A DNA stretch of 64,000 nucleotides from positions 7,626,001 through 7,690,000 of the forward strand of contig NZ_CP050975.2 of NCBI RefSeq assembly GCF_012273515.2, given 5' to 3'. Below are positions 1 through 64,000 of this stretch, piece by piece. Every line of letters begins with the position of its first letter. Position 1 is the first letter of the stretch. The notes under the pieces are model-generated. The model had not been told where the DNA came from and did no database searches. It was given only the letters and a program-made list of their open reading frames with translations. The position numbers were made by a program, and so were the translations under genes. This stretch comes from Streptomyces sp. RPA4-2 (GTDB taxonomy: Bacteria > Actinomycetota > Actinomycetes > Streptomycetales > Streptomycetaceae).

Positions 1-1
1 C

Positions 2-397
2 GAGGGTGCCGCCGCGGGATGGTCCGCGGCGCGGCGCGAGGCCTACCGCATGCGGCTGCTGCCCACCGTGATGGCGCAGCCACCGATCACACTCGCCCGG
101 CTCGCTCCGCTGGTGGCCGAGGCGGCCCGCGACAAGGACCCGGTCGCGGAGGCGATCCTGCGCGAGGCGGTGGACCATCTGACGGCCGCGGTGCGCGCGT
201 TGGACCCCCGGCCGGGTGAACGGATCGTCGTCACGGGCGGGTTGCTCGGCCCGGACGGTCCGCTGACCGCACCACTGACCGGGCGGCTGGAGGATCTGGG
301 GCTGACGGTCGACCAGGTGGCGGACGGCTGCCGGGGAGCCGTGGCCCTGGCCCGGCTCGGCCACGGTGACCCGACGCGCGCCGCCGGGGCCGTGTGA
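2..397 (+). CDS. BadF/BadG-type sugar kinase, C-terminal part
   Basis: The reading frame is open from the first bases of the window, so the gene begins upstream and only about the last 131 residues are present. The visible part is a helical segment (LVAEAARDKDPVAEAILREA) followed by an ERIVVTGGLLGPDGPL stretch. This is the terminal glycine-rich loop of the actin-like ATPase fold in BadF/BadG and N-acetylglucosamine kinases. In that family the enzyme phosphorylates an amino sugar in the cytoplasm. The neighbours (a MurR/RpiR regulator and a SIS-domain protein) fit amino-sugar metabolism. The substrate cannot be read from this fragment, and the N-terminal ATP-binding motif lies outside the window. 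Confidence 0.75.
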   Translation, partial: EGAAAGWSAARREAYRMRLLPTVMAQPPITLARLAPLVAEAARDKDPVAEAILREAVDHLTAAVRALDPRPGERIVVTGGLLGPDGPLTAPLTGRLEDLGLTVDQVADGCRGAVALARLGHGDPTRAAGAV

Positions 398-497
398 CCG
401 ACAGACCACGCGCGGACCCGGCAGGGGGACCGGAAGCAGGGGGCGGCAGCGGTGCGCGGGCGGGGCGCCCACGGACACGCGGGGCGGCCGGGAGGGC

Positions 498-1409
498 TCA
501 GCGGGCGCGGCGGGACGTGACCGCGTGCTGTCCCGCGATGTGGCCGGTCAACGTCAGTGAGGCGCTGGCCCGTGTGTACGACAGTTGCGCGACCCGTACG
601 TACAGGCAGTCGATGAGGACCAGGACGGAGTGACGGGCACCGATGCTGCCGGTGCGGAAGCTGGTCTCGGACGAGGCGGAGATCAGCCGGACGTCCGCGG
701 CGCGGGCGAGCGGCGAGCGCGGGTCCGCGGTGATCGCCACGGTGGTGGCGCCGCGCTCCTTGGCGAGTTCGAAGGGCTCGATGGTCTCGCGGGTCGACCC
801 GGAGTGGGAGATGCCGATGGCGACGTCGGCCGGGGTGAGCAGGGCCGCGGAGGTGGCCGCGGCGTGCACCTCGTTCCAGCCGCGCACCGCGCAGCCGATG
901 CGGAAGAGGCGGACCTCGGTCTCCAGGGCCACCGCGCCGCTGCCGCCGACGCCGTACACGTCGATGCGGCGGGCGCGCGCCACGGCCTGGGCCGCGCGCT
1001 CCAGCGCGTCGAGGTCGATCCGGTCGATGGTCTGCTGGACCGCGCGCAGGTCCGCGCTGCCGACCACGGCGACCACCCGTTCGAGGTCGTCGTCGGGGGA
1101 GATGTCGGAGCCGATCTCGGCGGTGCCCCAGTCCGAGACCTCGCCGCGGCCGCGCTCCTGGGCCAGCGCGATCAGCAGGTGCTGGTAGGAATCGAGACCG
1201 ACGGCCCGGCAGAACCGGGTGACGGTCGCCTGTGAGGTGCCGGTACGGCGGCCCAGTTCGGCGGCGGAGCAGTGGGTGGCGGCGGCCGGGTCCTCGAGGA
1301 TCAGCTCGCCGACCTTCCGCAAGGAGCCGGTCAGCCGCGGCAGTTCGGTGCGGATCAGTGCGGTGACATCCGTCGGGGGCATCCCGCTGCCGGCGCCGGT
1401 CCGTTCCAT
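498..1409 (-). CDS. MurR/RpiR family transcriptional regulator
   Basis: A 303-residue protein with the two-domain layout of the MurR/RpiR family. The N-terminal helix-turn-helix spans about residues 12-88, with the helix pair around ELGRRTGTSQATVTRFCRA. The SIS phosphosugar-binding domain spans about 130-270, with GVGGSG near 153 and SHSGST near 201. The second motif normally contacts the phosphate of the effector. The family senses amino-sugar or pentose phosphates and represses or activates linked catabolic genes. It is convergent with the kinase upstream and divergent from the SIS-domain gene at 1611, so the shared 200-base intergenic region is the likely target. A GAGGAG lies about 11 bases before the ATG. 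A second ATG nine codons in is possible. Confidence 0.9.
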   Translation of the reverse strand: MERTGAGSGMPPTDVTALIRTELPRLTGSLRKVGELILEDPAAATHCSAAELGRRTGTSQATVTRFCRAVGLDSYQHLLIALAQERGRGEVSDWGTAEIGSDISPDDDLERVVAVVGSADLRAVQQTIDRIDLDALERAAQAVARARRIDVYGVGGSGAVALETEVRLFRIGCAVRGWNEVHAAATSAALLTPADVAIGISHSGSTRETIEPFELAKERGATTVAITADPRSPLARAADVRLISASSETSFRTGSIGARHSVLVLIDCLYVRVAQLSYTRASASLTLTGHIAGQHAVTSRRAR

Positions 1410-1519
1410 GCTTTACCCGATCTCCTCGGCCCCGCGTGCATCCCGGGGCTTCGCGTACATCCCGGCACCCACGGGACGCTCCGGGCTGTGAATGTACCAG
1501 CCATCGTCCGACGGGCAGA

Positions 1520-1550
1520 TTGAATCGCAGGACCGAGAACCGGGTAGGGT
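1520..1550 (+). promoter_or_regulatory. Candidate promoter of the SIS-domain gene
   Basis: TTGAAT at 1520-1525 and TAGGGT at 1545-1550 are separated by 19 bases, about 60 bases before the start codon at 1611. The spacer is slightly long, and no transcript data support it. The region lies between divergent regulator and target genes. Confidence 0.4.
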
Positions 1551-1610
1551 TCAGCCATTCATGCAGAGTCGTCTGATGTGGTGGTTCGATCCACCGGTGG
1601 GGAGTGCCAC

Positions 1611-2375
1611 GTGTCCGCAGGATCCGTCAGCGCCGACAGCTTCGTGCGCGAGAGCCTCGCCGTCCTCGACGGCATCACCGCGTCCGCCCGCGACGACGTG
1701 CGGCGCGCCGCCGAGCTGATCGCGGACTGTGTACGCGCGGACGGCGTCGTCCAGGCCTTCGGCACCGGGCACTCACAGGCCCTCGTGCTCGAAATCGCGG
1801 GCCGGGCCGGGGGGTTGGTGCCGACCAACCGGCTGAGCATCGCCGACCTGGTGCTGTACGGCGGGGAGCGGCCGGACGTTCTCGCCGATCCGCTCCTGGA
1901 GCGGCAGTCCGGTGTCGCCGCCCGGATCTACGCGCTCGTGGAGCCGCGGCCCGAGGACCTCTTCGTCATCGTCTCCAACTCGGGCGTCAACAACGTGGTC
2001 GTGGAGATGGCCCTGCACGCCAAGGAGCGTGGGCACCGCGTCCTGGCCGTCACCTCGCTGGCCCACACGCGGGCGGTGCCCGCCTCGCACCCGAGCGGAC
2101 AGAAGCTGGCCGACCTCGCCGACGTCGTCCTGGACAACGCCGCGCCGCGGGGCGACGCGCTGCTCGAACTCCCGGGCGGCGGCGCCGTCTGCGCGCTGTC
2201 CACACTCACCGGGGTGATGCTCGTGCAGATGGCCGTCGCGGAGAGCGCCGCACTCCTGCTCGCCGCCGGTGTCAGGCCGCCGGTCTACGTGTCGGCCAAC
2301 GTTCCCGGCGGTTTCGAGGGCAACCTGGTACTGGAGGAGCGCTACGCGGGACGCATCCGCCGCACCGCGAGCTGA
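1611..2375 (+). CDS. SIS domain-containing protein (UPF0309-like)
   Basis: A 254-residue single SIS domain protein. GTGHSQ (about 51-56) and SNSGVNN (about 122-128) are the two phosphosugar-binding loops, and ESAALLLAAGVRPPVYVSANVPGG is a typical end of UPF0309 proteins. GTG 1611 is preferred because GGGGAG lies six bases upstream; an earlier in-frame GTG at 1578 lacks a site. SIS domains bind or isomerise phosphorylated amino sugars in the cytoplasm. Divergence from a MurR/RpiR regulator and nearness to a BadF-type kinase suggest a small amino-sugar recycling unit. The exact reaction is unknown for this family. Confidence 0.8.
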   Translation: MSAGSVSADSFVRESLAVLDGITASARDDVRRAAELIADCVRADGVVQAFGTGHSQALVLEIAGRAGGLVPTNRLSIADLVLYGGERPDVLADPLLERQSGVAARIYALVEPRPEDLFVIVSNSGVNNVVVEMALHAKERGHRVLAVTSLAHTRAVPASHPSGQKLADLADVVLDNAAPRGDALLELPGGGAVCALSTLTGVMLVQMAVAESAALLLAAGVRPPVYVSANVPGGFEGNLVLEERYAGRIRRTAS

Positions 2376-2436
2376 CCCACGCCGCCGCGCTCCGCGTCCC
2401 GCGTCCGAACAGGCCCCTTGGAAGGGGGAGTTCGCA

Positions 2437-2544
2437 TCAGTAAGGGAGGATTCGTCCCGAAGGGGTCCGCCGGTCGATCTCCATCTTGACCTCGCGCCCC
2501 GAGGTGGTGCGGCGGCTGGTACGAATACGGATCTGGCGGGTCAT
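2437..2544 (-). CDS. Small basic protein, 35 residues
   Basis: A short frame from ATG 2544 to TGA 2437. It is preceded by an almost ideal ribosome binding site (AAGGAGG five bases before the ATG), much stronger than chance in this otherwise empty stretch. The product begins MTRQIRIRTSRRTTSGREVK and ends GRILPY. It is rich in Arg and Thr, has no cysteine and no membrane segment, and is strongly basic. It converges on the SIS-domain gene. I do not recognise a family. It could be a nucleic-acid-binding small protein or the leader of a larger transcript. The call rests on the binding site and the low-complexity basic composition. Confidence 0.5.
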   Translation of the reverse strand: MTRQIRIRTSRRTTSGREVKMEIDRRTPSGRILPY

Positions 2545-2861
2545 TGCGCCTCCTTGGACTCGTACGACCGGCTTCCACGCCGCCCGGTTCGGGCGCCGCG
2601 GAGTCATCTGCCCCAGCCCTGGAGGAACAGGCGCGTGCCTCAGGGGTACTGCCGGGAAAGAGGGTCCCTCCCGGCCGGCACGGCCCGGTGCGTCGCCGTG
2701 CTCTTCGGAGTTACCCCGTTCCGCGTTCGCATATTCCGTCGTCATGCCTCCGGCCAAGTCGGGCACCACGGACCGCTGGTCGCCGCGGGCCCCCGCAACC
2801 CGCCCCGGCGGACGGTCCGTCGGGTGGATGGGCCGACGAGTGGAGGGATGGACGGGCGCAT

Positions 2862-2896
2862 GGGCAGGGGGGAAGGCAGAGGGGAAGGGGTGGGGG
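2862..2896 (+). repeat. G-tract block, possible G-quadruplex
   Basis: Tracts of three to six G (2862-2864, 2867-2872, 2881-2884, 2887-2890, 2892-2896) are separated by short A/C-containing loops. Four or more such tracts within 35 bases fit the pattern for an intramolecular G-quadruplex. No gene overlaps it. Confidence 0.35.
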
Positions 2897-3249
2897 TGGA
2901 CTGGTGAACGAAGGTGTCGCCGGGCCCGGATCGCTCTCGGCGCCCTGACCCACGCGGGTGTGCGTCCGGCATGGGCGGCAGGCCCGGCGTGGTGGATCCG
3001 GCGGCTCTCGGCTCCCGCGATCGGTTGCGCGGACTCGGACCGGCGCGGGCCCGGTTTGCGGGTTCCCGCGACTGGGTCGCGACCGGTGAGGCCGGCGGAC
3101 ACGGCCACGCCCTCAGCGAGAACGCGTCGCCCGTCGGTCGTGCCGACCTCCATCGTGGCGGTACCGGCCGGTCCGGCCGTGCGCCGCCCCTCGCGTCCAT
3201 CCTCCGCCCGTCGGGGCCGTGCCGCCATCCGGGCCGGGGCGGCCTCCGC

Positions 3250-3265
3250 CGAGGGTTAACCCTCG
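3250..3265. promoter_or_regulatory. Perfect 16-bp palindrome upstream of the protease
   Basis: CGAGGGTTAACCCTCG reads the same on both strands and lies 181 bases before the protease start. It is a candidate repressor or activator site. No regulator gene is adjacent. Confidence 0.35.
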
Positions 3266-3446
3266 AATGCCCCGAGGATGCATGACATGGATGCGTCAAG
3301 CTGCCATCCTTCCTCCACCTGCCGGACAGGCCCCCACGGCCTGCGCAGGGGCCCCGCACCGCACTGCTCAGCTCGTCCCGGGCAGCACATCCCGTCTGTC
3401 CGGGCTGTCACCGGTCGTCCCCGCGACCGCAGCAGTAGGAGTACGA

Positions 3447-5840
3447 GTGAGACGAATTCCCCGTCAGGCGGCCGCAGCCGGAGCACTGGTGGCCACCGCC
3501 GCGTTGCTGGCCGTCGGCATACAGACGGTTCCGGCGGTCGCCAAGCCCGCCGCCCCCCACCCCAGTCCGTTGCGCAGCGGAGGGCTGGAGGCCAAGCTCA
3601 GCCCGGCCCAGCACGCGGCCCTGCTGAAGAGCGCGGCGCAGAGGACGACGGCGACCGCCGGCACCCTCGGCCTCGGGGCCAAGGAGAAGCTGGTCGTCAG
3701 GGACGTCGTCAAGGACCAGGACGGCACGCTGCACACCCGCTACGAGCGCACCTACGCCGGTCTGCCGGTGCTGGGCGGCGACGTGGTCGTGCACACCCCG
3801 CCGGCCTCGCTGGCCGCCGGCACGGTGAGCAGCACCTTCAACAACAAGCGCACCATCAAGGTCGCCTCGACCACCGCGACCTTCAGCAAGTCGGCCGCCA
3901 CCGGCAAGGCCCTGAAGGCCGCGAGGTCACTGGTCGCCGAGAAGGCCACCACCGACAGCGCCCGCAAGGTGATCTGGGCCGGCAGCGGCACCCCGAAGCT
4001 TGCCTGGGAGACCGTGATCGGCGGCTTCCAGGACGACGGCACCCCGAACCAGCTGCACGTCATCACCGACGCCACCACCGGTAACGAGCTCTACCGCTAC
4101 CAGGGCATCGAGACCGGCATCGGCAACACGCAGTACAGCGGTCAGGTGACCCTGACGACGACGCAGTCGGGCTCCAACTACACGCTGACCGACGGCGCCC
4201 GCGGCGGCCACAAGACGTACAACCTGAACCGGGGCACGTCCGGCACCGGCACGCTCTTCTCGCAGACCAGCGACACCTGGGGCAACGGCACCACCTCCAA
4301 CGCCGCGACGGCCGGCGCCGACGCGCATTACGGCGCCGCGGAGACCTGGGACTTCTACAAGAACACGTTCAACCGCAGCGGCATCAAGAACAACGGCGTG
4401 GGCGCCTACTCCCGGGTCCACTACGGCAACGCGTACGTCAACGCGTTCTGGGACGACACCTGCTTCTGCATGACGTACGGCGACGGTTCCGGCAACGCGG
4501 ACCCGCTGACCGCGCTGGACGTGGCCGGCCACGAGATGAGCCACGGTGTCACCTCCAACACCGCGGGCCTCAACTACACCGGCGAGTCCGGCGGTCTGAA
4601 CGAGGCGACCTCCGACATCTTCGGCACCGGCGTCGAGTTCTACGCCAACAACAGCTCCGACCCCGGTGACTACCTCATCGGCGAGAAGATCGACATCAAC
4701 GGCGACGGCACTCCGCTGCGCTACATGGACAAGCCCAGCAAGGACGGGGGTTCCGCGGACAGTTGGTACTCCGGGGTCGGCAACCTGGACGTCCACTACT
4801 CCTCGGGTCCGGCGAACCACATGTTCTACCTGCTCTCGGAGGGCAGCGGCACCAAGGTGATCAACGGCGTCACCTACAACAGCACCACGTCCGACGGTGT
4901 CGCCGTCGCGGGCATCGGCCGGGCCGCCGCCCTGCAGATCTGGTACAAGGCGCTGACGACGTACATGACGTCCAGCACCAACTACGCCGCGGCCCGTACC
5001 GCCGCGCTCAACGCCGCCACCGCGCTCTACGGCGCCAACTCCACCCAGTACGCGGGGGTGGCGAACGCCTTCGCGGGCATCGCCGTCGGCAGCCACGTGA
5101 CCCCGCCGTCGAGCGGTGTGACCGTCACCAACCCGGGCAGCCAGTCCTCCACCGTCGGTACCGCGGTGAGTCTGCAGGTCTCCGCCAGCAGCACCAACAG
5201 CGGCTCGCTGAGCTACGCCGCGACGGGCCTGCCCACCGGCCTGTCGATCAACGGTTCCACCGGCGCGATCACCGGGACACCGACCACGGCCGGCACCTAC
5301 AGCACCACGGTCACCGTCACGGACAGCACCGGCGCGACCGGTACCGCGTCCTTCACCTGGACCGTCTCCTCGGGTGGCGGTGGCACCTGCACCTCGGCGC
5401 AGTTGCTCGGCAACCCGGGCTTCGAGTCGGGCAGCACCTCGTGGACCGCGTCGAGCGGCGTCATCACGACCGACACCGGTGAGGCGGCGCACGGCGGCTC
5501 CTACAAGGCCTGGCTCGACGGCTACGGCTCCACCCACACCGACACCGTCTCCCAGTCGGTGACGATCCCCGCCGGCTGCAAGGCCAGCTTCACCTTCTAC
5601 CTGCACATCGACACCGCGGAGACCACCACCAGCACCGCGTACGACAAGCTGACGGTCACCGCCGGATCGACCACCCTGGCCGCCTACTCCAACCTCAACA
5701 AGGCCACCGGGTACGCCCAGAAGACCTTCGACCTGTCCTCGTTCGCCGGCTCCACCGTCACCCTGAAGTTCAGCGGCGTGGAGGACTCCTCGCTCCAGAC
5801 CAGCTTCGTCGTCGACGACACCGCCGTCACGACCAGCTGA
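3447..5840 (+). CDS. Secreted M4 neutral metalloprotease with C-terminal add-on domains
   Basis: A 797-residue thermolysin-type zinc endopeptidase. GTG 3447 is chosen because AGGAG lies six bases upstream and a classic signal peptide follows (RRIPRQAAAAGALVATAALL, then AVA cleavage). A propeptide of roughly 30-220 contains the FTP-type region (TRYERTYAGLPVLGGDVVVH). The catalytic domain has HEMSH at 362-366, the third zinc ligand Glu in GLNEATSD at 386, and the proton-donor-region His at 450 (DVHYSSG). After about residue 555 come an Ig-like domain (GLPTGLSINGSTGAITGTP) and a jelly-roll-like module with NPGFESG. These are probably for substrate or wall binding. The enzyme degrades extracellular protein. 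It is monocistronic, followed by a strong terminator. Confidence 0.95.
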   Translation: MRRIPRQAAAAGALVATAALLAVGIQTVPAVAKPAAPHPSPLRSGGLEAKLSPAQHAALLKSAAQRTTATAGTLGLGAKEKLVVRDVVKDQDGTLHTRYERTYAGLPVLGGDVVVHTPPASLAAGTVSSTFNNKRTIKVASTTATFSKSAATGKALKAARSLVAEKATTDSARKVIWAGSGTPKLAWETVIGGFQDDGTPNQLHVITDATTGNELYRYQGIETGIGNTQYSGQVTLTTTQSGSNYTLTDGARGGHKTYNLNRGTSGTGTLFSQTSDTWGNGTTSNAATAGADAHYGAAETWDFYKNTFNRSGIKNNGVGAYSRVHYGNAYVNAFWDDTCFCMTYGDGSGNADPLTALDVAGHEMSHGVTSNTAGLNYTGESGGLNEATSDIFGTGVEFYANNSSDPGDYLIGEKIDINGDGTPLRYMDKPSKDGGSADSWYSGVGNLDVHYSSGPANHMFYLLSEGSGTKVINGVTYNSTTSDGVAVAGIGRAAALQIWYKALTTYMTSSTNYAAARTAALNAATALYGANSTQYAGVANAFAGIAVGSHVTPPSSGVTVTNPGSQSSTVGTAVSLQVSASSTNSGSLSYAATGLPTGLSINGSTGAITGTPTTAGTYSTTVTVTDSTGATGTASFTWTVSSGGGGTCTSAQLLGNPGFESGSTSWTASSGVITTDTGEAAHGGSYKAWLDGYGSTHTDTVSQSVTIPAGCKASFTFYLHIDTAETTTSTAYDKLTVTAGSTTLAAYSNLNKATGYAQKTFDLSSFAGSTVTLKFSGVEDSSLQTSFVVDDTAVTTS

Positions 5841-5874
5841 CCGGTACCGGCCGACCGAGCCGGTTCCAGCGCTG

Positions 5875-5904
5875 ACGTGGGCCACCCCTCCGGGTGGCCC
5901 ACGT
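5875..5904 (+). terminator. Terminator after the metalloprotease
   Basis: A perfect 13-bp stem (5875-5887 with 5892-5904) closes a CTCC loop. There is no U-run, as is common in Streptomyces. Confidence 0.8.
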
Positions 5905-5950
5905 TCGTGTTCGCACCCCGCGCTCGCCGGACCGGAGCCCGGGGAATTCT

Positions 5951-5979
5951 TTCCAAGGCAGCGGGCGGCGGGCTATAGT
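5951..5979 (+). promoter_or_regulatory. Promoter of the thiolase gene
   Basis: TTCCAA at 5951-5956 and TATAGT at 5974-5979 are separated by 17 bases. Transcription would start near 5985, inside the palindrome at 5984-6000. Confidence 0.55.
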
Positions 5980-5983
5980 CAAA

Positions 5984-6000
5984 AACTAGCGGTGCTAATT
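5984..6000. promoter_or_regulatory. Operator palindrome AACTAGC-GGT-GCTAATT
   Basis: The arms AACTAGC and GCTAATT match in six of seven positions around a GGT centre. The site covers the predicted transcription start of the thiolase, where a TetR-type repressor would block initiation. No TetR gene is next to it, so the regulator is encoded elsewhere. Confidence 0.6.
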
Positions 6001-6043
6001 AATGGTTGATCTCGTCGTTCCGGTGTCCGTCAGGAGTCCTGTC

Positions 6044-7231
6044 GTGCGTCCTGTCCACTTCGCGGCGGCCCGCCGCACCCCCATCGGCAAGCTGCGCGGC
6101 GCCCTGTCCGGGGTGCGCCCCGACGACCTCGCCGCGACCGTGATCCGCGGGCTGCTCGCCGACGTGCCCGCGCTCGACCCGGCCAGGATCGACGACGTCT
6201 ACTGGGGCGCCGCCAACCAGGCCGGTGAGGACAACCGCAACGTCGCCCGCATGGCCGTTCTCCTCGCCGGTCTGCCCGAGACCGTGCCCGGCGCGACCGT
6301 CAACCGGCTGTGCGCCTCGGGCCTGGAGGCCGTCACCACGGCGGCCCGCGCCATCGCCGCCGGCGAGGCCGACATCGTGCTCGCGGGCGGCTCCGAGTCG
6401 ATGAGCCGGGCCCCCTTCGTCCTGCCCCGGCCCGACGAGGCACTGCCGCACCGCATCGAGACCGTCGACACCCGGCTCGGCTGGAGACTGGTCAACCCGG
6501 CGATGAAGGAACTGCACGGACTCCTGTCGATGGGGGAGACCGCCGAGGAGGTCGCCGCCCGGTACGGGGTCTCCCGCGAGCGCCAGGACGCGTTCGCGCT
6601 GCGCAGCCACCAGCGTGCCGCGGACGCCCGCAAGAACGGCCACTTCGACCGCGAACTGCTGCCCGTCGAGCGCCCCGACGGGATGATCGTCGACACCGAC
6701 GAATGCGTACGCGAGGACACCTCGCTGGAGAAACTGTCCCGCCTCAAGCCGGTCTTCCGCGCGGGTGGCACGGTCACCGCGGGAAACGCGTCGCCCATGA
6801 ACGACGGAGCGGCCGGACTGCTCCTGGTCGGCGAAGAGGCGCTGAACGACCTGGGCCTGGAGTCGCTGGGCCGGTATGTCGCCGGCGCCTCGGCGGGAGT
6901 CGACCCGGACGTCATGGGCATCGGCCCCGTTCCCGCCACGCACAAGGCGCTGGCGCGGGTCGGCTGGAGCGTCGGCGACCTCGACGAGGCCGAGTTCAAC
7001 GAGGCGTTCGCGGCCCAGGCCCTCGCCTGCGTGGACCGACTCGGCATCGACCCGGAGCGGGTGAACCCCACTGGCGGCGCCATCGCGCTGGGCCACCCCC
7101 TCGGATGCTCCGGCGCCCGCATCCTCACCACCCTTCTGCACCGGATGCGCCGCAACGACGCCGGGCGCGGCCTGGCCACGATGTGCGTCGGGGTCGGACA
7201 GGGCAGCGCGGTCCTGGTCGAGCGCCCCTGA
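6044..7231 (+). CDS. Thiolase (acetyl-CoA C-acyltransferase family)
   Basis: A 395-residue enzyme of the usual thiolase length. Cys90 (NRLCASGLEA) is the acyl-accepting nucleophile. His351 in GGAIALGHPLGCSGAR and Cys381 in CVGVGQGS complete the catalytic set. GTG 6044 is preferred over 6002 because AGGAG is at 6031-6035. The family cleaves 3-ketoacyl-CoA, or condenses acetyl-CoA, in the cytoplasm. The ESMSRAPFVLPRP loop resembles 3-oxoadipyl-CoA and other degradative thiolases, but the substrate is not certain. It appears monocistronic and operator-controlled. A hairpin follows at 7257-7280. Confidence 0.9.
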   Translation: MRPVHFAAARRTPIGKLRGALSGVRPDDLAATVIRGLLADVPALDPARIDDVYWGAANQAGEDNRNVARMAVLLAGLPETVPGATVNRLCASGLEAVTTAARAIAAGEADIVLAGGSESMSRAPFVLPRPDEALPHRIETVDTRLGWRLVNPAMKELHGLLSMGETAEEVAARYGVSRERQDAFALRSHQRAADARKNGHFDRELLPVERPDGMIVDTDECVREDTSLEKLSRLKPVFRAGGTVTAGNASPMNDGAAGLLLVGEEALNDLGLESLGRYVAGASAGVDPDVMGIGPVPATHKALARVGWSVGDLDEAEFNEAFAAQALACVDRLGIDPERVNPTGGAIALGHPLGCSGARILTTLLHRMRRNDAGRGLATMCVGVGQGSAVLVERP

Positions 7232-7256
7232 CCCCGTCCCCGTGAGTGCCGAGCGA

Positions 7257-7280
7257 GCCCCCGGGACCGGAACCGGGGGC
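7257..7280 (+). terminator. Hairpin after the thiolase
   Basis: GCCCCCGG at 7257-7264 pairs with CCGGGGGC at 7273-7280 around an eight-base loop. This is a probable terminator. Confidence 0.5.
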
Positions 7281-7358
7281 GACCGGCCCCGCGCGGGGAT
7301 CACCTGACGGGACGCTCCTTACGCGGACGAGATGCGTGGGCATAGCATCGGTCCCCGC

Positions 7359-8132
7359 ATGAACACGATGACGCTCTGGCACATATCCGGCTGGGAATTC
7401 GCCGCCCTCGCCGCCGCGGCACTGCTCGTCGGCTTCTCGAAGACCGCCGTCAGCGGGGCCAACACGGTCAGCCTGGCGATCTTCGCCGCCGTACTGCCCG
7501 CCCGCGCCTCCACCGGCGTGCTGCTCCCCCTCCTCATCGTCGGGGACGTGCTGGCCGTACTGACCTACCGGCGCCACGCCCACTGGCCCACGCTGTGGCG
7601 GCTGTTCCCGGCGGTCGCGGCGGGTGTCGTCCTCGGCACGCTGTTCCTGGTGTGGGCCGACGACGGGATGGTACGGACCTCGATCGGCGCGATCCTGCTG
7701 CTGATGGCGGCGGTGACGCTCTGGCGCCGCCGGGCCGCCACCCAGGAGGAGGAACCCGACGCGGTCGCGACCCGGACGGGCCGGATCAAGGCACGCTCGT
7801 ACGGCGTCCTCGGCGGGTTCACCACGATGGTCGCCAACGCGGGCGGCCCGGTGATGTCGATGTACCTGCTGTCCGCCGGCTTCCGCAAACTCGGCTTCCT
7901 GGGCACCTCGGCCTTCTTCTTCCTGATCGTCAACACGTCCAAGGTGCCCTTCAGCGTGGGCCTCGGACTCATCGACGGACACTCGCTGCTCCTGGACGCG
8001 GCGCTCGCGATCTTCGTCGTACCGGGCGCGTTCCTCGGCAGATGGGCCGTGCACCGCATCAACCAGCTGCTCTTCGAACGGCTGGTGATCGCCGCGACGG
8101 TGGTGGGCGGGGTGCAGCTGCTGCTGCGCTGA
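7359..8132 (+). CDS. TauE/SafE family membrane exporter
   Basis: A 257-residue polytopic membrane protein with about seven to eight hydrophobic segments. It carries the TauE/SafE signatures GFSKTAVSGANT near the N-terminus and GGFTTMVANAGGPVMSMYLL in the second half, the inverted-repeat halves of the family. Members export sulfite, sulfoacetate or other small anions, or in some cases take up such compounds. The substrate cannot be fixed here. ATG 7359 is chosen over 7332 because the hydrophobic region begins soon after it and a TAGCAT hexamer (7343-7348) sits ten bases upstream, suggesting a leaderless or near-leaderless start. It runs close to cobK, whose own -10 lies just past this stop. 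Confidence 0.85.
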   Translation: MNTMTLWHISGWEFAALAAAALLVGFSKTAVSGANTVSLAIFAAVLPARASTGVLLPLLIVGDVLAVLTYRRHAHWPTLWRLFPAVAAGVVLGTLFLVWADDGMVRTSIGAILLLMAAVTLWRRRAATQEEEPDAVATRTGRIKARSYGVLGGFTTMVANAGGPVMSMYLLSAGFRKLGFLGTSAFFFLIVNTSKVPFSVGLGLIDGHSLLLDAALAIFVVPGAFLGRWAVHRINQLLFERLVIAATVVGGVQLLLR

Positions 8133-8140
8133 CCACCTCG

Positions 8141-8146
8141 TAGGCT
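8141..8146 (+). promoter_or_regulatory. -10 element for leaderless cobK
   Basis: TAGGCT lies seven bases before the cobK ATG. There is no Shine-Dalgarno sequence. This is the common layout for a leaderless Streptomyces mRNA. Confidence 0.55.
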
Positions 8147-8153
8147 CGACGCC

Positions 8154-8900
8154 ATGTCCCCCCACGTCCTGGTCCTCGGCGGCACCACCGAGGCACGCCG
8201 GCTCGCCGCCGAACTGGCGGGCCGCCCCGGAGTGCGGGTGACCACGTCTCTCGCGGGGCGGGTGTCCCGGCCGGGTGCGCTCGAAGGGGACGTGCGCGTC
8301 GGCGGGTTCGGCGGTGCGGACGGGCTGGCGCGGTGGCTGCGCGAGCAGCGGGTGGACGCAGTCGTCGACGCCACCCACCCCTTCGCCACCCGCATCACCG
8401 AGAACGCCGTCCGCGCCGCCGCCGCGACCGGAGTCCCGGCGGTCGTCCTGCGCCGCCCGGGCTGGCAACCCGGCCCCGACGACCGGTGGCACTTCGCCGC
8501 CTCACTCACCGAGGCCGCCGCGCTCCTTCCGCCGCTGGGCCGCCGGGTCTTCCTCACCACCGGCCGCCTGGGCATGCCCGCCTTCGCGCACCTTGCCGGA
8601 CTCCACTTCCTCGCCCGGTCGGTGGAGGCGCCGGAGCCGCCACTGCCGCCGGACACCGAAGTGCTCCTCGCCCGCGGCCCGTTCACGGTGGACGAGGAAC
8701 GGACCCTGCTGCGCGCGCACCGCATCGACGTCCTGGTGACGAAGGACAGCGGGGGAGAGGCGACGGCCGCCAAGCTCACCGCCGCCCGCGCACTGGGCCT
8801 GCCCGTGGTCGTCGTGCGCCGGCCGCCGCTCCCGGACGGTGTGGCCGCGGCACCGGACGTGGCGTCGGTCCTGGCCCGCTTGGAGTCCGGCACCGGCTGA
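8154..8900 (+). CDS. cobK: Precorrin-6A reductase CobK/CbiJ
   Basis: A 248-residue protein of normal CobK length. It opens with the nucleotide-binding LVLGGTTEARRLAAEL, followed by TSLAGRVSRP. The core VDATHPFATRITENAVRAA and the late VTKDSGGEATAAKLTAARALGLPVVVVRRPPLP are diagnostic family stretches. The enzyme reduces precorrin-6A to precorrin-6B with NADPH in the aerobic cobalamin pathway. It faces the precorrin-6A synthase gene cobF, its immediate predecessor in the pathway, across a shared bidirectional hairpin. No cobalamin riboswitch is visible upstream. Confidence 0.93.
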   Translation: MSPHVLVLGGTTEARRLAAELAGRPGVRVTTSLAGRVSRPGALEGDVRVGGFGGADGLARWLREQRVDAVVDATHPFATRITENAVRAAAATGVPAVVLRRPGWQPGPDDRWHFAASLTEAAALLPPLGRRVFLTTGRLGMPAFAHLAGLHFLARSVEAPEPPLPPDTEVLLARGPFTVDEERTLLRAHRIDVLVTKDSGGEATAAKLTAARALGLPVVVVRRPPLPDGVAAAPDVASVLARLESGTG

Positions 8901-8938
8901 CGCGGGCGCGGCCCGACTCGGCGGACGAACCGACCCGG

Positions 8939-8963
8939 CGCGGGTCCGGCCCTCCGACCCGCG
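8939..8963. terminator. Bidirectional terminator between cobK and cobF
   Basis: CGCGGGTC (8939-8946) and GACCCGCG (8956-8963) form an 8-bp stem with a nine-base loop between the two converging genes. Confidence 0.55.
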
Positions 8964-8999
8964 CGGATGCCCACGCGGTGAAGGCGGCGGACGCGTGTC

Positions 9000-9770
9000 C
9001 TACCCCCGCGGACGCCTGCGCAGCAGATACGTGTCCATGATCCAGCCCTTGCGCTCGCGTGCCTCGGCGCGCAGCCGCTCGATCCGGGGCGCCGCCTCCG
9101 CTATCGGGCCGGAGACGAGGATCTCGTCGGGTGTGCCGATGTACGCGCCCCAGAAGATGTCGATGTCCTCGTCGGTGTACCGCCGGAAGGCCTGGTGGGC
9201 GTCGAGCATGACGACCACGTCGTCGACGCCTTCGGGAAAGCCCTCCGCCAGACGCCTGCCCGTGGTGATCTGGACGGGCCCGGCCACCCGGTTGAGCCCC
9301 GTGCGGTGCCGGGCGACGAGCGCGGAGACGCTGCTGATGCCGGGCACGACGTCGTACGTGAACGCCACCGCGCCCCGGTCCAGGATCTCCTCCAGGATCC
9401 CGAGCGTGCTGTCGTACAGCGCGGGATCGCCCCACACCAGGAAGGCGCCGCTCTCGTCCTCGCCCAGCTCCTCGGCGATGAGCCGCTGGTAGATGTCGGC
9501 GCGGGCGCTGCGCCAGTCCCCCACGGCGGGGGAGTAGGCGGCGCCGTCGGCGGCCCGGTCGCGGTCCGGGTCGCGGGCCTCGACCAGGCGGTACGCCCCG
9601 TCGGGCAGGTGGGCGTCGAGGATGTCACGGCGCAGCTGGACGAGGTCCGACTTCGCCTCGCCCTTGCCCAGGACGAAGAACACGTCCGTGCTCCGCAGCG
9701 CCTTGACCGCCTGGAGGGTGAGCTGGTCGGGGTCGCCCGCGCCGATGCCGATGACATGAATCTTTCGCAC
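9000..9770 (-). CDS. cobF: Precorrin-6A synthase (deacetylating) CobF
   Basis: A 256-residue tetrapyrrole methylase. It begins VRKIHVIGIGAGDPDQLTLQ, the SAM-binding N-terminal strand of the family. The middle has FLVWGDPALYDSTLGIL and YDVVPGISSVSALVARH, which form the substrate cleft, and the end is WIMDTYLL. CobF methylates C-1 of precorrin-5 and removes the acetyl fragment. GTG 9770 is chosen because a CAGACT -10-like hexamer lies seven bases before it and no ribosome site is present, so the mRNA is probably leaderless. It is convergent with cobK; the two genes carry out consecutive steps of the aerobic pathway. Confidence 0.92.
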   Translation of the reverse strand: MRKIHVIGIGAGDPDQLTLQAVKALRSTDVFFVLGKGEAKSDLVQLRRDILDAHLPDGAYRLVEARDPDRDRAADGAAYSPAVGDWRSARADIYQRLIAEELGEDESGAFLVWGDPALYDSTLGILEEILDRGAVAFTYDVVPGISSVSALVARHRTGLNRVAGPVQITTGRRLAEGFPEGVDDVVVMLDAHQAFRRYTDEDIDIFWGAYIGTPDEILVSGPIAEAAPRIERLRAEARERKGWIMDTYLLRRRPRG

Positions 9771-9860
9771 ACCCCGAGTCTGCCGCACGCCACCGACAGC
9801 GGACGCACCGCGTCCGCCCGAGGTTCGCGCCCGGCCCGGACCAGCGCGTGGAACGGCCTC

Positions 9861-10388
9861 TCAGCGCCTGCCCCCGCGCAACCGGGGCGCGCAGCCCCCG
9901 GCGCTGATCGCGGCACCGTCACGCTCCACGACAGCCGCCAACTCCCTCGCCCATGAAGCCAGTTCGGTCAAATCGAGCCCGTAGGGGCGGGGCCGGCCGG
10001 CCCCGCCGGTCCGCCACTCGTCGACGGCTCCGGCGCCGCGCCGCAGCAGCCGGGCGCCGCCCGTCGTATTGCCCCGGGCCGCGTGCGTGAGACCCACCGC
10101 GAGCTGGGCCAGACCCCGCCAGAGCGTGCGCTCGTCCTCGGGGCCCGACTTCCAGGCGTCCTCGAAGACCTCGTGCGCGTGGAACGGCCGCCCCGCGTCC
10201 AGCAGCGCCTGTGCCTCGGTCACCGTCCGCTCGGGGTCTCGCACGACGCCCTCCGGCTGCCGCTCGACGCCGTCGGCGCCGTACGGCAGAGGGCGGCCCA
10301 GCCCGTCCCGCGGCCGGGCGTTGCGCGCCCTGCCCTCGGTGTCCCGATCCCGCGCGCCGTTCTGCCGACTTCCGGATGTCCCGCTCAT
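9861..10388 (-). CDS. DUF309 domain-containing protein
   Basis: A 175-residue cytoplasmic protein. The first ~65 residues are polar and Arg-rich, with no predicted fold. The DUF309 core follows at about 70-125, with RPFHAHEVFEDAWKSGPEDERTLWRGLAQLAVGLTHAARGN. The paired histidines in HAHEVFE and the WKS/QLAVG elements are the conserved features of this alpha-helical family, whose function is unknown. ATG 10388 follows a GACAAT hexamer by six bases, suggesting leaderless translation. Extending the frame further upstream would run through the antisense of the tRNA gene and is not credible. Confidence 0.85.
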   Translation of the reverse strand: MSGTSGSRQNGARDRDTEGRARNARPRDGLGRPLPYGADGVERQPEGVVRDPERTVTEAQALLDAGRPFHAHEVFEDAWKSGPEDERTLWRGLAQLAVGLTHAARGNTTGGARLLRRGAGAVDEWRTGGAGRPRPYGLDLTELASWARELAAVVERDGAAISAGGCAPRLRGGRR

Positions 10389-10488
10389 GCCCCGATTGTC
10401 GCTCGCCCCGCGCCGTCTTCGGAGCAGCCCCCGCTGTGGGGTAAAGTTCTGTTCGCACGATCCCGCGGGACATCGCGGGGGAACGCAT

Positions 10489-10562
<74 letters not shown>

Positions 10563-10571
10563 CGGTGCGAA

Positions 10572-10609
10572 GGGTCTTCACGGGCGACAGCCTGTGAGGG
10601 CCCTTTTTT
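10572..10609 (+). terminator. Terminator of tRNA-Pro copy 1
   Basis: A 13-bp stem (10572-10584 with 10591-10603, counting G-U pairs) with loop CGACAG and a following run of six T. Confidence 0.85.
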
Positions 10610-10739
10610 CGTGCGCCCGGGGATGCCCGTGTGAGCCGGCACACCCGCCGTGACTGTCAACTCTCCTTGCCCCAGGGGCAATTAACCGGTCCCTCATTGG
10701 CCCCCGCGCGCCGTGCGGTCTACCATCGCCGTCGGCCGA

Positions 10740-10755
10740 ATACCCCGCGGGGTAT
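10740..10755. promoter_or_regulatory. Perfect palindrome ATACCCCGCGGGGTAT, CsoR/CstR-like operator
   Basis: A 16-bp perfect palindrome 39 bases before the start of the sulfide:quinone reductase-like gene. ATACCC/GGGTAT arms around a GC-rich centre are typical of copper- or persulfide-sensing CsoR/CstR repressors. No such repressor gene is present nearby. Confidence 0.6.
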
Positions 10756-10794
10756 GCCTCGGGAGTGTCTCCCGCAGACGGCAAGGAGTCCCTC

Positions 10795-12039
10795 ATGTCC
10801 TCCATGTCCTCCCTGTTCTCCCTGTGCCGCGTGCCCGGTCCCGCCCGTGACCACCACCGGGTGCTGATCGTCGGTGGCGGCACCGCCGGGATCACGACCG
10901 CCGCGCGGCTGCGCCGAGCCGGTGTCACCGGCGTCGCGGTCCTCGAACCGGCCGGCACGCACTGGTACCAGCCCCTGTGGACCCTGGTCGGCGGCGGCAG
11001 GGCCCCGCTGTCCCTCACCCACCGCCCCGAAGCGTCCGTGATGCCCCGGCGGGTGCGCTGGATCCGCGAGGCCGCCACCGCCGTGGATCCCGAGGCGCGG
11101 ACCGTCACCACCACCGGCGGCGTCCACGGCTACGACTTCCTGGTGATGGCCCCCGGCCTGCGGCTCGACTGGGGCGAGGTCCCCGGCCTCGACACGGCCG
11201 TCGGGCACGGTGCCGTCTCCAGCAACTACTCCCACGAGTACGCACCCCACACCTGGGAGCTGATCCGCGGCCTGCGCTCGGGCACCGCGGTCTTCACCCA
11301 GCCCGCCGGCCCCATCAAGTGCGGCGGCGCCCCGCAGAAGATCGCCTACCTGGCTGCCGACCACTGGCGCAGGCAGGGGGTCCTGAACCGCATCCGGGTC
11401 ATCCTCGTCCTGCCGGCCGACTCCATGTTCGGGGTGCCGGTCTGGTGCCGGGCCCTGGAACGGGTCGCCGACCGCTACGGCATCGAGGTCCGGCTGAACT
11501 CGGAGATGACCTCCGTGGACGGCGCCGCCCGGCGGCTGACCGTGGCCGACCGCGCCGCCGGTACCGAGGAGAGCCTCGCCTTCGACCTGCTCCACGCCGT
11601 ACCGCCGCAGAGCGCCCCCGACTGGGTCGGGCACGGTCCGCTGGCCGACCCCGCGAGCCCGTACGGCTATGTCGAGGCCGACCCGTACACGCTGCGCCAC
11701 CCGCGCCACCGCGACGTCTTCGCCCTCGGCGACGTCGCGAACCTGCCCACCTCCAGGACCGGCGCCGCCGTCCGCAGACAGGCGCCCGTCGTGGTCGCCA
11801 ACCTGCTGGCCGCGATGAAGGGGGAGCGGGGTGACCGGCGCCGCTACGACGGCTACACCTCCTGTCCGCTCGTCACCGCCCGCGACCGGGTGCTGCTCGC
11901 CGAGTTCGACTACGCCCGGCGGCCCGCCCCCAGCATCCCGCTGGTCGACACGGCCAAGGAGCGCCGCGACATGTGGCTGCTCAAGCGCTACGGCCTGCCC
12001 GCCCTGTACTGGCACGGCATGTTGAAGGGGCGCGCCTGA
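10795..12039 (+). CDS. sqr: Sulfide:quinone oxidoreductase-like FAD protein
   Basis: A 414-residue pyridine nucleotide-disulfide-type flavoprotein. GGGTAGITTAARLRRAG near residue 23 is the FAD dinucleotide fold. THWYQPLWTLVGGG, PAGPIKCGGAPQKIAYLA and YTSCPLVTARDRVLLAEFDY are the hallmark stretches of the SQR family. The last two carry the redox-active cysteine pair. VFALGDVANLPTSRTGAAVR is the second FAD motif. The enzyme would oxidise sulfide to persulfide/polysulfide and pass electrons to menaquinone at the membrane. ATG 10795 has AAGGAG seven bases upstream. The CsoR/CstR-like palindrome just upstream fits control by reactive sulfur. No rhodanese or persulfide dioxygenase is adjacent, so it acts as a lone gene here. 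Confidence 0.88.
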   Translation: MSSMSSLFSLCRVPGPARDHHRVLIVGGGTAGITTAARLRRAGVTGVAVLEPAGTHWYQPLWTLVGGGRAPLSLTHRPEASVMPRRVRWIREAATAVDPEARTVTTTGGVHGYDFLVMAPGLRLDWGEVPGLDTAVGHGAVSSNYSHEYAPHTWELIRGLRSGTAVFTQPAGPIKCGGAPQKIAYLAADHWRRQGVLNRIRVILVLPADSMFGVPVWCRALERVADRYGIEVRLNSEMTSVDGAARRLTVADRAAGTEESLAFDLLHAVPPQSAPDWVGHGPLADPASPYGYVEADPYTLRHPRHRDVFALGDVANLPTSRTGAAVRRQAPVVVANLLAAMKGERGDRRRYDGYTSCPLVTARDRVLLAEFDYARRPAPSIPLVDTAKERRDMWLLKRYGLPALYWHGMLKGRA

Positions 12040-12158
12040 CGGACCGGCGCGGCCGGAGCCGGGCGGGTCGGGGGCGATGTGTCCGTCGACGGTGTGACCT
12101 CGGGGGCGGGACGTTTCGAGCGTGGTCGAAAGAAGTTCCCTGCCCGGCGCCGAACTTG

Positions 12159-12171
12159 CAAGGTTGCCTTG
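12159..12171. promoter_or_regulatory. Short inverted repeat CAAGG-TTG-CCTTG
   Basis: A perfect 5-bp-arm palindrome about 73 bases before the SH3-like gene, in its likely promoter region. It resembles an iron box only weakly. Function unknown. Confidence 0.25.
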
Positions 12172-12243
12172 TGGGATCACGCGGGACGCGCGGTCCCGCC
12201 CGGGAAGCACCGGGACTCCACCACGGGGAAGGGCAGCAAGACC

Positions 12244-12591
12244 ATGAGGATGAGGACCAGGGCGTTGACCACGGCGGGTGTCGGCGCGTTCGCCGCCGCC
12301 CTGCTTGTGACCGGCGCCGGCGGGGCGCAGGCCGCGGCGGCGGGACTGCCGTACGCCGTCACTCCGTACGTGAACGTCAACGTCCGCTCCGGCCCGTCGA
12401 GCCAGACCGGTATCACCGGGCACGTCACCGCGGGGGATCCGCGCGGCGCGTCGTGCTGGACCCACGGCGAGACCATCCGCGACAACGGCTATGTCAACGA
12501 CGTCTGGGTGCGGCTGGCCGAGGGCTATGTGAGTGCCGTGTATCTCAAGGGTGACCAGTACGGCGGACTGCCCGCGTCGGCCACCTGCTGA
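12244..12591 (+). CDS. Secreted SH3-like domain protein
   Basis: A 115-residue protein. Residues 1-30 form a signal peptide (RMRTRALTTAGVGAFAAALLV, cleaved after AQA). The rest is one bacterial SH3-type module with VNVNVRSGPSSQTGITGHVTAGD, GYVNDVWVRLAEGYVSAVYLKG and two cysteines (SCW and the final ATC) likely to form a disulfide. Such modules bind peptidoglycan or other wall polymers. The start ATG 12244 precedes the signal peptide, with a weak purine-rich site upstream. It is a single gene followed by a hairpin. No partner enzyme is nearby. Confidence 0.8.
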   Translation: MRMRTRALTTAGVGAFAAALLVTGAGGAQAAAAGLPYAVTPYVNVNVRSGPSSQTGITGHVTAGDPRGASCWTHGETIRDNGYVNDVWVRLAEGYVSAVYLKGDQYGGLPASATC

Positions 12592-12598
12592 CCTGACG

Positions 12599-12630
12599 CG
12601 GTGCCCGGTTCCGGACGGAGCCGGGCACCG
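12599..12630 (+). terminator. Terminator after the SH3-like gene
   Basis: A 14-bp stem (12599-12612 with 12617-12630, one G-U) around a GGAC loop. Confidence 0.75.
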
Positions 12631-12948
12631 CGTCATGCCGGATCGCGTCCTGTCCCTTCGCGCCGGCCTGACCCTCCCCGATCTGCCGCACGTCCGATCT
12701 GCCCCGCCCTGATCCGAGCCGCCGCCACATCCGCCGGGCGCGCACCACGCTCCACGATCTTCCGGGCCCGGGTGACGGGCCGGCCCCGGACACCGCCGTG
12801 ACCCCGGCGCCCACGCGTTCGCGCTCGCCCCCGTGGGCCCGACAGTGATCGGCGCGGACCTCTCCCGCGGGTCAGCCGCGCCATGCCACCGAGCGACTGC
12901 CGGTCTTCGCGGACGGCTCCCTCCCCGCGCCGCCTGCGCGCCCGCCGG

Positions 12949-13010
12949 TACCGACGTATTTATGTACCGACATATCAGATGTATCCGGCGTATCCATGTA
13001 TTGACGTACG
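12949..13010. repeat. AT-rich repeat block, possible regulator-binding array
   Basis: TACCGACGTAT (12949-12959) recurs as TACCGACATAT (12965-12975), offset by 16 bases. GTATCC occurs at 12981 and 12990, and TTGACGTACG at 13001. The block is far richer in A/T than its surroundings. Confidence 0.45.
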
Positions 13011-13441
13011 CGACTGCGCCGCCGTGCTGTGCGAGGGCTCCCAAGTGCTGCGCCCCGCCGGAACACCACCGGCCGCGCGCCCGTGGAACCGCGGCATGGG
13101 AGGGTGTCGTGGGTGGTGGTGTGCGCCGGGGCGACACTCCCGGGAGGTTCCCGCCCGTGAGCGGCTCAAGGTGCCTGAGGATCTCTCGCCGGGTAGAGAT
13201 CGTATCCGGGCCACGGGTTGGGAGTCGCGGATCAGAATGATGGTGGGATGCCACAGGGCGCGAGCCCTGCGAGCGAGGGCGTCGGCCTGCCGGAGGGCGG
13301 CGGCGGTGCTCTCCTGGTCCCCGCTCATTCCGCTGGACCGGACGCTCGGTCGGCCCTTCTCGGACACCTCGCCTCGGCCGACGGACCTGGCACGGACGGC
13401 TGACCCGGCACGCTCGTCGCACCCGCGTCCCGGGAGAGATA

Positions 13442-13562
13442 CCGGCTGCCCCGTGGCGCCCGCGGACCTGCTCCCCGTGGGGCGCGCGGTCCCGCTCCCC
13501 GTGGCGCCCGCGGCTCTGCTCCGCGTATCCGGCGTGCCCCCGCTCCCCGTATCGCGTGCCGG
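13442..13562. repeat. Degenerate 24-bp tandem repeat, five copies
   Basis: The core CCCCGTGG appears at 13449, 13473 and 13497, then as CCGCGTAT at 13521 and CCCCGTAT at 13545. The 24-base spacing is exact. On the minus strand it would encode a repeated eight-residue unit, but there is no start signal, so it is treated as a DNA repeat. Confidence 0.6.
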
Positions 13563-13644
13563 CCGGTCGGCGATGTCGCGCGGCCGTTCGCCACCCCCGT
13601 CGTGTGCCGCCGACACCTTGCGCCATACGACCCGGAGTGCCCCA

Positions 13645-14865
13645 ATGATCACACCCCCGCGCGCGGTGCGCGACCGCATCCTCTCCCTGTCGCCCACGGA
13701 ACTGCCCGCCTACGTATACGACTTGGCGGCACTGCGCGCCCACGCCGCGTCCGTCAGAGCCGCCCTGCCCGATCGCGTCGAGCTGTACTACGCGGTCCAG
13801 GCCAACGGGGAACCGGAGGTCCTGGCCGAGCTCGGCCCGTACGTCGACGGCTACAAGGTGTCCTCCGGCATCGAACTGGCCCACATGGCCGAGGCCGTCG
13901 TGGACCGTCCGCGGGTCTTCGGCGGCACGGAGAAGACCCCGACGGAGCTGGCGGACGCGCTGGAGCGGGGCGTGACACGCTTCCAGGTCGAGAGCGAGTA
14001 CGAGCTGTACATGCTGGCGGGGCTGGCCCAGCGGCACGCTCCGGACCGCCGGGTGGCGGTGCTGCCGCGGTTCGACCTCCCGGTGCCCGACGGTCTTCTC
14101 ACGGCGGACGGCGGCGGGTCCGCCACCGCCTCCGGCCTCGATCCGGCGCGGGCCGACACGATCGTCGGCCTGCTCACCGACGGCAGCTATCCGAACCTCG
14201 AACTGCGAGGCGTCCACGCCCACTTGGCCAACGGGGTGCACGCCGAGGAACACCTGGCGCTGGCCGAGTCCGTCGTCGCCTGGACCCTGGAACTGGCCGC
14301 CCGGAACGGTCTTCGGCTCACCGAGGTGGACATCGGGGGCGGTATGGCGGTGGACTACGACCGCCCCGAGCGCCGCTTCGACTGGCACGCGTACGGCGAG
14401 GGCCTCGCCCGGCTCGTCACGGCCCACCCGGGACTGACGCTGCGGATCGAGCCCGGCCGCGCGCTGACCGCGTACTGCGGCTGGTACGCGAGCGAGGTGC
14501 TGGACGTCGAGCACGGCTCCAGCGAGGACTTCGCCGTCATCCGTGGCGGCGCCGTCCACCTGCGCACCCCCGTGACCGGGCGGCACGACCAGCCCTGGTC
14601 CGTTCTCGAAGTGGAGCCGTGGCCGTATTCCTGGCCGCGTCCCGTGGTGCGGAGGGAGCGTGCCACCCTCACCGGCCAGCTGAGCACGCCGAAGGACGTC
14701 CTGGTCCGTGACGTCCGGGCCCAGGGCCTGCGGGCCGGTGACCGCGTGGTGTTCTCCCTCGCGGGCGCCTACACCTCGTCCGCCCCGCACCGGGCCCACA
14801 CGCGCTATCCGGAACCCGGCTTCCACTTCCTGGACGCGGACGCCGACGGCGACCGGTCCCGATGA
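13645..14865 (+). CDS. Fold-III PLP-decarboxylase homologue lacking catalytic Lys and Cys
   Basis: A 406-residue protein with the layout of ornithine/diaminopimelate-type decarboxylases: an N-terminal TIM barrel and a C-terminal beta domain. The pocket residues EPGR (RIEPGRALTAYCGW) and the late AGAY tyrosine are present. The PLP-binding lysine, normally in YAVKAN, is Gln52 here (YYAVQANGEP). The catalytic cysteine of the LCTPKD motif is Ser347 (GQLSTPKDVLVRD). Both codons read clearly (CAG at 13798, AGC at 14683). The protein is therefore unlikely to decarboxylate by the usual route. ATG 13645 has GGAG seven bases upstream. The stop overlaps an ATG (ATGA), and the next genes are a dioxygenase-like remnant and a maleylacetate reductase homologue. 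It is either a decaying gene or a pseudoenzyme. Confidence 0.8.
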   Translation: MITPPRAVRDRILSLSPTELPAYVYDLAALRAHAASVRAALPDRVELYYAVQANGEPEVLAELGPYVDGYKVSSGIELAHMAEAVVDRPRVFGGTEKTPTELADALERGVTRFQVESEYELYMLAGLAQRHAPDRRVAVLPRFDLPVPDGLLTADGGGSATASGLDPARADTIVGLLTDGSYPNLELRGVHAHLANGVHAEEHLALAESVVAWTLELAARNGLRLTEVDIGGGMAVDYDRPERRFDWHAYGEGLARLVTAHPGLTLRIEPGRALTAYCGWYASEVLDVEHGSSEDFAVIRGGAVHLRTPVTGRHDQPWSVLEVEPWPYSWPRPVVRRERATLTGQLSTPKDVLVRDVRAQGLRAGDRVVFSLAGAYTSSAPHRAHTRYPEPGFHFLDADADGDRSR

Positions 14866-14966
14866 CCGATGACCGTGCGACGGAACACCAGGAGTTGCCG
14901 TCGGGGGCATCGCGGCGCATCCTCGGACACGCCTGGCAGGATCGTGCGCCGGACCAGGAGAGTGGC

Positions 14967-15200
14967 ATGACCGTCGAACCGACCGACTTCACGACAGACC
15001 TCCCGACCGCCTTCATGAACGACTCCACGGCCGACTCCACGGCCGCCTTCACGGCCGGCGTCATCGACGCCGTGTCCGCCGTGGAGCAGGGCCTGGTCCA
15101 GGAGGTCGCCGAGACCGACGACCCCTCCCTGGCAGGGGAGTTCGGCTTCCCGGCCCCCCTCCGGCACGCCCGCTTCGACCTCGTACGGGAGCAGGCATGA
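14967..15200 (+). pseudogene. Probable internally deleted intradiol dioxygenase remnant
   Basis: A 77-residue frame from ATG 14967, with AGGAG six bases upstream, ending in ATGA overlap with the reductase gene. Residues about 28-37 (FTAGVIDAVS) resemble the N-terminal helix of hydroxyquinol/catechol 1,2-dioxygenases. The end (VEQGLVQEVAETDDPSLAGE, then APLRHARFDLV) resembles their last strands, but the roughly 200 residues holding the iron ligands are absent. An in-frame internal deletion would give this product. Maleylacetate reductase genes are commonly paired with such dioxygenases. The alternative is a genuine small protein, possibly starting at 14862. The similarity was judged by eye only. 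Confidence 0.45.
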
Positions 15201-16285
15201 GCGCCATGGACACCCCGCTCGACTTCTCGTACGAGACCCGGCCGGGCCGGGTCGTCTTCCGGCCCGGCGCCGCCGTGTCCGCGACCCCCGGCGAGGTCGC
15301 CCGGCTCGGTCTGCACCGGGTGCTGGTGGTCTGCGGCAGCCGGGGCGAGGTCACCGCCCGTGCGGTCGCCGACGCGCTGGGCGGCCAGTGCGCGGGGCTG
15401 CACGCCGAGGCCCGGATGCACGTACCCGCCGAGGTCGCCGCCCGAGCCGTCGAGGTGGCCCGCGAGATACGGGCCGACGGCTGCGTGGCGGTCGGCGGAG
15501 GCTCGGCGATCGGCCTCGGCAAGGCGATCGCGCTGCGTACCGGGCTGCCGCTGATCGCCGTGCCGTCCACCTACTCCGGCTCCGAGATGACCCCGGTGTG
15601 GGGTCTGACCGAGGACGGCGCCAAACGCACCGGACGCGACCTCGCCGTTCAGCCCCGAAGCGTCGTCTACGATCCCGAACTCACCCTCGGGCTCCCCGTT
15701 CCCCTCTCGGTGACCAGCGGCGTCAACGCCCTCGCGCACGCAGTCGAAGCCCTCTACGCGCCCGACGCCTCGCCCCTCGTCTCGCTCATGGCCGAGGAGG
15801 GGGTCCGGGCGATGACGGGCGCCCTGCCGGCCGTGGCCGCCGCCCCCGGCGACCTCGACGCGCGCAGCCGCGCCCTGTACGGCGCGTGGCTGTGCGGTGC
15901 CTGCCTCGGCGCCACCACCATGGGCCTGCACCACAAGCTGTGCCATGTCCTCGGCGGCACCTTCGGCCTCCCGCACGCCGAGACGCACACGGTGGTCCTG
16001 CCCTACGTCCTCGCCTACAACGCGTCCGCCGCGCCCCGGGCGATCGCCACGCTGTCCCGGGCGCTCGGCACGGACGACGTCCCGCGCGCCCTGCGGGAGC
16101 TCGCCAGGGGCCTGGGCGCGCCGAGCACCCTCGCCGAACTCGGCCTGGAGGAGGCCGACTTGGCGGTGGCCGCGGCGCAGGCCGCCGGCCAGGCGTACCC
16201 GAACCCCCGCGAGGTCACCGCGCACGGCGTGCTGGGCCTGCTGACAGCGGCGTACGAGGGCTGGGAGCCGCGCGTCGGCTCCTGA
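15197..16285 (+). CDS. Maleylacetate reductase family protein
   Basis: A 362-residue member of the iron-containing alcohol dehydrogenase superfamily. It shows the maleylacetate reductase signatures PSTYSGSEMTPVWGLTEDGAKRTG (about 117-140), SGVNALAHAVEALYAP and HHKLCHVLGGTFGLPHAETHTVVLPY. GGGSAIGLGKAIAL is the nucleotide-binding loop. The enzyme would reduce maleylacetate to 3-oxoadipate with NAD(P)H at the end of hydroxyquinol or chlorocatechol degradation. The reading frame is intact, and its start overlaps the preceding frame by four bases, so translation is coupled to the remnant. With the dioxygenase apparently destroyed, it may be left without a substrate or serve another pathway. Confidence 0.85.
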   Translation: MSAMDTPLDFSYETRPGRVVFRPGAAVSATPGEVARLGLHRVLVVCGSRGEVTARAVADALGGQCAGLHAEARMHVPAEVAARAVEVAREIRADGCVAVGGGSAIGLGKAIALRTGLPLIAVPSTYSGSEMTPVWGLTEDGAKRTGRDLAVQPRSVVYDPELTLGLPVPLSVTSGVNALAHAVEALYAPDASPLVSLMAEEGVRAMTGALPAVAAAPGDLDARSRALYGAWLCGACLGATTMGLHHKLCHVLGGTFGLPHAETHTVVLPYVLAYNASAAPRAIATLSRALGTDDVPRALRELARGLGAPSTLAELGLEEADLAVAAAQAAGQAYPNPREVTAHGVLGLLTAAYEGWEPRVGS

Positions 16286-16395
16286 GAGCCGGCCCGCAAC
16301 GACGCCGATCCACGGGCTTCGCGCTCCCTCGCGTGGGTCCCTGCGCCCCCTGCCTGGGACGTACGCGCGGGCCGGGCTATCCTGACGCCGAACCG

Positions 16396-16471
16396 GACAC
16401 GGGGTGCCCCGCACGTGGGCTGAGATCACACCCGTCGAACCTGAACCAGTTAGGACTGGCGGAGGGATGTC
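16396..16471 (+). ncRNA. TPP riboswitch (THI element)
   Basis: All conserved parts are present: GGGGTGCC, GGGCTGAGATCACACCCG, then GAACCTGAACCAGTTAGGACTGGCGGAGGGA. The outer helix GACA (16396-16399) pairs with TGTC (16468-16471). The purine-rich GGAGGGA inside the 3' part of the aptamer is also the ribosome site for the ATG at 16474. TPP binding should therefore hide it directly and stop translation. Confidence 0.97.
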
Positions 16472-16473
16472 TC

Positions 16474-17868
16474 ATGTCGTTGCCGTATGCCCGTGGTGAA
16501 GTGGCCGTCGGAGGCCCGCAGGGCGTCTTCGACGGGCGGATGCCCGAGGCCCCCGGGGATCTGCGCGTCGAGGCGCGCGGCATCGCCCCGGTGCCGGAGG
16601 ACCACCGCTACGGCGGCCCCGGCCGCCTCTTCACCGTGTGGTTCGCCCCCAACCTGACGATGACCGGCGTCTTCACCGGTACCGTCGGCGTCGCGCTCGG
16701 CCTGGACTTCGCCACCGCGCTGACCGCCGTCGTGCTGGGCACCCTGCTGGGCGCGGTGCCGACGGCGTACCTCGGCACCTGGGGCAGCCAGACCGGCGCC
16801 GGACAGCTGCCGCTCGCCCGGCTCGCGTTCGGACGGGCCGTGCTGGTGCCGGGTGCGCTGCAGTGGCTGTCGTCGATCGCCTGGGACGCGCTGATCGGCC
16901 TGTTCGGCGGGGACGCGCTGGCGCAGTTGTGCGGCTGGCCGTTCTGGCTGGGTGTGCTGGTCATGATGGGCGCGCAGGGAGCGCTCGGCGTCCTCGGGTA
17001 CGAGGTGATCCACCGGCTCCAGACCGTGATGACGTTCGCCCTCGCCGCCGCCTTCGCCGCGCTGACGGTGAAGCTCCTGAACGGCGACCACCCCGCCGCC
17101 ACCGCCTCCGCGCACGGCGCCGACCGGGCCGGGGCCTTCGTCCTGACCTGCACCATCGCCCTCAGCCTGGCGCTGTCCTGGGCCCCCTACGCCAGCGACT
17201 TCAGCCGCTATCTGCCGCGTACGGCGTCCCGACCGCGGATGTTCTGGTGCACGCTCGCCGGTGTCAGCGTGTCCTTCGTGGCCGTCCAGGCGCTCGGCCT
17301 GTGGGGCGCCTCCGTCTTCACCGACCAGACCGCCCGCGGCGTCGACACCCTGCTCGGCGGCGGTGTCCTCGGCGCCTTCGGGCTGCTCGCCGTGGCCCTG
17401 GCCGCCCTGAGCAGCAACGCCATGAACGACTACAGCGGCTCACTCGCCCTGCAGACCATGGGCGTACGCCTGCCGCGTCCGGCCGCCGCCGCGCTGGCGG
17501 CCGTACTCGGCTTTCCGCTCGTGCTGTGGATGCACGCCGCCGACACCACGACCCGGTTCCAGAACGTGCTGCTGCTCGTCGGCTACTGGATCCCCGGGTT
17601 CGTCGCGATCGTCGCCGTCGACTGGCTCGTCCGGGCCAGGGCGCGCGCCGGCGCGCCGGTGGATCTGTCCGCCGAGAGCGCCCGCCCGCAGCCGTGGTGG
17701 CCCGCGCTGGTGGCGTTCGTCGGCGCCTTCGCCGCGGCGGTGCCGTTCATGAGCACCAGCCTGTACGTCGGTCCGGTCGCCCGGGCCCTGCACGGTGCGG
17801 ATCTCGCCTACGGGGTGGCGTTCCTCGCGGCCCTCGTGGTGTACGCGCCGCTGCGGCTGCGCCGCTGA
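16474..17868 (+). CDS. NCS1-family permease, probable HMP/thiamine-precursor transporter
   Basis: A 464-residue cytosine/purine/thiamine permease with about 12 membrane segments. Family stretches include [19 protein letters not shown] near the start, [38 protein letters not shown] and [17 protein letters not shown]. It lies five bases behind a TPP riboswitch and upstream of thiD, so the substrate is most likely hydroxymethylpyrimidine or a related thiamine precursor, imported with a cation. It corresponds in role to CytX of other bacteria. The start ATG 16474 is fixed by the riboswitch-embedded GGAGGGA. thiD follows after about 90 bases and is probably co-transcribed. Confidence 0.9.
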
Positions 17869-17959
17869 CCACGGCCGCCGCCCGTCACGGGCCCGGTCGC
17901 CCCGCACCCCCGCCCGCCACTTCTCACCCGTCTCGCCTCTCGTACGGAGCGAACCCGCC

Positions 17960-18772
17960 ATGTCCTCGAACACCCCCGCCGCCCCGCCCCGCGTCCTGAC
18001 CGTCGCCGGATCGGACTCGGGCGGCGGCGCCGGCATCCAGGCCGACCTCAAGACCATGCTGGCGCTCGGGGCGCACGGGATGAGCGTGTTGACCGCGGTC
18101 ACCGCGCAGAACTCCCTCGGTGTGCAGGGAGCCTGGGAACTTCCGGCCGAGGCGGTGCGCGCGCAGTACCGCAGCGTGGTGGACGACATCGGGGTGCAGG
18201 CGGTGAAGACCGGCATGCTCGGCTCCGCGCTGCTCGTCGAGACCGTCGCCGAGCTGCTGTCGGACGTCGCCGCGCCCGTGGTGGTGGATCCGGTGAGCGT
18301 CTCCAAGCACGGTGACCGGCTGCTGGCCGACGACGCGCTGGACGCCGTACGGACCGCGCTGCTGCCGGTCGCGACGGTGGCGACGCCGAATCTCGACGAG
18401 ACCGCCGAGCTCACGGGGATCGAAGTGACGGGGGAGCGGGACATGTGCCGGGCCGCGGAACGGCTGCTGTCCTACGGTCCCCGCTGGGTCCTGGTGAAGG
18501 GCGGCCATCTGCCCGGCGAGGCCGTCGACCTGCTGACCGACGGCACCGAACAGCTCTGGTTGCGGGCCCCGCGCCACGACAACCGGCACACCCACGGCAC
18601 CGGCTGCACCCTGGCCTCGGCGATCGCGGTGGAACTGGCGCGCGGGCGGGCGGTGCCGGAGGCGGTGCGGCGGGCCAAGGAGTACGTCACGGGCGCGATC
18701 GCGGCGGGCTTCCCGCTCGGTTCCGGACTCGGACCGGTCGACCACGGCTGGCGGATGCGCGCGGGGCGCTGA
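17960..18772 (+). CDS. thiD: Hydroxymethylpyrimidine/phosphomethylpyrimidine kinase ThiD
   Basis: A 270-residue ribokinase-fold kinase of usual length. [25 protein letters not shown] is the substrate-binding N-terminal motif. [33 protein letters not shown] and [22 protein letters not shown] (anion hole and catalytic Asp region; Cys in GTGCT) follow in order. It phosphorylates HMP, then HMP-P, giving HMP-PP for thiamine synthesis in the cytosol. ATG 17960 is the first codon giving the normal N-terminus. It follows the precursor permease and is likely under the same TPP riboswitch. It is convergent with the peptidase gene at 18825. Confidence 0.95.
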
Positions 18773-18824
18773 ACGTCCTGGGGTCCGTGGGCCTACCGGG
18801 TCCGTCGTCCTCCCGGCGCCGGTC

Positions 18825-20099
18825 CTACCGGGTTCCCACGGTGCGCAGTGTCGCCAGGACCAGCGCCTGGGCGACGGCGACCGTCTCCGCGAGGGACACG
18901 TGCTCGTCGGGGCCGTGGGCCAGGCGTACGTCCCCGGGGCCGTACTGGAGTGTGGCTATGCCCGCCCCGGCGTAGAGCCGCAGGTCGCTCCCGTAGGGGG
19001 CGCCGCGCTCCCGGGCCGAGGGCGCGCCCGTGACGTCGGCGTGCGCGGTGCCGACCGTCTCGCGCAGGGGATGGCCGGCCGGGAGCCGTCCGCTGGCGAA
19101 CTGGCCGCCGGGCCAGGAGACGACCGCGGGATGCCCGCGCAGCCACGGATCGGCCGCGCACGCCTCCGCCACACAGCGTTCGAACGCGGCGCGTGCCGCG
19201 GCCGGGTCCTCGCCGAGTTGCAGCCCGAGCCGGCCGTCGGCGACGAGCAGCCCCGGCACGCTGCTGGCCCAGTCCCCGGCCTGGAGCATTCCGACGGAGA
19301 CGCTGTACGGGAAGGGGTACTCGGCCATCAGCGGATCGGGCGTCTCGCTGCGGGTTGCCTCCAGCCGGGCCAGGGCGGCGGCGATGGGGGCGTAGGCGTC
19401 GATGGCGCTCACCCCGGCGTCACGGGTGCTCGCGTGGGTGGACCGGCCCGGCACGGTGATCCGGAAGGTCAGGGCGCCGGCGTTCGCGGTGACCAGCGTG
19501 CCGCCGGTCGGTTCGCTGATGACGCAGGCGTCGCCGGTGTGGCCACGGCGCAGGGTCCCGAAGGCCCCGATCCCGCCGTCCTCCTCGCCGACCACGAAGT
19601 GGCCCGCCACGCTGCCGCGCAGCCGTACCCCGGAGGCTCGGATGGCGGCGAGCGCGGCGACGTTGGCGACGACCCCGGCCTTCATGTCACAGGCGCCCCG
19701 GCCGTGCACGACGTCTCCGCGGAGGCTCGGTACGAAGGGGGCGCCCGCCCACTGCGCGAGGTCACCGGGCGGCACGACGTCGACATGACCCTGGAGGATC
19801 ATGGTCGGACCGTCCTCGGCGCCGGGCAGCGTCGCGACGAGCCCCCATGCCTCGTCGCGTGGCACCTCCATGCCGGGGAAACCGGGCTCGGCGCGCAGAG
19901 CGGGCAGATCCATCGACCACAGGTCGATGTCCAGGCCGGACCGGCCGAGGTCCCGCGCCAGGCGGTGCTGCAGCTCGGACTCGGCCGCGCTTCCCGTCAC
20001 GCTGGGCACGGCCAGGGTGTCGAGCAGCATCGTGGCGACGGCCGTTTCGTCGACCGCCTCCACGGCGGCGGACTCCTCGGCACTGAGCACTGCGCGCAT
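18825..20099 (-). CDS. M20-family peptidase/deacylase (ArgE/DapE type)
   Basis: A 424-residue zinc hydrolase. LQGHVDVVPPG carries the first metal His and Asp, GRGACDMKAG the bridging Asp, and VVGEEDGGIG the catalytic Glu pair. HASTRDAGVSAID lies in the dimerisation domain, and a late metal His is in LAHGPDEHVSL. These enzymes hydrolyse N-acyl amino acids or dipeptides in the cytosol; the substrate is not evident. ATG 20099 is chosen because AAGGAG lies eight bases upstream; an earlier in-frame start lacks one. It is divergent from an AsnC/Lrp regulator across a region with an inverted repeat, so it is the natural target of that regulator. Confidence 0.9.
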   Translation of the reverse strand: MRAVLSAEESAAVEAVDETAVATMLLDTLAVPSVTGSAAESELQHRLARDLGRSGLDIDLWSMDLPALRAEPGFPGMEVPRDEAWGLVATLPGAEDGPTMILQGHVDVVPPGDLAQWAGAPFVPSLRGDVVHGRGACDMKAGVVANVAALAAIRASGVRLRGSVAGHFVVGEEDGGIGAFGTLRRGHTGDACVISEPTGGTLVTANAGALTFRITVPGRSTHASTRDAGVSAIDAYAPIAAALARLEATRSETPDPLMAEYPFPYSVSVGMLQAGDWASSVPGLLVADGRLGLQLGEDPAAARAAFERCVAEACAADPWLRGHPAVVSWPGGQFASGRLPAGHPLRETVGTAHADVTGAPSARERGAPYGSDLRLYAGAGIATLQYGPGDVRLAHGPDEHVSLAETVAVAQALVLATLRTVGTR

Positions 20100-20166
20100 G
20101 CCACACGCTCCTTTCGCGGGTGGACGACGAGGGGGCGTGAGGATGCTACGAACAGTTCCGGTACGC

Positions 20167-20196
20167 AAACAATCGCCGTTTGTTTCCGTCTAGGAT
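20167..20196. promoter_or_regulatory. Inverted repeat and -10 between peptidase and AsnC genes
   Basis: AAACAA (20167-20172) and TTGTTT (20180-20185) form a palindrome with a seven-base spacer. TAGGAT (20191-20196) is a likely -10 for the regulator. The arrangement suggests AsnC/Lrp self-control and control of the divergent peptidase. Confidence 0.45.
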
Positions 20197-20263
20197 CGAT
20201 TTCTTGTGAAGACTGGGCCTGCGTGGTGATTTCTTGCGCGGCGAGAGGGTGAGCGACTTGGCC

Positions 20264-20701
20264 ATGGACGCCATCGACGAGGACATCGTGCGGTGTGTGC
20301 TGAGCGACGCGCGCAGCACGTACGCGGAGATCGGCCGCGCCGCCGGGCTCTCGGCACCGGCGGCGAAGCGGCGCCTGGACCGGCTCGTGGCCGACGGTAC
20401 GATCCGCGGCTTCACGGCCCTCGTCGACACCCAGGCGCTGGGCTGGCGGACCGAGGCCTTCGCCGAGGTGTACTGCAAGGGCAATCCGACCCCCGCCGAA
20501 CTGCGGCGGGCCCTGGAGGCCGTGCCGGAGGTGGTCGAGGCCTACACGGTCTCCGGGGCCGCCGACGCGATGGTGCACCTGATGGCCCTGGACATCCCGC
20601 ACCTGGAACGGGCCATCCAGCAGGTGCGCGAGGCCCGGGTCATCGAGCGGACGGAGAGCGTGATCGTGCTGTCCGGGCTGATCAACCGGCCGCGGGTCTG
20701 A
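20264..20701 (+). CDS. Lrp/AsnC family transcriptional regulator
   Basis: A 145-residue feast/famine regulator. Residues 1-60 are the helix-turn-helix domain (DAIDEDIVRCVLSDARSTYA, then EIGRAAGLSAPAAKRRLDRL). Residues 65-145 form the RAM ligand-binding domain (VYCKGNPTPAELRRALEAVPEVVEAYTVSGAADAMVHLMALDIPHLERAIQQV). It probably senses an amino acid and controls the divergent peptidase. The start is uncertain: ATG 20264 gives the usual length, but GTG 20249 or TTG 20234 are possible because no start has a well-placed ribosome site. Confidence 0.9.
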   Translation: MDAIDEDIVRCVLSDARSTYAEIGRAAGLSAPAAKRRLDRLVADGTIRGFTALVDTQALGWRTEAFAEVYCKGNPTPAELRRALEAVPEVVEAYTVSGAADAMVHLMALDIPHLERAIQQVREARVIERTESVIVLSGLINRPRV

Positions 20702-20802
20702 CCGACGGCGGCCCGCCCGGCCGGCCGGCGATCGGCGATCCGCACGGGGCACGGGTGCGGGTGCGGCGGCGGTCGTGGTCGTGGTCGCGGTCGCGCAGTA
20801 AA

Positions 20803-20818
20803 TCGAACACGTGATTGA
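20803..20818. promoter_or_regulatory. Imperfect palindrome centred on CACGTG
   Basis: TCGAACACGTGATTGA sits in a short AT-rich patch about 115 bases upstream of the small gene at 20931. It is a possible regulator site. No other support. Confidence 0.2.
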
Positions 20819-20930
20819 ATCTGGCCATGGCGTACCCACACTTCCCCGGCGGCCCCATGGTGGCGCGCGGTGAACGAGCGAGACAGCCGGCCGGGATGCA
20901 GGCCGGGACCGGAGAGGCGAGGCTGGATTC

Positions 20931-21155
20931 ATGTCCGAACCGCTGCCTGTGATCGTGTCCCCGCCGGCGCCGACGGGTGGCCGTCGGGTCCGTGTGCACG
21001 GAGAGAGCCTCGGGTTGGCCTACAACCTGGGCGACCTGTCCGAGTTCCTGCGGCGTGCGGGGCTCGATGTCGACCCGCTGACCATCGCGGTGTCCCCGCT
21101 CATCGACTGGCGGGGGATCGGCCCGGAGTACTGGGGGCCCGAGACCGGGACGTGA
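20931..21155 (+). CDS. Conserved-looking small protein, 74 residues
   Basis: A 74-residue cytoplasmic protein with a proline-rich start, a central GLAYNLGDLSEFLRRAGLDVD helix region and an aromatic end (IDWRGIGPEYWGPETGT). It has no signal peptide, cysteine or membrane segment. GGAGAGG lies upstream of the ATG at a somewhat long distance. Codon usage matches neighbours, and the sequence is not low-complexity, so I regard it as real. I do not recognise a family or function. Confidence 0.6.
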   Translation: MSEPLPVIVSPPAPTGGRRVRVHGESLGLAYNLGDLSEFLRRAGLDVDPLTIAVSPLIDWRGIGPEYWGPETGT

Positions 21156-21308
21156 GGGCGCCCGGGCCGTCGTGTCCCCTCCCCCTGTGGGCGGGGTGTG
21201 ACGGGTGCGCCCGTGTGGGTCGATCTTGTGACGCCACGTCAATTGGGTCGACTTTGGCGTGAGTTGGAGGCGCCGCGACCGCCTTGAGGGGGGCGGCGTG
21301 GCGCACAT

Positions 21309-21323
21309 CACCCCTGAGGGGTG
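21309..21323. repeat. Hairpin CACCCCT-G-AGGGGTG
   Basis: A perfect 7-bp inverted repeat with a single central base, about 98 bases before the lipoprotein start. It could be an operator or the terminator of the small gene upstream. Confidence 0.35.
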
Positions 21324-21420
21324 CGGAAAGGTGAAGCGGGTCTTCACGCCTTCATGGCATGCTCACATCTAGTTACTCGCCGGTAATTCCTTGCCGCCCC
21401 CACCCCCCTCAGGACTGATC

Positions 21421-22842
21421 TTGCGTATCCGCAAGCGGCCCTTGCGTGCCGTCATGCCCGCGCTCGCCGCATCCGCCCTCTTCCTCGCCGGCTGCTCCGC
21501 AGACCCCGGCCCGCGCTCCGCCACCGCCCCCGAACGTGCCCCGGACGCCACTTCCTCCGCCGCCGCGCCCGCGGACAACGGCCGGCCACTGGCCGTCGCC
21601 GCCGCGCCCGCGGCCACCTCGACCGCCGTCGCGCGGCCCGGTACGGCCGGCGGCAGGGCGGCCAAGTCCGCGCTGACGGTGACCTCGTACGACAGCCGCA
21701 CCCGGCGCGCCGTCATATCCCCCGCGCACAAGGGGAATCCGTCCGCGTCGCCGGCCCCCGGAGGGACACCGGCGCCGAGCCGCACCGCCGTCGGCGACGT
21801 CATCGCCAGCGCCCCCGCGCCCGGCGCCCCTGACGGACTGCTCGCCAAGGTCACCGAGGTGATCGACGAGAGGTCCGACGGCACCGAGGTGCGGACCGCG
21901 CCGACGACCCTGGACGCGCTGCTCGGCGACGGTGACGCGAAGGGCACCGTTCCCGTCGATCCCGCCTCCTTCGACGTCGAGCGGCTGCTGCCCGACGTCA
22001 AGGTCTCCTGGGCGCGGGCCGGAGACGTGCACGCGGGCCCCGAGGGCGCGAAGGTCCCGCTCGGCAGCCTGCGGGTCGACGTCGCCACCCGGGTCGCCAC
22101 GGCCGAGGGGGCGTCGGCCTCCGCGGCGGCGACCGTGTCCGGCTTCGTCCAGGTCAAGCCGGAGGTCGACTTCTCCTACGGCGGCGGGGGCGCCGCGGCC
22201 GGCCCCGGAACCGCCCGTCTCGGTGTCTCCGGCGACTGGACCTCGCGGTGGGCACTGAAGGGACGCGCCGCCGCCTCCGCCCAGCCCGTCCGGCTGCCGT
22301 TCGCGAAGCTGCACGCCGACCCCGTCCTCCAGGTCGGCCCGATCCCCGTCGTCGTGAACCTCGACCTGACCTGCTACTTCCAGATCAGCGGCGACGGCAG
22401 GGTCACCGTCGACATCGAGCAGGACCTCAAGGGCGACTTCGACGCGGGCGGCACCTACGACTCGGCCAGGGGCTGGACCCCGGTCAACGAGTCGCACATG
22501 GCGAGCACCCCGGTGCATGCCCTGGTCACGACCGCCGGAGGGGTGAAGGCCGCCCTCGGCGCGCAGGCCACCGTCGGTCTGTACGGAGCCGTGGGCGTCA
22601 CCGCCGACCTGGCCCCGTATCTACGCGGTGAGGCCGCGGGCACCGTCGACGTCACCGCCCCGGCCGGCTCCGGCACGAAGGCCCACACCGCGGCGACGGG
22701 TACCTGGGGCGTCTACGGCGGTCTCGATCTGAGCGGGACCCTGCGGATCCAGCTGTCCGTCTTCGGCACCCCGGTCCTCCGGCGGGGGATTCCGCTGGGC
22801 ACGCTGCACCGGGAGTGGAGGCTCGCGGGCGGCAGGGTGTAG
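21421..22842 (+). CDS. Large secreted lipoprotein of unknown function
   Basis: A 473-residue protein with an N-terminal lipoprotein signal: basic RIRKRPLR, a hydrophobic stretch, then LFLAGC with the lipid-carrying Cys at 25. TTG 21421 is preferred, with AGGA about seven bases upstream; an earlier frame start lacks a site. Residues 30-150 are Ala/Pro/Ser-rich and probably a flexible linker. From about 150 to the end are beta-rich stretches such as VEDFSYGGGG-type repeats, PVVVNLDLTCYFQISGDGRVTVDIEQDL and GVYGGLDLSGTLRIQLSVFG. It should sit on the outer face of the membrane. I do not recognise a domain family. It is monocistronic. Confidence 0.75.
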   Translation: MRIRKRPLRAVMPALAASALFLAGCSADPGPRSATAPERAPDATSSAAAPADNGRPLAVAAAPAATSTAVARPGTAGGRAAKSALTVTSYDSRTRRAVISPAHKGNPSASPAPGGTPAPSRTAVGDVIASAPAPGAPDGLLAKVTEVIDERSDGTEVRTAPTTLDALLGDGDAKGTVPVDPASFDVERLLPDVKVSWARAGDVHAGPEGAKVPLGSLRVDVATRVATAEGASASAAATVSGFVQVKPEVDFSYGGGGAAAGPGTARLGVSGDWTSRWALKGRAAASAQPVRLPFAKLHADPVLQVGPIPVVVNLDLTCYFQISGDGRVTVDIEQDLKGDFDAGGTYDSARGWTPVNESHMASTPVHALVTTAGGVKAALGAQATVGLYGAVGVTADLAPYLRGEAAGTVDVTAPAGSGTKAHTAATGTWGVYGGLDLSGTLRIQLSVFGTPVLRRGIPLGTLHREWRLAGGRV

Positions 22843-22987
22843 CCGCAGCCCCCGTGGTCCACGTGCCGCGCTTATGCGGCTTACCTGACGCACCGCCCCG
22901 CCCGCCGTCGCGTGTGCGGGCCCGCCCCCGCACGTGCGGTAGGGTTTACCTGCACGATCACGCGGGATCACCGCGGGTGAACCGCAT

Positions 22988-23061
<74 letters not shown>

Positions 23062-23070
23062 CGGTGCGAA

Positions 23071-23102
23071 GGGTCTTCACGGGCGATGGTCCGTGAGGGC
23101 CC
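23071..23102 (+). terminator. Terminator of tRNA-Pro copy 2
   Basis: GGGTCTTCACGGG (23071-23083) pairs with CCGTGAGGGCCC (23091-23102). It is the counterpart of the hairpin after copy 1, with a different loop and a T-rich tail. Confidence 0.8.
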
Positions 23103-23213
23103 TTCTTCGTGTACGCCGGCTCCTCTCTTCGTGTACGCCGGCTCCTCTTCGGGTACGCAGGCCTTTCTCAGGCTGCCGGACGCAGCGGCGTGCCGCACGT
23201 CCGCGTCGCTGGG

Positions 23214-23219
23214 TAGGCT
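23214..23219 (+). promoter_or_regulatory. -10 element of leaderless RpiB-like gene
   Basis: TAGGCT lies seven bases before the ATG, and there is no ribosome site. The arrangement matches the one before cobK. Confidence 0.5.
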
Positions 23220-23226
23220 GCCGTGC

Positions 23227-23682
23227 ATGCGGATCTCCGTCTCCTCGGACATGGACGAACCCGTGGCCCGTTCCCTCGTCGCGGAGCTGCGCGGCCGGGG
23301 CCACGAGGTCACGACGCACGGGGCGCTGCACCCCGGCCAGGACCCGCGGTGGGCGGTGTGCTCGGAGGCGGCGGCCCGCGAGGTGGCCGCGGGGACCGCG
23401 GAGCAGGCGGTCGTGTGCTGCTGGACCGGCACGGGCGCGTCGATCGCCGCGAACAAGGTGGCGGGCGTCCGGGCGGCCCTGTGCACCGACGCGTACACGG
23501 CGGACGGCGCACGCCGCTGGAACGACGCCAACGTACTGGCGCTGAGCCTGCGGCTGACGTCCGAACCGCTGCTCAAGGAGATCCTCGACGCCTGGTTCGC
23601 CGCCGACGCGGGCGAGGACGCCGACGACCGGGAGAACGTGGCGCACATCGGACGGCTCGACCTCGGCCGAACGGGTCCCTGA
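23227..23682 (+). CDS. RpiB/LacA/LacB family sugar-phosphate isomerase
   Basis: A 151-residue protein, typical of the family. It starts MRISVSSDMDEPVARSLVAE (phosphate-binding loop), then CWTGTGASIAANKVAGVRAALCTDAYTADGARRWNDANVLALSLRL. In RpiB the catalytic Cys lies in the CGTG-type loop. Here the corresponding stretch is CCWTGTG, so a cysteine is near but not exactly in the classical place. The family interconverts ribose/ribulose or other aldose/ketose phosphates in the cytosol. It is a distant paralogue, so the substrate is unsure. Translation appears leaderless. Confidence 0.85.
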   Translation: MRISVSSDMDEPVARSLVAELRGRGHEVTTHGALHPGQDPRWAVCSEAAAREVAAGTAEQAVVCCWTGTGASIAANKVAGVRAALCTDAYTADGARRWNDANVLALSLRLTSEPLLKEILDAWFAADAGEDADDRENVAHIGRLDLGRTGP

Positions 23683-23715
23683 CCCCTTCGGGCGAGGCCC
23701 CCGGACACGCGCGAC

Positions 23716-23749
23716 GGCGGGGCGGCCGGCGGACACCGGCCGTCCCGCC
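23716..23749. terminator. Bidirectional terminator between RpiB-like and whiE-ORFVIII genes
   Basis: A 14-bp stem (23716-23729 with 23736-23749, one wobble) with a six-base loop between two converging genes. Confidence 0.65.
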
Positions 23750-23891
23750 CTCGCGCGCATCCCGGCTCCCCGCGGCCGCCGGTCCGGGCACCCGCCTTCG
23801 TCGGGGCCCGGCTCCCCGCCGCCGTCCGTTCCGGCGGAGTTCCCGCGTCCGTTCCGGCGGAGCGTCCGCGTCCGCCGGCGCGAAGGACTCG

Positions 23892-25559
23892 TCAGCGCCG
23901 GTCCAGCAATTCCATGAGCGCCTCCCGCAGTGTCGCGCCGGGATCGGCCGACGGGCCCTCGGACCGCCAGGCGACGAACCCGTCGGGGCGGACCAGCACC
24001 GCACCCTCCGTGGTGACACCGTGCGCCCGGGCCCAGTCGCTTCCGCCCTCGGGGGACAGCTCCGCGCCGGGTCCGCCGCCGATCCGGTACGAGTCCAGCG
24101 GCACCGACAGCCGCGCCGCGGCGTCCTTCGCCGCGGTGTGCCACCCGGTGGTGCCGTCCGCCGAACTCAGGAGCACCATGGACCGCTCGTACAGGTCGAG
24201 GGTGGAGATCCGGTCGCCGGAACGCTCCAGCCACAGGTGAGGTGCCCGGCTGCCCGGCTCGCCCGTCAACCGCATGCCGTCCGGCACGATCGGCAGCGTC
24301 GGATCGGCGTCCAGGACCGCGCCGCGCGGATAGCGGTAGGCCAGCGCCACGTTGAGGATGCCGCCGCCCTTGCCATGCGGGCCCCCGGGGCCGCCGGTTC
24401 GGGGCGCGGGCGTGTACCCGGGGTGGCTGTGCTCGACCGAACGCGACGAGGCGCGCGCGCTCGTCGCCTCCGCGACCGGACGGCGCTCCGCGTCGTACGA
24501 GTCCAGCAGCCCGCGGCCGGCCCAGCCGCCCAGGACCGCGGCCAGCTTCCAGGCGAGATTGTGCGCGTCCTGGATACCGGTGTTGGAACCGAACGCCCCG
24601 GTGGGGGACATCTCGTGGGCCGAGTCACCGGCGAGGAGCACCCGGCCGTCCACGTACCGTTCGGCGACCCGCTCGGCCGCGTGCCAGGCGGCCCGGCCGG
24701 TGATCTCCACATCGAGATCCCGTACGCCCGTGGCCCGCCGGATGTGCCGCGCGCACCGCTCGTCGGTGAACTCCTCCAGCGTCTCCCCGTGTTCGGGGTG
24801 CCAGGGAGCGTGGAACACCCAGTGCTCCTTGTTGTCGACCGGCAGCAGCGCCCCGTCGGCCTCCGGGTCGGTCAGATAGCAGACGATGAAGCGCCGGTCG
24901 CCGACGGCCTCCGCGAGGCGCCGGGAGGTGAAGGTGACGCTCACGTTGTGGAACAGGTCGCCCGGGCCGTTGTGCCCGATGCCGAGCCGCTCGCGGACGG
25001 GGCTGCGCGGGCCGTCCGCGGCGACGAGATAGTCCGCCCTGACCGTGCTGTGCTCGCCCGTCACACGGCTCTTGAGCCGCGCGGTCACCCCCTCGGCGTC
25101 CTGCTCGAACGACATCAGTTCCGTGGAGTACCGCAACTCCCCGCCCAGCTCCCGAGCGCACTCCAGCAGCACCGGCTCCAGGTCGTTCTGGCTGCACAGA
25201 CACCATTTGCTGGGGCTGAAACGCGCCAGGCCGCCACCCGGGTCGATGGTCTTGAACAGCCATTCCCCCGCGTCGCCCACCAGCGTCGGAGCCTGCAGGA
25301 TGCCATGGTTCTCCGCCAGGACGGACGCGGCCCGCTCGATGCGCCGCTGCACCCCGGCCACCCGGAACAACTCCATCGTGCGGACGTTGTTGCCGCGTCC
25401 GCGCGGATGGATCGACGTGCCCGGGTGACGCTCGACGAGCAGGTGCGGAACGCCGAGGCGCCCCAGGAACAGCGAAGTGGACAGGCCCACCAGGGAGCCG
25501 CCGACGACGAGGACCGGCGTGTGGTGACCGACCTCGCCGGCCTCTTTCCATCGGTTCAT
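23892..25559 (-). CDS. whiE-ORFVIII: Spore-pigment FAD-dependent hydroxylase (whiE-ORFVIII type)
   Basis: A 555-residue aromatic-polyketide monooxygenase. LVVGGSLVGLSTSLFLGRLG (about 17-36) is the FAD dinucleotide fold, VAADGPRSPVRERLGI the DG motif, and RVLLAGDSAHEMSPTGAFGSNTGIQDAHNLAWKLA the GD motif that contacts FAD ribityl. The C-terminal ~150 residues form the thioredoxin-like domain common in polyketide hydroxylases. It would hydroxylate the pigment polyketide using NAD(P)H and oxygen. GGGAGG lies seven bases before ATG 25559. It is divergent from the PKS operon, exactly as ORFVIII is in Streptomyces coelicolor whiE. It is probably expressed late in sporulation; I could not identify a sigma-F-type promoter with confidence. 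Confidence 0.92.
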   Translation of the reverse strand: MNRWKEAGEVGHHTPVLVVGGSLVGLSTSLFLGRLGVPHLLVERHPGTSIHPRGRGNNVRTMELFRVAGVQRRIERAASVLAENHGILQAPTLVGDAGEWLFKTIDPGGGLARFSPSKWCLCSQNDLEPVLLECARELGGELRYSTELMSFEQDAEGVTARLKSRVTGEHSTVRADYLVAADGPRSPVRERLGIGHNGPGDLFHNVSVTFTSRRLAEAVGDRRFIVCYLTDPEADGALLPVDNKEHWVFHAPWHPEHGETLEEFTDERCARHIRRATGVRDLDVEITGRAAWHAAERVAERYVDGRVLLAGDSAHEMSPTGAFGSNTGIQDAHNLAWKLAAVLGGWAGRGLLDSYDAERRPVAEATSARASSRSVEHSHPGYTPAPRTGGPGGPHGKGGGILNVALAYRYPRGAVLDADPTLPIVPDGMRLTGEPGSRAPHLWLERSGDRISTLDLYERSMVLLSSADGTTGWHTAAKDAAARLSVPLDSYRIGGGPGAELSPEGGSDWARAHGVTTEGAVLVRPDGFVAWRSEGPSADPGATLREALMELLDRR

Positions 25560-25793
25560 TGATTGCCTCCCGTGTCACCCGCGACGTGAGTCAGGAATGG
25601 GATGCAGGTTCCATGCCCTTTGAGGGCCTGGCCGCGAGCCCGGGGCACCCGGATGACACGCAGTTCACTCGTCCGCCCCGTGGGGCTCGCGCGTATCGGA
25701 CGTCCCGTCAACGATCGGCTCATGGCGACCCCGGCCTTTCGGCCACGGCGGTCGTTCCTGACCTTCCGTGAAGAACGAAGAAAGGTGTGCCGG

Positions 25794-26930
25794 ATGACCA
25801 GCTCGGGACGTATCTCGCAGTCGGCGTTCGACGGCTCCAAGCTGCGGGTGATCCTGCTGCTCGATCTGTACGACGGAGCCCAGCAGAAGTTCCTCGACGC
25901 CTACGAACTCATGTGCAACCAGGTCGCGTCCATCCCCGGTCACATCAGCGACCAGCTCTGCCAGTCCATCGAGAACCCCTCGCAGTGGCTCATCACCAGT
26001 GAGTGGGAGAGCGCCCCGCCCTTCCTCGCCTGGGTGAACAGCGAGGAGCACGTCGAGACGGTCAGGCCGATGCACAGCTGCGTCAAGGACACCCGCTCGA
26101 TGCGGTACAGCATCCTGCGCGAGACCCACGGCAACCCGCAGCAGGCGGCGCCGAAGGCCGGCAAGGCCGCCAAGTCCGTCCAGCAGGTACAGGCCCGCGT
26201 GGGCGACGGGGTGGCTCGCCACGCCCTCACCTTCACGGTCAAGCCGGGCTCCGAGTCGAAGGTCGCGGAGATCCTGGCCGGGTACCAGGCGCCCGAGGCC
26301 CAGGTCGACGCCACCACGCGCCTGCGCCGCACCTCGCTCTTCATGCACGGCAACCGCGTCGTGCGCGCGGTGGAAGTGGAGGGCGACCTCCTGGTGGCCC
26401 TGCGCCATGTCGCGCGCCAGCCCGAGGTACGGGCGGTCGAGGAGGCCATCAACCCGTACCTGGAGCAGGACCGCGACCTGGGCAACGAGGACTCGGCGCG
26501 GGTCTTCTTCACCCGCGCGGCCCTGCCGGCCGTGCACCACGTGGTGGCGGACCGGCCGGAACCCGCGGGCCTTCGCCGGCACGCGCTGTACTACCCGGCC
26601 AAGCGCGGCCAGGGGATGGAGCTCGCCCGGCTGCTCGCCCATCAGGACGAGTCCGCGGCGGCCGACCCCGACGGGCCGGTCTACGGGAGCACCGTCTTCC
26701 AGCGCGACGACATCGTGGTGCGCCTCGTCGACATCACGGGCGAACTCGACGCCGACCCCGTCGCCTCGCTCGGCGTCCAGGGCGCCGGCAAGGCCGCGGA
26801 GCTCGAGCGGCTCCTCGACGGTCCCGCGATCGGCGTCGAGGGCTCCCTGGAGACGGAGCGCAACGTCAACCGGCTCCTGTCGCACGCCGACATGATGCCC
26901 GTCACCGACCGCACCTCGGCGGACTCCTGA
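25794..26930 (+). CDS. whiE-ORFI: Spore-pigment protein, SchA/CurD type (whiE-ORFI)
   Basis: A 378-residue protein. Residues ~15-110 resemble an ABM-type ferredoxin-like domain ([22 protein letters not shown], then [23 protein letters not shown]). The remainder has two further related repeats, including [20 protein letters not shown] (about 143) and [21 protein letters not shown]. This is the SchA/CurD architecture found only in spore-pigment loci. Its biochemical role is unproven, but it is probably a cyclase or monooxygenase. AGAAAGG lies about nine bases before ATG 25794. It is the first gene of the PKS operon, divergent from the hydroxylase with a 234-base regulatory gap. Confidence 0.9.
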
Positions 26931-27000
26931 CGGACGGCCGCGGCCCCCAGGCCCGCGGCCGCCCCACCGCACGCCACTTCCACAGTCGGAGGTATCAAGA

Positions 27001-27483
27001 ATGATCCAGAAGCATCCACGCATCGTGGACCTGAGCGAGACGGAACCCAACCGCAGGCGCGGAGGCGACATCCGGGCCATGCTCACCCCCGCCACCGCGG
27101 GTTCCACCAGCGGGTTCATGGGCCTGGCCATCATCCAGCCCGGCGAGCGCATCGGCGAGCACTACCACCCGTACTCCGAGGAGTTCGTGTACGTCGTCAC
27201 CGGCGCGCTCGAGGTGGACCTGGACGGCGAGGCGCACGCGCTCCGGCCGGACCAGGGGCTCCTGATCCCGATCAACATGCGCCACCGCTTCCGCAACGTC
27301 GGTGACACGGAGGCCCGCATGGTCTTCCACCTGGGCCCGCTCGCCCCCCGGCCGAGCCTCGGTCACGTCGACACGGAGGTGACCGACGGACACGGGCCCG
27401 CCCCCGAGTTCGTCGCCGCCGGGACGGACCTGTCCGCGCCTGACCACGGACGGCCGTCCGAGCGAAGTGGGGCCATAAAGTGA
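27001..27483 (+). CDS. whiE-ORFII: Spore-pigment cupin protein (whiE-ORFII)
   Basis: A 160-residue single cupin. The metal-binding first motif is [21 protein letters not shown], with two His and a Glu. The second motif is [16 protein letters not shown]. The same protein occurs at this place in whiE-type loci. It may act as a cyclase or oxygenase on the polyketide chain or stabilise the complex. GGAGGT precedes ATG 27001. Its stop overlaps the ketosynthase start (GTGA), so translation is coupled. Confidence 0.92.
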
Positions 27484-28748
27484 CCCGGCGGGTGGCCGTC
27501 ACCGGCATCGGTGTGGTCGCTCCGGGCGGCACCGGAGCGACGGCGTTCTGGGACCTCCTCGCCAACGGCCGTACCGCGACCCGCGGCATCACGCTGTTCG
27601 ATCCGGTGGGCCTGCGCTCGCGCATAGCCGCCGAATGCGACTTCGACCCCCTCGCGCACGGTCTCGACCCGGAGCTGAGTCAGCACACGGACCGGTACAT
27701 CCAGTTCGCCGCGGTCGCGGCCAACGAGGCCGTACGCGACTCGGGACTCGACACCGCCAGGGAGGACCCCTGGCGGGTCGGTGTCTCGCTCGGCAGCGCC
27801 GTCGGCGGTACCACCCGCCTGGAACACGACTACGTCAAGGTCAGTGAGGGCGGTCGACGGTGGGACGTGGACCACCGCGCCGCCGACCCGCAACTGCACC
27901 TGGCGTTCTCACCCAGCACGCTCGCCTCGGTGGTCGCCGAACAGTTCGGCGCGCAGGGTCCGGTACAGACCGTCTCCACGGGCTGCACCTCCGGACTCGA
28001 CGCGGTCGGCTACGCCTTCCACACGATCGAGGAGGGCCGGGCCGACGTCTGCATCGCCGGGGCGTCCGACTCTCCCATATCCCCGATCACCATGGCCTGC
28101 TTCGACGCCATCAAGGCGACGTCGCCCGACAACGACGACCCGGAACACGCCTCCCGGCCCTTCGATGCCAACCGCAACGGCTTCGTCATGGGCGAGGGCG
28201 CGGCGGTACTCGTCCTCGAGGAGTACGAGCACGCCCGGGCCCGCGGTGCGCACATCTACTGCGAGATCGGCGGCTACGCCACCTACGGCAACGCCTACCA
28301 CATGACCGGTCTGACCAGTGAGGGCCGTGAGATGGCCCGGGCGATCGACACCACGCTCGACCAGGCGCGACTCGATCCGACACTGATCGACTACGTCAAC
28401 GCGCACGGCTCGGGCACCCGGCAGAACGACCGCCACGAGACCGCCGCGGTCAAGCGGTCGCTGGGCGCACACGCGTACAAGACACCCATGAGCTCCATCA
28501 AATCCATGGTGGGGCACTCGCTGGGCGCGATCGGCGCGATCGAGGTCGTCGCCTGCGTCCTCGCCCTGAAGCACCAGGTCGTGCCGCCCACCGCGAACTA
28601 CGAAACCCCCGACCCCGAGTGCGACCTGGACTACGTTCCGCGCACCGCACGCCCCCGGAAGCTCCGCAACGTGCTCTCCGTGGGCAGCGGATTCGGCGGT
28701 TTCCAGTCCGCGGTGCTCCTGACCGGGCCGGGTGGGAGGAACCCATGA
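27480..28748 (+). CDS. whiE-ORFIII: Type II PKS ketosynthase alpha (whiE-ORFIII)
   Basis: A 422-residue KS-alpha. Cys169 in [16 protein letters not shown] is the condensing nucleophile. The catalytic His residues are in [13 protein letters not shown] and [18 protein letters not shown]. It elongates the poly-beta-keto chain with malonyl units on the ACP, together with the chain length factor. The start is GTG 27480, overlapping the cupin stop. It ends in an ATGA overlap with the chain length factor gene, the usual translational coupling for this heterodimer. Confidence 0.96.
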
Positions 28749-30001
28749 CCAGTCAGCGCACTGAGCGCCCCCGGCGCGCGGCCATCACCGGGATCGGTGT
28801 GATCGCGCCCAACGGATTGCGAGCCGACGCCTACTGGAAGTCCATCAGTGAGGGGCTCGGCGTTCTGGGCCGGATCACCCGCGAGGGATGCGAGCACCTG
28901 CCGCTCCGCGTCGCCGGCGAGGTCCGCTCCTTCGACGCCGCGTCCCTCATCGAGGAGCGCTTCCTCGTCCAGACCGACCGCTTCAGTCACTTCGCCATGG
29001 CCGCGACCGTCCTCGCCCTGGACGACGCCGGCCTCGGCCACGGGGAGCCCGCGGAGCCGTACAACATCGGCGTGGTCACCGCGGCCGGCTCCGGAGGCGG
29101 GGAGTTCGGGCAGCGGGAACTCCAGAAACTGTGGGGCCAGGGATCCCGGTACGTCGGCCCGTACCAGTCCATCGCCTGGTTCTACGCCGCCAGCACCGGC
29201 CAGATCTCCATCCGGGGCGGCTTCAAGGGGCCGTGCGGAGTGGTCGCCAGCGACGAGGCCGGCGGCCTGGACGCCATCGCGCACGCCGCCCGCGGCGTAC
29301 GGCGCGGCACCGGATCGGTCCTCGCCGGGTCCGCCGAGGCGCCCCTCGCCCCGTACTCGATGGTCTGCCAGCTCGGCTACCCCGAGATCAGCACCGTCGA
29401 GGACCCCGATCGCGCCTACCGGCCCTTCACCGAGGGGGCCTGCGGGTTCGCACCCGCGGAGGGCGGCGCGATGCTCGTCGTGGAGGAAGAGGCTCGCGCC
29501 CGCGACCGCGGTGCCGCGATCCGGGCCACCGTGGCCGGGCACGGCGCCACCTTCACGGGGGCCTCCCGCTGGGAGCAGTCCCGGGAGGGACTCGCCCAGG
29601 CCATCCGGGTCGCCCTCGACGAGGCGGGCTGCGCCCCGCAGGACATCGACGTCGTGTTCGCCGACGCCCTGGGCGTGCCCGAGGCGGACCGCGCCGAAGC
29701 CCTGGCCATCGCCGACGCCCTGGGGGCGCACGGCACCCGGGTGCCCGTCACGGCGCCCAAGACCGGGATCGGGCGGGCCTACTGCGCGGCACCCGTGCTG
29801 GACACCGCGGCCGCGGTGCTCGCCATGGAGAACGGGCTGGTGCCCCCCACCCCCAACGTGTTCGACATCTGCCACGACCTCGACCTGGTGATGTCCAGCG
29901 CTCGCCCCGCCGAGCTGAACACGGCCCTGATCCTCAGCAGGGGACTCATGGGATCCAACGCGGCGCTGGTCGTGCGCCGCGGCGGCGAATCCGCCCGATA
30001 G
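28745..30001 (+). CDS. whiE-ORFIV: Type II PKS chain length factor, KS-beta (whiE-ORFIV)
   Basis: A 418-residue KS-like partner of KS-alpha. The nucleophile position is Glu171 ([18 protein letters not shown]) in place of the Cys of KS-alpha. Most chain length factors have Gln there. The partner subunit sets the length of the chain; whiE systems are known for long (about C24) chains. ATG 28745 overlaps the KS-alpha stop, which also excludes the longer upstream frame. The ACP gene follows 24 bases later. Confidence 0.93.
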
Positions 30002-30025
30002 GACCGGGCGGGAAGGAGAACACAG

Positions 30026-30764
<739 letters not shown>

Positions 30765-30787
30765 TCACCGACCCAGGAAGGACCCCG

Positions 30788-31120
30788 ATGCATCACGCCC
30801 TGATCGTCGCCCGGATGGCGCCCGACTCGGCGCCGGCGATCGCCGACGTGTTCGCCGCCTCCGACCGCGGTGAACTGCCGCACCTGATCGGCGTCAACCG
30901 GCGCAGCCTCTTCCAGTTCGGTGATGTGTACATGCACCTCATCGAATCCGACAAGGACCCCGCGCCCGCCATCGCGAAGGTGGTCGGGCACCCGGAGTTC
31001 CGCAGCGTCAGCGAGGAACTGTCCGCGTACGTCAGTGCGTACGACCCGCAGACGTGGCGCAGCCCCAAGGACGCCATGGCCCGCTGCTTCTACCGCTGGG
31101 AGCGCGCCGCCGCCTCCTGA
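30788..31120 (+). CDS. whiE-ORFVII: TcmI-family polyketide cyclase (whiE-ORFVII)
   Basis: A 110-residue ferredoxin-like cyclase (MHHALIVARMAPDSAPAIAD through DVYMHLIESDKDPAPAIAKV to DAMARCFYRWE), typical of TcmI/WhiE-ORFVII. It closes later rings of the polyketide. GGAAGG sits six bases before ATG 30788. It is the last gene of the operon, followed by the strong hairpin at 31139. Confidence 0.92.
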   Translation: MHHALIVARMAPDSAPAIADVFAASDRGELPHLIGVNRRSLFQFGDVYMHLIESDKDPAPAIAKVVGHPEFRSVSEELSAYVSAYDPQTWRSPKDAMARCFYRWERAAAS

Positions 31121-31138
31121 CCGGGCGCCCGGACACAA

Positions 31139-31182
31139 CCCGAGGCCGCCGGATCCGCGAACGCGGATCCGGCGGCCTCGGG
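31139..31182. terminator. Strong bidirectional terminator after the whiE operon
   Basis: A perfect 21-bp stem (31139-31159 with 31162-31182) with only AA at the tip, between the PKS operon and the converging methyltransferase gene. Confidence 0.92.
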
Positions 31183-31232
31183 TTTGCGGGGCGGGCCTGT
31201 GCGGGGCGGCCGGCCCGGGACGCCGTGTCGGC

Positions 31233-32291
31233 TCAGGCCGGGACGGTGCACTCGAACGCGTGGAGATACGCGTTGACCGGACGGACCTCACCGATGACCA
31301 GGCCCGCGGCCGTCAGCCGGTCGACCATGCTCTGCCGGGTGTGCTTCGCGCCACCGACGTTGAGGAGCAGCAGCAGGTCCATGGAGGTCGTGAACTTCAT
31401 CGACGGGGTGTCGTCCACGAGGTTCTCGATGACGACGACGCGGGCACCGGGCAGCGCCGCCTTGCGGATGTTCGCCAGCGCCCGGCGGGTGCTGTCGTCG
31501 TCCCACTCCAGGATGTTCTTGATGATGTACACGTCCGCCTGTACCGGGATGTCCTCGCGGCAGTCACCGGGCACGATGCGCACCCGGTCGGCCAGCGAAC
31601 CCCCGTCGCGCAGGCGCGCGTCGGCGTTCGCCACCACGCCCGGCAGGTCGAGCAGGGTGCCGTGCATCCCGGGGTGCTTCTCCAGCAGGCCGGCCACGAC
31701 CTGCCCCTGACCGCCTCCGATGTCGGCGACCGAGGCCACCCCACCGAGGTCGAGCAGGGCCGCGACGTCGCGCGCCGACTGCTCGCTGGACGTCGTCATG
31801 GCCCGGTTGAAGACGTACGCGGACTCGGGCGCCTCCTCGTTGAGGTACTCGAAGAACTCCCTCTCGTACACGTCCTCGAAGACGTTGCGGCCGGAGCGCA
31901 CCGCCTCGTCGAGCCGGGGCCAGACGTTCCACGTCCAGGGCTCGGTGCACCACAGGGCGATGTACCGCAGGCTGTGCGGGTCGTCCTCGCGCAGCAGCCG
32001 GGACATCTCCGTGTGGGCGAAGGAGCCGTCGGGGCGCTCCACGAAGACGCCCTGGCAGGACAGAGCGCGCAACAGCCGGCGCAGGGTCCCCGGCTGGGTC
32101 TTGACCGCCGCCGCCAGGTCCTCGACGCTCATCGGCGTCTCTTCCAGGGCGTCGGCCACGCCCAGGCGGGCGGCGGCGCGTACGGCGGCGGCGCACGCCG
32201 CTCCGAAGACGAGCTCCCGCAGCCGCATGGGCGGCGGGGGAGCCTGTTCGGCGGTGGTCATCCGGTCCGGAGCCTGCTCGGCAGTCGTCAT
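31233..32291 (-). CDS. SAM-dependent O-methyltransferase
   Basis: A 352-residue small-molecule O-methyltransferase of the type acting on aromatic polyketides. A winged-helix dimerisation domain spans about 25-110. The Rossmann domain has VADIGGGQGQVVAGLLEKHPG (SAM motif I), GTLLDLPGVV, VRIVPGDCREDIP and IIKNILEWDDDSTRRALANI (in the region that bears the catalytic general base in the family). The first residues are a tandem duplication, MTTAEQAPDRMTTAEQAP. GAGG precedes the first ATG at 32291. It overlaps the beta-helix gene by four bases (ATGA). Lying next to the whiE operon, it is a plausible pigment-tailoring enzyme not found in the S. coelicolor locus. Confidence 0.88.
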   Translation of the reverse strand: MTTAEQAPDRMTTAEQAPPPPMRLRELVFGAACAAAVRAAARLGVADALEETPMSVEDLAAAVKTQPGTLRRLLRALSCQGVFVERPDGSFAHTEMSRLLREDDPHSLRYIALWCTEPWTWNVWPRLDEAVRSGRNVFEDVYEREFFEYLNEEAPESAYVFNRAMTTSSEQSARDVAALLDLGGVASVADIGGGQGQVVAGLLEKHPGMHGTLLDLPGVVANADARLRDGGSLADRVRIVPGDCREDIPVQADVYIIKNILEWDDDSTRRALANIRKAALPGARVVVIENLVDDTPSMKFTTSMDLLLLLNVGGAKHTRQSMVDRLTAAGLVIGEVRPVNAYLHAFECTVPA

Positions 32292-33412
32292 CTGGTGCCT
32301 CGCTTCTTCTGTCGTGCCTTGGGTGGGGGGTGGGGGAGCGATGGGACGGTCAGCACCGGCTTAGCGGGCTGGGAGACCCGGCAGGTGTTGCGGCGGAACA
32401 CGTTGTCCGTGCCGGCGGGGTCCCGGTCGGCCAGGTCGGCCGGGCCGTTGCGCAGCACCACGTTGTCGTGGATCACGTTGCCGCGGTTGGCCGCGCCGAC
32501 GAAGCTCTTGAACAGCACGATGCCGCCCGACAGGGGGGAGGTGCCCACGTTGTCCACGACCCAGTTCTTCGTCACCAGGGAGTTCTCGGTGCCGGTGAGG
32601 ACGATGCCCGAGCCCTGCAGAGCGGGCAGCCGGGGGGTCTTGGGGCAGGACCTGTTGTTGGCGTGGAGGTAGTTACGGCGCACGGTCAGCGCTCCGGCGG
32701 GCGGCTTGTTCTCGTCGCCCACGACGAACACCGCGGCGCAGTTGCCGGTCGCCTCGTTGTGGTCGACGGTGAGGTTGCGCAGCCGGCGTACCGTGATGCC
32801 GATCCGGTTGTCGACCAGTCGGTTGTCACTGATCACCGTCCCCCGGGTGTCCCGGGCGCCCTCCTCGGCGGACACCGTGTTGGCGACGAACAGGCCGGCG
32901 TCGCCGTTGCCCCGGGCGGTGTTGTGCCGGAACACCCCGCGGTCGGACCTCTCCTGGGCGATGCCCCACTGGCCGTTGTCCTCGGCGGTCACCCCGCGGA
33001 CGGTCAGCCGGTCGGTCCCCGACGCCCACAGGCCCTGCTTGGCGAAGCCCTTGACGGTCAGCGCGCGCACGGTGACACCGGTGAGGGGAGCGCTGTCCGT
33101 CCCGGTCACGCAGATGCCGTTGCCGGCCTTGGCGCAGACGTCGGCGGAGGCCGGGCCCGGCTCGATGACGGTGCGGCGGGCGCCGGAGCCCCGCACCGTC
33201 AGGTCCGGCACGGTGATGCGGACGCTCTCGTGATACGTGCCGGGGGAGATGAGGACGGTGTCCCCCGGCCGTGCGGTGTCCACGGCCTTCTGGATGGACT
33301 CGCCGGGCCTCACCAGGTGCACGGTGCGGTGGTCGGCCGACGGGGCGGCGCCCAGCCCCGACGCCATGACGGCCGCGGTGCACGCGAGATAGGCCATCTG
33401 TCGTTTGGTCAT
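32288..33412 (-). CDS. Secreted right-handed beta-helix repeat protein
   Basis: A 374-residue protein with an N-terminal signal peptide (MTKRQMAYLACTAAVMASGL). It then shows the parallel beta-helix repeat pattern: PGESIQKAVDTARPGDTVLI at the start, and many N/D-rich turns such as DNGQWGIAQERSDRGVFRHN, DNRLVDNRIGITVRRLRNLT and NVIHDNVVLRNGP. Such proteins bind or cleave polysaccharides, but no catalytic motif is recognisable. It is the first gene of a two-gene operon with the methyltransferase. A TAGCTT hexamer six bases before the ATG suggests leaderless translation. Its association with the spore-pigment locus is by position only. Confidence 0.82.
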   Translation of the reverse strand: MTKRQMAYLACTAAVMASGLGAAPSADHRTVHLVRPGESIQKAVDTARPGDTVLISPGTYHESVRITVPDLTVRGSGARRTVIEPGPASADVCAKAGNGICVTGTDSAPLTGVTVRALTVKGFAKQGLWASGTDRLTVRGVTAEDNGQWGIAQERSDRGVFRHNTARGNGDAGLFVANTVSAEEGARDTRGTVISDNRLVDNRIGITVRRLRNLTVDHNEATGNCAAVFVVGDENKPPAGALTVRRNYLHANNRSCPKTPRLPALQGSGIVLTGTENSLVTKNWVVDNVGTSPLSGGIVLFKSFVGAANRGNVIHDNVVLRNGPADLADRDPAGTDNVFRRNTCRVSQPAKPVLTVPSLPHPPPKARQKKRGTR

Positions 33413-33561
33413 GGGCCGAAGCTATGAGCGGGGGTTCCGGCACGCCACCGCTGATCACCCAGGTGGACAGCCCTTGTCGCCCCTTGGGTGTGCGCCGGTG
33501 TGTCGGTCGGCCACGCGGAGACTCTGACGGGGTATCAGGACGACGGAGGACCCTGCCCGGT

Positions 33562-33584
33562 ACACCGTGTCCGGCGCACGGTGT
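33562..33584. promoter_or_regulatory. Inverted repeat ACACCGTG-N7-CACGGTGT
   Basis: Perfect 8-bp arms (33562-33569 and 33577-33584) about 150 bases upstream of the beta-helix gene. A further ACGGTG occurs at about 33591. It is a candidate operator for that operon. Confidence 0.4.
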
Positions 33585-33643
33585 GGGCACACGGTGGACG
33601 ACACAAGGTGTCCGGCCCGGGGCCACCGGACCGGCGGAACGCC

Positions 33644-33676
33644 GCCGCCCCGGCCGGAGGACCCGGCCGGGGCGGC
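33644..33676 (-). terminator. Terminator of icd
   Basis: A perfect 14-bp stem (33644-33657 with 33663-33676) with a five-base loop, 33 bases past the icd stop. Confidence 0.85.
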
Positions 33677-33708
33677 GCAGTCGTGGCCCGTCGGGGCACG
33701 ACGGTATG

Positions 33709-37342
<3,634 letters not shown>

Positions 37343-37607
37343 CGGTGACCTCCTGGGAGACCGGGGCCGGGGTGAGGGCCCATGGGCCGTATGCGCTGTG
37401 TCGTCACTTGCCACCTGCTCGAATCCGGGAACGCACGATCACGCCCGGACGGCCGTTCGGCTTCCGGGGCGACCGCTCATCCTGCCGTACCCGGGGGTAG
37501 GTCCGTGACCGGGTCCGCGCACCCGCGCCATTGCCGTCCGTCCGTCACCAGGCCCGCGCACGGCGGCTCTTGACGGAACCGGGCCCCCGGCCGTGCCCTC
37601 GCCCGCC

Positions 37608-38372
37608 TCACGTCCCGCTGAACGAACCGTGCCGCCCGGCTCCCGACGCGAAGCGTGCCGCGCCCTCCATGCCGTCGGCCAACACGTCCATGCCGTGGCG
37701 GAGTTCACCGCGCAGGGCGGTCTGCTCGACCAGGCCCTCCTGGTCGAGCACCGAGGCGCGGTCGCTGCGCAGGCAGGACTGGGGGAAGCCGGCGATGTCG
37801 GCGGCCAGTTCCTCGGCCGCGGCACGGGCCCGGCCGTTCGGGACGAGGCGGTTGACGAGCCCCATCCCGTACGCCTCGGGGGCGGGAACCGGGCGGCCGG
37901 TGAGGATCATGTCCATCGCGCGGCTGGTGCCGATGAGGCGGGGCAGGCGCACGGTGCCGCCGTCGATGAGCGGGACGCCCCAACGGCGGCAGAACACACC
38001 GAGGACCGCGTCCTCCTCCGCGACCCGCAGATCGCACCAGAGCGCCAGTTCCAGCCCCCCGGCCACGGCATGCCCCGCGACCGCCGCGATGACCGGCTTG
38101 GACAGCCGCAGGCGGGTCGGGCCCATCGGCCCGTCACCGTCCTCGGCGACCCGGTTGCCGTGCTCGGTACCGATCGCCTTGAGGTCCGCGCCGGCGCAGA
38201 ACGTGCCGCCCTCGCCCCAGAGCACCGCCACCCGGGCCGTGTCATCGGCCTCGAACTCCCGGAAGGCGTCGGCCAGTTCGACGGCCGTCGGGCCGTCCAC
38301 CGCGTTGCGGGCGCCGGGGCGGGAGAGGACCACCGTGGTCACGTACCCCTGGCGTTCGGTCCGGACCGGCAT
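37608..38372 (-). CDS. Enoyl-CoA hydratase/isomerase (crotonase) family protein
   Basis: A 254-residue crotonase fold. GGTFCAGADLKAIG forms the first part of the oxyanion hole and acyl-CoA site. AAVAGHAVAGGLELALWCDLRVAEEDAVLGV is the second. GVPLIDGGTVRLPRLIG is the usual following loop. In hydratases a glutamate occupies the GG[LF]EL-E position; the exact catalytic pair is not clear here, so hydratase against isomerase is undecided. It acts on acyl-CoA in the cytosol. AAGGGGG lies about eight bases before the ATG. Neighbouring genes are unrelated. Confidence 0.88.
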   Translation of the reverse strand: MPVRTERQGYVTTVVLSRPGARNAVDGPTAVELADAFREFEADDTARVAVLWGEGGTFCAGADLKAIGTEHGNRVAEDGDGPMGPTRLRLSKPVIAAVAGHAVAGGLELALWCDLRVAEEDAVLGVFCRRWGVPLIDGGTVRLPRLIGTSRAMDMILTGRPVPAPEAYGMGLVNRLVPNGRARAAAEELAADIAGFPQSCLRSDRASVLDQEGLVEQTALRGELRHGMDVLADGMEGAARFASGAGRHGSFSGT

Positions 38373-38511
38373 CCTGCTGCCCCCTTCTCCGGCTGACGTA
38401 CGTCCGAGGCTACTCCGTGCCGTCCGCCGCCCTGCGGGGCCCGCCGCCGTCCGGGGCCCCTCATCGTGCGGGCCCGCTACCGTGCGGGCCCCGCTTACCG
38501 TGCGGGCCCGG

Positions 38512-39636
38512 TCAGATCACCTTCAGACGCACCAGCGCTCCCAGCGTCAGTGCCCCGGGCAGCAGCGGCAGCCACACCGTGATGATCCGGAACGCCAGGA
38601 CCACCGCCGTGGCCACCGCCACCGGACCGCCCGCCGCCACCAGCGCCACGACGAGCGCCGCCTCCACCGAACCGATCCCGCCCGGCGTGGGCACCACCGC
38701 CACCGCGGCCGTCGCCGCCAGGTACGCGAGAGCCATGTGCAGCGGCGGCACCGGCAGGTCCATCGCCTGTCCCACCGCGGTCAGACCGGCGGCCTGCAGC
38801 AGCGGGAAGGCGAGCGAACCGCCCCACAGGGCGCACGCGCGCGCCGGGCGGGAGTGCACCGAGCGCGCCTCGCCGAGCGCGGTGCGCAGGAACGACAGCA
38901 CCGCCACCCGCAGCCGCCGTACGAGCAGCAGCACCGTCACCGCGACGCACAGCAGTACGCCCGCGCCGAGCAGCAGAGGGCCCGTCGCCCCGTCCGGGAG
39001 GAGGCCGCCGATCCGCAGCGCGCCGGGGAACGCGACGAGCAGGCCCGCCAGCAGGGCGAGACGGGCGACCGACTCGGCCAGCATGTACAGCGCGAGCGCC
39101 GCGGAGGAGCGGGCGAGCGGAACGCCGCACACCGTCATGAAACGCAGATTGACCGCGCCGGCGCCCAGCCCCGTCGGCAGCAGGTGATTGGCGGCACCCG
39201 CCGCGAACTGGGTGGCGAGCAGCCGCCGCGCGGGCAGCCGCTCCACGACCGCGCCCTGCCGGGTGACGGCCGCGGCGACCCAGGTCAGACAGGTCGCGAG
39301 GGCCGCCGCCAGCAGCCACGGCCACTCGGCCGCGCGCAGATGGCCGAAACCCTCCGCGAGCACGGCGCGGTGGCGCACGGCGATGACCAGCACGAGGGCG
39401 AGCGGGACCAGGCACAGGACCGACCGGAGGGGGAGGCGCCGGGGGAGTCCCTGGAGGGGACCCCGCGGGGGCGTCTGGGGAAAACGGACCGCTGTCACAT
39501 CCGGAGAGGTTTTCCACACCGCACCAACAGGAGGTTGCGGGCGAGGGTCCGGAGGCTGACGCGCCGGGCAAGGTGCGGGAGGAGCCGGGGCCGGCGCGGT
39601 CGGCGGGGCCGTGGATACCGTCGTGGATGCCGTCAT
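38512..39636 (-). CDS. Lysylphosphatidylglycerol-synthase-like membrane protein (flippase domain)
   Basis: A 374-residue protein. A Pro-rich cytoplasmic tail of about 60 residues is followed by about eight membrane segments. Family marks are AAGAANHLLPTGLGAGAVNLRFM, GVPLARSSAALALYMLAESVARL and VAVVPTPGGIGSVEAALVVALVAAGG, the last being highly typical of the UPF0104/AglD flippase-like domain. It has no synthase C-terminal domain, so it is not MprF proper. Members move or anchor lipid-linked compounds. ATG 39636 has AGGGAA upstream. It is divergent from the ABC exporter across an 87-base gap. Confidence 0.85.
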   Translation of the reverse strand: MTASTTVSTAPPTAPAPAPPAPCPARQPPDPRPQPPVGAVWKTSPDVTAVRFPQTPPRGPLQGLPRRLPLRSVLCLVPLALVLVIAVRHRAVLAEGFGHLRAAEWPWLLAAALATCLTWVAAAVTRQGAVVERLPARRLLATQFAAGAANHLLPTGLGAGAVNLRFMTVCGVPLARSSAALALYMLAESVARLALLAGLLVAFPGALRIGGLLPDGATGPLLLGAGVLLCVAVTVLLLVRRLRVAVLSFLRTALGEARSVHSRPARACALWGGSLAFPLLQAAGLTAVGQAMDLPVPPLHMALAYLAATAAVAVVPTPGGIGSVEAALVVALVAAGGPVAVATAVVLAFRIITVWLPLLPGALTLGALVRLKVI

Positions 39637-39685
39637 GAGTTCCCTGGGTCGTTCCTTCGTGCGCGTGGACTTCTTCCGCGAGACA

Positions 39686-39716
39686 TTGACCTCAACGAAG
39701 CTTGAGGTCCTACGGT
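39686..39716 (+). promoter_or_regulatory. MerR-type promoter with 19-bp spacer and palindrome
   Basis: -35 TTGACC (39686-39691) and -10 TACGGT (39711-39716) are 19 bases apart. The spacer holds GACCTCAA (39688-39695) and TTGAGGTC (39702-39709), a perfect 8-bp inverted repeat. This is the textbook layout for MerR-family activation. The ATG of the ABC exporter is seven bases past the -10, so its mRNA is leaderless. Confidence 0.85.
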
Positions 39717-39723
39717 CACTTCC

Positions 39724-41631
39724 ATGAGCATGGAGACCACAGCCTGGACACAGCTGCACAGCGTGATGAACGCGCAGCAGGAGCGCCGCCCCTTCGCCCG
39801 CGCGACACTGCGCCGCATCGCGGCCTTCGCCCGCCCGCACCGCCGCCGTATCGGCCAGTTCGTCGTGCTCAGCGTGATCACCGCGCTGCTGGCCGTCGCG
39901 ACACCGGTGCTCGCGGGGCGCGTCGTGGACGCCATCGTTTCCCGCGGCGACGAGGGCACCGTCGTCCGCCTTGCCGTGCTCATCGCGATCATCGCGTTCG
40001 CCGAGGCGGGACTGGGGATTCTCAGTCGCTGGCTGTCGGCGACGCTGGGGGAGGGGCTCATCCTGGATCTGCGGGCGGCTGTGTTCGATCATGTACAGCG
40101 CATGCCGGTCGCGTTCTTCACACGTACCCGTACGGGCGCGCTCGTCAGTCGACTCAACAACGACGTGATCGGCGCCCAGCGCGCCTTCAGCAACACCCTC
40201 TCCGGAGTGGTCGGCAACGTCGTCACCCTGCTGCTCACCCTCGCCGTCATGCTGACCCTGTCCTGGCAGATCACGCTGCTCGCCCTGGTGCTGCTGCCCG
40301 TGTTCGTGGTGCCCGCGCGGCGCATGGGCAGCCGGATGGCCAGGATGCAACGCGAGGCCGCGCAGCTGAACGCGGCCATGGGCACCCGGATGACCGAGCG
40401 GTTCTCCGCACCCGGCGCCACCCTCATCAAGCTCTTCGGGCGGCCCGAGGACGAGTCCGCCGAGTTCGCGGCGCGGGCCGGGCGGGTACGGGACATCGGG
40501 GTGCGTACGGCGATGGCGCAGTCGGCGTTCATCACGGCCCTGACACTGGTCTCCGCGCTGGCGCTGGCGCTCGTGTACGGGCTGGGCGGCTGGTACGCGC
40601 TGCGCGGCAGCCTGGAACCGGGCGCCGTCGTCTCGCTCGCGCTGCTGCTGACCCGCCTGTACGCGCCCCTCACCTCGCTCGCCGGGGCGCGCGTCGAGGT
40701 CATGAGCGCCCTGGTCAGCTTCGAACGCGTATTCGAGGTGCTCGACCTCAAGCCGCTCATCGAGGAGAAGCCGGACGCCCAGGAGGTCCCGGAAGGCCCG
40801 GCTTCCGTGGAGTTCGACGACGTCAGCTTCGCCTACCCCGCCGCGGACAAGGTCTCCCTCGCCTCCCTGGAGGAGGTCGCCGCCCTCGACACCCGCGCCG
40901 GCGCCGAGGTCCTGCGCGGCGTCTCCTTCCGCGCCGAACCCGGCCAGACCGTCGCGCTCGTCGGCTCCTCCGGTGCGGGCAAGTCGACCATCGCCCAACT
41001 GCTGCCGCGGCTGTACGACACCGACGCGGGCGCGGTCCGCATCGGCGGCGTCGACGTCCGCGACCTGAGCGCCGAGTCGATCCGCCGGACCCTCGGCATG
41101 GTCACCCAGGACGGACACCTCTTCCACGACTCGGTACGCGACAACCTGCTGCTGGCCCGCCCCGCCGCGACGGAGCAGGAACTGTGGGACGTACTGCGCC
41201 GCGCCCGGCTGGAGGAACTCGTACGCTCGCTGCCCGACGGCCTCGACACCGTGGTCGGCGAGCGCGGCTACCGGCTCTCCGGCGGCGAACGCCAGCGGAT
41301 GACCATCGCCCGGCTGCTGCTCGCCCGCCAGCGCGTCGTCATCCTCGACGAGGCCACCGCCCACCTGGACAACACCTCGGAGGCGGCCGTGCAGGAGGCG
41401 CTCGCCGAGGCGCTGGCGGGGCGTACGGCCCTGGTGATCGCCCACCGGCTGTCCACGGTGCGCGCCGCCGACGTGATCCTGGTCGTCGAGGCGGGACGGA
41501 TCGTGGAGCGGGGTACCCACGAGGAGCTGCTGGCGGCGGAGGGGCGGTACGCGGAGCTGTACCGGACCCAGTTCGACGAGCCCCGGCCGGAAAGCGCCCG
41601 GGAACGGAGCCTCGGGCTGATGATGGACTGA
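39724..41631 (+). CDS. ABC exporter, permease fused to ATPase
   Basis: A 635-residue half-transporter. The first ~350 residues hold six membrane helices (HRRRIGQFVVLSVITALLAV, and further segments). The ATPase domain has Walker A VGSSGAGKST near residue 413-422, the signature LSGGERQRM near 517 and Walker B VVILDEATAHLD near 538. It probably forms a homodimer that exports lipids, drugs or peptides. The MerR-type promoter immediately upstream suggests induction by a small toxic molecule or metal, favouring a detoxification pump. ATG 39724 is the first start after the promoter. No MerR gene lies in this window. Confidence 0.93.
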   Translation: MSMETTAWTQLHSVMNAQQERRPFARATLRRIAAFARPHRRRIGQFVVLSVITALLAVATPVLAGRVVDAIVSRGDEGTVVRLAVLIAIIAFAEAGLGILSRWLSATLGEGLILDLRAAVFDHVQRMPVAFFTRTRTGALVSRLNNDVIGAQRAFSNTLSGVVGNVVTLLLTLAVMLTLSWQITLLALVLLPVFVVPARRMGSRMARMQREAAQLNAAMGTRMTERFSAPGATLIKLFGRPEDESAEFAARAGRVRDIGVRTAMAQSAFITALTLVSALALALVYGLGGWYALRGSLEPGAVVSLALLLTRLYAPLTSLAGARVEVMSALVSFERVFEVLDLKPLIEEKPDAQEVPEGPASVEFDDVSFAYPAADKVSLASLEEVAALDTRAGAEVLRGVSFRAEPGQTVALVGSSGAGKSTIAQLLPRLYDTDAGAVRIGGVDVRDLSAESIRRTLGMVTQDGHLFHDSVRDNLLLARPAATEQELWDVLRRARLEELVRSLPDGLDTVVGERGYRLSGGERQRMTIARLLLARQRVVILDEATAHLDNTSEAAVQEALAEALAGRTALVIAHRLSTVRAADVILVVEAGRIVERGTHEELLAAEGRYAELYRTQFDEPRPESARERSLGLMMD

Positions 41632-41721
41632 GGGGCCACCGGGCCACACCGGCAGGAAAGCCGCACTGCAGGACAATGATGGAGCACTCGGGATCGTCGC
41701 ATCGACGTAAGGGGAATCCTC

Positions 41722-42642
41722 ATGGGTCAGATCGGATCGATCGGCCTGATTCTGCATCCCAGGCGCAATCCGGGGCCGGTCATCGAATCCGTCGTCCACT
41801 GGGCCCGTACGCACCGGACCGAGGTGCTGGGGCTGCCGGACGAGGTGGGACGCATCGCCTGCAGCGCCGTGGCCGTGCCGGCCGACGACCTGGTGGCCCG
41901 GGCCGGTCTGATCGTCAGTCTCGGCGGTGACGGAACCATGCTCCGCGCCATGCGGCTGCTCTCCGGCTCCGCCACCCCGGTGCTCGGCGTCAACCTGGGC
42001 CGGCTGGGCTTCCTCGCCGAGATCGACGTCGAGGACCTGGCAGCGGCGCTGGACCGCATCGACGGCGGCCGCTTCACCACCGAGGCCCGCATGGCCGTAC
42101 GGACCCGCCTGCCGGACGGGCGCGAGTGCCGGGCGTTCAACGACATCGCCCTCGTACGGGTGCCGGGCCACGGAATGGCCGCCATCTCCATCAGTCTCCA
42201 GGGGGACGAGTTCATCCGATACGCGGCCGACGCGCTCGTGGTCGCCACCTCGACCGGATCGACGGCGTACAGCTTCGCCGCGGGCGGCCCGATCCTCTCG
42301 CCCAGGGTGGAGGCCATCCTCGTCGTCCCGGCCAGCGCGCACTCGTCGTTCGACAGGGCGCTCGTCCTGCCGGCGGACGAGCAGGTGGTGCTCGAACTGC
42401 TCCCCACGACAGGGCGGTTGGCGGTCGAGGTCGACGGTGAGGTGGTCGAGTACCTCGACGCGGGTGACCGGATCACCGTGACGGCCTGCCCCGCGGTGGC
42501 CCATGTGGTGCGCCTCGGCGGCACCACGTTCTACCAGCGGGCCCGCAGGAAGCTCGGCATCAGGGGAAGCCTCGAAGCGGGCCGCCTCCATCCCGACGAG
42601 CACGTCGATTTCGCGCTCCACGCCGATATCGCGGAGCAGTGA
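41722..42642 (+). CDS. NAD kinase (NadK) paralogue
   Basis: A 306-residue ATP-NAD kinase family protein. LGGDGTMLRAMRLL (GGDGT near 68-72) is the catalytic motif, followed by GVNLGRLGFLAEID, FNDIALVRVPGHG and STGSTAYSFAAGGPILSPRVEAILVVPASAHSS, the family core. It phosphorylates NAD to NADP in the cytoplasm. Streptomyces carry more than one copy; this may be the accessory one, as no DNA-repair genes (recN type) lie beside it as they do at the main nadK locus. AAGGGG is upstream of ATG 41722. It converges with the nhaA gene. Confidence 0.93.
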   Translation: MGQIGSIGLILHPRRNPGPVIESVVHWARTHRTEVLGLPDEVGRIACSAVAVPADDLVARAGLIVSLGGDGTMLRAMRLLSGSATPVLGVNLGRLGFLAEIDVEDLAAALDRIDGGRFTTEARMAVRTRLPDGRECRAFNDIALVRVPGHGMAAISISLQGDEFIRYAADALVVATSTGSTAYSFAAGGPILSPRVEAILVVPASAHSSFDRALVLPADEQVVLELLPTTGRLAVEVDGEVVEYLDAGDRITVTACPAVAHVVRLGGTTFYQRARRKLGIRGSLEAGRLHPDEHVDFALHADIAEQ

Positions 42643-42685
42643 CACACCCGGACTCCGTACCCGTATGCGTGCGAACGAGCCGGTT

Positions 42686-44602
42686 TCAGGCCGGCCGGCC
42701 GGCCCCGGTGAGCGCCGCCCTCTCCCGCGCCGCGCGTACGGCCGCGGACAGCGAGGCGATGTCGTAGGCGCCGTGGTGACGGCGGCCGTTGACGAAGAAC
42801 GTCGGGGTACCCGAGACGCCGCTGAGATCGGCGGACTCCAGGTCCGCGGCGATATGGGCCGAGCCCACCCCCGCCCGCAGGTCGGCGCGGAAGCGGGCGG
42901 TGTCGAGGCCGATCTCCTCGGCGTAGTGGAGCAGGTCCTTCGGCAGCAGGTCCCCCTGGTGCTCCAGCAGCAGATCGTGCATCTCCCAGTAGCCGTCCTG
43001 GAGGGCGGCGGCCTCGGCGGCCTCGGCGGCGAGCTGGGCGTTGGGGTGCACGTCGTGCAGCGGCAGATGCCGCCATACGTAGCGCACGTCCCCGAAGTCG
43101 GCGAGCAGCTCGCGCACCACGGGCTCGGCCAGTCCGCAGTACGGGCACTCGAAGTCCCCGTACTCGACCAGTGTCACGGGCGCGTCCAGGGGGCCGCGTA
43201 CGTGGTCGCGTCGCACGTCGACGGAGTCGCTGAGATCCACGATGCCCTGGCTCGTACCGAGGAGGGCCCGGGAGCGGGAACGCTTCGGCAGGGCGCCGAT
43301 CACCCGGGTGACCAGCCAGGTGAGGACGAACGAGCCGACCACGGCGGCCAGGATCCCGATCTTCGCCTGCGCCAGTTCGTCGCCGTCGAAGGCGAGGGTC
43401 GCGATCAGCAGGGAGACGGTGAACCCGACCCCGGCCAGGGTGCCGCCCGCGGTGATGGCGCCCCAGCCGGCCGGCGGCCGGAGGCGTCCGCGGCTGACGC
43501 GTGTGGTGAGGAGGGCGGCGCCGATGATGCCGAGCGGTTTGCCGAGGACGTAGCCGAAGAGGATGCCGAGCGTGATCGGCGAGGTGAAGGCGTGCGCCAG
43601 CTGGCCGCCGCTGACGGTGATGCCGGCGTTGGCGAGGGCGAACAGCGGCACGATCACATAGCTCGTCCAGGGGTGGAACATCCGCTGGAGGCGCTCGTTG
43701 GGGGAGAGCGTCGAGGCCAGTCCCCGGCGTACGGTGCGCTCCAGTTCCGGCGTCGGCTGCTCGCGGAAGCGCCGGAACAGTGTGGTCGCGTGCTCCAGGT
43801 CGCTGCGTTCGGCCGGGCGGGCGTACGTCAGCAGACCCATCGCGAGTCCCGTCACGACCGGGTCCACACCCGACTTCAGGAGCGCCACCCAGATCGCCAC
43901 GCCCAGCACCGCGTACAGGGCCGGGATCCGCATGCCCAGGGTGCGGCGTACCAGGAGGAGGACCGCGAACAGGCCCAGCGCCGTCAGCAGCGCGGGCACC
44001 GAGACGGCTTTGCTGTAGGCGAAGGCGATGACGGCCAGTGCGACGAAGTCGTCCACGACGGAGACGCTGAGGATGAAGACCCGCAGACTGCCGGGCAGCC
44101 GCGTACCGAAGAGGGCGAGCATGCCCAGCGCGAAGGCCGTGTCCGTCGACATGGCGGTGCCCCACCCCTGCGCGGAGGCGTGGCCCGCGTTGACGGCCAG
44201 ATAGACCGCGACCGGCACGGCCATACCGCTGAGCCCCGCGAGCACCGGCAGCGTGACCCGCCGGCGCTCCCGTAGTTCGCCCATGTCGAACTCGCGGCGC
44301 GCCTCGAGGCCCACGACGAAGAAGAACAGGGTCATCAGCCCGCTGTTCACCCACTCGCGCAGCCCCAGGGAGACCCCGCCCGACCCGATGCGGACCGACA
44401 GCTCGGTGTGCCAGAAGGACGCGTACGAGCCGGGCCCGAGGTTGGCCCAGGCGAGGGCCAGGAGCGCCGCGGTGAGCAGCACGGCGGCGCTGCCGGTCTC
44501 GGTCCGCAGGAAGTCCCGCAGCGGACCGTGGGCGCTCGTGCCGCACTCGGTCTGCCCCGACAGGAGGGGGCTCTCGGGCGGCTCAGGTGGCTCAAGTGGC
44601 AC
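42686..44602 (-). CDS. nhaA: NhaA Na+/H+ antiporter fused to DsbA-like thioredoxin domain
   Basis: A 638-residue fusion. Residues ~20-440 are NhaA, with about 11-12 helices and the ion-binding [18 protein letters not shown] (paired Asp) and [14 protein letters not shown]. After a linker near 450, residues ~460-638 are a DsbA-type domain ([32 protein letters not shown]) with CPYC at 486-489 and the cis-Pro loop [20 protein letters not shown]. The antiporter exports Na+ for H+. The oxidoreductase part faces a side that cannot be fixed from sequence. This fusion is known from other actinobacteria. The start is GTG 44602 (GGAG five bases upstream) or GTG 44608. Confidence 0.92.
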
Positions 44603-44741
44603 AGTCACTCCGTGATTCTCGCCCCGCGCGTCGACCCGCACCCGGCGAAGCCACGGCGAGGCGCCGCCCCGGCCCCGCTCGGTTCCATGGTGCACCCCTG
44701 GTAACTCCCCGCAGGCGGTCCCTCTTCCTTCCCGGGGTCCG

Positions 44742-44794
44742 CGCGGACGCCTTCCGGGTGTTTCGCGGGGCGCGTCGCGGACGCCTTCCGGGTG
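44742..44794. repeat. 19-bp direct repeat, period 34
   Basis: CGCGGACGCCTTCCGGGTG occurs at 44742-44760 and again at 44776-44794, in the gap between the nhaA start and the end of the MFS gene. Confidence 0.6.
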
Positions 44795-44815
44795 ATTCCC
44801 GGGCGGCCGCCGCGC

Positions 44816-46642
44816 CTACGAAGGTGTGTGGTGCCGGCGCTGTCCCGTCGGCGCCGGTCCGGCCGCGGCGGGCCCCGGATCCGGCGGAGGGGCGTCCTCG
44901 GCGGGACGGCGTCCGCCGCGCAGGGCCGAGGCGAGCGCGGAGACCAGCGCCATGCCCGCGGCCACACCGAAGACGATGGCGAGCCCGTGGTGGAAGGGAG
45001 CGGAGACCAGCCGGGGGAAGAAGGTGTGACCGGTCAGGGCCGCGTGCTGGGCCGGGGAGAGGTGGGTGAGGGCTCCACCGGACGCGAGCAGGTGTTCGAT
45101 GGGGTTGTTGCCGAGGAACGTGGCGAACAACGTGCTCACCGGCGGCAGCGACGCGGCGTGTTCGGCCGCTCCGGCGGGCACGCCGTGGGCCTGGAGTCCG
45201 CCGCTGAGGGCCGCGGGCAGCGACGAGGCCAGTCCGGAGACCATCAGGGAGAAGAACACGCCGATGGACAGGGCGGTGCCCGAGTTCTGGAAGGTGGAGC
45301 GCATGCCCGAGGCGACGCCGCGGTACTCGGGCGGCACGCTGCCCATGATCGAGGAGGTGTTCGGGGAGGAGAACATGCCCTGGCCCAGTCCGTTGAGCAG
45401 CAGCAGCGCCGCGAAGGTCCCGTAGTCGAAGTCGATGGGCAGGGCGAGCAGCCCGAGAAAGGAGACCGCGACGACGATCAGGCCGGTCGTGGAGAACATA
45501 CGGGCGCCGAACCGGTCCGACAGGTAACCGGACAGGGGACCCGCGATCAGGAAGCCCAGGGTCAGGGGAAGCATGAAGACGCCCGCCCACAACGGGGTGT
45601 CCTCGAACGCGTAGCCGTGCAGGGGCAGCCAGATGCCCTGAAGCCAGATGATGAGCATGAACTGCAGCCCGCCCCGCGCGATCGCGGTCAGCAGCGCCGC
45701 CAGGTTGCCCGCGGCGAAGGCCCGGATCTTGAACAGGGCCAGCGTGAACATGGGGTCGGCGACGCGCGACTCGACGTAGCAGAAGAGCAGCAGCAGGACG
45801 ACACCGCCGGTCAGACCGGCGAGCACCCACGGGTTTCCCCAGCCGGTGGCGTGCGAGCCGTAGGGCTGGATGCCGTAGGTGATGCCGACCAGCAGGGTTC
45901 CGGCGCCCGCCGCGAAGGTGAGGTTGCCCAGCCAGTCGATGCGGCCGGGGCGCCCCGTCGAGGTCTCCCGCAGGCTCAGATACGACCAGACGGTGCCGGT
46001 GATGCTGACCGGCACGCTCACCCAGAACACCGCGCGCCAGTCGACGGCGGCCAGCAGTCCGCCGGCGAGGAGGCCGAGGAACTGGCCGGCGAGCGCGGTG
46101 ATCTGGTTGATGCCGAGGGCCATGCCACGCTGCCGGGTGGGGAAGGCGTCGGTGAGGATGGCAGCCGAGTTGGCGGTGAGCATGGAGCCGCCGAACGCCT
46201 GCACGACGCGCCACAGGATCAGCCACAGGGCGCCGGCGGCGGCCCGGAACGGGTCGAGGGAGAGCGCGACGGAGGCGCAGGCGAAGACGAGGAAGCCCAG
46301 GTTGTAGATCTTGACCCGGCCGTACATGTCACCGAGCCGTCCGAGGACGACGACGAGCACCGCCGACACCAGCAGATAGCCCAGGATCATCCAGAGCAGA
46401 TAGCCGATGTTGCCGGGTGCGAGCGGGTCGAGGCCGATCCCGCGGAAGATCGCGGGCAGCGAGATGATCACGATGGAGGCGTCCATCGTGGCGATCAGCA
46501 CGCCGAGCGTGGTGTTGGACAGGGCGACCCACTTGTAGCCGGGGCCCGCGGGCAGGTCCTTGCGGCGCACGGAGCGCAGGGCGGACGCGCCGCCTCCGCG
46601 CGGACGGTCCGGGCCACGGTCGTCGGGCGCGCGGACGCTCAC
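44816..46642 (-). CDS. MFS transporter, DHA2 (EmrB/QacA) type
   Basis: A 608-residue protein with 14 membrane segments. It has the family start WVALSNTTLGVLIATMDASIVIISLPAIF and the loop LGRLGDMYGRVK (motif A). QAFGGSMLTANSAAILTDAF and WRAVFWVSVPVSITG follow. It exports drugs or other hydrophobic compounds using the proton gradient. GTG 46642 overlaps the MarR stop (GTGA), so both genes form one operon with the regulator first. The C-terminal 35 residues are Pro/Arg-rich and cytoplasmic. Confidence 0.92.
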   Translation of the reverse strand: MSVRAPDDRGPDRPRGGGASALRSVRRKDLPAGPGYKWVALSNTTLGVLIATMDASIVIISLPAIFRGIGLDPLAPGNIGYLLWMILGYLLVSAVLVVVLGRLGDMYGRVKIYNLGFLVFACASVALSLDPFRAAAGALWLILWRVVQAFGGSMLTANSAAILTDAFPTRQRGMALGINQITALAGQFLGLLAGGLLAAVDWRAVFWVSVPVSITGTVWSYLSLRETSTGRPGRIDWLGNLTFAAGAGTLLVGITYGIQPYGSHATGWGNPWVLAGLTGGVVLLLLFCYVESRVADPMFTLALFKIRAFAAGNLAALLTAIARGGLQFMLIIWLQGIWLPLHGYAFEDTPLWAGVFMLPLTLGFLIAGPLSGYLSDRFGARMFSTTGLIVVAVSFLGLLALPIDFDYGTFAALLLLNGLGQGMFSSPNTSSIMGSVPPEYRGVASGMRSTFQNSGTALSIGVFFSLMVSGLASSLPAALSGGLQAHGVPAGAAEHAASLPPVSTLFATFLGNNPIEHLLASGGALTHLSPAQHAALTGHTFFPRLVSAPFHHGLAIVFGVAAGMALVSALASALRGGRRPAEDAPPPDPGPAAAGPAPTGQRRHHTPS

Positions 46643-47100
46643 AGTCGTTCCGCCAGTCGGTCGAGGAGGGGCAGCGCGGCGGCGAGGGTCTCGCGCTCCT
46701 GCTCGGTGAACTCGTCGAGGACGGCCGAGAGGCGGTGGACGGACTCGGAGCGGCGTTCCGCCAGCATGGCCCGCCCCTCCTCGGTGATCGCCACGATGAT
46801 CCGCCGCCCGTCCGTCGTGTCGGGCGCGCGACCGACCAGCCCGCGTTCGCCGAGCGCGGCGAGCGTGCTGGCCATCGCCTGCGGCCGTACGCGCTCCAGC
46901 TCGGCGAGGGACCCCGGCGAGCGGGGGCCGTCGGCGGCGAGCCGCGCGAGCACCGAGACGCCGGAGAGCGACACGTCCCCCACGGAGTGGGCCTGGCGCA
47001 GGCGCCGGGTCGTGCGACCCACGGCGAGGCGCAGTGCGGAGGCGAGCCGGGCGGTGTCGCCGGGCTCCCGGACGTGCTCGTGACCTGCTTCTGTATCCAC
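46639..47100 (-). CDS. MarR family transcriptional regulator
   Basis: A 153-residue winged-helix regulator. The DNA-binding region spans about 45-120 (LSGVSVLARLAADGPRSPGS, then LAELERVRPQAMASTLAALG, and wing DTTDGRRIIVAITEEG). The terminal helices form the dimer. It precedes and overlaps the MFS gene, and would repress the operon until a drug-like ligand binds. GTG 47100 is chosen, with GTG 47106 equally possible; the sequence before it has a -10-like element and no good ribosome site, so translation may be leaderless. An inverted repeat lies 26-41 bases upstream. Confidence 0.9.
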   Translation of the reverse strand: MDTEAGHEHVREPGDTARLASALRLAVGRTTRRLRQAHSVGDVSLSGVSVLARLAADGPRSPGSLAELERVRPQAMASTLAALGERGLVGRAPDTTDGRRIIVAITEEGRAMLAERRSESVHRLSAVLDEFTEQERETLAAALPLLDRLAERL

Positions 47101-47125
47101 CCTCACAGATACTGACACTAGGTTT

Positions 47126-47141
47126 ATCAGGCTGGGCTGAT
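47126..47141. promoter_or_regulatory. Candidate MarR operator ATCAG-N6-CTGAT
   Basis: Inverted 5-bp arms in an AT-rich stretch, 26 bases before the MarR start. It is positioned for autorepression of the marR-MFS operon. Confidence 0.4.
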
Positions 47142-47200
47142 CAATCAAATGTTAGTAATTATCGCGGCCCGGCTGCGTCCACGGAAGTGGGTCGGTGCCT

Positions 47201-49408
47201 TCACAGCAGGGCGTCGAGCGTGATCGGCAGATCGCGCAGACGCTTCCCCGTGGCGTGGTGGACGGCGTTGGAGATCGCGGGCGCGATGCCGACCAGGCCG
47301 ACCTCTCCGACACCCTTGGTGCCCGTGGCGGTGCCGCGATCGGGCTCGCCGACGAAGACCACGTCCAGCTCGGGGACGTCGGCGTTCACCGCGATGAGGT
47401 AGTCGCCGAAGGTGCCGTTGGCGATGCGGCCGGTGTGCGGGTCGGTGACGGTGTCCTCGTACAGGGCCATGCCGATGCCGCCGACCGTGCCGCCGATGAT
47501 CTGACTCCGGGCCGTCTTCGCGTTGAGGATGCGGCCGCCGTCGATCGCGGAGACCACCCGCGCGACACGGATGAGTCCGAGATCCGCGTCCACCCGGACC
47601 TCCACGAACTTCGCGCCGTACGCACCGGCCGGGGACATGCCCAGCTCGGTGGCGACCGGCGGCGTGCTGTTCCCGTACGCCGTGAGCTCGGACATCCCGT
47701 GCCGGGCGAGGATGTCGACGTACGACTCCCCGCGGTCCGGACGGCCGGCCGGGTGGACCCTGCCCCCGCCGCACTCCACGTCGTCGGGGGACACCCCCCG
47801 CAGCGGCGAGTCGGTGTCACCGCGTGCGAGCTCGGCGAAGGAGCGCACCAGTCGCCGGCAGGCGTCGTGCACGGCGTTGCCCAGCGCGCCGGTCAGGCCG
47901 GAGCCGCCCGCCATCATCGAGTTGGGCATGTCGGAGTCGCCCAGGTCGAAACGGACCAGGTCCAGGGGCAGACCCAGCTCCGCCGCGGCCAGTTGGGCCA
48001 TGACGGTGTACGTGCCGGTGCCGATGTCCGTCGCCGCGCTGCGCACCAGCGCGCTGCCGTCGCTGTTGACGGTGGCCTGCGCCGAGCAGGGCTGCGCGAA
48101 GTAGGGGAACATCGCGCTCGCCATCCCGTACCCGACGAGCCAGTTCCCGTCGCGCATCGAGCGCGGCTCGGGGTTGCGGTCGTACCAGCCGAAGCGCCGC
48201 GCGCCGGCCTCGTAGCACTCCAGGATCGCCTTGCCGGTCCAGGGCAGCCCATTGCGCGGATCGACGTCGGTGTGGTTGCGCACCCGTAGGTCCAAGGGGT
48301 CCATGCCCAGGGTGCAAGCCAGTTCGTCGAGCGCCGACTCCAGCGCGAAGTTGCCCTGTGCCTCGGCGGGGGCACGCATGGACGTCGGGACGGCGATGTT
48401 GATCCGCGCCTGCCGGTCCCGCGTGATCACGTTGGGGCACCGGTAGGCGAACGAGGTTCCGGAGGAGAACGGCTCGAAGTCGTTGTCCTCGATGCTCAGG
48501 GAGATGAGGCTGCGGTGGTCGAGGGCGACCAGGTCTCCCTCGCGCGTGGCACCGACGCTCAACCGCTGCACCCCGCTGGGGCGATGCCCGACGGAGGTGA
48601 ACATCTGCGGCCGGGTCAGGACCAGTTTGACCGGCCGCTTGAGCATCCGGGCGGCGAGGGCGGTCAGGATCACGTGCGGCCACGCGCGCAGTCCGGCGCC
48701 GAAGCCCCCGCCGACGTAGGGCACCAGGACCCGTACCGAGCTCTCGGGGATGCCGAAGACCATGGCCAGGGTGGTGCGCACCATGGACGGCCACTGACTG
48801 GTGTCGTGGACGGTGAGGGTGTCGCCCTCCCACACGGCGACCGTCGCGAACAGCCCGAGGGGGTTGTTGGTGTTGTCGGCCGTCGTGTACGTGGCCCGGA
48901 CGGTCACCTCCGCGGACTCCAGCGCCGCGCCGGGGTCGCCGCGCGAGGTGTCCATCTCCCATGGATCGAGGACCTGTTCGGCCCGTGGGTCCCGAAGGTC
49001 CAGCAGTGGCTCCTCGACCTCGTAGTCGACCCGCACCAGCCGCGCCGCGGCCGTGGCCTGCTCCGGAGTCTCGGCCACCACGAAGGCGATGTGCTGCCCG
49101 TGGTGCACGATCCGGTCGTTCCTCAGCGGCGGTGGCGGCGACGCCCCGAGCACGGTCGTCGGGCCCGTGCCGACGGACGGGGCGTTCGCATGGGTGAGCA
49201 CGGCCAGCACACCGGGAGCGCCCTCGGCGGCCTCGGTGTGCATACGCACGATGCGGCCCGCGGCGACGGTGGACTGCACCACGGTGCCGTAGGCCTGGCC
49301 GGGGATGCTGAAGTCCATCGGGTACGGGGCGGTTCCGGTGACCTTCCGCGGGCCGTCGACCCTGCTGACGCCCGCGCCGACCAGCGGCCTGCTCTCGACG
49401 GTGCTCAT
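47201..49408 (-). CDS. Molybdenum hydroxylase (xanthine dehydrogenase family), Mo-binding subunit
   Basis: A 735-residue large subunit. YVGGGFGAGLRAWPHVILTA (near 230), RAPAEAQGNFALESALDELA and TKGVGEVGLVGIAPAISNAV (with the active-site Glu of GxGE) are the family motifs. It binds molybdopterin cofactor and hydroxylates aldehydes, purines or N-heterocycles; the substrate is unknown. ATG 49408 overlaps the FAD-subunit stop by four bases (ATGA). It is last in the operon of [2Fe-2S], FAD and Mo subunits. No XdhC-type maturation gene is seen here. Confidence 0.92.
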   Translation of the reverse strand: MSTVESRPLVGAGVSRVDGPRKVTGTAPYPMDFSIPGQAYGTVVQSTVAAGRIVRMHTEAAEGAPGVLAVLTHANAPSVGTGPTTVLGASPPPPLRNDRIVHHGQHIAFVVAETPEQATAAARLVRVDYEVEEPLLDLRDPRAEQVLDPWEMDTSRGDPGAALESAEVTVRATYTTADNTNNPLGLFATVAVWEGDTLTVHDTSQWPSMVRTTLAMVFGIPESSVRVLVPYVGGGFGAGLRAWPHVILTALAARMLKRPVKLVLTRPQMFTSVGHRPSGVQRLSVGATREGDLVALDHRSLISLSIEDNDFEPFSSGTSFAYRCPNVITRDRQARINIAVPTSMRAPAEAQGNFALESALDELACTLGMDPLDLRVRNHTDVDPRNGLPWTGKAILECYEAGARRFGWYDRNPEPRSMRDGNWLVGYGMASAMFPYFAQPCSAQATVNSDGSALVRSAATDIGTGTYTVMAQLAAAELGLPLDLVRFDLGDSDMPNSMMAGGSGLTGALGNAVHDACRRLVRSFAELARGDTDSPLRGVSPDDVECGGGRVHPAGRPDRGESYVDILARHGMSELTAYGNSTPPVATELGMSPAGAYGAKFVEVRVDADLGLIRVARVVSAIDGGRILNAKTARSQIIGGTVGGIGMALYEDTVTDPHTGRIANGTFGDYLIAVNADVPELDVVFVGEPDRGTATGTKGVGEVGLVGIAPAISNAVHHATGKRLRDLPITLDALL

Positions 49409-50394
49409 GCCGTCACTCCTGAGACTGTCTGCAGCTCGCGCACCAGCGTGCGACGGGCCAGCGGCACCTTGAACGCCGTGCCGGGGACGGTGAAGGCATC
49501 GCGCATCGTCGCCTCGGCCGCGTCCGTGAACGTGGCGGTCGTGGCCGGCGCGCCCGTCAGCACGTGCTCGGCCTCGTAGGCCCGCCAGGGTTTCGTTCCC
49601 ACCCCGCCGAGGCCGACCCGGGCGCGCCGGATCGTGCCACCGTCCAGGAGGAGCAGAACGGCGGCGGAGGCGAGGGCGAACTCGTACGACGCCCGGTCGC
49701 GGACCTTGAGGTAGCCCGACCGCGCGGCCGCCGGGGGCAGCGGGATCTCGACCTCGGTGATCAGCTCGGCGTGCTCCAGGACGTTCTCGCGCCGTGGGCT
49801 CTCGTCCGCCGTCAGATAGAACTCCGTCAGCGGCACGGTGCGACGCTCCGACACCCCCTGGACGTGCACGAGCGCGTCCAGCGCCACCAGCGCGACGGCG
49901 AGATCGGAGGCGTGCAGCGCGATGCACCGCTCGCTCGCACCGAGCACGGCGTGCATGCGCGCCACGCCCTCGACCGCGGCGCAACCGGAGTCGGGGGCGC
50001 GCTTGTTGCACGCCTGGACGGTCGGGTCGCGGAAGTAGCGGCAGCGCGTGCGCTGGAGCAGGTTGCCCCCGATGGTGGCCATGTTCCGCAGCTGCACCGA
50101 GGCGCCCAGCAGCAGCGCCTCGCGCACCACGGGCAGTCGCTCGGCCACCGTGGCATCGGCGGCCAGTTCCTCCATGGTCACCAGCGCTCCCACATGAAGG
50201 GATTCGCCGCGGCGTTCGATGCCGTGGAGGGGGAGCCGGGTGATGTCGATCAGCCGCGGTGGCTCCAGGACCCCGTCCTTCATCAGGTCCAGCTGAGTGG
50301 TGCCGCCCGCCAGGCAGGACGCGGCCGGGTCGTCCGCCAGCAACCGGACCACTTCCTGGGTGTCGACGGCCCGCACGTAGTCAAAGGTGCGCAT
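49405..50394 (-). CDS. Molybdenum hydroxylase, FAD-binding subunit
   Basis: A 329-residue CoxM-type subunit. It starts MRTFDYVRAVDTQEVVRLLA and carries the FAD motif SCLAGGTTQLDLMKDGVLEP. TIGGNLLQRTRCRYFRDPTVQACNKRAPDSGCAAVEG holds a cysteine-rich stretch that in relatives binds an extra Fe-S cluster in this subunit, in the manner of the 4-hydroxybenzoyl-CoA reductase and YagS-type enzymes. It passes electrons from the Mo centre to an acceptor. It overlaps the [2Fe-2S] gene at 50381-50394 and the Mo gene at 49405. Confidence 0.92.
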   Translation of the reverse strand: MRTFDYVRAVDTQEVVRLLADDPAASCLAGGTTQLDLMKDGVLEPPRLIDITRLPLHGIERRGESLHVGALVTMEELAADATVAERLPVVREALLLGASVQLRNMATIGGNLLQRTRCRYFRDPTVQACNKRAPDSGCAAVEGVARMHAVLGASERCIALHASDLAVALVALDALVHVQGVSERRTVPLTEFYLTADESPRRENVLEHAELITEVEIPLPPAAARSGYLKVRDRASYEFALASAAVLLLLDGGTIRRARVGLGGVGTKPWRAYEAEHVLTGAPATTATFTDAAEATMRDAFTVPGTAFKVPLARRTLVRELQTVSGVTA

Positions 50395-50911
50395 CGCGGC
50401 CTCCCCGGGACGCCGCCTCGCGTATGGCGGCCACGATGTTCGGATAGGCGCCGCAACGGCACAGGTTGCCGCTCATGAACTCCCGGATCTCCTCGTCGGA
50501 GCCGGCCCGGCCCTCGGCCAGGAGAGCCACCGCGGACATGATCTGCCCAGGCGTGCAGAAGCCGCACTGGAAGCCGTCGTGCTCCATGAACGCCTGCTGC
50601 ACCGGGTGCGGTCCGTCGGGCCCGGAGACCCCCTCGACGGTGGTGATGGCGCGGCCCTCGGCCTGCGCCGCCAGGGTCAGGCAGGACAGCACTCTCCGGC
50701 CGTCCACATGGACCGTGCACGCGCCACAGGCTCCCTGGTCACAGCCCTTCTTCGTGCCCACCAGGCCCAGCCGGTCGCGCAGGGCGTCCAACAGGGTGAC
50801 CCGGGTGTCCAGGCGGAGCGTGTAGGGACGGCCGTTCACGTCGAGTGTCACGACCCGTTCGATGATCGCGGGACGTTCGTCCACGTCCCGCCTGCTCGCC
50901 ACGTCCGTCAT
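50381..50911 (-). CDS. Molybdenum hydroxylase, [2Fe-2S] subunit
   Basis: A 176-residue ferredoxin-type subunit. KGCDQGACGACTVHVDGRRVLSC binds the first cluster. CGFCTPGQIM and the late CRCGAYPNIV bind the second. Length and order of motifs match CoxS/XdhA-type subunits. ATG 50911 has GGAGG five to six bases upstream. It is the first gene of the three-gene operon; the promoter lies in the AT-rich region 50960-51050. Confidence 0.95.
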   Translation of the reverse strand: MTDVASRRDVDERPAIIERVVTLDVNGRPYTLRLDTRVTLLDALRDRLGLVGTKKGCDQGACGACTVHVDGRRVLSCLTLAAQAEGRAITTVEGVSGPDGPHPVQQAFMEHDGFQCGFCTPGQIMSAVALLAEGRAGSDEEIREFMSGNLCRCGAYPNIVAAIREAASRGGRDAHL

Positions 50912-50996
50912 CGCGTCCTCCTCCGGACGGGTCGCGAACGACTCGAGCCCCTCCTGGGGCCGGATCCGGTGAGTTGATTCGGCTGATATGAGCTAC

Positions 50997-51004
50997 TTCA
51001 TGAA
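50997..51004. promoter_or_regulatory. TTCATGAA palindrome in the hydroxylase promoter region
   Basis: An 8-bp palindrome within an AT-rich patch upstream of the three-subunit hydroxylase operon. It is the only notable symmetry there. Weak evidence. Confidence 0.2.
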
Positions 51005-51158
51005 TGTTTCCCACCATATAGGCCGAACAGGTGATTCCGCGCGGGCACCGGTCCGGACAGGGGCCCACCCCGTACGTTCCACGGGCCTCCGCTAGAGGAC
51101 GCCTCCGCACACCTCGCCGGATCTCCGCTCAAGGTCGTCTCCACTCGGAGGGCTCCAC

Positions 51159-51770
51159 TCAGACGACCGGCGGCCGCCCCGCGCTGTCGGCCGCCGGGCC
51201 GGCGGCCGGGCCGGCGCGTACGACGGCCTGGTCGCCGTGCGGCCCGAACAGGTGCAGGATCTCCACCGCTTCGGCACCGGCGGGCCCGAACCAGTGCGGT
51301 TCGTCGGTGTCGAACTCGGCCACCTCGCCCGGCCGGAGCGTGACCTCGCGCTCCCCGAGGACGAGACGGAGCTCACCGGCGAGCACGTAGAGCCATTCGT
51401 AGCCGGAGTGGGTCACCAGCCTCGGTTCGCGGTACGCCAGCACCTGCTTGAAGACCTGGACCCGGCCGGGGTACTGCGTCAGCGGGACGAGGACGCTGCC
51501 CGGCTTCCGGCTCCGCGGCTGGAGATGGACCCGCGGGTCGCCGGTGGCCGGTGCCGCCACCAACTGGTCCAGCGCGACACGATGGGCCCGGGCGAGCGGG
51601 ATGAGAAGGTCGAGCGTCGGGCGGCGCAGGCCCGACTCCAGGCGCGACAGCGTACTGACGGAGATCCCGGTGTCCTTCGCGAGTGATTCGAGGGTGAGGC
51701 CCCGGTCGCGCCGCAGGGCGCGCAACCGGGGCCCGACAGCGGCGAGGAGTTCCGCGAGTTCGGCGTCCAT
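51159..51770 (-). CDS. XRE-family regulator with C-terminal cupin
   Basis: A 203-residue protein. An N-terminal helix-turn-helix spans about 12-66 (LRALRRDRGLTLESLAKDTG, then ISVSTLSRLESGLRRPTLDL). A cupin spans about 110-185 (YEWLYVLAGELRLVLGEREV, then TLRPGEVAEFDTDEPHWFGP). Such regulators sense a small ligand with the cupin and repress a neighbouring gene. ATG 51770 has a CAAAAT-like hexamer close upstream and no ribosome site, so it may be leaderless. It is divergent from an MFS pump across a perfect palindrome. Confidence 0.93.
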   Translation of the reverse strand: MDAELAELLAAVGPRLRALRRDRGLTLESLAKDTGISVSTLSRLESGLRRPTLDLLIPLARAHRVALDQLVAAPATGDPRVHLQPRSRKPGSVLVPLTQYPGRVQVFKQVLAYREPRLVTHSGYEWLYVLAGELRLVLGEREVTLRPGEVAEFDTDEPHWFGPAGAEAVEILHLFGPHGDQAVVRAGPAAGPAADSAGRPPVV

Positions 51771-51778
51771 GGGGCCAT

Positions 51779-51795
51779 TTTGCGGTCTCCGCAAA
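51779..51795. promoter_or_regulatory. Operator TTTGCGG-TCT-CCGCAAA between XRE-cupin and MFS genes
   Basis: A perfect inverted repeat of 7-bp arms, nine bases before the regulator start codon. It would cover its own promoter and lie in that of the divergent MFS gene. Confidence 0.75.
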
Positions 51796-51867
51796 GAACC
51801 TGGTTCCGGCACCTCCCCCGACGCGAGCCTGAGCGGGAACCGATCCCGTACCGAAGGGGGACCTCCC

Positions 51868-53250
51868 GTGCTCACGACATCCCTGGCCGCACCACCCTCC
51901 CCACTGAGCGCGCGCCGCCGCTGGACGGTGCTGGCCGTCTGCGCGCTCAGCATGTTCCTGGTGGGGGTGGACACCACGATCGTCAACGTGTCCCTGCCCG
52001 AGATCGGGCGGGGCCTCGACACGGGCACCCGCGGTCTGGAATGGGCCGTCGACGCCTACACCGTGGCCCTCGCCGGCCTCCTCATCGTCTCCGGCGCGCT
52101 CGCGGACCGCTTCGGACGCCGCCGGATCTTCCAGTGCGGACTGATCGTCTTCGGTCTGGCCTCCCTCGTGTGCGCGCTCGCCCCGTCGCTCGGCGTGCTC
52201 GTCGCCGCCCGGGCCGCCCAGGGCGTCGGCGCCTCGATGCTGAGTCCGGTGGCCCTGGCGATCGTGGTGAACGCGATGCCCGACCCGCGGGAACGGGCCC
52301 GCGCGATCGGTGTGTGGGCCTCGGTGTTCGGGCTCAGCATGGCGGTGGGCCCGGTCACCGGCGGGGTGCTCATCGCCGCCTTCGGCTGGCGTTCGGTCTT
52401 CTGGATCAACGCCCCGGTCGTCGTCGCCGCGCTCGTCCTGGTCGCGGTGTTCGTGCCGGAGTCCCGCGCGGAGCGCCCCCGGCGCCTGGACCTGCCCGGC
52501 CAGGTGCTCCTCGCCGCGGTCCTCGGCCTGTCCGTCGGTGTGCTGATCGAAGGCCCTCGCATCGGCTGGGCGTCGCCCACGGCCCTCGTCTGCTACGTCC
52601 TGACCATGGCGGCGGCGGCCGGGTTCGTCCAGGTCGAACTGCGCCACGGCGAACCCCTGGTGGACCTCCGCCTCTTCCGGCGACCGCCGTTCGCGTCGGC
52701 GGTGCTCGGCGCCGCGGCGGTGTTCGTCGCGCTGAACGTGAGTCTGCTGCTCAACACCCTCTACCTCCAGCACACCCGTGGCTGGACGCCGCTCGCGAGC
52801 GGCGCCTCGACACTGCCCATGGCACTCGGGGCCACGCTGTGCGCACCGTGGTCCGGCACCCTGGTCGGACGTTTCGGGCCGCGGCGTCCGCTGATCCTCG
52901 CGGGCGGGTTCATCGCGGCCGGCGGACTGTGCCTGACGAACCTGCGCCAGGACACGAGCGTGCCGCTGATCCTCCTCGCCCATCTGCTGATCGGCGTCGG
53001 GTTCGGCTTCGCCAACGCTCCCCTCACCAACACCGCGGTCAGCGGTCTGCCGCGGTCCCGGGCGGGTGTGGCGGGGGCGATCACCTCCACCGCGCGCCAG
53101 GTCGGCGCGGCGATCGGGATCGCCGTCGCCGGAGGCATGGCCGCGGGGGCCGGCCCCGCGGGCCTCGCCGCCGCGTCACATCCGGGATGGCTGCTCGTGA
53201 CGGCCTGCGGGCTGTTCCTCCTCGTCGTGGCACGCGCCTCACGGAACTGA
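51868..53250 (+). CDS. MFS transporter, DHA2 type
   Basis: A 460-residue exporter with about 13-14 membrane segments. It has WTVLAVCALSMFLVGVDTTIVNVSLPEIGRGL, LADRFGRRRIFQCGL (motif A) and ARAAQGVGASMLSPVALAIV. It pumps out small hydrophobic compounds with protons. GTG 51868 has AAGGGGG about eight bases upstream and gives the standard N-terminus; the frame open further upstream crosses the regulator promoter and is not coding. The divergent XRE-cupin protein is its likely repressor. Confidence 0.9.
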   Translation: MLTTSLAAPPSPLSARRRWTVLAVCALSMFLVGVDTTIVNVSLPEIGRGLDTGTRGLEWAVDAYTVALAGLLIVSGALADRFGRRRIFQCGLIVFGLASLVCALAPSLGVLVAARAAQGVGASMLSPVALAIVVNAMPDPRERARAIGVWASVFGLSMAVGPVTGGVLIAAFGWRSVFWINAPVVVAALVLVAVFVPESRAERPRRLDLPGQVLLAAVLGLSVGVLIEGPRIGWASPTALVCYVLTMAAAAGFVQVELRHGEPLVDLRLFRRPPFASAVLGAAAVFVALNVSLLLNTLYLQHTRGWTPLASGASTLPMALGATLCAPWSGTLVGRFGPRRPLILAGGFIAAGGLCLTNLRQDTSVPLILLAHLLIGVGFGFANAPLTNTAVSGLPRSRAGVAGAITSTARQVGAAIGIAVAGGMAAGAGPAGLAAASHPGWLLVTACGLFLLVVARASRN

Positions 53251-53256
53251 GACCGC

Positions 53257-53328
53257 GCCCTCCGGGGGACCGCCGCCCTCCGGGGGACCGCCGCGCTCCG
53301 GGGGATCGCCGCCCTCCGGTGGATCGCC
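53257..53328. repeat. 18-bp tandem repeat, four copies
   Basis: GCCCTCCGGGGGACCGCC at 53257 is repeated exactly at 53275, then with one to two changes per copy at 53293 and 53311. It lies just after the MFS stop and may be a termination or transcription-pausing region. Confidence 0.8.
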
Positions 53329-53462
53329 AGGACGTGGTGCGGGGGGAACGGCGCCTGGCACTCGGCGCGGTAGCGGCGGCCCCGGACCCGGCACGGATCG
53401 GGAATCCGGCCCCGGAAAACGATCGATTTACGGACAGGACAGTGGCTTTCGGCCCGACAGAA

Positions 53463-53495
53463 CGTCAGTTTCCGCTGTGAACCGTGAAATTGACG
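53463..53495. promoter_or_regulatory. Long inverted repeat upstream of the ABC operon
   Basis: CGTCAGTTTC and GAAATTGACG are 10-bp arms with one mismatch and a 13-base spacer. The site lies about 140 bases before the ATPase gene. It is a candidate regulator site. Confidence 0.45.
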
Positions 53496-53579
53496 GTACG
53501 CACGGAACAAACGGAAGGAGGACGCCGGGGTGGCGGATGAGGGTCGTCTTCCGTTCCGCGACCGTTCAACTCGCCGTCC

Positions 53580-53608
53580 CTGACTTCGATGTACGCCACA
53601 CCTAGGGT
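53580..53608 (+). promoter_or_regulatory. Candidate promoter of the ABC operon
   Basis: CTGACT (53580-53585) and TAGGGT (53603-53608) are 17 bases apart, ahead of the AAGGAAGG ribosome site and ATG 53636. Confidence 0.5.
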
Positions 53609-53635
53609 CCTTGAGAGCTTCGAAGGAAGGGCCTC

Positions 53636-54577
53636 ATGGACACTCTCCCCGCAGTCCGGGCGCGCGGGATCACCAAGTCCTTCGGCGACGTCGTCGCACT
53701 CGACGGCATCGATCTGGAGGTGACGCGGGGCCAGATCCACGGCTTGGTCGGACCGAACGGCGCGGGCAAGACGACCCTGCTCGGTCTCCTGCTGGGTCTG
53801 GCCGTCGCCGAGGGCGGCCGTCTCGAGGTCCTGGGTACACCGGTCGGGCGTGCGCTCGCGGCTCCCGAGGGTGTCGCCGGCTTCGTGGACGGGCCGGGCC
53901 TCTATCCCTCGTTGACCGCCCGGCAGAACCTCGCCGCGCTGGCGGCTCTCCGTGGCCGCGAGGCGCGGACGGCGGGGATCGACGAGGTGCTCGATCAGGT
54001 CGGGCTCACGGACGTCGCCGACGACCGGGCCCGGGGCTTCTCCCTGGGGATGCGTCAGAGGCTGGGGCTCGCCGCGGCTCTGCTCACCAAGCCGCGGCTT
54101 CTCGTGCTGGACGAGCCCTCCAACGGTCTCGATCCAGCCGGCAAGAAGCACGTCCACGGTGTCCTCGCGCGGCTTGCCGCGGAGGGAACCAGCGTGGTGC
54201 TCTCGAGTCACCGTATGGACGATCTCGAGGCCCTGTGTTCCGAGGTCACCATCCTCGCGACCGGGCGGGTGGTCTTCTCCGGCCCGCTGGGCAAGCTGGC
54301 AGCCGAGAACGGTGCACTCGACTACCGGGTGCTCACCTCCGATCCGCAGGCCGCCCGTCGGCTGGCCACCGGTACAGCCGGGATCCAGGTCGTCGGCCCC
54401 GCCGGGGCGTGGCGTGATGCGGAGTCCCTCGTCGTGCGGGGGCTGGTACCTGCCCTGGACGACCTGGTGGTGCGGCTCGTGCACGCGGGCATCGCGTTGC
54501 GCGAGTTCGCCCCCGTGGTGTCCCCGCTGGAGGCCGCGTTCCTCGCCCTCACCGAGCAGCAGGAGGCGGCCCGATGA
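53636..54577 (+). CDS. ABC transporter ATP-binding protein
   Basis: A 313-residue ATPase. Walker A GPNGAGKTT is near 39-47, the signature FSLGMRQRLGLAAAL near 136 and Walker B LLVLDEPSNGLDP near 155. The last ~90 residues form an extra regulatory domain (TSDPQAARRLATGTAGIQVV), as in ABC-2 drug or lantibiotic exporters. It powers the permease encoded next. AAGGAAGGG precedes ATG 53636. Its stop overlaps the permease ATG (ATGA). Confidence 0.95.
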   Translation: MDTLPAVRARGITKSFGDVVALDGIDLEVTRGQIHGLVGPNGAGKTTLLGLLLGLAVAEGGRLEVLGTPVGRALAAPEGVAGFVDGPGLYPSLTARQNLAALAALRGREARTAGIDEVLDQVGLTDVADDRARGFSLGMRQRLGLAAALLTKPRLLVLDEPSNGLDPAGKKHVHGVLARLAAEGTSVVLSSHRMDDLEALCSEVTILATGRVVFSGPLGKLAAENGALDYRVLTSDPQAARRLATGTAGIQVVGPAGAWRDAESLVVRGLVPALDDLVVRLVHAGIALREFAPVVSPLEAAFLALTEQQEAAR

Positions 54578-55929
54578 CCGCGACCATCACCGAGAACGTC
54601 ACGGTCGGCACCCCGAGGGTGTCGGTGGCACGCGCTTACCGCTTCGAGCTGGTCAAGCTCCTCTCGCAGTGGCGGATCCGCCTCGTGATCCTCGCCTGCT
54701 GGATCGCGCCGGCGCTCTTCGTCGCCGCGGTGAGTCAGCAGGACTCGCTCCCCGTGGACACGCTCTTCGGCCGCTGGATGCACGCCACAGGGTGGGCCGG
54801 ACCGCTGGTGGTCCTCGGATTCGCGGGCACCTGGGCGCTCCCGCTGCTGACCTCACTGGTAGCCGGTGACGTGTTCGCCTCCGAGGACCGCCTCGGCACA
54901 TGGCGTCACCTGCTGGTGGCGGTCCGCTCGCCCCGGCGGATCTTCGCGGCGAAGGCCCTGGCCAGCCTCTCCGTCATCCTGTCGCTCGTGGCCGGACTGG
55001 TCTGTTCCAGTGCGGTGGGCGGGGTGGCAGCGGTCGGGAACCAGCCGCTGGTCGGCCTCGACGGTCACCTGCTGTCGGCGGGCGACGCCGCCGGGAAGGT
55101 CTTCCTCGCCTGGGCCTGCGCACTCGCCCCCACGCTCGCCCTCGCGGCGATCGGACTGCTCGGGTCCGTCACGCTGGGGCGCTCCCCGATGGGACTGCTG
55201 CTGCCGGCGCTCGTCGCGCTCGCCATGCAGCTCGCCCAGATGCTGCCGTTGCCCGTCGCCGTGCGCCTCGCCCTGCCCGGGTACGCCTTCATCTCCTGGA
55301 ACGGCCTGTTCACCAGTACGGCGCAGCTGGACCCGCTCCTGATCGGCATCGTGGTCAGTCTGGTGTGGGCCGTGGCCGCGACGGGACTGGCCTGTCTGCT
55401 GTTCCTGCGACGGGACTTCACCAATCTCACCGACGACGGGTCGCCGCGCCGCGCACTCGTCGCCGGAGTACTGCCGCTCGCCGCGCTGCTCGCCCTGACG
55501 GTCGGGGTCGTCGCCGGGACGACCGGGGCCATGGGCTCTGGAATCGAGCGGACAAAGGTGCAGGACTCGGTAGCCGTGGCGTTCGCCCATCTCTACCGCA
55601 GGCAGACCGAGGAGCTCAACCGCCCCGCCGTCACCGAGGCGCAGCTGAAGGCCAGTGCGGCGTGCACGAAGGGCAGCGTCACGGACGGTGCGCAAGGAGC
55701 GGGAAACGACTGGCGCTGTGTCGTGTCCTGGCATCTTCCCGACGTCGTGGCCACCGGCACGGCCATCTACCAGCTCGACGTCACCCCGGACGGGCGGTTC
55801 GTCGCCGACGGCGACGGGCCGAAGGAGGTGAACGGCTTCTTCCTGGTGCGCACCCCGGTCGGGGACGCACCGAACCCGCTCTGGCAGTTCGACGGCAACG
55901 TCGAACTGCTGGGCTCCACGAAGGGATGA
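54574..55929 (+). CDS. ABC-2 type permease with a C-terminal extracellular domain
   Basis: A 451-residue membrane protein. Six to seven hydrophobic segments lie in residues 30-330 (for example LVSLVWAVAATGLACLLFL-type stretches). A further segment near 305-325 is followed by ~125 polar residues (HLYRRQTEELNRPAVTEAQL onward) with two Cys, probably outside the cell. The usual ABC-2 permease ends after its sixth helix, so this tail is unusual. It partners with the ATPase and is followed after only four bases by a secreted phosphoesterase, suggesting the tail may interact with it. Confidence 0.88.
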   Translation: MTATITENVTVGTPRVSVARAYRFELVKLLSQWRIRLVILACWIAPALFVAAVSQQDSLPVDTLFGRWMHATGWAGPLVVLGFAGTWALPLLTSLVAGDVFASEDRLGTWRHLLVAVRSPRRIFAAKALASLSVILSLVAGLVCSSAVGGVAAVGNQPLVGLDGHLLSAGDAAGKVFLAWACALAPTLALAAIGLLGSVTLGRSPMGLLLPALVALAMQLAQMLPLPVAVRLALPGYAFISWNGLFTSTAQLDPLLIGIVVSLVWAVAATGLACLLFLRRDFTNLTDDGSPRRALVAGVLPLAALLALTVGVVAGTTGAMGSGIERTKVQDSVAVAFAHLYRRQTEELNRPAVTEAQLKASAACTKGSVTDGAQGAGNDWRCVVSWHLPDVVATGTAIYQLDVTPDGRFVADGDGPKEVNGFFLVRTPVGDAPNPLWQFDGNVELLGSTKG

Positions 55930-55933
55930 CTCC

Positions 55934-58684
55934 ATGCAGGTAACACGCCGCAGGCGGGCCGGGAATGGCCGTCCGGGCCTTCTCAGCAGACGCGTCGGCC
56001 GGATACCACTGGTGACGGCCGGTATCACCGCCCTCGCTGTCGCCGCCGCCGGTACCGCTCTCGCCCAGACACGGCAGTTCGGCACCGAACAGGTCGGCCA
56101 GACCACTCATAACGGTCAGGTCGTCTCCAGCGACCAGTACATCGCTCCGTACGGCGACCGTCTTGTCATCGGCAACGGCAAGATCATGTCGTCGTCGGTC
56201 AGCCCGGACGGCACCCATCTCGCGGCCTCGGTCACCGACGGTGGTGCGGCGCTGTCGATCGTGGACCTCAAGAGCTGGAAGGTGCAGCAGCTCGTCAGCA
56301 GCGCCGCGTCGTCGGTTCCGCGCATCAGCGGCAACGACGTGGGCCAGGAAGGCCCCACCTACTCGCCCGACGGCAAGCAGTTGTGGCTGGGCCGGACCGA
56401 CGGATACACCAGATTCAGTGTGAACCCGGACGGCAGCGTCGCGGGCCCGGTCAACATCCCGATCCCGGCGGACGGACCCAGGCACGCACTGGTGGGCGAG
56501 GCGGTGTTCTCCCCCGACGGGGCCACCGTGTACTCCGCGGTCAACGGACAGAACCGCGTCGTCGCCCTCGACGCGGCGACCGGTGTCGTCCAGCGGAGCT
56601 GGACCGTGGGCAACGCCCCGCGAGACATGGTCCAGGTCGGAGGGAAGCTCTACGTCAGCAACGAGGGCGGCCGCCCGGCGAGGCCCGGCGAGACCACCAT
56701 CAACTCCTACAACACGCAGGTGCCGGCCGACCCGGTGACCGGTGCCACGACCACCGGCACGGTCAGTGTCATCGACCTGAAGAAGCCGGACGCCGCCGTC
56801 ACGAGCATCAACGTCGGTCTGCATCCGACCGCGATGTACGCGAAGAAGGGGGCGCTGTTCGTCACCAACACCGCCACCAACGACGTGTCGGTCATCAGGA
56901 CCGCCAACGACAAAGTCGTGCAGACCATCGCCACGCAGCCGTGGCCGGAGGCGTCGGTGGGCTACGAGCCCGACGCGGTGACGCTCACCGACGACGGCCA
57001 TCTGCTGGTGACGCTCGGTCGCGCGAACGCGGTCGCCGTCTACCGGTACACGAGCCCGCAGGAGCCGGTCAGCTTCGTCGGACTGCTTCCGACGGACTAC
57101 TTCCCCGCGGAGATCGCCACGGCCGGCAACCAGGTCGTGGTCTCCAACACCCGTGGCATCGACGCCCGTCGAACCACCACCAGCGCCGGGCACGGCACCC
57201 ACGACACCACGTCGAGCCTGACCCGTTTCACGCTGCCCGGCGACCGGGTCATCAAGTCCGAGACGGGCAAGGTCTTCAAGCAGAACGGCTGGACCGGCGA
57301 CTCGGTCAAGCTCGCCAAGGGCAGGAGCAAGGCGAAGCCGGTACCCGTCCCGGCGAAGCTCGGCGACCCCTCGACGATCAAGCACGTCTTCATGATCGTC
57401 AAGGAGAACCGGACCTACGACCAGGTCCTCGGTGACATCCCGCAGGGCAACGGCAGCCCCTCACTGACGCAGTTCGGCGAGAACGTGACACCGAACCAGC
57501 ACGCGCTCGCGGAGCAGTTCGGGCTGTACGACAACACGTACGACATCGGCACGAACTCCGCCGAGGGGCACAACTGGCTGATGCAGGCCGACAATCCCGA
57601 GTACACCGAGTCCTCGGCCGGCGAGTACCTGCGCAGCTACGACACCGAGGACGACGCTCTCGGCCACCAGAAGTCCGGCTTCCTCTGGACCGGCGCCCAG
57701 GCGGCGGACAAGTCGGTCCGCGACTTCGGTGAGTTCCACCAGTTCCTGACCAAGCCGACCGGTTCGACCTGGCAGAACCTGTACTGCGACTCCAAGAACA
57801 TGAACGCGACGGGGCAGCAGTCCGCGTACTCCCTGGTCTCCTCGTCACCGATCCCCTCGCTCAACAGCGTGTCGGTTCCCGCCTTCCCGAAGTTCGACAC
57901 CAGCGTCCCGGACGTCTACCGGGAGGAGATCTGGAAGCAGGACTTCGAGAAGAACGGGCCGGCGAACCTGAACATGTTCTGGCTCTCCAGTGACCACACG
58001 GGTGGTCCGGCGAGCCCGGCCGCCCAGGTGGCGGACAACGACCTCGCGGTCGGCAGGATGGTCGACGAGATCTCGCACAGCAAGTACTGGAAGGACTCCG
58101 CGATCTTCGTCGTCGAGGACGACTCCCAGGCCGGCCTCGACCACGTCGACGGCCACCGTGCCCCGGTCCAGATCATCAGCCCCTACGCCCGGCACGGCGT
58201 CGTCGACAGCCACTACTACTCGCAGATCACGATGATCCGCACCATCGAGCAGATCCTCGGGATCCACCCGATGAACCAGAAGGACAGCGCGGCCACCCCG
58301 ATGAGCGGGGCGTTCACCAAGAAGGCGAACCTCGCGCCCTTCGACGCCCTGGCCAACCGCACCTCGCTGACCGACGGCCTGGCGACCCCGCCGGCCTGCG
58401 GCACGGACACCCCCGCGCCGCAGAACCCCGAGGCGGCGGCCGTGCCGACGACGAAGGTCCCGGCCGACATGCGGCCGCTCGCGTCGCAGTGGGACACCTG
58501 GAAGTCGCAGCAGCGGCTGACCGGACCCCATGCCGTGCCCGACTACGCCAACCCCGCACAGATGAACCACCTCACCTGGTACCAGACCCACAACTGGAAG
58601 CAGCCGTACCCCGGCGAGAAGAAGATCTTCGCGCCCAAGGACGTGCCCGGCGCCTACATCCCGTCGTCCGAATCCGACGGCTGA
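55934..58684 (+). CDS. Secreted beta-propeller/phosphoesterase fusion
   Basis: A 916-residue protein with a signal or anchor at the N-terminus (AGITALAVAAAGTALAQ). Residues ~60-450 are a YVTN/YncE-like beta-propeller (SSVSPDGTHLAASVTDGGAA, YSPDGKQLWLG, FSPDGATVYSAVNGQNRVVALDAATG). From ~475 a phosphoesterase domain of the alkaline-phosphatase superfamily appears (IKHVFMIVKENRTYDQVLGD, EGHNWLMQ, SAIFVVEDDSQAGLDHVDGHRAP). ENRTYD and the DD-H-H pattern are metal ligands of the phospholipase C/acid phosphatase group. It would hydrolyse a phospho-ester outside the cell. It is last in the operon, ending at the strong hairpin 58705-58742. Confidence 0.9.
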   Translation: MQVTRRRRAGNGRPGLLSRRVGRIPLVTAGITALAVAAAGTALAQTRQFGTEQVGQTTHNGQVVSSDQYIAPYGDRLVIGNGKIMSSSVSPDGTHLAASVTDGGAALSIVDLKSWKVQQLVSSAASSVPRISGNDVGQEGPTYSPDGKQLWLGRTDGYTRFSVNPDGSVAGPVNIPIPADGPRHALVGEAVFSPDGATVYSAVNGQNRVVALDAATGVVQRSWTVGNAPRDMVQVGGKLYVSNEGGRPARPGETTINSYNTQVPADPVTGATTTGTVSVIDLKKPDAAVTSINVGLHPTAMYAKKGALFVTNTATNDVSVIRTANDKVVQTIATQPWPEASVGYEPDAVTLTDDGHLLVTLGRANAVAVYRYTSPQEPVSFVGLLPTDYFPAEIATAGNQVVVSNTRGIDARRTTTSAGHGTHDTTSSLTRFTLPGDRVIKSETGKVFKQNGWTGDSVKLAKGRSKAKPVPVPAKLGDPSTIKHVFMIVKENRTYDQVLGDIPQGNGSPSLTQFGENVTPNQHALAEQFGLYDNTYDIGTNSAEGHNWLMQADNPEYTESSAGEYLRSYDTEDDALGHQKSGFLWTGAQAADKSVRDFGEFHQFLTKPTGSTWQNLYCDSKNMNATGQQSAYSLVSSSPIPSLNSVSVPAFPKFDTSVPDVYREEIWKQDFEKNGPANLNMFWLSSDHTGGPASPAAQVADNDLAVGRMVDEISHSKYWKDSAIFVVEDDSQAGLDHVDGHRAPVQIISPYARHGVVDSHYYSQITMIRTIEQILGIHPMNQKDSAATPMSGAFTKKANLAPFDALANRTSLTDGLATPPACGTDTPAPQNPEAAAVPTTKVPADMRPLASQWDTWKSQQRLTGPHAVPDYANPAQMNHLTWYQTHNWKQPYPGEKKIFAPKDVPGAYIPSSESDG

Positions 58685-58704
58685 CCCTGGGCGTAACCAG
58701 TGAA

Positions 58705-58742
58705 GGGGCTCCTGGCCGGCACGGTCGCCGGCCAGGAGCCCC
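58705..58742 (+). terminator. Terminator of the ABC-phosphoesterase operon
   Basis: A perfect 16-bp stem (58705-58720 with 58727-58742) around a six-base loop. Confidence 0.9.
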
Positions 58743-59066
58743 TTCCGTCCGCGCCTGGGGGGGGCACCCCTGCGGGCTCGGCGCCGACCGGCCTCGCGGC
58801 TGTGGTTCGGCTTCTCCTCGCGGCGGGCCCCAGCCGTGTGCGCCGGCGCCGCTCCTACCGTCGTCGGCGCACGCCACGGACGATGCGCCATGGACGATGC
58901 GGACGTCGACACGTTCGTCGGCATCCGCGCCCCGCACCGTCTCCGCGATCAACAAGCCTCCCGGGGTGAGGAGTTGGGAGCTTGTGGACGCGCTCCAGAC
59001 GATACGTGAGGGCGCGCACGAGCAGTGTGGCCCGGACCGCCGTCTCGCGTGGCCCCGCGTGGGTGC
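58743..59066. other. Intergenic region, possible gene relic
   Basis: No intact gene. On the minus strand, about 58880-59000, a stretch reads LLTPGGLLIAETVRGADADE, reminiscent of the C-terminal strand of an O-methyltransferase, with no start or continuation. It may be a decayed fragment. Nothing else was seen. Confidence 0.3.
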
Positions 59067-59801
59067 CTAGACCGCCGTGCGGCCGGCGTCCGCCGCGATC
59101 GTGGCGCCGGTGAGGTAGCCGGCGCGTTCGGTCGCGAGGAAGTGGATGACCTCGGCGATCTCCCGCGGGGTCGCCAGGCGGCCGAGCAGGGTCGTCTTGG
59201 CGATCTGCTGGGCTCCTTCCTCTCCCATGGTGTCCATCACCATGTCGGTGCGAGTGGGGCCGGGAGCCACCGTGTTGACGCGGACTCCGGCCGGGCTGAA
59301 CTCGGCCGCCCAGGTGCGCGTGAGGGACTCCAGCGCGGCCTTGGTCGCGGAGTAGACGGACAGCCCGGCCATGCCGATGCGCGCGGCCATCGTGCTCACG
59401 TTGATGATGCTGCCGGAGCCCCGGGCCACCATGCCCGGCGCCAGCGCGGCGGTCAGGAAGTAGGGGGCCCGGATGTTGGCGGCCAGGGCGGCGTCGAAGG
59501 CCTCCACGTCCTGCGACGTGGTCGGCCCACCGGGAAACAGCGCGGCGTTGTTGACCAGGATGTCGACATCGCCGGCTTCCGCGGCGAGCCGGCGCAGCGA
59601 GGCGAGGTCCGTGAGTTCGGCCGGGACGAACCGCGCGCTGCCGCCGGTTTCGGTGATCGCCCTGACCGTGGCCGCACCGCGCTCCGGATTACGGCCGGAG
59701 ACGACCACGTGGGCCCCCGAGGCTGCGATCAGGCGGGCGGCCTCGCTGCCGATACCCCCGGTGGAGCCGGTGATCAAGGCGACTTTGCCGGTGAGTTCCA
59801 T
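59067..59801 (-). CDS. SDR family oxidoreductase
   Basis: A 244-residue short-chain dehydrogenase. TGSTGGIGSEAARLI is the NAD(P)-binding motif, LVNNAALFPGG the core strand, and YSATKAALESLTRTWAAEF carries the catalytic Tyr and Lys. IINVSTMAARIG supplies the Ser. It oxidises or reduces an alcohol/ketone. ATG 59801 is preferred over GTG 59810 since GGAAGG lies eight to nine bases upstream. It is divergent from a TetR gene across an operator region. Confidence 0.93.
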   Translation of the reverse strand: MELTGKVALITGSTGGIGSEAARLIAASGAHVVVSGRNPERGAATVRAITETGGSARFVPAELTDLASLRRLAAEAGDVDILVNNAALFPGGPTTSQDVEAFDAALAANIRAPYFLTAALAPGMVARGSGSIINVSTMAARIGMAGLSVYSATKAALESLTRTWAAEFSPAGVRVNTVAPGPTRTDMVMDTMGEEGAQQIAKTTLLGRLATPREIAEVIHFLATERAGYLTGATIAADAGRTAV

Positions 59802-59839
59802 GTGCTGCACCTTCCAGGAATCCGGTCGCGGGACCGGAG

Positions 59840-59892
59840 TGGGTTGTGCGTCCCAGATTGCTCAGCAAAAAATGGGTTGTCCACTCCAGAAT
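59840..59892. promoter_or_regulatory. Tandem TetR-like operator repeats, 33 bp apart, overlapping the SDR promoter
   Basis: TGGGTTGTGCGTCCCAGATT (59840-59859) and TGGGTTGTCCACTCCAGAAT (59873-59892) share 15 of 20 bases with a period of 33. On the minus strand TGGACA (59878-59883) and CAATCT (59855-59860), 17 bases apart, form a likely SDR promoter. Both copies overlap it. Confidence 0.6.
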
Positions 59893-59908
59893 CTTCTATG
59901 GTGGAGCC

Positions 59909-60565
59909 ATGACGACTCAGAACCGGACGGCGCCGAACCGGCAGAACGCCCCCGAGAGGTCCCTGACCCCCAAGGGCCGGGCGACCCGCCAACGGATCGT
60001 CGCCGCCGCCGCCCAGCTGATGTACGAGCGCGGCCTCACCGAGGCGACGCTGGAGGACGTACGGGCCGCGGCCGGCGTGAGCGGCTCGCAGATCTACCAC
60101 TACTTCGCGGACAAGCAGGCGCTCCTCCTGGCCGTCATCGAGTTCCAGACAGCGGCGGTTCTGGAACTGCAGGAACCGCACTTCGCCCGCCTGGACACCA
60201 TGGCCGGTCTGCGCGGATGGCGTGACTCCCTGGTGAACTACCAGCGCCGTCTGCAGTGCCGTGGCGGATGCCCGATCGGCACGCTGGGCAGCGAGGTCGC
60301 CGAGAGCAACCCGGAAGCCCGGCTGGCCGTCGCCTCGGGCTTCCTGCGCTGGGAGTCCGCGATCCGTGAAGGCCTGACGGCCATGCACGCGCGGGGGGAA
60401 CTCGACGCCGACCCCGACGACCTCGCCCTCGCCACCCTCGCGGCCCTGCAGGGAGGGCTGCTGCTGACGCAGATCCAGCGTGAGGTCCGGCCGTTGGAGG
60501 TGGCCCTCGACGCGATGCTCGACCACATCGCACGCGTCAGGACGGACGCGCCGGCCAAGCCCTGA
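59909..60565 (+). CDS. TetR family transcriptional regulator
   Basis: A 218-residue regulator. The TetR_N domain at about 22-80 reads TPKGRATRQRIVAAAAQLMY, then TLEDVRAAAGVSGSQIYHYF, with the recognition helix at SGSQIYHYFADK. The C-terminal ligand domain contains RLQCRGGCPIGTLGSEVAES, which recalls regulators of the YxaF/LmrA (TetR_C_) group. It probably represses itself and the divergent SDR gene through the two repeats upstream. GGTGGAG is just before ATG 59909. Confidence 0.92.
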   Translation: MTTQNRTAPNRQNAPERSLTPKGRATRQRIVAAAAQLMYERGLTEATLEDVRAAAGVSGSQIYHYFADKQALLLAVIEFQTAAVLELQEPHFARLDTMAGLRGWRDSLVNYQRRLQCRGGCPIGTLGSEVAESNPEARLAVASGFLRWESAIREGLTAMHARGELDADPDDLALATLAALQGGLLLTQIQREVRPLEVALDAMLDHIARVRTDAPAKP

Positions 60566-60656
60566 CCGGCCACTGGCTCCGTGTCGCTCTGTCGTCCTGC
60601 CGCCCCTGGCAGGAACCCCTACCGCTCCGCGGCGGTGTGGTGCGCAAGCGGATGCG

Positions 60657-61082
60657 TTATCGGTGGACCGGGCGGTGCCCGAACGGGTGCCATCGGTGGT
60701 GGTGCCCGTTGCCCTGACCGGCGTCGCTGCGGGGCTGGTCGCTCCGGGCCCCGTCGGTCTCGCTCCGGGTGATCAGGTCGTCGCGGTCCTTGCTGATGGC
60801 CGCCGTCCTGCGCCGGGACTCATCGAGGCCGCGGCGCGCGGTGCGGGCGCGACGCGCGGTGCGGCGGTATCCGGTCAGCAGCAGGCTCAGCCCGATCATG
60901 GCGGCGGCCCCGACCACGATGCCGGACAGGAAGAGCGTGCCTGTGGAACCGGTGACGTGGTAGCCGAAAACGGTGAAGCCGTCGGAGGCGAGGGTGTGCC
61001 CGCCGCCGGCGTTGCCGAGCACACCGGCCACGCCCACGACCACTGCGACAACAAGGATGATGAGGCCAATGATGACAAACAT
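60657..61082 (-). CDS. Small two-helix membrane protein
   Basis: A 141-residue protein. MFVIIGLIILVVAVVVGVAG is an N-terminal membrane helix, with a short outside loop and a second helix around 48-70 (LFLSGIVVGAAAMIGLSLLL). The remaining ~70 residues are cytoplasmic, Arg-rich, then His-rich at the end. GGAGAG is six bases before ATG 61082. This shape is common for streptomycete proteins of unknown function near stress genes. No function can be assigned. Confidence 0.75.
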   Translation of the reverse strand: MFVIIGLIILVVAVVVGVAGVLGNAGGGHTLASDGFTVFGYHVTGSTGTLFLSGIVVGAAAMIGLSLLLTGYRRTARRARTARRGLDESRRRTAAISKDRDDLITRSETDGARSDQPRSDAGQGNGHHHRWHPFGHRPVHR

Positions 61083-61415
61083 GGCACTCTCCGGATGTCT
61101 ACGGCATGTGCCTACAGTCAACGCCGTGGACGGAGTGGCGTCCAGCCGGGTCCGGGGGAGTCGAGGTGCGGAGCGCCGAGAGGTCCCACCCGGCGAAGGC
61201 CGCGGTGACGGCGGGTGTCAGGGGCGGCGAACGCCGGATTCACCGGCGCCGGCAGCGTGACGTGGGTGTGATCACAGGCATCACCCGTCAGCGCCGGAGT
61301 CGGGACGGCTCAACTCCGGAGCCGGGACGGCTGGTGGCCGTCAGTCGTCGACCGTGGCGAGGGCGGCGTCGTACCGCGCCGCGCCCGGCCCGCGGCGGCT
61401 GACCCACCACCGGGG
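61083..61415. other. Intergenic region with a 17-bp direct repeat
   Basis: No gene is supported. CCGGAGTCGGGACGGCT at 61294-61310 recurs with one change at 61316-61332, a 22-bp period. Otherwise featureless. Confidence 0.5.
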
Positions 61416-62342
61416 TCACAGTGCCCCCGCGTCCGCCGCGCTGCCGGAGCCGAGGTCGCGCAACAGGTCGAGGCAGACGGCGATCGCGGGTTCCTGCGCC
61501 GTGGCGTGGCGGACGGCGACCTCGATCGTGCGCGCCAGCGTCTCGTCCGTCACGGGTCTGACGGTCAGCGTCGTGGGGAGACGGGCCGTGGCCAGGCGGG
61601 GGATGAGGACCGGGTGGCCCCCGCTCGCGGCGAGGGCGATCATCGCGGAGAAGTCGGTGCAGGTGTGCCGCACATCGGGCGTGAATCCGGCCGACCGGCA
61701 CGACTGGAGGACGGCGTCCCCGCACGCCGTTTGCGCGGGTGCGGTGATCCAGGGCCTGTCCGCGAGCTCCCGCAGGTCGATCGGATCTCCCTCCGGACGC
61801 GCCGCCGGGTGATCGCCTCGCAGGACGGCGACCAGCGGATCGGTCCGCAGATGGCGGGTCTCGACGCCGGGGTACGCGGGGGTGGCGAGATTGGTGTAGC
61901 GGTAGACCAGAGCGAGATCGACCCGGCGCTGTACGAGCAGACGCACGGCGTTCTCGGGCTCGGCCTCCGTGATGTGCAGGCTCAGGACGGGGTGGGCCTT
62001 CTCCAGGGCGTCGCCGAACGGGGCCGCCAGCGGCACAAGAGCGCTGGGGAAGCAGGCAAGATGGACGGGCCCGGCCGGATCCTCGGTGTCGTGCAGGCGG
62101 CTTCGGGCTTGTTCGAGAGCGGCCAGCACGCCCTCGGTGTCCTCGGCCAGCCGGTGCCCGGCCGCCGTGAGACGGACGGAGCGGCCGGTGCGTTCCAGCA
62201 GCCGGGTGCGGGTCTCCTCCTCCAGGAGCCGTAGCTGCTGGGAGACGGCGGAGGGCGTGACACCGTGCAATTCGGCCACGGCGGTCACGGTGCCGTGCGC
62301 GGCCAGATCGCGCAGGAGAACGAGCCGTCGAACATCGAGCAT
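61416..62342 (-). CDS. LysR family transcriptional regulator
   Basis: A 308-residue LysR protein. The N-terminal winged helix spans about 1-60 (LDVRRLVLLRDLAAHGTVTAVAELHGVTPSAVSQQLRLLEEETRT). The effector domain extends from ~90 to 290. It is divergent from the zinc alcohol dehydrogenase, its likely target. A TAAGAT hexamer on its strand (62349-62354) ends six bases before ATG 62342, so the mRNA is probably leaderless. Confidence 0.93.
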   Translation of the reverse strand: MLDVRRLVLLRDLAAHGTVTAVAELHGVTPSAVSQQLRLLEEETRTRLLERTGRSVRLTAAGHRLAEDTEGVLAALEQARSRLHDTEDPAGPVHLACFPSALVPLAAPFGDALEKAHPVLSLHITEAEPENAVRLLVQRRVDLALVYRYTNLATPAYPGVETRHLRTDPLVAVLRGDHPAARPEGDPIDLRELADRPWITAPAQTACGDAVLQSCRSAGFTPDVRHTCTDFSAMIALAASGGHPVLIPRLATARLPTTLTVRPVTDETLARTIEVAVRHATAQEPAIAVCLDLLRDLGSGSAADAGAL

Positions 62343-62348
62343 TAGTTC

Positions 62349-62354
62349 ATCTTA
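62349..62354 (-). promoter_or_regulatory. -10 element of leaderless lysR gene
   Basis: On the minus strand the hexamer is TAAGAT, six bases before the ATG. No ribosome site is visible. Confidence 0.5.
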
Positions 62355-62455
62355 AATGCCTTCTGTAGACGATGTAGCTGGACGCGGGCAGGCTCCGGAG
62401 GCGACGCTGGCGACACAGCCAGTCCGTGACTTGCACCCACGTCAGGAGCCCGACC

Positions 62456-63499
62456 GTGCGCGCCACCGTGATCCACGGCCCGAACGACATCCGCATCGAC
62501 GAGGTCCCCGATCCCCGGATCGAGCACCCCGCCGACGCCGTGGTCCGCGTGGTCAACGCCTGCATCTGCGGCAGCGACCTCTGGGCCTACCGCGGTGTGG
62601 CCTCCCGCGTCGCGGGGCAGCGGATCGGGCACGAGTTCCTCGGGATCGTCGAGGAGGTCGGCTCCGAGGTCTCCGGCGTGCGGCCCGGCGACTTCGTGGT
62701 GGCGCCGTTCGTCTGGTCCGACGGGACGTGCGACTTCTGCCGCGAAGGCCTGCAGACCTCCTGCCCGCACGGCGGATTCTGGGGCGAGGTCGGGTCCGAC
62801 GGCGGTCAGGGCGAGGCGGTCCGCGTACCCTACGCCGACGGCACGCTCGTCCAGTTGCCGAAGGAGGCCGCAGGCGACGAGAAGCTGCTGCCCGGCATGC
62901 TGGCGCTCTCCGACGTGATGAGCACCGGGCACCACGCCGCTCTCTCCGCCCGGGTCCGTCCGGGCAGCACGGTGGCCGTGGTCGGCGACGGCGCGGTCGG
63001 ACTGTGCGGCGTCCTCGCCGCACACCGGCTCGGCGCCGGCCGGATCATCGCGCTCGGCCGCCACCAGGTCCGCACGGACATCGCCCGCAGGTTCGGCGCC
63101 ACCGACGTCGTCGCGGACCGGGGCGAGGCCGCTGTCGAGGCGGTCAAGGAGCTGACCGGCGGTCAGGGCGCGCAGGCCGTCCTGGAGGCCGTCGGCACCG
63201 AGGAATCGATGCGTACCGCGATCTCCATCGCCCGCGACGGCGGCGCTGTCGGCTACGTGGGAGTGCCGCACGGCGGCTCCGCCGGTATCGACATCAGCCA
63301 GATGTTCGACCGCAACATCACTCTCGCCGGCGGCGTCGCCCCCGCCCGCGCCTACATACCCGAGCTGCTTCCGGACGTGCTCAGCGGTGCCATCGACCCC
63401 GGCCTCGTCTTCGACCGCACCATCGGCCTGGACGGCGTACCGGACGGCTACCGGGCGATGGACGACCGCTCGGCCCTTAAGGTCCGCATCGCGTTCTGA
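62456..63499 (+). CDS. Zinc-dependent alcohol dehydrogenase
   Basis: A 347-residue MDR-family dehydrogenase. The catalytic zinc ligands are Cys in ACICGSDLWAY, His/Glu in IGHEFLGIVEEVG and the later region. The structural zinc loop is reduced to CDFCREGLQTSC. GDGAVGLCGVLAAHRLGAGRIIALGRH is the NAD(P)-binding fold. It oxidises alcohols or reduces aldehydes in the cytosol. GTG 62456 is chosen for the AGGAG seven bases upstream. It is divergent from the LysR regulator, and a hairpin follows. Confidence 0.92.
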   Translation: MRATVIHGPNDIRIDEVPDPRIEHPADAVVRVVNACICGSDLWAYRGVASRVAGQRIGHEFLGIVEEVGSEVSGVRPGDFVVAPFVWSDGTCDFCREGLQTSCPHGGFWGEVGSDGGQGEAVRVPYADGTLVQLPKEAAGDEKLLPGMLALSDVMSTGHHAALSARVRPGSTVAVVGDGAVGLCGVLAAHRLGAGRIIALGRHQVRTDIARRFGATDVVADRGEAAVEAVKELTGGQGAQAVLEAVGTEESMRTAISIARDGGAVGYVGVPHGGSAGIDISQMFDRNITLAGGVAPARAYIPELLPDVLSGAIDPGLVFDRTIGLDGVPDGYRAMDDRSALKVRIAF

Positions 63500-63508
63500 G
63501 GCCGTCCC

Positions 63509-63545
63509 CACGGGCCGGTACGAGAGCGTTGTCCACCGGCCCGTG
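63509..63545 (+). terminator. Hairpin after the alcohol dehydrogenase
   Basis: CACGGGCCGGT (63509-63519) pairs with ACCGGCCCGTG (63535-63545), with a 15-base loop. Confidence 0.55.
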
Positions 63546-63608
63546 AGCGAGTCGCCTCGACACGTCCACCGACGCGGTGCGGGTCCACGGCCCGGTTCGC
63601 ACCCCTTC

Positions 63609-63640
63609 TGCACCGAGTTCGTACTGCACCGAGTTCGTAC
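63609..63640. repeat. Perfect 16-bp tandem repeat before the last gene
   Basis: TGCACCGAGTTCGTAC is present twice back-to-back, ending 13 bases before the ATG of the next gene. Confidence 0.9.
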
Positions 63641-63653
63641 CGAGGAGAGCTTC

Positions 63654-64000
63654 ATGAAGATCGTGATCGCCGGTGGCCACGGCCAGATCGCGCGGCGTCT
63701 GGGCCGACTGCTCGCCGCCCGGGGAGACAGCGTCGCCGGGATCATCCGTAACCCGGACCACAGCGGTGACCTGCTGGCGGACGGCGTCGAGCCCGTCGTC
63801 CGCGACCTCGAGACGGCGTCGTGCGACGACGTCGTCCCGGTCGTGTCGGGGGCGGACGCCGTGGTCTTCGCCGCCGGCGCCGGGCCGGGCAGCGGCGCGT
63901 CGCGTAAGCACACCGTCGACAACCAGGCCGCCGTCCTCCTCGCCGAAGCAGCCCTGCGCGCCGGGGTCCGACGGTATGTGATGGTCTCCACCCGGGGCGC
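63654..64000 (+). CDS. NAD(P)-binding protein, partial (NmrA/SDR-like)
   Basis: 115 residues are visible; the gene runs off the window. It begins MKIVIAGGHGQIARRLGRLL, a GxxGxxG dinucleotide fold, then AGIIRNPDHSGDLLADGVEPVVRDL, GADAVVFAAGAGPGSGASRK (a loop typical of NAD(P)-binding oxidoreductases) and GVRRYVMVSTRG. This matches atypical SDRs of the NAD(P)H-binding type. GAGGAG lies seven bases before ATG 63654. The substrate is unknown. Confidence 0.85.
   Translation, partial: MKIVIAGGHGQIARRLGRLLAARGDSVAGIIRNPDHSGDLLADGVEPVVRDLETASCDDVVPVVSGADAVVFAAGAGPGSGASRKHTVDNQAAVLLAEAALRAGVRRYVMVSTRG

Follow-up and report, generated by a model that had tools for sequence, protein, structure and literature searches.

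A Streptomyces clade of SbnH-type decarboxylase homologues without the Schiff-base lysine and catalytic cysteine, with a new lysine at a conserved acidic site and a retained putative PLP cradle

Introduction

To our knowledge, PLP enzymes of fold III are treated as defined by one lysine. In ODC this Schiff-base lysine is Lys69, while Asp88 and Glu94 are given as PLP-stabilising (PMC5518511). Among citryl-amino-acid decarboxylases, SbnH of S. aureus (structure 6knk) is the N-citryl-diaminopropionate decarboxylase of staphyloferrin B synthesis, and FigC, an N-citrylornithine decarboxylase, belongs to the same branch; a published description of these enzymes names R304 and K347 of SbnH as citrate carboxylate contacts (PMC7857480). 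Inactive relatives have also been described, and antizyme inhibitors (AZIs) are reported to retain the lysine and cysteine, bar a few cases, but to differ at five of sixteen PLP-binding residues (PMC3543441).

Here we describe an SbnH-type homologue in which both the lysine and the cysteine are replaced. The gene lies in a stretch of 64,000 nucleotides from Streptomyces sp. RPA4-2 (contig NZ_CP050975.2, positions 7,626,001 to 7,690,000), hereafter the window, to which all coordinates refer unless another locus is named.

Results

The open reading frame at 13645-14865 on the plus strand encodes 406 amino acids plus a stop codon in an uninterrupted frame, and both Pfam domains score above their cut-offs (PF02784, Orn_Arg_deC_N, 3.6e-21; PF00278, Orn_DAP_Arg_deC, 4.1e-10). 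The closest solved relatives are 6knh/6kni (2.2e-58) and 6knk, followed by BtrK and diaminopimelate decarboxylases. Homology to 6knh covers residues 21-398 of 406 and thus both domains, placing the protein among the fold-III (alanine racemase fold) PLP decarboxylases, in the SbnH branch. When the protein was aligned with SbnH, the Schiff-base lysine fell at Gln52, within the motif YYAVQAN (48-54), and the cysteine of LCTPKD fell at Ser347, within GQLSTPKD, as a first-pass annotation made from the sequence had claimed; the EPGR (269-272) and the tyrosine of AGAY (motif at 373-376) that it reported as remaining are indeed there. Codon 52 (13798-13800, plus strand) reads CAG for Gln where relatives have AAG for Lys, and codon 347 (14683-14685, plus strand) reads AGC for Ser where relatives have TGC for Cys. 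A further active-site change, missed in that annotation, is found at codon 71 (13855-13857, plus strand), which reads AAG for Lys where relatives have GAG for Glu. Site 71 takes the position of ODC Asp88 by spacing, with the ODC intervals of 19 (Lys69-Asp88) and 6 (Asp88-Glu94) matching 52-71 and 71-77 here, a placement based on sequence alignment and published ODC numbering (PMC5518511). Its counterpart in solved relatives is Glu in SbnH and BtrK and Asp in the diaminopimelate decarboxylase 3n2b.

A homologue search found 1756 sequences. Among the best 120 listed, the nine closest (77-97% identity) are without Lys52 and with Ser347, and the other 111 (up to 68% identity) all have both Lys and Cys. 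Together with the query and two loci, L034 from S. diastatochromogenes and L035 from S. olivochromogenes, these nine database clusters make up a clade of 12. The clusters represent 156 member sequences, the S. mirabilis cluster alone contributing 116, and the database label on clade members, 'type III PLP-dependent enzyme', conceals the active-site loss. Every one of the 12 has an open frame, and of the features expected of the SbnH branch the Schiff-base lysine is missing throughout (Gln52 in the query; Lys in 0/12), as is the second-subunit catalytic cysteine (Ser347 in 12/12). Lys71 is likewise found in 12/12. Sites 71 and 347 are unchanged inside the clade, and site 52 (Gln in 8, Glu in 3, Arg in 1) is one of 7 of the 406 sites with at least four changes, so that the expectation of a clade conserving both Gln and Ser holds for Ser347 and fails for Gln52. 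Glu77 is kept in 11 of 12 members, the exception being P0004, which has Gly.

By contrast, the residue at site 71 is acidic in every control sequence covering it. Among the 111 Lys/Cys homologues it is Glu in 110 and Asp in 1, and 48 of 48 control loci show Lys, Glu and Cys at 52, 71 and 347. A third control set comprised 60 further loci with 37-85% identity to a Lys/Cys query; here Lys was found in 58/58 loci covering the site, Glu or Asp at site 71 in 58/58, and Cys in 59/60. The combination of Lys52 loss with Lys71 therefore separates the clade (12/12) from the homologues (0/111), the control loci (0/48) and the further loci covering both sites (0/58), control sets that overlap in source genomes. 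The one locus of the third set without Cys is L155, a distant SbnH-like locus that keeps Lys and Glu and shows Gly at the Cys position, which may be an alignment artefact. Across 392 sampled Streptomyces genomes, 134 gave a match at 1e-40, of which the control loci form a part, and identity above 67% was reached in the window's own genome alone; when the genus search was repeated around another centre, in what seem to be largely the same genomes, 0/392 gave a match at 1e-175. In a tree of 53 rows, rooted at the midpoint, the clade has a single origin (support 100/100) and branches from among the Lys/Cys rows; support is 89/84 at the fork where its exact sister group would be decided. Its stem is 0.39 changes per column long, and its mean depth from the parent node is 0.62 versus 0.22 in nine sister rows (about 2.9-fold). 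On these alignments, the protein cannot work as the usual decarboxylase of its family.

We then considered the residues expected to hold PLP, whose roles are taken from published accounts of FigC and ODC via alignment, motif and spacing (PMC7857480, PMC5518511). All lie on the plus strand and comprise Arg142 (14068-14070), by motif order the putative counterpart of FigC R151, which lies close to the PLP hydroxyl; His193 (14221-14223), the putative PLP-stacking histidine; Gly231-233 (14335-14343), the phosphate glycine loop; Glu269 and Arg272 of EPGR (14449-14460), assigned to the pyridine nitrogen and the phosphate, respectively; and Tyr376 of AGAY (14770-14772), ODC Tyr389 by spacing from the Cys. 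These eight cradle positions are kept 8/8 in 12/12 clade members. The 111 relatives share 172 invariant positions, of which all ten clade rows tested keep 111 and all ten lose 23; on that basis the eight cradle positions would all be kept by chance with a probability of 0.027, a modest result. Among the 60 further loci, cradle departures were seen in L174 (Val at the first glycine) and in a broken copy, L183 (two sites). Losses of family-invariant sites are concentrated in two stretches, 302-318, where 3 of 15 are kept in all of the same ten rows, and 374-388, where 3 of 14 are; SbnH citrate contacts fall in the stretch matching 302-318 (PMC7857480). At the sites matching SbnH R304 and K347, respectively, R307 is retained by 10/12 clade members and K350 is Lys in 9/12 and Arg in 3/12.

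The reading we prefer, at a little short of an even chance, is that the clade represents a protein which is maintained without decarboxylase function and continues to bind PLP or a similar ligand. The protein would fold as the usual barrel dimer, and it may still accept PLP, or else a ligand bearing a phosphate or carboxylate group (the counterparts of SbnH R304 and K347 are conserved in most members). Lys71 would possibly substitute for the lost positive charge. Alternatively, Lys71 could itself make the Schiff base, either with PLP or in a direct reaction with a keto acid, leaving an active enzyme with a changed reaction. Lys71 presumably sits where the adjacent barrel strand ends, and a moved lysine is attractive because a family-wide acidic residue became lysine in the same clade that lost Lys52. 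Fixation of Lys71 in 12/12 while site 52 changes at least four times, the ODC-like spacing of positions 52, 71 and 77 noted above, the kept PLP cradle, and the rewriting of the two stretches 302-318 and 374-388 at family-invariant sites, which a change of substrate would require, are all consistent with such a relocation. However, Cys347 is also lost, a charge swap explains Lys71 as well, 3/12 members combining Glu52 with Lys71, and P0004 has Gly for Glu77; we consider this alternative rather unlikely. Searches of open-licence PubMed Central turned up no paper describing the clade or a relocated lysine in fold III. The first-pass annotation had named another lysine and cysteine in the active site as grounds against its reading; Lys71 partly answers to the lysine, and no replacement cysteine was noticed.

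The intradiol dioxygenase gene next to the clade gene matches 6-chlorohydroxyquinol and hydroxyquinol 1,2-dioxygenases best, and the clade gene stands directly before the dioxygenase and maleylacetate reductase genes in three loci, namely the window, L035 and L034, whose contig ends inside the reductase gene. In the window, the hydroxyquinol 1,2-dioxygenase is a remnant of 77 amino acids (14967-15200, plus strand) whose frame also opens at 14862 (14862-15200), overlapping the stop of the decarboxylase homologue (ATGA). The gene is reduced in frame, with a 699-bp core missing relative to L034 between the near-identical 8-base copies GACGCCGT and GACGCGGT, and it is followed by a full-length maleylacetate reductase-type iron alcohol dehydrogenase gene (15197-16285, plus strand). 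Three other near-full-length dioxygenase genes are present in the window's genome. We suppose that the clade protein could be a non-decarboxylating binding or regulatory partner of these catabolic genes, probably co-transcribed with them; because the window dioxygenase is broken, the protein cannot owe its role in this genome to that gene copy. In the boldest form of the moved-lysine alternative, the Schiff-base lysine might have hopped from 52 to 71, presumably on the next barrel strand, and turned a siderophore decarboxylase into a new enzyme of an aromatic ring-cleavage operon, acting through PLP or a directly formed keto-acid imine (for example, with maleylacetate), a scenario that we regard as unlikely.

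Among 20 dioxygenase-reductase loci of other genomes, an intact SbnH-type gene was found in 0/20. One of them, L110, has a broken SbnH-type gene (5342-6033 of that locus) about 1.8 kb upstream of the dioxygenase-reductase pair, with a stop and a frameshift and with the Cys kept, which is up to 65% identical to the Lys/Cys group versus 51-55% to the clade; this other genome of the genus thus offers a second meeting of the two gene types. The dioxygenase is broken or nearly gone in 2 of the 20 (L101 and L102), and in L101 (about 7117-7984 of that locus) the sequence interrupting the broken gene resembles a transposase-type insertion by eye. No siderophore genes were found beside the clade gene in the window, L034 or L035. 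The three clade genomes searched (G000, G451 and G452) have five IucA/IucC hits each, and an sbn-type siderophore cluster was not found at the NIS loci viewed, which cover all five hits of G000 in three loci and, for G451 as for G452, a single locus with two of the five hits. Cooperation with a surviving sbn-type siderophore cluster was rejected, as these loci are without an SbnH-type or ATP-grasp partner like those at L036 and L037 (see Discussion).

Other features of the window were recorded alongside. A TPP riboswitch (16390-16484) precedes genes for an NCS1 (CytX-like) permease and ThiD, and the whole looks like a thiamine-precursor uptake unit; a thiamine link of the clade gene through these downstream genes was set aside because the riboswitch suggests a separate thiamine unit. 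About 300 bp upstream of the clade gene, a non-coding block of 185 bp (13164-13348) is 82% identical to L034 and L035 and may be a regulatory region, and a repeat occurs three times with 24-base spacing at 13449-13544, where the upstream part is without a strong L034/L035 match. Farther away, two ketosynthase-like, a carrier-protein-like and a cyclase-like gene (27480-31120) resemble by eye a type II polyketide cluster, perhaps for spore pigment.

To see how strongly the gene is constrained, dN/dS (NG86) was computed from three clade DNA sequences, a coarse test that gave 0.335 for window-L034, 0.332 for window-L035 and 0.204 for L034-L035. Neutral simulations matched for the number of differences (six parameter settings of 150 runs each, substitutions without indels) all gave at least 0.564, and 36 of the 900 were stop-free. 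By contrast, 35 Lys/Cys pairs at dS 0.30-0.42 had a mean of 0.215 (range 0.127-0.434), with 2/35 exceeding 0.335, and the neighbouring genes gave 0.253 (maleylacetate reductase), 0.152 (permease) and 0.126 (ThiD) between window and L035, making the SbnH-type gene the least constrained among those compared. Given that its dN/dS is high relative to both Lys/Cys pairs and neighbours and that the depth of the clade is about 2.9 times that of its sister rows, constraint on the clade gene is partly relaxed, looser than in most relatives.

Such relaxation raises the possibility of slow loss, in which the gene left a siderophore cluster, lost its function and drifts, with the frame still open as the time has been short. 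The long stem and faster evolution of the clade, the variability of site 52, a dN/dS above 33 of 35 Lys/Cys pairs and three neighbouring genes, the broken dioxygenase adjoining it in the window, and the failure to find an sbn-type cluster at the NIS loci viewed would all fit. However, a dN/dS of 0.33 lies under all 900 neutral simulations, GC3 is intact (0.916 versus a mean of 0.923 in 48 Lys/Cys loci) and frames are open in 12/12, whereas copies broken elsewhere carry a stop, are frameshifted or have parts missing while their motifs persist: L110 keeps the Cys despite its stop and frameshift, and L177 is split over two frames with Lys, Glu and Cys kept (possibly through sequencing error). The gene thus shows neither the absence of purifying selection nor the frame loss of a pseudogene, and we judge slow loss improbable. 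These comparisons indicate that the clade gene is not drifting freely and appears to be kept under selection. The dN/dS check proposed at first pass thus favours, at the sequence level, the maintained pseudoenzyme suggested there (one clade, frame kept, 0.33) and lends no support to early decay.

An inactive paralogue serving as binder or activator of a related, active decarboxylase, in the manner of antizyme inhibitor or prozyme, has reported precedents in AZI (PMC3543441) and in enzyme-activating dead paralogues (PMC3663545, PMC6221367). However, a Lys/Cys subfamily member was found in none of the three clade genomes searched, where relatives at 26-30% identity remain, and therefore there is no obvious active partner. 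The residue pattern is also the reverse of that reported for AZI, in which Lys and Cys are mostly kept and several PLP contacts lost, so that the antizyme-inhibitor precedent invoked at first pass fits poorly and this alternative is very improbable. Finally, each of the three changes (52, 71 and 347) is one base from the relatives' codon, as a sequencing or annotation artefact might produce, but the same loss recurs in nine further clusters, which hold 156 member sequences, as well as in the named genomes of L034 and L035, and this leaves that explanation practically no room.

Discussion

We propose that a derived clade of the SbnH family is no longer an ordinary PLP amino-acid decarboxylase and is probably maintained as a protein built around a cradle for PLP or a similar ligand. 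The clade offers a natural variant set, apparently selected, in which the lysine is gone, a new lysine stands beside its place and the cofactor cradle remains. If Lys71 carries an imine, a catalytic lysine can move within the fold; if it does not, the clade would be a bacterial pseudoenzyme with a wear pattern opposite to that of antizyme inhibitor.

Compared with SbnH, the glycine loop, the Glu and Arg of EPGR (ECGR in SbnH) and the AGAY tyrosine are common to both proteins, and SbnH R304 and K347 align with R307 and K350. By contrast, the clade protein is without the Lys and Cys, has Glu replaced by Lys at 71, carries G312 in place of SbnH W309 and is rewritten at 377-388, and its gene is without siderophore genes alongside in three loci. 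Two Lys/Cys loci with enough flank for context, L036 and L037, from NIS siderophore clusters of Streptomyces and Kitasatospora, encode members of the same subfamily 60% and 55% identical to the window protein; unlike the clade, they keep Lys52, Glu71 and Cys347, and they adjoin an ATP-grasp-like and two IucA/IucC-like genes, as judged from translations. For FigC, the PLP contacts E287, G237-239, R290, H198 and R151 have kept counterparts by motif and order, without alignment, whereas FigC has K63 and C354 (PMC7857480). The clade protein resembles antizyme inhibitor (AZIN) in being a presumably inactive relative of a fold-III decarboxylase; it differs in losing the Lys and Cys while keeping the tested cradle residues, the reverse of what is reported for antizyme inhibitors (PMC3543441).
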